Source: a virus. Taken from it: 27,678 bases of DNA. Where the stretch lies: positions 1-27,678 of IMG/VR virus record IMGVR_UViG_3300044301_001657; one strand, 5' to 3'. A model generated the notes under the pieces. That model did no database searches. It worked only from the letters and a program-made list of their open reading frames with translations, and was not told where the DNA came from. The position numbers and the translations under genes are program-made. Positions 1 to 27,678 of this stretch are shown here, one piece after another. The first letter of the stretch is position 1, and every line of letters begins with the position of its first letter.

Positions 1-228
1 ACCATTCGGCAAGCGCAGTTCAAGACGAACCTGTCGTCGGACTCCGACACCCTGGCGTTCCCCGAGGAAGTGCTCGATGCCGTCCTTGAACGCGCCCGCG
101 ACTGTTACCTGACCTGGACTGGCGCAGCCAACCAGAACGACATCACGGCGAGCTACCGCGCGATGCGCGACACTAGCGATTCGCTCAAGAACTCCAGCAA
201 CGCAAGGCAGATTTTCTACAAGACATGA
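1..228 (+). CDS. C-terminal end of an unknown phage protein (partial)
   Basis: An open frame enters from the left edge and ends with TGA at 226-228, giving the last 75 residues of a protein. The piece is polar and looks alpha-helical, with a segment around ERARDCYLTW, and it ends in IFYKT. It overlaps the next start by four bases (ATGA), as most genes here do, which supports it being real and in the same transcript. By position just before the tail genes it could be a head-tail adaptor or tail tubular protein A-like protein, but no motif shows this. The start lies outside the window. Confidence 0.75.
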   Translation, partial: TIRQAQFKTNLSSDSDTLAFPEEVLDAVLERARDCYLTWTGAANQNDITASYRAMRDTSDSLKNSSNARQIFYKT

Positions 229-1775
229 GTTGTGGCGAAGGATGCAACGGCTGCGAAAGCGGCAAGTTTGGGTGTAGCTGCTGCTGCGCGTCGGTCACCA
301 ACATCAAGGGTGGCATTCACCCTGACTCGATGCGGACGGTCACGATGGACCTTGTGCTTGAGGAGGCTGATGCGTCGCAAACGATCACGCACATCAGCAA
401 GCTGCTCCTCAACGAGCCAGCGCACATCATCGGTGTAGACGCTTCGCTGGTTAGCACCAAGCGAGACACGACAGTAGACAACTCGGAGAAGCAGCTTCAG
501 CAGCAGGGCACTACAACTAGCCTTAGCGACGCAGCGCTCATCAAAGCTACGACGCCGGTAAACGTCGCGCTCTACACGCTCCCCGGCTGGTCAAGCAACA
601 CCCTAACGCAGGGCGGCTTTGGCGCTATCGAGCAAGCGCAGGGTCGCCAATACATCACGACTGCGTCCCTGACCGCCCAAGCGCCGACCTGGATCGCGCA
701 CGAAGACCTCTTCGGCTACTTCGCAGACGGCGGCCTCTACGTCGAGTTTAACGCGCCCAGCGATCAATACGGCGTCCGCATCGTTGTCCGCTACGTTCCG
801 CGCCTCCAGTTCTCGCCAGCTTACCACGACCCGATCGACGTCATGCAGCACTACTGGAAGTGCAGCCGTGGCGATGCCGAGTTCCTAGAAGGCTTTTACG
901 CAGGCACATCGCAACCGATCCCGTCAATCGAGTCGTCTGCGGACACACCTTCGTTCGACACAGTCACAAGGCAGTCTGACGACCTCGACATCTACGCTGA
1001 CCCGACGGTCACTAACCTGCTGCTGGACACCTACACGGGCGCTCAAGCGGCCTACAGCGTGCGCAAGCTGGATAAGGATTACTCGGGTAGCTGCATCCGC
1101 ATCCGCAACGCAACTAGCGGTGCCGAACTAGACGTTGGCTTCGACACTAACGGCGACCTTGACCGCGTCGCCATTGCCAACCACTGCGGCACTGCAAACG
1201 GGTTTGTCGTCACTTGGTATGACCAGAGCGGCAATGGCCGCAACATGACGCAAGGGACTGCCGACTCGCAGCCGCAGATCTACAACGGCACGACTACCTT
1301 CACCCGAAACAAGAAGCCGGTCATCGACTTCAACGGCAAGGTGCTCGCGCAGACCGGCCTCCGCATGGCAACCGCAAACGGCTACAGCTTCGTAGTCGGC
1401 GGTTCGTCCGACGGCTCGGGCGGCTTCGTGCTCTTGCCCAGCGACAACCTACTCAACGCGGCAGGCATCGCGGCGAACGGCAACTCCGGTGCGGCGCACC
1501 TAAACCAGACCGTGACGTCTTACCACGTTAACGGTGCAGCGCTCGACACCGCCACGCAAGATGCCTTGTTCGACGCGGTGGGCCAGCAAGCCTTGGTGCG
1601 AATCAGCAACCACGACAACACGGAAGGCTCGCACCGCTACTACAACATGGGCTACACGGCGGTCGCATCCTACGACAACCTGCTGCTCCAAGAGTTGGTT
1701 ATCTGGCACGCCGACCAGAGCAGCAACGCTACCGGCATCGAGACCGACATTAACTCTTACTTCAGCATCTACTAA
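225..1775 (+). CDS. Virion protein with Cys-rich N-terminus and arabinofuranosidase-B-like jelly-roll C-terminus
   Basis: 516 residues. Three parts can be seen. Residues 1-21 hold seven cysteines (3, 7, 10, 17, 19, 20, 21), unusual for a phage structural protein. Residues about 30-240 are a beta-rich region without a family I recognise. From about 265 to the end the sequence matches the pattern of the alpha-L-arabinofuranosidase B catalytic-like jelly roll (AbfB family), with AYSVRKL at 275-281, GNGFVVTWYDQSGNGR-type wording at about 325-339 and a closing E(T/L)-I-x-x-YF element. Such domains recur in phage appendage proteins, where they are thought to bind or trim glycans. The start overlaps the preceding stop (ATGA) and the end overlaps the next start (TAATG). 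It is probably a tail or capsid decoration protein; enzymatic activity is not shown. Confidence 0.8.
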   Translation: MSCGEGCNGCESGKFGCSCCCASVTNIKGGIHPDSMRTVTMDLVLEEADASQTITHISKLLLNEPAHIIGVDASLVSTKRDTTVDNSEKQLQQQGTTTSLSDAALIKATTPVNVALYTLPGWSSNTLTQGGFGAIEQAQGRQYITTASLTAQAPTWIAHEDLFGYFADGGLYVEFNAPSDQYGVRIVVRYVPRLQFSPAYHDPIDVMQHYWKCSRGDAEFLEGFYAGTSQPIPSIESSADTPSFDTVTRQSDDLDIYADPTVTNLLLDTYTGAQAAYSVRKLDKDYSGSCIRIRNATSGAELDVGFDTNGDLDRVAIANHCGTANGFVVTWYDQSGNGRNMTQGTADSQPQIYNGTTTFTRNKKPVIDFNGKVLAQTGLRMATANGYSFVVGGSSDGSGGFVLLPSDNLLNAAGIAANGNSGAAHLNQTVTSYHVNGAALDTATQDALFDAVGQQALVRISNHDNTEGSHRYYNMGYTAVASYDNLLLQELVIWHADQSSNATGIETDINSYFSIY

Positions 1776-4700
1776 TGGCTGACTTTGCAAAGCACCGGTT
1801 CGACGAACTGCCGATGGATCGGCGCATTGCAGGTGAAGCCCGTGGCGTGTCGCGCAACTCGCAGTTCGGCGCAATCTACGAACGTCGCGAAGTAGACCCC
1901 GTTGCCCCGCACCTTAAGCGGCGGACTGGCACAAAGCGCGTTTCAAACGCGGTGCCCAACTTGCTGGGCCTTACCTACAACGGCACTAAGGGGCGCGTTG
2001 TTGTAGACCGCGACTTCACAACTGAATCGGCGGCAGCCACGGGGTGGACGATCTTCGGCACGATCCACATCCCGACGGACACCAACACTGACACGAAGTT
2101 CTTCCGCATCCTGAACTTCGCTAACTTGTCGTTCTACGTCAAGCGATACAACAGCAGCGGCAACACGGTAATTCTCGAAGCCAGAAACGCTGGCGGCAGC
2201 GTCATTACTAGCTCCGACGCTTACGCGATTAGCGCGGGTAACGACCTGCACTTTGCCTTGTGCTACGACAAGAGCGGTAGCGCAAAGATCCGCGTCAACG
2301 CTTGGCGAGTCAGTGATTCGCCTAGTGTCCCTTCCGATAACGAGGCGGCCTACACTGTCACTGGAGCCGCTGAGCTACAGTTGCTCGGCGAGAACACGCA
2401 CACGTTTGCTGGCGCAGACATGGGCGACTGCGTGCTTAACAACATCCGCCTGTTCGACAACGACAACTTTACAACGGGTAACTACAACACCGCCGCGCTC
2501 GGAACGTCTGCAAGCGAAGACGGCCTTATCTGGCAAAGCGCGTTGTCCGATGGCGGCGACCTCCTCACGCACAGCACTACCGACGCCTACCTTATCCCGA
2601 CCAACCCTGTGCTGTCGGGAAGCACTATCCGGTTCGGTGGTCTTGGCGTCATCGAGGTGCCGTTCTACCTCGACTTCGACGAATACTTCTGGACCTCGAC
2701 CAACGCGGCTGCGCGCCTTGAGTGGTGTTTCCAACTCAAGCTCACGCTGCCGAAGATCCTTAAAGCCTGCACGGTCTTCGAGCTTCAAGACCTTATCCGG
2801 CTTGAGATCGTGTCCGACAGCGGGTTTAAGTTTCGCGCCACCTACAACGACACAGGCACAGTAGTCACAAGCACCGTGGCGCTTAGCGCGGGCACGGCCT
2901 ACGACGTCTTCGTCGCACGCGACACCAGCAACACCCGCCTTAAGGTAGGCGCTACCGAAACAACCGGAACCGTCTCCAACCCCATTGTCTACAACTACGA
3001 CAAGACGATCGGGTTTGTCATTGGCGACAAGGTAGACTTCCAAAACACTGCGCCATTCGGGGGCCAGCTAGAGAAGTTTGCGCTACACAACAACTCGGCG
3101 CGTGAGTTCCAAGATCGCGAAGACGCTGTCATCTACTACGACACGGCGTCTATCCAAGGTGACGAAGTGCTGGACCAGGGCAACCGCGCCCTCAACGGTT
3201 TCCTTGGTGTTCGCTCAGACACTCAACCTCCTTTCTATAGTGAGGGCGGTTTCCCTGGCGGCGGCTACGTCGCGGCTTGCGGTGGATACCTAGTCTCCAA
3301 CGCCAAGCCGGACATTGGTTACAGCGGACAACTACGCAAACCGCTCACTAAAGACGTTGTTATCCAACGGCGTGGCCGCCGCGCTTTCCTAACTTCAAAC
3401 GGCGTCAACTACATCGTTGACGACCGGACGAAGAACATCCGGCCACTGGGCATCCCGCGTCCAAGCACCAAGGTCTCGTGCATCCCGCAAGGCGTTGGTG
3501 CGATCGACGGCTTTGTCCGCTACGCCTACCGCTACGTGTCGATTGACGGCACGGTCGGCCCCATCTTCGACCTGGACCCGTGCGACGCAACGGGCGGTGT
3601 AAACGTCTTCCTGGGCGCCGAGGCGTTCGGCACCCCAGTCGATCCAGCCTTTGGCCTGTCGTTCGGTGAAGCTGAGAAGGAAAAGACTGTCGCGACTGAC
3701 ACGGTCGAATGCTTCATTGCTCGCGACAAGGACTCAACCGATGCTACGTCGCAACTGCTGCACAAGCAGATGTCGGACGGCCTTACGCTTGAAACCGCGT
3801 TCCGCCTTCCAACCCTAGCTAACACGCTAGACGACTCCATTATCGCCCAAGGTGTTTACGCACCCGCAGGTGAGACGACTTGGTGCGCTGACAACGAGCC
3901 GGTCACGTTCCCCTGGATTGGCAAGGTAGCCCAAGAGTGCTGTTTCCAGCTTTCGTTCCGCTACAAGTCAGGCGCGCCCGGAATAACTAGCTCGCTCGGA
4001 GCAACGGTCGTCCCGGCGGGCGTTCAAACGCTGTTCTGCATCGGCAACCGTGACCAGAAGTATCGGACAGGTGGTGGCATTGGCGGCGGTAGCGTCCACT
4101 GGCGAGCGCAAGAGCTTTACGTCTCGATTCAACCACCCGCCAGCGGCTCTAACTCAGCTTCAATTGTAGTTACACGCGACGACGGTAGCCGCGATAACGC
4201 GCTTCAGCACTACGCCGCCGACGTCACGCTTGTTAACGGTAACGACTACACGTTGTTCGTCCAACGCACCGGCTCTGACCGAGGCCACACAACTGGCGGA
4301 ACGCTAGAGATTGCGATTTACAATCACAACACTAGTTCGTTAGAGAACTGGCCCGCTGCGGCAGCAGGCTCAAAGCGTATCGAAGTTGAGAACTTCTGGA
4401 CGCCCACGTATTCAGGTCAGGGTGGCTATCACGAAGTTATGTGGGGCATGGGCCGCCGCGAAGGCAACGAGATCACAGGTAAGACGCGCTGCCGCCAATC
4501 AAGTGGATCGGCCACGTTCGAGTTTGACCAGATCCCGGCGCTCTACAACGGCACATCAGGTTCAACCCCCGGAACGGTTCTATACCACGGTCGCATGTGG
4601 CGGCGGGCGTTCCCCCTTGCACTGCTAGTTCAAAAGGGGTTGACGCGATACGGCGCACGGAGCGGGCCGCTAACTAACGGTCTAGAGGTAGACGTTGCGT

Positions 4701-7096
4701 TCGCGTCGGACGCTTCTGCTGAAACGTTGGAAGGCGGTTTCGACTTCCCCAACGACACGCGCGTTAAGTTCTACAACAAGAAGAACAACGCTATCAGCGG
4801 GCAAGTCCTCTTTACGGGTAGCGAGACGCGCACGGTGTTCCTGGCCTACGGTGCCGAGAACACGGTTATCCCAGGGACTAACCCGGCCACGAACTCGCAC
4901 GCGGTAACGTCTACTGACGACATCCCGCTTTGGGCAGCCTACACCAGCCGCGATTCTGGAACGCTAGTTGTCGGCACTGGCGAGCAAGAAGCGCTGACCA
5001 TCAGTAAGCGCAAGTGGCACCCCGGCGCTGAGCAGCGCACGTTCGACGACTTCGCCAACGTCATCGACCTAAAGCAGTGGACTTGGCTAACGCTGTTCTT
5101 CTCGCAGGAACCCGGCATCGAAGCCGGAGCAGGCTCTAACTTCCAGGTATGGCTTCAGCGAATCTTCCTCGATGGCAACACCGGAGACTGGGCCGAGTTC
5201 TACAACGCTGGAACTCAGGTCTACAAGAGCCGAAACAACACGGCGACTGGCGACGGGCAATACAGCTTGTTTACCGTTGGCGGTGTTCCCGGTATCGACA
5301 CTCAGTTCGAGGTCGAGATCGCAGAGGTCCGTCTATGGGATGGTGAGCGCTACACCAGCCCAGCAGGCGGCAACGGTGCAAACGTCTTTGGTGCCTACCT
5401 GTCCGCGCGCGTCCCGCCCAACTACTGGGACGACATGCACCACTACCTGCGCTTCGCCCCCATCGACGTTAACGACATGGCTAACCAGTCCACTATGGAT
5501 CAGGTTGGCACATTCGCAGACTCAAACGGCAAGGTGCAGGCGACTACGGACGCCGTCACCATCTACCAAAACGCGGCAGTCACAGAGGCGGTAGACCCCA
5601 ACGCTAGCGGCGGGTCGAACTACTTCATCCCGTTCCCCAAGCCGCCTGTGCCTGCGATTCGCGGCATTGAAATCTTCCGCACGCAAGTCGTCCCCGTTCA
5701 AGAAACGTTCATTAGCGGTGCGACTAACCCCCAAGCTCAGACGGATGCGTTTAAAGCTTGTCGCGCTGCGCCGCTCTACTACCTGACTGAGATCCCGGAC
5801 GGCACGCAGGCTTACTACGACAGCGCCATCGACACCCTGCTCGGCGCACAACTCAACTTGACCGAGGGCTTGATCCCCGGCAACCCTGGCGGCGTCTTCG
5901 AGTGGAACAACTACTTGGGCATTTGGGTCACCGACGCACCGCGCATCCACTTTGCAGCCTCGCCCGACTCATGGGAGAGTTTCCCGAGCGACATGGTCTT
6001 CGACCTCCCGCTCAAGGAAACCGGCATCATCACTGCCGCCGCCGAGCTTGCGTCGCGTGACGCGCGCAACTCACGCGTTCTCCTCCTTGGCCAAAGCTGG
6101 GGCGCATTCCTTGACGGGTCACCCACTAACCCGCAGACCAACACGCTAGGTGGCGGCGTTGGCGCAGCTAACTCGCGCTGCTTGGTTATCGAGAAGGGCG
6201 TAGCTTATGCCTACAACGGGACACTCTGGGCCATTACTGGCGACGGACAAGTGGAAGACATTGGCATGCCCGTGCTCGATCTGCTACCTCCGACGGACAA
6301 GGCGCGCCTATCAGTCTCCTCATCACTTAGCTCCCTCTACGTCATCAACGAAGAGACCGGCCTCACCCTGCGCTGGCACTTTGCTCGACGCGAGTGGTTC
6401 GTCGAAGACCGAAATGTTCTCAGCACCACGGACATCGACGGAGTAGACAACTGGGTTCACGTTAGCGGCTACCCGAGCGCCGGAGACAGCACGATCTACG
6501 CTGACGACGTTGAGAGCAATACGCCGACGTCGGGCATCGCCGTGACCAACATTAGCGGCACAACGTTTACCGTATCGTCTACTACTGGAATCAAGGTCGG
6601 CCAGCGGCACACGGTTGTTGCTGACCAAGACCCGCGTATCCGGCACACACTTGAGGTTGCGTCGCTTACAGGCACCACCGTCACTTACACGACAGACCCG
6701 TCAGCCGCAGCGACAAGCACCAACAACTTGAGCGGCTCTTCGGTAGCCCTGACCTACAAGATTTACGTTGGCGTCGGCTACTGGGGCACGATGCTAGACA
6801 CTGGCCAGTTCACCAACACCGGAGTCGTTAAGCATGTGGACGTTGGAATTACAGACGGAGACAAATGGCACGCAACGTCTGCGGGTGCAGATTTCGCCGG
6901 AGACCCCTCCAGCCGAAGCGTCTTCGATGCTCCTGAATCTAGCCCAACTGCTGTTGTCGGATCTGGAGGAGGAGGAACCTCCGCAAGATGGGGACTTACC
7001 GAGCGACAGAAAGTTCAACGACTTCTGGTCTGGACGTATGAACCACAAGCCGTGGGACTTTCCGAACTCGAACTGAACTACAGCCCGAATGACTAG
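1775..7096 (+). CDS. Very long tail protein, probable tail nozzle with inserted lectin-like domains
   Basis: 1773 residues, beta-rich throughout. The backbone reads like tail nozzle (tail tubular protein B-type) proteins: residues about 520-600 contain a paired RYAYRYVSIDGTVGP strand element, about 1290-1365 contain IRGIEIFRT and a YYLTEIPDGTQAYYDS element, and about 1375-1560 contain a propeller-like stretch (WNNYLGIWVTDAPRIHFA, then SWGAFLDG, YNGTLWAITGDG). Residues about 75-235, 300-440, 640-940 and 1060-1190 look like concanavalin or LamG-type jelly rolls (strand patterns such as WTIFGTIHIP and a final V-x-x-x-x-I-R-L-(F/W)-D). Residues about 1580-1670 look like an extra small beta domain. 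A T7 gp12-type nozzle is roughly 800 residues, so more than half of this protein is extra. It starts in a TAATG overlap with the upstream gene and has no clear Shine-Dalgarno. Role by inference: tail tube end and receptor contact. Confidence 0.72.
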   Translation: MADFAKHRFDELPMDRRIAGEARGVSRNSQFGAIYERREVDPVAPHLKRRTGTKRVSNAVPNLLGLTYNGTKGRVVVDRDFTTESAAATGWTIFGTIHIPTDTNTDTKFFRILNFANLSFYVKRYNSSGNTVILEARNAGGSVITSSDAYAISAGNDLHFALCYDKSGSAKIRVNAWRVSDSPSVPSDNEAAYTVTGAAELQLLGENTHTFAGADMGDCVLNNIRLFDNDNFTTGNYNTAALGTSASEDGLIWQSALSDGGDLLTHSTTDAYLIPTNPVLSGSTIRFGGLGVIEVPFYLDFDEYFWTSTNAAARLEWCFQLKLTLPKILKACTVFELQDLIRLEIVSDSGFKFRATYNDTGTVVTSTVALSAGTAYDVFVARDTSNTRLKVGATETTGTVSNPIVYNYDKTIGFVIGDKVDFQNTAPFGGQLEKFALHNNSAREFQDREDAVIYYDTASIQGDEVLDQGNRALNGFLGVRSDTQPPFYSEGGFPGGGYVAACGGYLVSNAKPDIGYSGQLRKPLTKDVVIQRRGRRAFLTSNGVNYIVDDRTKNIRPLGIPRPSTKVSCIPQGVGAIDGFVRYAYRYVSIDGTVGPIFDLDPCDATGGVNVFLGAEAFGTPVDPAFGLSFGEAEKEKTVATDTVECFIARDKDSTDATSQLLHKQMSDGLTLETAFRLPTLANTLDDSIIAQGVYAPAGETTWCADNEPVTFPWIGKVAQECCFQLSFRYKSGAPGITSSLGATVVPAGVQTLFCIGNRDQKYRTGGGIGGGSVHWRAQELYVSIQPPASGSNSASIVVTRDDGSRDNALQHYAADVTLVNGNDYTLFVQRTGSDRGHTTGGTLEIAIYNHNTSSLENWPAAAAGSKRIEVENFWTPTYSGQGGYHEVMWGMGRREGNEITGKTRCRQSSGSATFEFDQIPALYNGTSGSTPGTVLYHGRMWRRAFPLALLVQKGLTRYGARSGPLTNGLEVDVAFASDASAETLEGGFDFPNDTRVKFYNKKNNAISGQVLFTGSETRTVFLAYGAENTVIPGTNPATNSHAVTSTDDIPLWAAYTSRDSGTLVVGTGEQEALTISKRKWHPGAEQRTFDDFANVIDLKQWTWLTLFFSQEPGIEAGAGSNFQVWLQRIFLDGNTGDWAEFYNAGTQVYKSRNNTATGDGQYSLFTVGGVPGIDTQFEVEIAEVRLWDGERYTSPAGGNGANVFGAYLSARVPPNYWDDMHHYLRFAPIDVNDMANQSTMDQVGTFADSNGKVQATTDAVTIYQNAAVTEAVDPNASGGSNYFIPFPKPPVPAIRGIEIFRTQVVPVQETFISGATNPQAQTDAFKACRAAPLYYLTEIPDGTQAYYDSAIDTLLGAQLNLTEGLIPGNPGGVFEWNNYLGIWVTDAPRIHFAASPDSWESFPSDMVFDLPLKETGIITAAAELASRDARNSRVLLLGQSWGAFLDGSPTNPQTNTLGGGVGAANSRCLVIEKGVAYAYNGTLWAITGDGQVEDIGMPVLDLLPPTDKARLSVSSSLSSLYVINEETGLTLRWHFARREWFVEDRNVLSTTDIDGVDNWVHVSGYPSAGDSTIYADDVESNTPTSGIAVTNISGTTFTVSSTTGIKVGQRHTVVADQDPRIRHTLEVASLTGTTVTYTTDPSAAATSTNNLSGSSVALTYKIYVGVGYWGTMLDTGQFTNTGVVKHVDVGITDGDKWHATSAGADFAGDPSSRSVFDAPESSPTAVVGSGGGGTSARWGLTERQKVQRLLVWTYEPQAVGLSELELNYSPND

Positions 7097-7517
7097 CGAA
7101 CTCACAGCCAAGACGATGAGCTACCTCGCAGCCGCGTTCGAGGCCGAGGCCGCTGTGCTCGAAGCAGGTGGCTTGGCCGGACGCGACTCCGAAAGCGTGT
7201 GCCCGGTTAAACACTCGTTCGGCGAGGGCTGCTACGTTCGCGAATGGAACTGCCCCGCCGGAGTGCTGACTGTTTCCAAGGTCCACAAGATCGCGCACCC
7301 CTTCTTTGTCTTGAAAGGCCGCGTGTCGGTGATGACCGAAGACGGCATGGAAGAGATCGTTGCACCACACTACGGCATCACCCTACCGGGAACGAAGCGC
7401 GTGCTCTACACGCACGAGGACACGACTTGGGTAACGGTGCATGTGACTAACAAGACCGACATCGACGACATCGAACGCGAGATCATCGCGGGCCAATTGG
7501 AGGACTTAGAAAAATGA
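7089..7517 (+). CDS. Cupin-fold phage protein
   Basis: 142 residues. Residues about 58-120 form a cupin-like beta barrel: a first motif with H66 and H70 leading into PFFVLKGRVSVMTEDG, and a second with PGTKRVLYTH (H109) and H118. These histidines are plausible metal ligands, although the classic HxH spacing is changed to HxxxH. Residues 1-30 are helical and the last 20 are acidic (DIDDIEREI). It starts eight bases inside the end of the tail gene and overlaps the next start by four bases (ATGA), so it is expressed with the virion genes. Small cupin proteins are seen next to tail genes in other phages; their role is unclear (structural barrel or small-molecule or sugar metabolism). The fold call is fairly safe, the function is unknown. 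Confidence 0.75.
   Translation: MTSELTAKTMSYLAAAFEAEAAVLEAGGLAGRDSESVCPVKHSFGEGCYVREWNCPAGVLTVSKVHKIAHPFFVLKGRVSVMTEDGMEEIVAPHYGITLPGTKRVLYTHEDTTWVTVHVTNKTDIDDIEREIIAGQLEDLEK
7499..7503 (+). promoter_or_regulatory. Shine-Dalgarno for the small ejection protein
   Basis: GGAGG lies ten bases before the ATG at 7514. It is one of the few clear ribosome binding sites on the + strand of this window, where most starts rely on overlap with the upstream stop. Confidence 0.6.
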
Positions 7518-8179
7518 CTTGGGTTGCTGCTGTAGGTGCTGGTGTGGGTCTTGCGGGCAATCTTCTCGGTAACCGGGCCAAGAAGAAGGCGGCTAGCGAA
7601 CAGGCTAGGCTCGCTACTGATCAAGCGCAGAAGATGCGTGATCGAGCCACTGAATCGGCAAACGTCACTAAGGCGGAAATCGAAAACCTGCGCACGCTGC
7701 GCTCGATGGACATGCCCGCGTTTAGACAAGCCAGCGAAAGCGCGATGATTCAGGCGCAGAAGGGTGCGGAGCGCATGGCGCGTCAGCGCACGATGGGCCG
7801 CCTTGCACCTGACGTTCGCCAAGCTGTCTTTGGTGGACAGTTCCAGCAATACGTCGGACGCGAGATGCAACGCCTTCAGCAATACGCTGGACTAACGCAG
7901 CAGATTATGCAGGCAACGGAACAGCAACAGCAGATGGCTAACCGAGTCGAGCAAGCTGCGGGTGGCATAGAATACCAAGGCATGAGCCAAGCTGTTCAAA
8001 TGCGGCAAGCAGCAGGTGAGGACATGGGGTCGATCTTGGGTGCCGTCGGTTCAGCCGTGTCACAGTATGCAAAAACGCAGGCTGCTGAGGCAGAGGCAAA
8101 CTCGCCAGACCCGGAAACAGGTGGTGTTCGCGGCGCAACTGCGGATGACTACATGCCGGAACTCCCACCGGGCTTTTAA
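7514..8179 (+). CDS. Small internal virion (ejection) protein, T7 gp14-like by position and composition
   Basis: 221 residues. The N-terminus (residues 2-20) is a Gly/Ala-rich hydrophobic stretch (AAVGAGVGLAGNLLGN) followed by a basic KKK cluster, as in small ejection proteins that enter membranes. Residues about 25-150 are strongly helical and rich in Gln, Ala and Met, with long predicted amphipathic helices. The C-terminus is Pro/Asp/Gly-rich and looks disordered. It is followed directly by a 1290-aa and an 1883-aa helical protein, the same small-large-very large order as T7 genes 14, 15 and 16. Its size is close to T7 gp14 (about 196 aa). No enzyme motif. Similarity is by pattern and gene order, not by a sequence match I can prove. 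Confidence 0.65.
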   Translation: MTWVAAVGAGVGLAGNLLGNRAKKKAASEQARLATDQAQKMRDRATESANVTKAEIENLRTLRSMDMPAFRQASESAMIQAQKGAERMARQRTMGRLAPDVRQAVFGGQFQQYVGREMQRLQQYAGLTQQIMQATEQQQQMANRVEQAAGGIEYQGMSQAVQMRQAAGEDMGSILGAVGSAVSQYAKTQAAEAEANSPDPETGGVRGATADDYMPELPPGF

Positions 8180-8203
8180 TCTACCGCGTTACTGATATAG
8201 CTA

Positions 8204-11200
8204 ATGACTAGCATCGACTTTTCAAAGGCGTTGGCAACGTTGGGCGGCACGCTCAGCGCACGCGCTCTCGGTGGACCTCAAGCCGCGCAACAATACCTTG
8301 CGCAACTGAACAAGCAGGAGGAGTCCCGACTTGCGCGTGAATACGATGAGTCGCAGAAATCGCGCGATCGGGAGTTCACGCTTACCCGCGATCGGCTTGC
8401 GGCTGAAGAAGCTCAGGAAGCCCGCAAAAGCGCGCAGGCTTTCCAGACTGGTGAGCGCGTTGCTAGCCAAGGTTTCCAGGCCGGTCAGGCGGCTGACCAG
8501 CAAACGTTCACGCTTAAACGAGACAGGCTGGTTAGCGCACGGCAAGCCGCGCGAGATGCAAGGCTAGGGGAGCAGCAGCGTAACGCAATTGCAGCGCAGG
8601 GAGAACAGCAGCGTCTTAACACCGAGCTAGAGAACGCTCACGCAACTGTTCGCGCTCTGCAAGAGCACGAGCGAAGGCTTGAGCTAGGTGCGCAGTCTCA
8701 TGAAAACGACGTAGCGTTAGCTAACGTGCGTGCAGAGTTAGCCGCTGCGGAAGGCAGGGCCGCCCGCGCGGATCAAGCCATACAGGGGCAAGCGAACCGT
8801 GATGCGGCAGCCGCTAACCTAGCTGCTCAGATCGCTGCGAAGAGGGAGCAGCAAGCCCTTGATCACCAATACGCCATTGGCCTAGCCGTTCTTCAAAACG
8901 ACTTTGCCCAAGAAGGACAAGCCCGCCAGCAAGCGCACAGCATTGATCTAAGCGCGTTTAACTCCGCTAACCGGATGCGGGAAGACGACAACAGGACAAA
9001 GAATGCAATAGCGCTCAACGAGCTAGACGACAGTAAGACTGCTACGCTAAAGGCTACCACGACTTACGGAAGCATTGTAGCCAGGGAAGACAGCGGCTTC
9101 ATGCTTGCTGCCATTAGGCGAATGCAGGCGGTGCTGCCGCGCAACCCCGACGGCAGCCCTCAGGAAGTTGACTTCGATAAGCGCGAGCAAACGATCGCGC
9201 AGTTGACGATCGTGATGACGGAGGGCGGCTTCAGCAGCGAAGCTACTGCCGCCTCTTACGACGCGGGTCAGCGCGACATCGAAGCAATCAATGCTTTGAC
9301 GGGCGGAGCGGTTGACGCCTCTAAGATGGACATTGCGGGTCGAGCGAAGGTTCGGCAACAGCACGCTAGTGGGGGGCAGGAAGCTCAAGCCATTAACGCG
9401 AAGGCGGCGGAGATTGCGGCTGACCTGGAGGATTTGAGCGGTCAGGCGAACCTATCACCTGAAGCCATGAAGGCGCGAGAAGAGGCATCTGCAAAGGCGC
9501 AGGTCGCTCTAGCGCAGCGCTTTGCGAACTGGCGAACTAAGTATGGCGTGTTTACGGGTGAAGGCGGCAGTCTTGCTGCCACATCCGAAGCGCTTGAATC
9601 GGCTTTAAACAACGCCGGTCGCCTGACCAACGTTGTCCAAGACGGCCAGATCAACGCTTTGGCGGGCACCTACAACCCTGCCAGCAACTCCGGCGCGATC
9701 TTCGGCCCACGTTACTTAGAAGATGAGCAAGCGTTTAACCGCTTGAACCGAAGCAACGCAGTCAGTGATCGCGCAGCGGCGTGGAACAAGAGTGCGGTAG
9801 CGGCTGCGGGATTGTCCGACAGTGACCTTAAGCACGCAGGTTTAGACCCGCAACAGCGTGCGGTCATCGACCGCCTTAAGGGATACTCCAAAGACGGACA
9901 GCTTGATCTGCAATCCGTTAACGACAGAATCCGTCGCCACCTACTCGCGGGCGAGCAAGCCGAAGCAGACGCGCTTCAAAGCATGGTGCAGGGTGCTGCT
10001 CGTTTAGACCTTGGCGGTGCGATGGTCCGCATCAATCAGGGTCGCGAACAACAGCAGGCTGTTCAAGGTGTCGAGACGCTAGCTGCGGCTACGATGGAGA
10101 ATAGTTTGGTGCGCTTGTTCCCGCAAGGCGAGGGCAGGAGAACAGCTATCCTAGCTGCCGTTCAACAGCACGGCTTTGAGACGCCCGGTTCCGACACTAA
10201 GCGCGGGCCGCAAAATGAGCAGGAGAACCAAATCTTCCTAAGCCGCTACGTTAATAGCGACGAAGGCATGAACGCGCTTGGACAGTCGGTCTTGATGACG
10301 ATGCAATCGATTCAAGATCCCGATGTAGATGCTGACGCCATGCTGGACGGTAAGATTAGCCATGCCGTTGATGGGTTGGGCGTTTCAAACAACGCGGCAA
10401 TAAGGCGAAAGCTGAAGCGCAAGGTTAAAGAGATGCTTGGCCAAGACCCGAACGGTGTCAGCATCTCGTCTGAGGCCGAAGCCGTCGGGGAAGCGATTGA
10501 CGTTGACTTCGCACCAACGGATCGGCTGATGAAGGCGGCTTCGGCACTTAGCTCGCTATCACCGGATAACGCGGCAAAGTGGAACGCGTTTTACGGTGCT
10601 TCCGTCCTTGGCCCGACGCGAGAGGAGCGAACCGTTTTAGCCACGGGTTACCGAGGCAGGGATCGGGCGTTGCTCTCGGCTCTTGAAGACATCAAGCAGC
10701 GGCGCACAGAAGTGCCCGGAGAGACGCCGGATCAACGTGCGGCGCGTGAGCAGGCGTCGGCGCGTGCAGAAGCCAGCGGTCGCGTCGTGACGCGTGACCT
10801 AATTGATCTGTGGGCTTCGATGGACCGTGGGTTTGAAAGTGTCAACAACATGCACGGTTCGCTTCGTAGGAATGCAGCGGCCAAACACGCGTCACAAAGC
10901 ATTAGGCATTTAGGTGATGTAGGAGGAGCAAAGCCTACAAGTGTAGATGGCGACTATATGTTTGGCGAGGACTCGCTTTATCAGGCCAGCATGAGCCAAA
11001 GCGATGCGGAGAAACTCTTGTCTGCGGGCGATAGAAGTCAGCTTGAACGCCTCGACTACTTTCGCGCAGCAGACATATCGCAGATCCCAAACCTGTCTCT
11101 TTCGCAACGGGACATCCTAGCTGGTGTTCAGCAACAGCTACGTCAGCTTGACCTCCCGGCGGCAATGGCCGCCATTAACAATGGGTTTAACATGGAAGAC

Positions 11201-12076
11201 TACGGTCTGACTGTTAACGCCGACCCTGAAGCAGCGCAGAGGCAAATCCTTGCTCAACGTGTGCCCTCAAACCCGAGGGACATGTTGGATGTTAACGCGC
11301 AACGTTTGCAGCTTAGAAGAGCCAAGCAGCAGGCTGTGGCTTTAGATACCTCCGGCAGCGTTTACGCAGACACAGATCCTCGTGACGGTTTAGCTTACGG
11401 CATGGTTGACGAGACCGTGCAGGAGGCGCTGCTTGCGGACATCGACAAGGGTTTGCTGGCGCTAGATGCGTTTGAAGCAGCTAAAAACTCGCCGCTGCTC
11501 AGCAACTTGGCGCCGACGATGGCGTCTATTATTCCGTCGGAAGCTTTTGGGTCGCGGCAAAGCCTTGCTGAGGCGGTAAAGACGCAGCTACCTGCGATTA
11601 CGGGTCAGTCGGCGGACGCAATTGGGCTTACCATTGAGCAGGGGCAGCAGCTTGCTGAAAATATTGGCAACGCCCCAACTAACGCAGCGGGTCTCGACAT
11701 GGTGTTTGAGACTTTCTTCAACAAGGCGGCGAAGCAGTCTGCCGAAAGATTGGGGATGTCTTTTGCAGGGGCCACGGACAAGGATAGCAGGGACATGGTT
11801 GCTCGCGTTATGAGCGCCACAGTAACGGACATGCGAGACAAGGTCCGCGCCCTGAATCGGACCATGCTGGAGCGGATGACGTTAGGCGAGCTTAACTACG
11901 AAGACCTACCCGGCCCGATTAAAGCTCGTGTCGCACAATCGAACTTCGACGAAGCCATCGAACGAGTCCGCAGTGTAGACTCACCTCTAGCTAGGGCAGA
12001 CGAAATGCTGCTGTTGTCTTTCCAGGTGTTCCTTGCTGACTCCGCGACAACTACGGGCACCCTAAGCGAGCGTTAA
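8204..12076 (+). CDS. Large internal virion (ejection) protein, T7 gp15-like by position
   Basis: 1290 residues, almost entirely helical. Residues about 35-290 are a Gln/Ala/Arg/Glu-rich coiled-coil-like region with an internal repeat of about 44 residues (FTLTRDRL at 58-65 and FTLKRDRL at 102-109). The rest is polar, low in cysteine, and ends in SER. No lysozyme, transglycosylase or protease motif is visible. Position between a gp14-like and a giant gp16-like gene suggests a protein packed inside the capsid and injected ahead of the DNA to build a channel across the envelope. It is much longer than T7 gp15 (747 aa). The 24 bases before the ATG hold no good Shine-Dalgarno. Other explanation: a tail tape-measure-like protein, less likely given the absence of long-tail genes here. 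Confidence 0.65.
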   Translation: MTSIDFSKALATLGGTLSARALGGPQAAQQYLAQLNKQEESRLAREYDESQKSRDREFTLTRDRLAAEEAQEARKSAQAFQTGERVASQGFQAGQAADQQTFTLKRDRLVSARQAARDARLGEQQRNAIAAQGEQQRLNTELENAHATVRALQEHERRLELGAQSHENDVALANVRAELAAAEGRAARADQAIQGQANRDAAAANLAAQIAAKREQQALDHQYAIGLAVLQNDFAQEGQARQQAHSIDLSAFNSANRMREDDNRTKNAIALNELDDSKTATLKATTTYGSIVAREDSGFMLAAIRRMQAVLPRNPDGSPQEVDFDKREQTIAQLTIVMTEGGFSSEATAASYDAGQRDIEAINALTGGAVDASKMDIAGRAKVRQQHASGGQEAQAINAKAAEIAADLEDLSGQANLSPEAMKAREEASAKAQVALAQRFANWRTKYGVFTGEGGSLAATSEALESALNNAGRLTNVVQDGQINALAGTYNPASNSGAIFGPRYLEDEQAFNRLNRSNAVSDRAAAWNKSAVAAAGLSDSDLKHAGLDPQQRAVIDRLKGYSKDGQLDLQSVNDRIRRHLLAGEQAEADALQSMVQGAARLDLGGAMVRINQGREQQQAVQGVETLAAATMENSLVRLFPQGEGRRTAILAAVQQHGFETPGSDTKRGPQNEQENQIFLSRYVNSDEGMNALGQSVLMTMQSIQDPDVDADAMLDGKISHAVDGLGVSNNAAIRRKLKRKVKEMLGQDPNGVSISSEAEAVGEAIDVDFAPTDRLMKAASALSSLSPDNAAKWNAFYGASVLGPTREERTVLATGYRGRDRALLSALEDIKQRRTEVPGETPDQRAAREQASARAEASGRVVTRDLIDLWASMDRGFESVNNMHGSLRRNAAAKHASQSIRHLGDVGGAKPTSVDGDYMFGEDSLYQASMSQSDAEKLLSAGDRSQLERLDYFRAADISQIPNLSLSQRDILAGVQQQLRQLDLPAAMAAINNGFNMEDYGLTVNADPEAAQRQILAQRVPSNPRDMLDVNAQRLQLRRAKQQAVALDTSGSVYADTDPRDGLAYGMVDETVQEALLADIDKGLLALDAFEAAKNSPLLSNLAPTMASIIPSEAFGSRQSLAEAVKTQLPAITGQSADAIGLTIEQGQQLAENIGNAPTNAAGLDMVFETFFNKAAKQSAERLGMSFAGATDKDSRDMVARVMSATVTDMRDKVRALNRTMLERMTLGELNYEDLPGPIKARVAQSNFDEAIERVRSVDSPLARADEMLLLSFQVFLADSATTTGTLSER
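8369..8530 (+). repeat. Internal protein repeat in the 1290-aa ejection protein
   Basis: Codons at 8369-8398 encode REFTLTRDRL and codons at 8501-8530 encode QTFTLKRDRL, 44 residues apart and each followed by an Ala/Glu/Gln/Arg-rich helix. Between them AFQTGER and GFQAGQA form a smaller echo. The DNA copies differ at several third positions, so this is an old duplication kept at protein level. Confidence 0.6.
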
Positions 12077-12079
12077 ACA

Positions 12080-15000
12080 ATGTCAGACCTGCAACCAGGG
12101 TTTATGGATCGTCTCTTTAATTCGACGATCTCTTACCCGCAGCAACTCTTGTGGCGTCTTTGGCGTGTTATTGAAGACGACAAGATCGACTTGTTTGACG
12201 AAAAGGGTATTGGCGACCTAGCCGCCGTGCCCCTTCTAGGCTTTCTGGATGACCACAAGCACGACGTAATGCCGGACTACATGGCGGAGCAGATGGGCTT
12301 CGCTAAGGAGGGTCAGTCGGGTCTTGGGTCTCAGCTTTCAGCCGCCATCCTAAGCGACCCCTTGACCTACATGACCGGCGGGCTTAGCGCCATCGGCAAA
12401 GTAGCAAAGGGTGCGAACACTGCAAGTAGAGTAAAGGCGGTTGGCAGCGTAACTAAAGCAGCGGCAGCCGCAAAGAAGCTGAAGCTAAACGAATACATGC
12501 AGCAGCTATCGCCGCAGGATTTTTTGCGGCACCTTGACGAAGCAGCCGATCAGGTAGCCCAGGGAGTGGGCGGTTTAACAAAGCGCCAAATCGCTAAGCA
12601 ACAGAAGACGCTGGCTAAAGCGCGCAAGCAAGTCGGCGATAACGTGATCGAAGCGGAGGCGCGCGCGGGTAGGAAAGCCGCACAGAACGGAACTAAGCCG
12701 AAGCCGCTGACGATGGCGGACTACATTAAGCAGACTAGTGATCGCCAAATCTCCCTTGGCCTCCCTGTCTTGCACCGTTGGGGCGCGAAGTGGGATGTGC
12801 CTAAGGACGAGGGCAGTTGGTGGCAACTGTTTAAGCACGGCACCAACAAGGGCGGCACATCGCTAGCTAAAGCGATGATGACCAACCGCTTGACCGCTGT
12901 CCCCGGAGTTAACCACTTTCTTAAACAGGCGAACACCATTGTGGGCGCCATGTCAACGGGTTCGCGTATTGGCGCAGAAGCGTTGAACGCGATACGCAAG
13001 GGTAGGGATCTCACGCCTGGTGCTTTAGACGCCTACGCTCGTTGGCTTAGTCCGGGTGGTGCGTCGCGCGTGGTGGGGCAATTGCGCAAGGCGGCTTCCA
13101 CTGCCGAAGGCGGCATCGAAGAGGTCATCACGAAGGTCGAGAAAGCCTACGAAGAGGCCATCGCTGCGGGCGCCAAGTCGCACGAAGAAGCCTACAAGAT
13201 TGCGTTCCGCAAACAGAAGATTGGAATGCGTGGCGAAACTGGCCGCGATCTTTGGAACCGTTTGTCGGGTCACACTAAAGACACGACTGCGCAGTTCCCA
13301 GATTTTGGTGCCGGTGCGGGTGCGGGTAAGGCCCAGATTGGTCCGCTTCTTAAGAAAGCCTTAGCTGAAAACACTGCGGCAAGTGAACTGCACCAAGCTG
13401 GCAAGGGGTCGGTCGATGTAGTCGGGACTGAAGTAGGTAAGTTAAAGAGTGTTTTTGACGCCAACGTTAAAGAGTTACCTGAGTTACTTCAGCCGATAGC
13501 CAAGGGGCTTTACAAAACAGGAGAGCTTTACCGAGTCGGGCTGAACAAGGCGTTTAAGACAGGCACGGCTTCTGCTGTTGGGGAAGCGCAGTATTCCAAG
13601 TTCTTGTCCAACGTCGCGCGCGACAACGCGCAGATGGAGAAGCTGACCCAAGACCTTTACAACAAGATTAAGAAGGTTACGGGGCAGGACGGTTTCCCCT
13701 TGTCGCACCGCGATCTCATCAAGGTCGTGTCTAAACTGACGGAGCTAGATGCGCTTCCGGGTGAGCTTGCAGCTTCGTTTCACGCAGCGTCGATGGGTGG
13801 AGACAGCGCGCGCGCAGTCTACAAGTCGATGGAGAACTACCTCAAGCGACAGCGCTCTACGCTAGTCACGTTTGAGAAGCTGCTTAAACGCACAGCGGAC
13901 AAGGGCGGCATTGCTGCGTCGGAGCTTAAGACCAAGCTGACCGCAGCCCTTGACCAAGATGTGTTCCCGTTCTTGGAGAAGATGGGCGACACCACTGAGG
14001 GGGCAGTCCAGACTTACTTCGCGAACTTCGCTAGTCGCATCCACAACGCATCACGCGAAATTGAAGTGTTCTCGCCGCTGCAACAGCAGCAGATGAAGAG
14101 CGTTGTTAACGGCCACGTCCTCACCGGGACGGCGTTGCCCTTGACCAAGGGGCAGCTTGTAGCGCAGAAGGCGGGAAAGAACGTCGAGCAGCGTGTGTTG
14201 CTTGGGCAGCTTGAAGGCAAGTTTGCAGGCACGCTAGACAACAACCAGATTGCCGACGCTCTTAGCGAGTTAGACAAGGCGGGTCAGCGGGCAATGACGC
14301 AATCCGAAGTGGTTGCAGCCGCCAAGAAAATGCCCGCCATTCAAGAGTTGCTACAGGTGCAACGTAAGGCGGGTAACAAGCTCAGCGTAGAAGAGTTGCT
14401 AGGCGCCTTGAGTAAGACAGGCAAGGTTAAAGACCGTGTCGTCACTCGCGCCGTGACCCAGAAAGTGCCGCTTTGGGATGCCAGCCGCACTTCTTGGACA
14501 TTGGATCAAGCGTCTCAAACAGCGCGTCAGTATGGTTACTCCCTGTTCCAAGATGTAGGTGCGGGGGGCAAGCTTCGAGTTGTGTCCCGGCACGCAGACG
14601 CGCCTAGTCTCGAAGGATTCTCTACGGTTAGTGGTGCTATGGGAGCGCTGCGGCGCACCCTGACCAAGAACCCGGAGATAGCCAAGAAGTATGGGCCAGG
14701 GCTGCCTGATTCGTTGATTAGCCGGACAACCAACAAGCGAATCACGATTGCGGCACAGGATTTAAAGCGCGCTCAAAAGTTTTTAAGCAGCGAAGACCTG
14801 AACATCTTGCGCGGCAAGGCAACTGTCTTCGATGAGGCGGTGTTGCCGGGTGGGGCAGCTAAGCACCACCAAAGACTCAAAACACTACAGCGAAGGCGTA
14901 ACTACAAACCCGGACACAAGCTGCATGCGGACGTCATTAAGCCGCAGATACAGAAAGTCTACGATCAGGTCGCGCCTCCGCGCGGTGCGGACGAGTTCTC

Positions 15001-17731
15001 GTTGTTCCTTCGTCGCGCTGGCGTCAACATTGACGAAGCAAACTTCAGCCAGTTCGCCCACCACTACGCGCGGGGTCGCCTGCTGCTTAGCGAGGTCAAC
15101 GGGGCCATTTCGCGTCACGGCTCTTTGGCGGCACCGGGCAAGCCCTTTGTCCTAGACCCGACGATTGCGGCTGACATCGAAGCTCACGTTGCGGCGTCCG
15201 GTTCTGCTGTGGCTGACCTTGTAAAGTCGCACCTACCTAAGGAAGTAAACGACATCTTCGACACGGCGCAGAAGATTAGCAACGCGTCGTTTGAGGCGGC
15301 TAAGGCGTCTGGTGTTTGGATGCCGGGTTCGCCGGTTGCGTATCTGCCGCGCTTCTTTAACAAGAGCGCGCGAGCACGTATTGAAAAAGTCATCGGCAAA
15401 CTTGAAGTGGAAGACTCCACTATCTTGGCGCGCCTTGGGGTTAAGACGGCGGCCTACAACAAGCGGCACTTAGATGAAATGTCGGTAGAGGATCTCAACG
15501 ACCTCTACTTCGAACTTCGGGAAGTATCCATGAAGGAGGGCGCTAGCCCAAACATGAAGAAGTTCCACGAGGAGCTTGACGAGGTGATGGAGGAAGCCGG
15601 TGTAGGTATCTCCGGTTTAAAGAAGACGCTGCCCTTCCTGAAAAACGAACGGTTGGAGACTGACCCGTTCTTGTCGTTGCTCCAACGGTTTGGCATTGCG
15701 CAGCAGGATCGCAACTTGTCGGGTTACTTTGACGAGATGCTTAAGGCGAGCACCGGGAAAAACGGTGATTCGCTAATGCTTGCCGGAAAGGTTGTCGGTG
15801 TTGTCGATGACACGGGAGCCACTACTCGGCTTTCCACTACTACGTCTAAGGTGCGGCAAGCAAAGCGCACTAAGAAGGGTGAGGTTAAGTCGCTAGCTGA
15901 AGAGCTAGACAACCTCGAAGCTACGCCGCAGTCGCTGATCGTCCGTCTTGACGACGGCACTGAGCACGTTGTTCAAAACAACATGCTTAACGAAACGGGC
16001 ATGTCGGTTTTGCCTTTGGGTCGGATGGACAAGGTTAGCCCCGGCACCGAAATTAGTAGCGGCACCTTGTTCGCACGCGCCAGCCTAAACTCTGGGCTAG
16101 ACAACCAGATGTTTAGACAGCCGCTTACGTTGCAAGAAGCCGGTGACCTGCTTGACAGCCACATCGTCTTTGGGCACGGGCACAACATCACTTCGCTAGT
16201 TAAGTCGGCGGCCCAGGTTCACGATGTTACAGGGCGTGGGATGCGCGCGTTTGACTCGATCAACTACACGATCAAGTCGTTCCAAACCATTTTCCGCATC
16301 CCGTTCCACGTTGCTAACTTGGCGTCAGGTGTGTTCCAGGCATCGCTTGCGGGAGCGACACCGAAAAACCTAATGGCGTCTTACATCGACACCATCCGTT
16401 TCATGTTTGGGAACCAAGAGTTCTCTAAGCACGCGACGATGGTGTCTGACATGATGAACGTAGGCGACGACGTAGTGTCAACGGGCATTAAGTCGCTTTG
16501 GAATGGGGAGCGAACAGCGCTCCAGCAATCTGCCCAGCTTCACGGCGACGGGTCGCTTGCAGCTTTGTTGGCAAAGCAAGACCCGGAAGCAGCCGCAAAG
16601 CTAGATCAGTTTGAAGGGCTAGTCATTAAGCGTGCGGACGGGACCGAGATCGACATGGCCGAGTTCGTTCAGACTGCTGGCGAACTACAGCTTTACGGCA
16701 CGTATGCCAGCAGCCTTGCGCGCGGCTCAACGTCTACGGCAGACACCTTGTTGCGCATTAAGATGGACGCGCTAGAGCCGACTTACGGGGGGTCTTGGAG
16801 AGGTGCCGGTAAGCGGCTAATGCAGCGCATGGCGAACCGCGCGGAGGCATCGGAAGTGCTGAACCGAACGGCCACTGCCCTGGCCCTGGTTCGTGAGGGG
16901 CACTCGACGCGACGCGCTATCGAGATTGCTAAGGAAGCGCACGTTCCATACGAAAAGCTCACGCCGTTTGAACGCAACTACGTCAAACGCGTCTCGGCTT
17001 ACTACACGTTCCCGCGACACTACGTCCCCTGGGCGTGGACGCGCTTCATGGAAGACCCGGTAAAACTTGCCCGCATCGGCCATTACATTCGCGATCAAAA
17101 CGTAGTGACTACGGCTGAAGGCAAGGCGACGCTAGCTATCGGGAATTACCGCGTAGACCTTGGCCGTCTAAACGCCAACTTTGAAGCGGCAGGTGCGGTA
17201 GCGGCTTTTGCAGACCGATTGCTGTTGCCGCTCGCTGACGTAACACCGCTCGGAAACGCTTTCGACGCGCGCAAGCTGCGCGGTATCACAAGCGATGCGG
17301 GTCTGCTGTCAATTGGCGGTGCAGCTAAGCCTATCGTCCAAACACAATCTTTGTGGGGCGACTCTTCGCGCGACATGCCAGTCGGAAACATGATAGAGAC
17401 GGCGGCAGACATGGTCTGGCCGGTTAAGTATCTAAGTATGCTTATGGGTGTGCGTCCGACTAAGGAAGAGCAGAGCCCCTTTGTCCAATACACACCGATG
17501 GAAAGCATCCTGACCGACTCGACGTTTGGTGTTGGTATGCGCAAGGTGCGCGACAAGCACGAAACTCGACGGGGTCAGATGATGTTCCGCCGAATGATTA
17601 AGCAGTTGCAGCTACGTTCGGCGGCAACAGAAGACCCGGACAAGAAGATGCGTTTGCAGCAGCACGCACAACAACTGGCCGAAGGCTTCCAGCGTCTTAT
17701 TAGCGAGGACGCGCAGAAGATGTTTAAATAA
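12080..17731 (+). CDS. Giant internal virion (ejection) protein, T7 gp16-like by position
   Basis: 1883 residues, mostly helical, with several hydrophobic or amphipathic stretches (for example AAVPLLGFL at about 48-56, IFRIPFHVANLASGVFQA at about 1405-1422). Residues about 1627-1651 contain FERNYVKRVSAYYTFPRHY, a form of the KR-x-x-(P/A)-(F/Y)-Y-T-(F/W) signature I associate with very long injected or polyvalent phage proteins. Residues about 1090-1110 (GSPVAYLPRFF) resemble another recurring element of these proteins. A small beta insert lies at about 1230-1320. T7 gp16 has an N-terminal lytic transglycosylase domain, but nothing like its catalytic Glu motif is visible here. The ATG follows the previous stop by three bases and the end is a TAATG overlap with the holin-like gene. 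Role by inference: the largest ejected protein, forming the DNA conduit in the cell envelope. Confidence 0.62.
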   Translation: MSDLQPGFMDRLFNSTISYPQQLLWRLWRVIEDDKIDLFDEKGIGDLAAVPLLGFLDDHKHDVMPDYMAEQMGFAKEGQSGLGSQLSAAILSDPLTYMTGGLSAIGKVAKGANTASRVKAVGSVTKAAAAAKKLKLNEYMQQLSPQDFLRHLDEAADQVAQGVGGLTKRQIAKQQKTLAKARKQVGDNVIEAEARAGRKAAQNGTKPKPLTMADYIKQTSDRQISLGLPVLHRWGAKWDVPKDEGSWWQLFKHGTNKGGTSLAKAMMTNRLTAVPGVNHFLKQANTIVGAMSTGSRIGAEALNAIRKGRDLTPGALDAYARWLSPGGASRVVGQLRKAASTAEGGIEEVITKVEKAYEEAIAAGAKSHEEAYKIAFRKQKIGMRGETGRDLWNRLSGHTKDTTAQFPDFGAGAGAGKAQIGPLLKKALAENTAASELHQAGKGSVDVVGTEVGKLKSVFDANVKELPELLQPIAKGLYKTGELYRVGLNKAFKTGTASAVGEAQYSKFLSNVARDNAQMEKLTQDLYNKIKKVTGQDGFPLSHRDLIKVVSKLTELDALPGELAASFHAASMGGDSARAVYKSMENYLKRQRSTLVTFEKLLKRTADKGGIAASELKTKLTAALDQDVFPFLEKMGDTTEGAVQTYFANFASRIHNASREIEVFSPLQQQQMKSVVNGHVLTGTALPLTKGQLVAQKAGKNVEQRVLLGQLEGKFAGTLDNNQIADALSELDKAGQRAMTQSEVVAAAKKMPAIQELLQVQRKAGNKLSVEELLGALSKTGKVKDRVVTRAVTQKVPLWDASRTSWTLDQASQTARQYGYSLFQDVGAGGKLRVVSRHADAPSLEGFSTVSGAMGALRRTLTKNPEIAKKYGPGLPDSLISRTTNKRITIAAQDLKRAQKFLSSEDLNILRGKATVFDEAVLPGGAAKHHQRLKTLQRRRNYKPGHKLHADVIKPQIQKVYDQVAPPRGADEFSLFLRRAGVNIDEANFSQFAHHYARGRLLLSEVNGAISRHGSLAAPGKPFVLDPTIAADIEAHVAASGSAVADLVKSHLPKEVNDIFDTAQKISNASFEAAKASGVWMPGSPVAYLPRFFNKSARARIEKVIGKLEVEDSTILARLGVKTAAYNKRHLDEMSVEDLNDLYFELREVSMKEGASPNMKKFHEELDEVMEEAGVGISGLKKTLPFLKNERLETDPFLSLLQRFGIAQQDRNLSGYFDEMLKASTGKNGDSLMLAGKVVGVVDDTGATTRLSTTTSKVRQAKRTKKGEVKSLAEELDNLEATPQSLIVRLDDGTEHVVQNNMLNETGMSVLPLGRMDKVSPGTEISSGTLFARASLNSGLDNQMFRQPLTLQEAGDLLDSHIVFGHGHNITSLVKSAAQVHDVTGRGMRAFDSINYTIKSFQTIFRIPFHVANLASGVFQASLAGATPKNLMASYIDTIRFMFGNQEFSKHATMVSDMMNVGDDVVSTGIKSLWNGERTALQQSAQLHGDGSLAALLAKQDPEAAAKLDQFEGLVIKRADGTEIDMAEFVQTAGELQLYGTYASSLARGSTSTADTLLRIKMDALEPTYGGSWRGAGKRLMQRMANRAEASEVLNRTATALALVREGHSTRRAIEIAKEAHVPYEKLTPFERNYVKRVSAYYTFPRHYVPWAWTRFMEDPVKLARIGHYIRDQNVVTTAEGKATLAIGNYRVDLGRLNANFEAAGAVAAFADRLLLPLADVTPLGNAFDARKLRGITSDAGLLSIGGAAKPIVQTQSLWGDSSRDMPVGNMIETAADMVWPVKYLSMLMGVRPTKEEQSPFVQYTPMESILTDSTFGVGMRKVRDKHETRRGQMMFRRMIKQLQLRSAATEDPDKKMRLQQHAQQLAEGFQRLISEDAQKMFK

Positions 17732-17940
17732 TGGCCGACACACCTAACGAAGTTCTGCTCGCTCTCGGTCGTTTAGAAGGCAAGGTTGATGCCCTCATTG
17801 CACAGGAGGCGCGGACGCAGGAAGACGTAGACCGTATAGACCAACGTCTACGCGTGCTCGAAGGCTCTAAAGCCATGGTCTTTGGCGCGTGTGCCACGGT
17901 AGGCGCTATCGCTTCTTATGTAGTTACCCTAATCGCATGA
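17731..17940 (+). CDS. Holin-like small membrane protein (XhlA-like architecture)
   Basis: 69 residues. Residues about 5-45 form an amphipathic helix with heptad spacing (LGRLEGKVDALI, VDRIDQRLRVLEG), followed by one hydrophobic membrane segment at about 48-68 that ends the protein. This short coiled coil plus C-terminal membrane helix is the layout of XhlA-type hemolysin or holin-associated proteins. It overlaps the giant ejection gene (TAATG) and the next gene (ATGA). Position at the end of the structural genes is where many podoviruses carry lysis genes. A structural or membrane-anchoring role is also possible. Confidence 0.5.
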   Translation: MADTPNEVLLALGRLEGKVDALIAQEARTQEDVDRIDQRLRVLEGSKAMVFGACATVGAIASYVVTLIA

Positions 17941-18431
17941 CGAACTCCCCCGACGACTACGCGGACGCATCTAACAATCAGACCTTTATCGTGAAAGACG
18001 AACGATCAGCACTGAAGATGAAACGCGAGGAAGCTCGCGCCGCGCGGGAGAAATACAAAGCCGTCGTTGCGCGTGAACGCGAGGAAGCCAGCGCTAAGCG
18101 GGCCATCCAGCGGGAAGAGATCAAGCTAGAACTGGCCAAGCTGCGGCTTAGTCAAAGCGCGTCTGAGAAGGCGCGAACTAACTTGGCGCTTACTACCCCA
18201 GCCATTCTTGTCGTCCTTATCGGCGGCTTTATCGGGATGCTGGGGACAGGTGCCATCCCAGACGAATCCGTGTCGGTTGCATCAGCCCTGCTGACTCTCC
18301 TGGTCACAGGGTTAATGGCTAATCTCCGAAGTATTATTTCAGAGGGCAGCCCGACGGAAGAACCAAACGGCAACGGGCACGACGCCCCTAAGCCACCACC
18401 CAAGAAGACCGAAACCCCTAAGAAGCCATGA
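17937..18431 (+). CDS. Coiled-coil protein with two membrane segments, possible holin
   Basis: 164 residues counted from the ATG at 17937, which overlaps the previous stop (ATGA). An upstream in-frame start at 17889 would run 48 bases deeper into the holin-like gene and is less likely. Residues about 20-80 are a highly charged helix (EEARAAREKYKAVVARERE), probably a coiled coil. Two hydrophobic segments follow at about 87-104 and 113-130, separated by a short Asp/Glu-containing turn. The tail from about 135 is Pro/Lys-rich (KPPPKKTETPKKP). Two membrane helices fit a class II holin, but the long N-terminal coiled coil is unusual for one. It sits between a one-helix membrane protein and a lipoprotein. 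Confidence 0.55.
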   Translation: MTNSPDDYADASNNQTFIVKDERSALKMKREEARAAREKYKAVVAREREEASAKRAIQREEIKLELAKLRLSQSASEKARTNLALTTPAILVVLIGGFIGMLGTGAIPDESVSVASALLTLLVTGLMANLRSIISEGSPTEEPNGNGHDAPKPPPKKTETPKKP

Positions 18432-18658
18432 AGAAAGCTATCTCCGTAGCGGCCCTTGCCCTACTCGCTGGCTGCGAAGGTATCAGCGTTGCTGACGCCT
18501 ACGTGCAAGCCGATCAATTGACCTACGACGCAATCGCGCCGTCTTACCGCGCCTACGTGGAAGCTGACGAGAAGCTGGACGCTGCCAGCAAGCAGTCACG
18601 TATGCGCCTCCTCGAAACCTGGCAGCTTCGCATTGAAGCCAACACCAAGAAGAAGTGA
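18428..18658 (+). CDS. Small lipoprotein, possible outer-membrane spanin
   Basis: 76 residues. The N-terminus is a typical lipoprotein signal: MKK, a hydrophobic run, then lipobox LAGC with the acylated Cys at 16. The mature part of about 61 residues is polar, Ala/Tyr-rich and helical. Outer spanin subunits (Rz1-like) are small phage lipoproteins in lysis cassettes, but this one lacks their usual proline-rich stretch. It overlaps the membrane protein before it (ATGA) and the gene after it (GTGA). A lipoprotein fits a Gram-negative host. A role in superinfection exclusion is an alternative. Confidence 0.6.
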   Translation: MKKAISVAALALLAGCEGISVADAYVQADQLTYDAIAPSYRAYVEADEKLDAASKQSRMRLLETWQLRIEANTKKK

Positions 18659-18936
18659 GCGACATGACTCCCAACGTGCAAGAGCTTGCGGACAAGCTGA
18701 AGGCGTCCGTTACCGACCCTGGCAAGCAAGATATGCTGGCGGCTATCGCTGCTGACTCCAGCCGCATCGCGGTCCTCGCCTTGACCAACCCTCACGCCGC
18801 CGAAGAGGAAGTCGCAATCGTCAAGGCAACGCTAGCCAACATCGGCCAAGCCGAAGCGGCGAACGCCGTTCAAGCGGTTACCGAGTGGGTGACTGATGCC
18901 GTTAGCCGCGTGATGAGTAAAGCATTGCCGGTCTAA
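18655..18936 (+). CDS. Small helical protein of unknown function
   Basis: 93 residues from a GTG at 18655 that overlaps the lipoprotein stop (GTGA), or 90 from the ATG at 18664, nine bases later. The protein is Ala/Val-rich and helical (LADKLKASVTDP, IAVLALTNPHAAEEEVAIVKATLANIG) with no signal peptide, cysteine or catalytic motif. I do not recognise the family. Its TAA stop at 18934-18936 is in the same frame as the homing endonuclease that follows, with only three codons between the stop and that gene's TTG. Expected to be expressed with the lysis-like genes. Confidence 0.6.
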   Translation: MSDMTPNVQELADKLKASVTDPGKQDMLAAIAADSSRIAVLALTNPHAAEEEVAIVKATLANIGQAEAANAVQAVTEWVTDAVSRVMSKALPV

Positions 18937-18945
18937 TGGGCACCA

Positions 18946-19383
18946 TTGGCAGATAAACCTGAACTAGAACCCGGCTACCGAGGTTACGTAGCCGGGGTTC
19001 TCGACTGCGACGGCTCTATATGGATTAGTGCCGATCGCGGTGGTGCCTATCCACGCCATGCGCTTCGCGTCAACGTGACGAACACGAGGCGCGGCTTGCC
19101 CCAATGGTTTGCTGAGCACTTTGGAGGGCAGTGTCAGCACTACCCTAAGAAGAAGGCGCAGTGGCGCGACGAATACCGATGGCAAGTTAGCGGTTTAACT
19201 GCCCTGCCTGTGTTGCAAGTGTGTCTGCCTTACCTGATAATTAAACGTAAGCAGGCACTGTTAGCCTTGGAGTTTGCCAGCACTATCATCCCTGGCTCCA
19301 AAGCAATACCTGAGTCTTACCGTCAACTGCGCGCCGACATCTATGCGCAGATGACGTCACTAAACAAGAAAGGTCCAGCATGA
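18946..19383 (+). CDS. LAGLIDADG homing endonuclease, free-standing
   Basis: 145 residues. Residues about 14-23 read VAGVLDCDGS, a LAGLIDADG helix with the catalytic acid at D22 (or D20). Typical downstream elements follow: a beta hairpin with RVNVTNTRRGLPQWFAEHFGG, a WQVSG strand and a helix with LPYLIIKRKQALLALEFA. There is one such motif, so it would act as a homodimer. No ATG exists ahead of the motif: the only usable start is TTG at 18946, ten bases after the previous stop. An ATG at 18936 is in another frame and ends after six codons. The end overlaps the RuvC-like gene by four bases (ATGA). The gene is inserted between phage genes and is not inside an intron that I can see. Confidence 0.8.
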   Translation: MADKPELEPGYRGYVAGVLDCDGSIWISADRGGAYPRHALRVNVTNTRRGLPQWFAEHFGGQCQHYPKKKAQWRDEYRWQVSGLTALPVLQVCLPYLIIKRKQALLALEFASTIIPGSKAIPESYRQLRADIYAQMTSLNKKGPA

Positions 19384-19889
19384 TTGTGCTCGGCGTAGAC
19401 CCTGGTTATCGCAATCTCGGTCTGTCTATTGTGCGCGTTTCGGAAGACGGCAAAGCCGCCAAGGTGCTGCACTCAGAGAACATGTCGGTCGGTAAAGCCA
19501 CTGCACCGATGGCGTTTACTAAGTTCCTTTGGCCTAAGCTTGAGCATTTAAACGCTGAGCACGGGCCGATCGAGGCGGTAGCGAGCGAGACGCCGCCGTT
19601 CATCATGGGGCAGATCAAGACTACCGCCTTTCTTTGGGCGGTGTCTTCAATCATCGTGGCTTGGGCGCACACTAACGGTGTGACTTTCCGACACGCTTCG
19701 CCGCTGTCGCTGAAGAAGGCGGTATGTCGAGTGGCGGGTCGTAAGTGGAACCGCAAGTTCATCCCAAAGAAGGGTGAAGTCCGGGAGGTTGTGCAGGGCA
19801 TCACGGCTGAGAGCGGGCGCACATCACACGAAAACGACGCGACGCTGGCTGCCTTGCTCATGTTTAGCAGGACTATCCCGGATGACTAA
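19380..19889 (+). CDS. RuvC-like Holliday junction resolvase
   Basis: 169 residues, RNase H-like fold. The acidic residues of RuvC are visible: D7 in VLGVDPGYRNLG, E70 in AVASETPPF, and H150/D153 in SHENDATLAALL at the C-terminal helix. The length fits bacterial RuvC (about 170 aa). RuvC cuts four-way DNA junctions; in phages it resolves branched replication products before or during packaging. A GAAAGG site lies a few bases before the ATG, which overlaps the end of the homing endonuclease. It overlaps the ParB-like gene after it by eight bases. Confidence 0.85.
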   Translation: MIVLGVDPGYRNLGLSIVRVSEDGKAAKVLHSENMSVGKATAPMAFTKFLWPKLEHLNAEHGPIEAVASETPPFIMGQIKTTAFLWAVSSIIVAWAHTNGVTFRHASPLSLKKAVCRVAGRKWNRKFIPKKGEVREVVQGITAESGRTSHENDATLAALLMFSRTIPDD

Positions 19890-20313
19890 GCTACGCATTC
19901 AGAGTAGGGCAAGCCGCCTACGCTACCGTGACGTAGCTATCACTACTTTTGAAGTGCGGTCTATCTCTTTAAACGACCTGCACTGCCCGGTGCGTGACGT
20001 CCCGACCTTTGCTAGTGGAGTAGCGGACTCCATTCGAGAGCAGGGGCTTGCGAACCCTATCGTTGTAGTGCGAGGTCCACGCGAAGACTTGGCCCGCGAA
20101 CTAGAGAGTTTAAATGGGAGGCCAGCCTCGCTGCCCCCGGACCCTGTAGTCAACGTAGTCTACGGGGGCACCAATCGAGTCACGGCAGCCAGGATGATGG
20201 GCTACACACATGTAGACTGCGTTCTGCTACCATCGTTTGAGCTAGCTCTGCGCGTTCAGGAGCAGCAACGAAACACCTACAATGGAACAACGGCAACACA
20301 AGCAGGGAGCTAA
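19882..20313 (+). CDS. ParB-like nuclease-fold protein
   Basis: 143 residues from ATG at 19882, which overlaps the RuvC stop; an open frame continues upstream to 19774 but would bury 108 bases of the resolvase gene. Residues about 25-115 show the ParB N-terminal (sulfiredoxin-like) pattern: VRSISLNDL, ASGVADSIREQGLANPIVVV, then VVYGGTNRVTAARMMGYTHVDCVLL. The GxxR box reads GGTNR (95-99). No helix-turn-helix follows, so it is a single-domain protein of the kind found in phages, where functions range from DNA nicking to nucleotide (CTP) binding. Next to RuvC and just before the end of the arm, a DNA-processing or packaging role is plausible. The ORF track end overlaps the following gene by 32 bases. 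Confidence 0.75.
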   Translation: MTKLRIQSRASRLRYRDVAITTFEVRSISLNDLHCPVRDVPTFASGVADSIREQGLANPIVVVRGPREDLARELESLNGRPASLPPDPVVNVVYGGTNRVTAARMMGYTHVDCVLLPSFELALRVQEQQRNTYNGTTATQAGS

Positions 20314-20710
20314 GGGCTTGGAGAAGCTCGACTCCATCGAGGACATGGCGGTGGCGCGCTTCGGTTCCATCGAGGGATTGGCCCTGGTGCAGAAGACGAC
20401 GCTGGAGTTGGCTAAGTTCTACGCCGAGCAGTTTGAGCTAGACGCTTCCGACCCGGAGGTCATGCTTAACACGACTGCGCTGGCGTTCGCGCGGCACAAG
20501 GAGTTCACGCTGTTGCGCGAGATCGAGATTGACCTGTTCGAGCGCGTGACTACCAATCCCGACGGTGCAACCTACGGTCAGGTGCTGTTCAACACGACCA
20601 GGACAGGGGCCTATCGGGACGTCTACCGCGAGATCGATCGTTTACACGCGCGTGCGACTGGCTACCTTAAGGAGCTACGCGAGCTTTCGCGCGACGCGCG
20701 TTGCCGCTAG
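20282..20710 (+). CDS. Helical protein of unknown function, possible small terminase candidate
   Basis: 142 residues, almost all helix (FGSIEGLALVQKTTLELAKFYAEQF, FARHKEFTLLREIEIDLFERV) ending in a basic helix with RDVYREIDRLHARATGYLKELREL. No catalytic motif. It overlaps the ParB-like gene by 32 bases and is the last gene of the + arm; its TAG stop shares a CTAG with the stop of the opposite-strand gene. Helical proteins of this size beside ParB-like genes are sometimes small terminase subunits, but no large terminase is present next to it and I cannot confirm this. Confidence 0.65.
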   Translation: MEQRQHKQGAKGLEKLDSIEDMAVARFGSIEGLALVQKTTLELAKFYAEQFELDASDPEVMLNTTALAFARHKEFTLLREIEIDLFERVTTNPDGATYGQVLFNTTRTGAYRDVYREIDRLHARATGYLKELRELSRDARCR

Positions 20711-20723
20711 AACTCGTTAGCGG
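20704..20723. terminator. Inverted repeat at the convergent gene ends, weak bidirectional terminator candidate
   Basis: CCGCTA at 20704-20709 pairs with TAGCGG at 20718-20723 across an eight-base loop, with one extra G-U pair possible inside. The repeat contains the shared stop CTAG (20707-20710). A second short repeat, CGTTT with AAACG, lies at 20732-20745. There is no proper U-tract on either side, so an intrinsic terminator is only a possibility. Confidence 0.35.
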
Positions 20724-20946
20724 AACTGACTCGTTTGATTAAACGGTCGAGATACCAGCGGGCCTTGCGCAGGTCTTGCTCGGGCTTGCCCTTGTGCTGG
20801 TAGCGCCAGAGATACTTGATGGTGTTGCCCTTCAAGTAGTCGGCGAAGCCTTCAGGGGACATCGACGCCTCGATAGCGTCGATCGTTTCAATGTCCCCTG
20901 AAGTGTAGTGCTGCGGCTTATTGACCTGATCCATCGGCGCGCTCAT
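20707..20946 (-). CDS. DUF3310 family protein
   Basis: 79 residues. The sequence carries the full DUF3310 pattern: VNKPQHY near the start, then GDIETIDAIEA, LKGNTIKYLWRYQHKGKP and DLRKARWYLDRLI. This family is widespread in phage replication regions, often annotated loosely as nucleotide kinase, and its function is unsettled. The ATG at 20946 or the one at 20934 (MDQVNKP) could be used; neither has a clear Shine-Dalgarno. It overlaps the small gene before it by about 29 bases and is the last gene of the replication arm. Confidence 0.85.
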   Translation of the reverse strand: MSAPMDQVNKPQHYTSGDIETIDAIEASMSPEGFADYLKGNTIKYLWRYQHKGKPEQDLRKARWYLDRLIKRVSSANEF

Positions 20947-21121
20947 GCAAGATGGCCATGGTGACGAGGCCCACTTTAATAAGCTCGGGAGTCGTCATGC
21001 GCGACAAGATAGCGCCAAGGTCGGGCATACTATCGGGTGGGGTTTGCTCGGCAGGGTTCTCGGAATGGGCAGTATCCTGGCTTTCCTGCTCGTCCGCAGT
21101 AGAAGTTGGCGTCTTGGTCAT
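20918..21121 (-). CDS. Small acidic protein of unknown function
   Basis: 67 residues from ATG at 21121, with a Ser/Thr/Glu/Gln-rich, disordered-looking first half and a helical second half (MPDLGAILSRMTTPELIKVGLVTMAILHE). A start at 21121 would overlap the nuclease gene by 92 bases, with a GGAGAGGAG-like site about 13 bases upstream that is also nuclease coding sequence. The internal ATG at 21028 lies one base after the nuclease stop and would give 36 residues; its junction (TAGTATG) is like others here. The second half is therefore the safer part. No family recognised. Confidence 0.5.
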   Translation of the reverse strand: MTKTPTSTADEQESQDTAHSENPAEQTPPDSMPDLGAILSRMTTPELIKVGLVTMAILHERADGSGQ

Positions 21122-21923
21122 GGCGAATTAGGAACTCCTCTCCTGGGTCAGACCCTTCTAGGGCCATCTCAACGGCAACCCGCACACGGTCACGCTCAGC
21201 GGTTAGTGCGGCGGGGGTAATGAAGCGAGGCAGCAACGGCTGCGTCAACGAGTCGCGGTTGATGCCCGCGATGATTGCACCAGTATCGAGCACGCCCAGC
21301 GAGTCGGCGTAGACAGCAAGCTGCGCGAGGTAGCCGAAGCCGTCCGGGTCTTCACCCCAGATCGTCTTGCCGTGCTTCTTGAACGAGAAGCCTCCCATGG
21401 TCTTGAAGTCTACGAGCATAGACTTGGGTGCGTTGTCAGGCAGGTAGCCGCTGGCCAAGTCCTCGTCGTGGAGCTTGATGAACATGTCAACGTGGCCTTC
21501 TTGGTTGAAGCGGTCGTAGTCCGACGGCCACCACTCAGGCATACCGACACTCTTCTCAGTCTCGACAACGAAACCCTTAGGGATGGCCGCCTTGACCGCA
21601 GCGTAGCTAAGCTCGTGCAGCAGGTGACCGACCGCGAACGTCGTGCCGATGTTACCCGGCATGTCGCCGCCCTTGATGCCAGACGAGGCGTAGTAGGTCT
21701 GGCGAGCGCACGCCAAGAACGACGAAGGACGCACACGCTGCGCTTCGTTGCGCTCCAGCATGGAGTTCTTGATGCTGTCTGCGGCGTCGTCTACGTGCTT
21801 GCCGATTAGCACGGGGTCGCTGTTGGCGACATCCATACCGTGCAGCCACACGGCCTTGAGGAAGCGCGACCAGTCTGGGTAAGGCTCAGTCGGCTTGGGA
21901 AGTCGTGGCTTCGATGAGGTCAT
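21030..21923 (-). CDS. PD-(D/E)XK exonuclease, Cas4/AddB-like with probable Fe-S cluster
   Basis: 297 residues from the ATG at 21923, chosen because AAAGGAG lies seven bases upstream; the frame also opens with a TTG six bases earlier. Nuclease residues seen: H100 in GHLLHE, D146 in GHVDMF, D172 and K174 in LVDFKT, and Q201-x-x-x-Y205 in YLAQLAVYADS. One cysteine ahead of the core (C72, FLACARQTYY) and three after it (C276, C285, C291, ending CPFREPC) match the iron-staple layout of Cas4 and AddB nucleases. Such phage enzymes act in recombination or end processing, alongside the polymerase and possible ssDNA-binding protein of this arm. The C-terminal cysteines show that the protein does run to 21030. 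Confidence 0.85.
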   Translation of the reverse strand: MTSSKPRLPKPTEPYPDWSRFLKAVWLHGMDVANSDPVLIGKHVDDAADSIKNSMLERNEAQRVRPSSFLACARQTYYASSGIKGGDMPGNIGTTFAVGHLLHELSYAAVKAAIPKGFVVETEKSVGMPEWWPSDYDRFNQEGHVDMFIKLHDEDLASGYLPDNAPKSMLVDFKTMGGFSFKKHGKTIWGEDPDGFGYLAQLAVYADSLGVLDTGAIIAGINRDSLTQPLLPRFITPAALTAERDRVRVAVEMALEGSDPGEEFLIRHDQDANFYCGRAGKPGYCPFREPCRANPTR

Positions 21924-22125
21924 CTGCAATCTCCTTTGGACTCTGTTGAACTTTTACTGCTTTGTCTGAATCAGTAAGAAACACCATCGACCCTGACCCC
22001 TTGAAGTCTGGAACGATGGACTTGATGTGCGCTGTGGGGATCATTCGCCCACCACAATCACCGGGAAAGTAGATGAAGCTGACGCCTCCTACATGCACGG
22101 CTTCGCTGAACTCTTGTTCTACCAT
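21886..22125 (-). CDS. Small protein of unknown function
   Basis: 79 residues. It looks like a compact beta-rich domain (VSFIYFPGD, MIPTAHIKSIVPDF, GSMVFLTDSDKAVKVQQSPKEIADDLIEA). The pattern of a short strand, an I-x-x-I element and a final V-K-x-S/E-P-x-E-(I/V) helix recalls small FlbD-like proteins, but this is only a resemblance. It overlaps the nuclease start by 38 bases. Its ATG has no Shine-Dalgarno; instead a strong hairpin ends eight bases upstream. Confidence 0.6.
   Translation of the reverse strand: MVEQEFSEAVHVGGVSFIYFPGDCGGRMIPTAHIKSIVPDFKGSGSMVFLTDSDKAVKVQQSPKEIADDLIEATTSQAD
21931..21937 (-). promoter_or_regulatory. Shine-Dalgarno deciding the nuclease start
   Basis: On the - strand AAAGGAG precedes the ATG at 21923 by seven bases, a good spacing, and favours this start over the TTG at 21929. 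Confidence 0.65.
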
Positions 22126-22133
22126 AATGAGGT

Positions 22134-22156
22134 GGGGGCGTTTAACGCCTGCCCCC
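22134..22156 (-). promoter_or_regulatory. Strong hairpin in the leader of the 79-aa gene
   Basis: GGGGGC at 22134-22139 is complementary to GCCCCC at 22151-22156. Within it GGCG (22137-22140) and CGCC (22146-22149) can form an alternative stem around TTTAA. On the - strand transcript it ends eight bases before the ATG at 22125, where a ribosome binding site would be expected. No U-tract follows, so it is more likely a translation-control or RNA-processing element than a terminator. Confidence 0.45.
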
Positions 22157-22173
22157 AGGGCGGTCCTCTCTCA

Positions 22174-22187
22174 CTCGTCCTAACGAG
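22174..22187 (-). repeat. Short inverted repeat around the stop codon of the ssDNA-binding-like gene
   Basis: CTCGT at 22174-22178 pairs with ACGAG at 22183-22187 across a four-base loop, which contains part of the stop codon of the gene ending at 22180. Together with the next hairpin it fills most of the only sizeable gap of the - strand arm. Confidence 0.35.
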
Positions 22188-22596
22188 CGGGCGTAAAGCG
22201 GAACTCAGCCCACTCGCCAAAGTCTCCGTCCTCGTGGAAGACGCTCACGCTGACCTTCTCGCCGATGAGATCGCGAGGGGTCTTAGTAAGCGCCACCTTC
22301 TTGTCGGGCCACACGGCCTTCATCAACTTGGTGTAAGTCGCCTTCGCGTTGAGCGGGCGCTTGTAGTTGATGAACGTCGAGAGGTCGCCGTCGAAGGTCG
22401 GGCAGTCGAAGACCACCAAGAAGCGCGCTTCGACGCCCTTCTCCTTGGCCTTCTCGTGCGGCTCGAAAGCACGCACATCGGTGATGGTGCAGGAAGGGTA
22501 AGAACCCTCCGGCGTGAGGGCCTTCTTGCCCTCGTATTCAGCTTCGGTGATCGTCGCGTTCAGCAGTCGATCGGGATCAAAGTTATCGGAACTCAT
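22180..22596 (-). CDS. Possible ssDNA-binding protein (DUF669-like)
   Basis: 138 residues. Residues about 25-100 follow the pattern of DUF669 and phage ssDNA-binding-like proteins: a PEGSYPSCTITDVRAFE strand, a variable charged loop, ARFLVVFDCPTFDGDLSTFINYKRPL and a helix before the last strands (KVSVSVFHEDGDF). This suggests an OB-like barrel but contains no diagnostic catalytic residue. It starts in an ATGA overlap with the 73-aa gene, with GAGGA nine bases upstream. Position between the polymerase and the nuclease fits a single-strand binding role. Confidence in function is low. Confidence 0.6.
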   Translation of the reverse strand: MSSDNFDPDRLLNATITEAEYEGKKALTPEGSYPSCTITDVRAFEPHEKAKEKGVEARFLVVFDCPTFDGDLSTFINYKRPLNAKATYTKLMKAVWPDKKVALTKTPRDLIGEKVSVSVFHEDGDFGEWAEFRFTPAR

Positions 22597-22814
22597 GTGT
22601 CGGTTTCCTCTAGTGGCTTCGGGCCACGTTCTAGGTTTCTAAGGACTTCGAGTAAATTAAGACCGTGATCGGCAGCCAAGGGCTTCGCCTTGAGCAGCTT
22701 CTCTACGGTCCCAGCAAGGGCTTCCTTATCCCTCGGTGGACGGTCTCCCATCTCCGACAGCACCTCGCGGATGCGTCGGTCGATGAGGTTTACAATGGAT
22801 TCTTGGTCAGGCAT
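22593..22814 (-). CDS. Small helical protein of unknown function
   Basis: 73 residues from ATG at 22814 (MPDQESIVNLIDRRI), which overlaps the polymerase stop by eight bases. A TTG 18 bases earlier is possible but poorer. The protein is charged and helical (REVLSEMGDRPPRDKEALAGTVEKLLKAK) with no cysteine or membrane segment. It is coupled to the next gene by an ATGA overlap. I do not recognise it; a small accessory protein of the replication complex is a guess. Confidence 0.6.
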   Translation of the reverse strand: MPDQESIVNLIDRRIREVLSEMGDRPPRDKEALAGTVEKLLKAKPLAADHGLNLLEVLRNLERGPKPLEETDT

Positions 22815-24474
22815 CGCCCCAAGTTTGGCCAAGCGTTGCTTCGGCTAGGAACTTCACAGCGCCGAAGGCGTCAGGATACGCCGAGTTCGCCGCGCCTTCC
22901 ATAGCCTGCCGTAGCTTTTCCGCCTTGGCCGGGTCGTTGCCCCCGACGATAATCTCGTCGTGAACGGTGAGCAGTGGCTCCAGCCCTGCGTCATGCACAG
23001 CGACCAGCGCGTGCCGGATCAACTCCGCCGCTGACCCCTGCACGATGACGGACACGGCGGGCCGCGTCTCCTCGTTCGAGGTGAAGATGCGGGTGCGACC
23101 GGCCACGGTCTTGGCCACTCGGAACTCCTCCGCCTCTCGCCACACCCCTTCCATCCAGTCGTTTAGACGGGGGAGGTTGCGCTTGTAGTCGTTAAGGAAC
23201 CGGGCCGCCGTCCCCTTGTCAGACTTAAGCTCAAACGCCAACCTCTTCGCCCCCATCCCATTGAGGATTCCGAAGTTGACAGCCTTAGCCTTGAACCGAG
23301 ACTCGGGGGTAACGCTCTCGATCGTCGTCCCCATCATCTTGGCCGCGACTTCGGTGTGTGGACAGCGGCCCTGCTCGAATGCCTCTAGCAGCACGGGCTC
23401 GTTGGCGAACGCCGCCGCAACCCGTAGCTCCACCTGCGAAAAGTCACAGGTAATCACGCCGTTGTTTTCCGGCGACGTCATGCAACCACGCAGCGCCTTG
23501 CCCAGCGGGCCACGCTTCGGAATCTGCTGTAGGTTAGGTGTGTCGCAAGAGAACCTACCGGTCCTAGTGCGCGTCGTGTTCGTCCTCGGGTAGAGGATGC
23601 CGTCCTGCGTCATCGCCGGGAGCGGCTCGATGAACGCGGACTTCAGCTTGGTAGTCTTGCGATACTGGATGACCGCATCCGCAAGGTCGTCGCCGTCGTC
23701 GGCCAGTCGTTGCAGTGCCAGCTTCGAGGTGCTCGGCTTGCCCGTTGCCGTCAGCGGCAGGCGGCGCCCGCAGTCCAGCAGCCACTGCGCTACCTGCATC
23801 GGAGAGTCAGGGTTGCCGTCCAAGCCTTCCGACCTAAGCGCAGTTAAACGCTCGTCAATCATGGCCTCAAGCTGCTGCCTCACCTCGTCGAGCTTGTCGT
23901 CCAGCAATCGAATGCCTCGCCGCTCCATCTCGTAGACCGCTTGCTCGACACGGTAGTCGAACGATGCAGCGTCCATCTGGAACCGCTTGGCCATCTTGCT
24001 CGTGACGACGCAGTCATTGGCGAGATACTCGAACAGTTGCTCCTCGGGAACCTGCCCGATCTTGCCCTGCTTGAGTAGCTCCGGTGTCTGTATGTTATCC
24101 CACCCGTTTACACGGGCGATGTGGTCCATGGACCGCTTGCCCCCGGTGTGTCCGAAGTAAGCGGCAGCCATCGTGTCTTGCCAAGGAGCTTGGGGAACCA
24201 AGTCCATAGCGTGTAGGTCGAACCGGAGGTTGTGGCCGATGAGGTGTAGTCGCATGAACCACTCCTCCAACCCCCAGTTCGAGTATTCGTCGCCGGAGAT
24301 GATGAACACATTGGGCGAGCCAAGTGGGCTTAACCCTATCCACCATGCGTAGTGCGGAGCGTCGTGGCCGACAACGTCTAGCCCGTTGGTCTCCGTGTCG
24401 AGCACCCACTGCTGATCAGGGTCAGCGGATTCGAGTAGCTCTATAAGTTGATGGCGAGGTAGTCGGTGAATCAT
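22807..24474 (-). CDS. Family A DNA polymerase with 3'-5' exonuclease
   Basis: 555 residues, polymerase plus proofreading exonuclease, without the 5'-3' exonuclease domain of bacterial Pol I. Exonuclease: D26 and E28 in WVLDTETNGLD, N82/D86 in GHNLRFDLHAMD, D100, and Y150-x-x-x-D154 in YLANDC. Polymerase: motif A D344 and E349 in DFSQVELRV; motif B (O helix) R393, K397, F401; motif C H505-D506-E507 in LLTVHDEIIV. All catalytic residues are present. At the place of the conserved tyrosine after F401 (Tyr766 in E. coli Pol I) this enzyme has N405, codon AAT. F401 equals Phe762 of E. coli. It starts in an ATGA overlap with the upstream gene. This is the replicative polymerase of the phage. Confidence 0.95.
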   Translation of the reverse strand: MIHRLPRHQLIELLESADPDQQWVLDTETNGLDVVGHDAPHYAWWIGLSPLGSPNVFIISGDEYSNWGLEEWFMRLHLIGHNLRFDLHAMDLVPQAPWQDTMAAAYFGHTGGKRSMDHIARVNGWDNIQTPELLKQGKIGQVPEEQLFEYLANDCVVTSKMAKRFQMDAASFDYRVEQAVYEMERRGIRLLDDKLDEVRQQLEAMIDERLTALRSEGLDGNPDSPMQVAQWLLDCGRRLPLTATGKPSTSKLALQRLADDGDDLADAVIQYRKTTKLKSAFIEPLPAMTQDGILYPRTNTTRTRTGRFSCDTPNLQQIPKRGPLGKALRGCMTSPENNGVITCDFSQVELRVAAAFANEPVLLEAFEQGRCPHTEVAAKMMGTTIESVTPESRFKAKAVNFGILNGMGAKRLAFELKSDKGTAARFLNDYKRNLPRLNDWMEGVWREAEEFRVAKTVAGRTRIFTSNEETRPAVSVIVQGSAAELIRHALVAVHDAGLEPLLTVHDEIIVGGNDPAKAEKLRQAMEGAANSAYPDAFGAVKFLAEATLGQTWGDA

Positions 24475-24977
24475 AGAACCACCCTCGCATGTAGAATGGG
24501 GCAGCGTTCCCCGTCACGCAGGAACAAGCCGCTACGCAGCAGCGCGAGATCCGCCTCGCTCCCAGCCTTACGTCCCGGCTCCACCACCTGAAGCACCGCC
24601 ACATCTTGCTTGCCCTTAAGGAACAGGATGACGTCGAAGTCGTCGATGTGGTTGACCACCCACCGACCGTCTTCAACAACAGCCTCCACAAGAAGTGGTG
24701 ACCATGTGACGCCTCGGAGCCACGCATCCTCCATCCACCTCGAACGCTCTTTAGTCAGCGTTCGGTAGTTAAACAGCGACATGTGGTTCACGGAGACATG
24801 CACCACGTAGCCCATGCGTCGGTGCAGGCACGGAGCAAAGCAGGCGCGACCGCTTAAACCGTTACGCACTTGTGCTGCTGCGGGTATCGCAGCGTAGCCT
24901 GGGTCCACCTTGTCCTTGGGCCGCTGATTAGCCACCCGTTGGTAAGCTCGACGCAGCCACTCGTTAATGTTTCTCAT
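24471..24977 (-). CDS. Protein of unknown function between helicase and polymerase
   Basis: 168 residues. The N-terminus is a basic helix (NINEWLRRAYQRVANQRP); C46 and C50 (ACFAPC) form a CxxxC pair followed by a short basic patch LHRRMGYVVHVS. The second half alternates strands and charged loops (DDFDVILFLKGKQDVAVLQVVE), which might be a nuclease-like D...xK arrangement but is not convincing. It starts in a TAATG overlap with the helicase and ends in an ATGA overlap with the polymerase, so its product is made with both. I do not recognise the family. Confidence 0.7.
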   Translation of the reverse strand: MRNINEWLRRAYQRVANQRPKDKVDPGYAAIPAAAQVRNGLSGRACFAPCLHRRMGYVVHVSVNHMSLFNYRTLTKERSRWMEDAWLRGVTWSPLLVEAVVEDGRWVVNHIDDFDVILFLKGKQDVAVLQVVEPGRKAGSEADLALLRSGLFLRDGERCPILHARVVL

Positions 24978-26119
24978 TACAATAACCTCGCTCTTAGTGT
25001 TCTAGGCACATGCACCCGCTTACGTCCTCGGGTCAGCATCACGTAAAGTAGGCGCAGTGTCGCCGGGTCTTTCTGCTCCAACCTTTCCATGGCGACACGC
25101 GACCACGGCAGCAAGTAAACGTCGTTAGCTTCAGCGCCTTTAGCTGCGTGCCCAGTGGACAACACAAGCTCGTGGTCGGCCTCGGCAACCTTTGGCACCA
25201 CACCAGTCTGCCGCAGCCCCCACTTAATGAACGCCTTGGCAACGCTGGCTCGGGAGTAGCCCATGACTAGCCCCGTTCTTGGCGCGTGCTCGCAGTCCCA
25301 CACGTTTAACTTCGTGCCGTGCTCGGCGGCGAACGTGTGCGCCGGACGGTCATACCAAGACTTCAACGCCTTGGCCGCGACTCCCGCAACAGGGTTACCC
25401 ACTCGGTAGCCCTTGCTCATCACGGTGCGTTGGTCGGCGCGCTCCCATACTGGCGGCAGCTTGGTGCCGGTCATGCCCTTCGGCGTCCCGAACACCGCCT
25501 GACCAGGGTCGCCAAACGCCCACACCTCGCCACCTTCATGCACTAGTGCCAGCGCTGCACGTAGCTCGACCCACGACATGTCTTGCGACTCGTCGATCAT
25601 CAGCATGTCGAACTTCTCCTCGTCTGGCACAGGCGCCCCCACCTCTAGCCACCTAGCCATAGGTAGTAGGAACTTTAGCTGAGCTTCAGCCTTGCTCTCC
25701 TCCAGGTTAAACGGCGGATCGCCCCCAGCCCACCCGTGTAAACGACGGGCGGCTTCGTCCAAGCGGTGCGGTGGTTTGGCACTGGGTGCGTCCGCCTTGT
25801 ATTGTTCTAGCGCGGGATCGAACAGGTGGTGGATCTTGCGCTGCTGGTAGCTGGCCGCGTGACGGGCCACGCCAGTCTTAGTCTTGGCGTAGTCCTTCAC
25901 GTAAGGCCATGTCAGTGAGTAGACCGTGCCCGACACGATGTTCGGCGCACGTTGTTTAACGATGGCGGCTGCGTCCTTGGTGTAGGTCACTACCGCAATG
26001 CGCTTGTCTCTCGCAAACGCAGACGCTTCTTGCACGATGCGTCTCGTCTTGCCCGTCCCAGGCGGGCCGTCAAACGCAGTGAGTCTAATCTTCGGATCGC
26101 TGTCGGACGAACAACTCAT
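24977..26119 (-). CDS. Compact SF1 (UvrD/Rep-like) DNA helicase
   Basis: 380 residues from ATG at 26119; a TTG at 26131 is in frame, but GGAG lies six bases before the ATG. Helicase motifs in order: Walker A GPPGTGKT (18-25), Ia VVTYTKDAA (43-51), II MIDESQD (174-180), III AFGDPGQAVFG (201-211), a YR motif IV region (238-239), V STGHAAKGAEA (321-331) and VI LLYVMLTRGRKRVHV (357-371). UvrD and Rep are about 670-720 residues, so most of the 1B/2B accessory domains are missing. It starts 35 bases inside the primase gene. Expected to unwind DNA for the replisome or in recombination. Confidence 0.9.
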   Translation of the reverse strand: MSCSSDSDPKIRLTAFDGPPGTGKTRRIVQEASAFARDKRIAVVTYTKDAAAIVKQRAPNIVSGTVYSLTWPYVKDYAKTKTGVARHAASYQQRKIHHLFDPALEQYKADAPSAKPPHRLDEAARRLHGWAGGDPPFNLEESKAEAQLKFLLPMARWLEVGAPVPDEEKFDMLMIDESQDMSWVELRAALALVHEGGEVWAFGDPGQAVFGTPKGMTGTKLPPVWERADQRTVMSKGYRVGNPVAGVAAKALKSWYDRPAHTFAAEHGTKLNVWDCEHAPRTGLVMGYSRASVAKAFIKWGLRQTGVVPKVAEADHELVLSTGHAAKGAEANDVYLLPWSRVAMERLEQKDPATLRLLYVMLTRGRKRVHVPRTLRARLL

Positions 26120-27638
26120 ACTGCGCTCCAATGTATTCTTGTGATGAGATGGGAAGCTGCCCGATAGGACAGCACCAAACTCGGCTCCCGCTACGCATAC
26201 CCACTAGCGTCTTGTCGAGCAAGTATTGCTTCTTCATCTTGCGCGCCATCGGGATGTCACCAAGCCTAGTTAGCAGCGACTCCTGAATCATCGGCGGCAG
26301 CACTAGCGCAGGTGGTGCGCTGTCGAGCGGCCAAACGATGAACGGTGTGATCGCCCCTTGCGGTCGCTTCTCTGTCCACCCCTCAAGGAAGATGAGGTCG
26401 CCCGCTGCAATGCGTGCCCACTCATCCAGCAATTCCCAGAAGCGGTCTTCGACAGGCACGCCAAGGTGATCGACGCCCTTCTCAACTTGCATCATAAAGT
26501 CCAACGCCTTGCCCCAACCAGGCTGAATAAACAGCGGGCTGCGGGACACGGTGTCCATCGGTGCGCTAGACAAGCGCGTCAACGTCGGCAGCACATGACG
26601 CACATCGGTCAGTCCGGCTACCTTGGTGGCCTCGTGTCTCCGCTTGGCCGAACCACCGAACCCAACAAGCGTCTCCTTCATCTTGCCCGCCGAGTCAAAC
26701 ACCTCGACCATCCACGGCGTGTGACCGAACACGCTTTCGCACTCGGCTTTGATGTCCGTGATCGTAGGGTTCTTCTCACGAGCCTGATACTTCTCGCCGT
26801 TGCGGCTGCCCGTCGTCCACCCGGAGTTCATCGCCACCCGGAACTCGGTCTGTTTAAATGCTCCAAGCTTGGGCGACAGCTTCTCCCAGGCAACGTTGAC
26901 CAACTCGGGATCGACCCCCTTGCCGGGGTGTAAACGGCCCAAGACCTGCCCGATGCGGGCGATCACGTTGTTGCGGTTGCCCTCCGGCACCTCGTCAATC
27001 ATGTCTAGCATCTCCAGCAGGTGCATGGCCTCGGTGGGTTTGCCGCCCACCTCAGTCTGCTTGCCCTGGTTGGGACGCGCCACTAGCCGTGCGGCCAGTG
27101 TCTCCGGTGGGTAGGGTAGCTCGTTCGGGTCGAGCTTGCCCATCATCACCTCATACTTAGCCGCCTTGCCGTGCTTGTTGGTGACAAGTGAACCGGGCAG
27201 CATGATCAACCGGCAAGACTTAGACGATACGCGCACCTCACCAGCAACCCCGTTACCGAAGTCGATGGTCGCGGGTAGCCGAGACGCGATGACGTCTGGA
27301 GGTAGACGAAACCAAACGTGATAGCCGCCCGAAGGCGAGCGCACCACGCAGGTCTTGTCCGGCACCGCGCGGTCGGGAGAAACCTTTGACCACACCTCGT
27401 CGAACTCGCTGCCGTAGGTATCCAAGTCTAGGATAAGCAGCGGCACCGGGTCACCGGGTTGCGGGCATAGGGCAGCGCCCGTCCCCTCCTCCTTGCACAA
27501 GTAGGCGTGCGCTAGTTCGTGCTCGCCTTCCTTGATGAGTGCGTCCCACTTGCGCCCGTTAAACTGTGTAGGAAACTTCTGTCTGTTCTTGGTCGGGAAC
27601 ACCCAGTATCCCGACTCGGACAACTCAGTCCATCTCAC
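26085..27638 (-). CDS. Prim-Pol (AEP-type) DNA primase
   Basis: 517 residues from GTG at 27638, with AGGAG seven bases upstream and an in-frame TAG at 27666-27668. Residues about 1-165 form the bifunctional primase/polymerase domain: ILDLDTY (D71, D73), SPSGGYHVWF (H107) and GEVRVSSKSCRLIMLPGS, where E134 stands where most members have the third Asp. Residues about 217-276 (EGNRNNVIARIGQVLGRL... TEFRVAMNSGW) match a PriCT-type primase C-terminal domain. The last 230 residues have no Walker motif, so no helicase is fused, unlike the larger phage primase-helicases; a separate SF1 helicase gene overlaps its end. It makes primers for the family A polymerase of the same operon. Confidence 0.85.
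   Translation of the reverse strand: MRWTELSESGYWVFPTKNRQKFPTQFNGRKWDALIKEGEHELAHAYLCKEEGTGAALCPQPGDPVPLLILDLDTYGSEFDEVWSKVSPDRAVPDKTCVVRSPSGGYHVWFRLPPDVIASRLPATIDFGNGVAGEVRVSSKSCRLIMLPGSLVTNKHGKAAKYEVMMGKLDPNELPYPPETLAARLVARPNQGKQTEVGGKPTEAMHLLEMLDMIDEVPEGNRNNVIARIGQVLGRLHPGKGVDPELVNVAWEKLSPKLGAFKQTEFRVAMNSGWTTGSRNGEKYQAREKNPTITDIKAECESVFGHTPWMVEVFDSAGKMKETLVGFGGSAKRRHEATKVAGLTDVRHVLPTLTRLSSAPMDTVSRSPLFIQPGWGKALDFMMQVEKGVDHLGVPVEDRFWELLDEWARIAAGDLIFLEGWTEKRPQGAITPFIVWPLDSAPPALVLPPMIQESLLTRLGDIPMARKMKKQYLLDKTLVGMRSGSRVWCCPIGQLPISSQEYIGAQYELFVRQRSED
26126..26129 (-). promoter_or_regulatory. Shine-Dalgarno deciding the helicase start
   Basis: GGAG on the - strand ends six bases before the ATG at 26119 and lies within the end of the primase gene; it favours that ATG over the in-frame TTG at 26131. 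Confidence 0.55.
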
Positions 27639-27678
27639 TCTAAATCTCCTGGCGATAGCTCGCCGCTAATGATACGCC
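27635..27678 (-). CDS. C-terminal end of an upstream gene (partial, tentative)
   Basis: A frame enters from the right edge on the - strand and ends with TGA at 27635-27637, overlapping the primase GTG as GTGA. The last residues read RIISGELSPGDLE. Overlap junctions of this kind are the rule here, which makes it plausible that the primase is not the first gene of its transcript. Only 13 full codons are visible, so this is tentative. Confidence 0.4.
   Translation of the reverse strand, partial: RIISGELSPGDLE
27646..27650 (-). promoter_or_regulatory. Shine-Dalgarno for the primase
   Basis: AGGAG on the - strand, seven bases before the GTG start at 27638. It is the clearest ribosome binding site of the replication arm and supports the GTG start. 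Confidence 0.7.

Follow-up and report, generated by a model that had tools for sequence, protein, structure and literature searches.

A podophage tail nozzle enlarged by lectin-like inserts, putative adhesion modules at the tail

We analyzed a linear IMG/VR fragment of 27.7 kb (hereafter the window), in which all the genes described below are on the + strand. The window opens with the 3′ end of an adaptor gene (1-225), cut by the window edge; its full homologue in the relative L002 matches PF24175 (SU10_adaptor; E = 1.6e-5, just under the curated cut-off), and the portal of the relatives matches PF23899 (SU10_portal; E = 1.2e-8, above the cut-off). The sole gene between the adaptor and the nozzle is P0002 (225-1775), having a conserved N-terminal domain and a LamG/arabinofuranosidase-like C-terminal domain. 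It is followed by the nozzle gene with inserts, P0001 (1775-7096; 1773 aa), an intact ORF with full-length homologues; by P0003 (7089-7517; 142 aa); and by three genes for presumed ejection proteins of 221, 1290, and 1883 aa (7514-17731), which are gp14/15/16-like by order and size. The gene order in the relatives is terminase, portal, scaffold, capsid, adaptor, P0002, nozzle, and ejection proteins, with the order of the presumed ejection genes kept; family support for the latter is one weak gp14 match (PF24072; E = 0.63). P0001 therefore has a nozzle-type placement, since the SU10_adaptor-like gene lies two genes upstream and the gp14-16-sized genes lie downstream. The 1883-aa presumed ejection protein (12,080-17,731), gp16-like by order and size alone, gave no confident family match in searches of Pfam and PHROGs.

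The nozzle protein can be divided into eight parts. Residues 1-66 (1775-1972) are conserved and presumably form the N-terminal platform strands, by analogy with their position in T7 gp12; they are followed by insert 1 (residues ~67-440; 1973-3094), of variable length and with predicted lectin-like domain(s), and by the presumed first propeller blades (residues 441-575; 3095-3499), which have a constant length of 135 residues and align at their end to the compact nozzles of other phages (see below). Next comes the first half of an apparently split FN3-like domain (residues 576-612; 3500-3610), containing RYAYRYVSIDGTVGP (residues 582-596; 3518-3562) and aligned by hhalign to compact-nozzle positions 83-161; then insert 2 (residues ~613-1280; 3611-5614), absent from the compact nozzles and predicted by AlphaFold and Foldseek to hold at least two concanavalin-A-like jelly rolls; then the second half of the FN3-like domain (residues 1281-1360; 5615-5854), aligned to compact-nozzle positions 164-217 and containing IRGIEIFRT (residues 1295-1303; 5657-5683) and YYLTEIPDG (residues 1335-1343; 5777-5803). 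Residues 1361-1570 (5855-6484), the most conserved long block and one with no length variation, are the presumed remainder of the propeller, and residues 1571-1773 (6485-7093) are the presumed dock and C-terminal platform, placed by position only and modeled by AlphaFold with moderate confidence. Residues 1-66 and 1560-1773 showed no similarity to the compact-nozzle profile.

Relatives of the nozzle gene were found on about 20 viral contigs in our contig scans, and some 14 of these contigs encode a full-length homologue of 1763-2027 aa; the full-length relatives share 47-73% identity, and two look near-identical. Both insert regions are present in all 13 aligned sequences, including a C-terminally cut copy from a metagenome-assembled genome (MAG), and five scans of viral contigs, made to find close relatives without the inserts, yielded solely inserted-type ones; relatives lacking the insertion, which the sequence-only reading had suggested looking for, are found among the compact nozzles, but every full-length close relative recovered carries both inserts. 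The core segments 441-575, 576-612, 1281-1360, and 1361-1570 are constant in length among the relatives; their mean pair identities are 0.64, 0.82, 0.65, and 0.75, respectively. Insert 1 ranges from 374 to 606 aa (mean pair identity 0.42) and insert 2 from 636 to 678 aa (0.50), and two relatives have gained sequence: L023 has an additional 222-aa module and L030 an additional 127 aa. Part of the L023 module (residues ~250-472, inside insert 1) matches virion structural proteins of large Vibrio phages (best E = 7e-12), which suggests module exchange.

Two of the related contigs deserve a separate mention. L008 (IMGVR_UViG_3300044304_001554) begins within the nozzle gene, and the protein encoded there matches window residues 859-1773 at 100% identity, so it is probably the same virus as the window. 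The MAG copy is a single nozzle fragment of a related phage in a Gemmatimonadota MAG: a 10.5-kb piece in the chromosome (CP070815.1, ~1,841,267-1,851,755; L025, L054, and L055) runs from the portal to a nozzle truncated near residue 1500 and terminates within phage genes, while the bordering genes are without similarity to these phages. This piece is either a degraded prophage or an assembly chimera, and is therefore weak evidence about the host; a search of 298 Gemmatimonadota genomes returned this fragment and nothing else.

The intact P0001 matched nothing among GenBank phages, and no nozzle in Pfam, PHROGs, or PDB; among the intact proteins of the family, the best match to phrog_511 spans 35 residues (E = 0.067). 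We joined residues 556-612 to 1281-1372 (149 aa), leaving out insert 2, and the joined relatives matched phrog_511 continuously, at positions 435-561 of 862 (L017, E = 1.9e-6; L023, 6e-6; L020, 0.002; L022, 0.32); the joined copy from the window itself had no match to phrog_511. We also built a profile from 12 compact nozzles (A10) and compared it by hhalign with the profile of the intact inserted family (A3), which gave two collinear hits (columns 547-604 to positions 83-139, and 1281-1354 to 164-217), whereas the joined profile gave a single uninterrupted hit (E = 4.2e-8, probability 94.9%), which runs on past the junction to compact-nozzle position 270. The true join scored 63-67; 18 false joins were never continuous and recovered one half only (41-43 for the first half with a wrong segment, n = 9; 32-33 for the second half with a wrong segment, n = 9), and reversed or shuffled templates scored 16-25. 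These controls indicate that each half finds its own neighboring place and that the true join alone is continuous, so the pairing of residues 582-596 with 1295-1343 is, as judged from the profiles, not due to chance. The sequence-only reading had taken 1775-7096 for a nozzle gene, and RYAYRYVSIDGTVGP and IRGIEIFRT/YYLTEIPDG for the halves of one domain parted by about 690 residues; the first proposal is borne out by the joined-profile match to compact nozzles, the phrog_511 matches, and the gene order, the second by the collinear hits that become continuous upon joining while the controls fail, and the alignment puts the insertion at ~668 residues (613-1280).

The compact nozzles, at 520-584 aa and without inserts versus 1773 aa here, serve as the reference. 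A tblastn search with the joined core led to a 584-aa protein of Microcystis phage Mwe-JY25 (E ~1, a weak lead if taken alone), which is a member of phrog_511 (E = 6e-175) and matches the solved chain 8jov_A, one of six chains (E = 3.3e-172); the profile of the compact family matches 8jov_A with an E-value of 3.4e-243. The Mwe-JY25 protein reads PLAVPRP...TRTYVYTFVTEFGEEGEPS...NNVLLSDIQAPPAGRGITRQRFYRT...FFYLIADRS, the same elements lying some tens of residues apart, and its gene is downstream of portal and head genes, as in the lineage of the window. The FN3-like element and its flanks are collinear with P0001 in BcepIL02 gp63, Mwe-JY25, and 8jov_A, all compact phrog_511 nozzles. Residues ~535 onward of the window protein align to compact-nozzle positions 83 onward; as about 535 residues precede the aligned part versus about 82 in a compact nozzle, there are about 450 extra residues near the N-terminus. 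By profile homology, then, P0001 is a podophage tail nozzle homologous to the ~580-aa nozzles of Bcep22-like phages and 8jov. Of the twelve or six copies proposed from the sequence, six are supported by analogy and twelve are not, because P0001 is homologous to the six-chain 8jov and the nozzles of T7 and SU10 are hexameric. The protein ORFN, at the nozzle position in Vibrio phage VpV262 (L094:32977-35712), has a weak match to phrog_511 (E = 0.002), and its C-terminal end appears carbohydrate-binding-like by inspection.

In two AlphaFold jobs (residues 574-1773 and 441-1640; 18 sequences), the FN3/propeller core stayed unfolded (pLDDT <50), so the integrity of the domain rests on sequence profiles: the rejoined core is one domain by homology, while the fold check proposed for it gave no confident core. 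Similarly, the expected likeness of residues 1290-1570 to nozzle propellers holds as far as compact-nozzle position 270: the joined alignment covers just the first stretch of the seven-bladed propeller past the FN3 element, and the rest is assigned by position. The A3-family profiles, even when joined, reached none of the PDB chains directly; hhalign found no similarity to T7 gp12, SU10 gp13, or SU10 gp17, and nine reference podophage records, searched by profile, gave no hit. The Kosakonia Kc259 hit was dropped, since it spans two genes, one of which is encoded on the other strand.

Insert 2 was modeled well (pLDDT mostly 75-94 for residues ~643-1173), and Foldseek matched the model to concanavalin-A-like folds (pentraxin, CBM40, PL7, galectin, and LNS; best PDB E = 2.8e-7) and to LamG-type viral proteins (best E = 3.4e-9), all at the level of the fold, with about 10% identity. 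The jelly rolls foreseen between the split halves are thus recovered as concanavalin-A-like domains; the one foreseen near residues 300-440, in insert 1, has a counterpart in a match of residues 344-440 to Pfam Laminin_G_3, which is below the cut-off (E = 2.4e-4) and occurs in one of 13 members. The predicted folds suggest that the insert domains are probably lectin-like and sugar-binding, although concanavalin-A-like folds are also known in structural and enzymatic proteins.

We propose that the nozzle has been enlarged by lectin-like inserts acting as adhesion modules at the tail, a reading to which we assign a probability of about 0.6; the structural part of it (a split nozzle with inserts) is strongly indicated by the profile comparisons, and we hold the functional part (adhesion) with moderate confidence. 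The nozzle is about threefold larger than usual owing to inserted blocks of lectin-like domains: the FN3-like domain, which in sequence follows the presumed first blades and precedes the remainder of the propeller, has been opened shortly before the IRGIEIFRT strand and carries ~668 residues of predicted concanavalin-A-like jelly rolls, and a second block, of ~370-600 residues, follows the presumed N-terminal platform strands and precedes the first blades. A hexamer would have six copies of each block, with the insert 2 lectins arrayed about the distal tail end and those of insert 1 near the adaptor. We infer the tip location of insert 2 by analogy, because T7 and SU10 insert their tip or nozzle domains at the matching place of the propeller. 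The inserts may bind surface glycans or exopolysaccharide and so keep the end of the tail at the envelope; once bound, they would pull on the domain leading into the gate-forming propeller, and binding could help trigger its opening. A bolder version, in which this podophage lineage has no true fibers and the nozzle is the receptor-binding machine, its tip-domain lectins coupling glycan binding to gate opening, is conceivable but doubtful.

The bolder version depends on the fibers, and the sequence-only reading had seen no fiber gene after the nozzle. P0003 appears cupin-like by inspection, but it matches PHROGs labeled short tail fiber or tail fiber adhesin (phrog_12032, E = 2.8e-32; phrog_24280, E = 5.1e-30) and has homologues in 54 GenBank phages, many of them marine. 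P0002 matches phrog_10356 (E = 1.3e-11), its homologue in L002 matches PF09206 (E = 2.2e-5, just under the cut-off), and the homologues of its C-terminal part are Gordonia and cyanophage virion proteins. Because the C-terminal half of P0002 is LamG-like and P0003 matches short-tail-fiber PHROGs, both are candidate separate adhesins, and the absence of a separate fiber is only partly right. They may even be the primary adhesins, one or both, with the nozzle lectins secondary (for example, holding the phage on extracellular polysaccharide), which we consider possible while inclining against it: P0002 sits between adaptor and nozzle, the place of the long-fiber genes of SU10 and the fiber genes of BcepIL02, but its LamG-like domain is present in the window and L002, whereas in most relatives the protein is 250-270 aa and lacks that domain; P0003 was not detected downstream of the nozzle in more distant relatives, where a gp14-like gene comes next; and the nozzle inserts, by contrast, are constant. 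The relative G001 is near-complete (terminal overlap of 1.3 kb at 98.9%), and its genes of more than 250 aa are those for head, tail, presumed ejection, and replication; no long-fiber gene was recognized in it, and fiber-family matches were absent among the proteins scanned. Nozzle lectins may possibly serve instead of separate fibers, and the inserts may have replaced fibers in part.

The jelly rolls might instead be structural, widening or lengthening the nozzle or bracing it against the adaptor and fibers without binding the host. The Ig-like domains inserted in the SU10 nozzle straighten, contributing to a 28-nm extension of the tail (PMC9509320), and the inserts here occur in every relative with moderate variation (0.42-0.50), unlike many hypervariable receptor-binding tips; but lectins and CBMs are among the best matches to the concanavalin-A-like fold, and, as adhesion modules do, the inserts diverge more than the core and have acquired further modules in L023 and L030, so we regard a purely structural role as unlikely. 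An enzymatic, polysaccharide-degrading role is far less credible: PL7 alginate lyases and ulvan lyase are among the Foldseek matches, but the window protein has no QIH/QVH or YxKxGxY motif, and matches at ~10% identity reflect the common concanavalin-A fold. A reading in which the elements come from separate domains of a protein that is not a nozzle, as the missing direct nozzle match of the intact window protein in Pfam, PHROGs, and PDB might suggest, was already disfavored and is highly improbable given the collinear split hits, the joined-profile match with its controls, the phrog_511 match that arises on joining in the relatives, and the fitting gene order.

In well-studied podophages, receptor binding is attributed to fibers or spikes and DNA gating to the nozzle. 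Built-in lectin-like domains, as in the adhesion reading that we prefer, would unite receptor binding and DNA gating in one protein, and the inserted nozzle would be a simple system for asking how binding opens the gate; compact and inserted nozzles offer a comparison for how such domains are acquired. As Pfam, PHROGs, and PDB all miss the intact protein, nozzle genes can conceal determinants of host range from annotation pipelines. Our search of openly available full-text papers found no description of lectin domains inserted in a nozzle.

Several known nozzles are comparable to P0001. P22 gp10 shares the nozzle position and is hexameric in P22, but it has 472 aa and belongs to a family (PF11134) matched by neither P0001 nor the compact nozzles scanned. 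T7 gp12 occupies, judged by gene order, the same position in the tail and also has a tip domain inserted in its propeller, which is opened at blade 3, while its 45 N-terminal residues complete the platform (PMC6702177); T7, however, has no lectin inserts, its receptor is bound by gp17 fibers, and sequence similarity to P0001 is undetectable. BcepIL02 has a compact nozzle plus separate tail-fiber genes (four annotated as such, all before the nozzle). The nozzle of SU10, a Kuravirus, is likewise a propeller with extra domains inserted, in a phage with related portal and adaptor families: in gp17, blades 2 and 3 are separated by four Ig-like nozzle domains, which straighten on ejection (PMC9509320). 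Its inserts are tandem Ig-like (Big_2) domains, whereas those of P0001 are predicted to be lectin-like and lie inside one domain, and here too sequence similarity is undetectable. A host-binding nozzle has a precedent in the Vibrio phage OWB, whose tail tubular proteins TTPA and TTPB bind the host receptor Vp0980 (PMC7241545).
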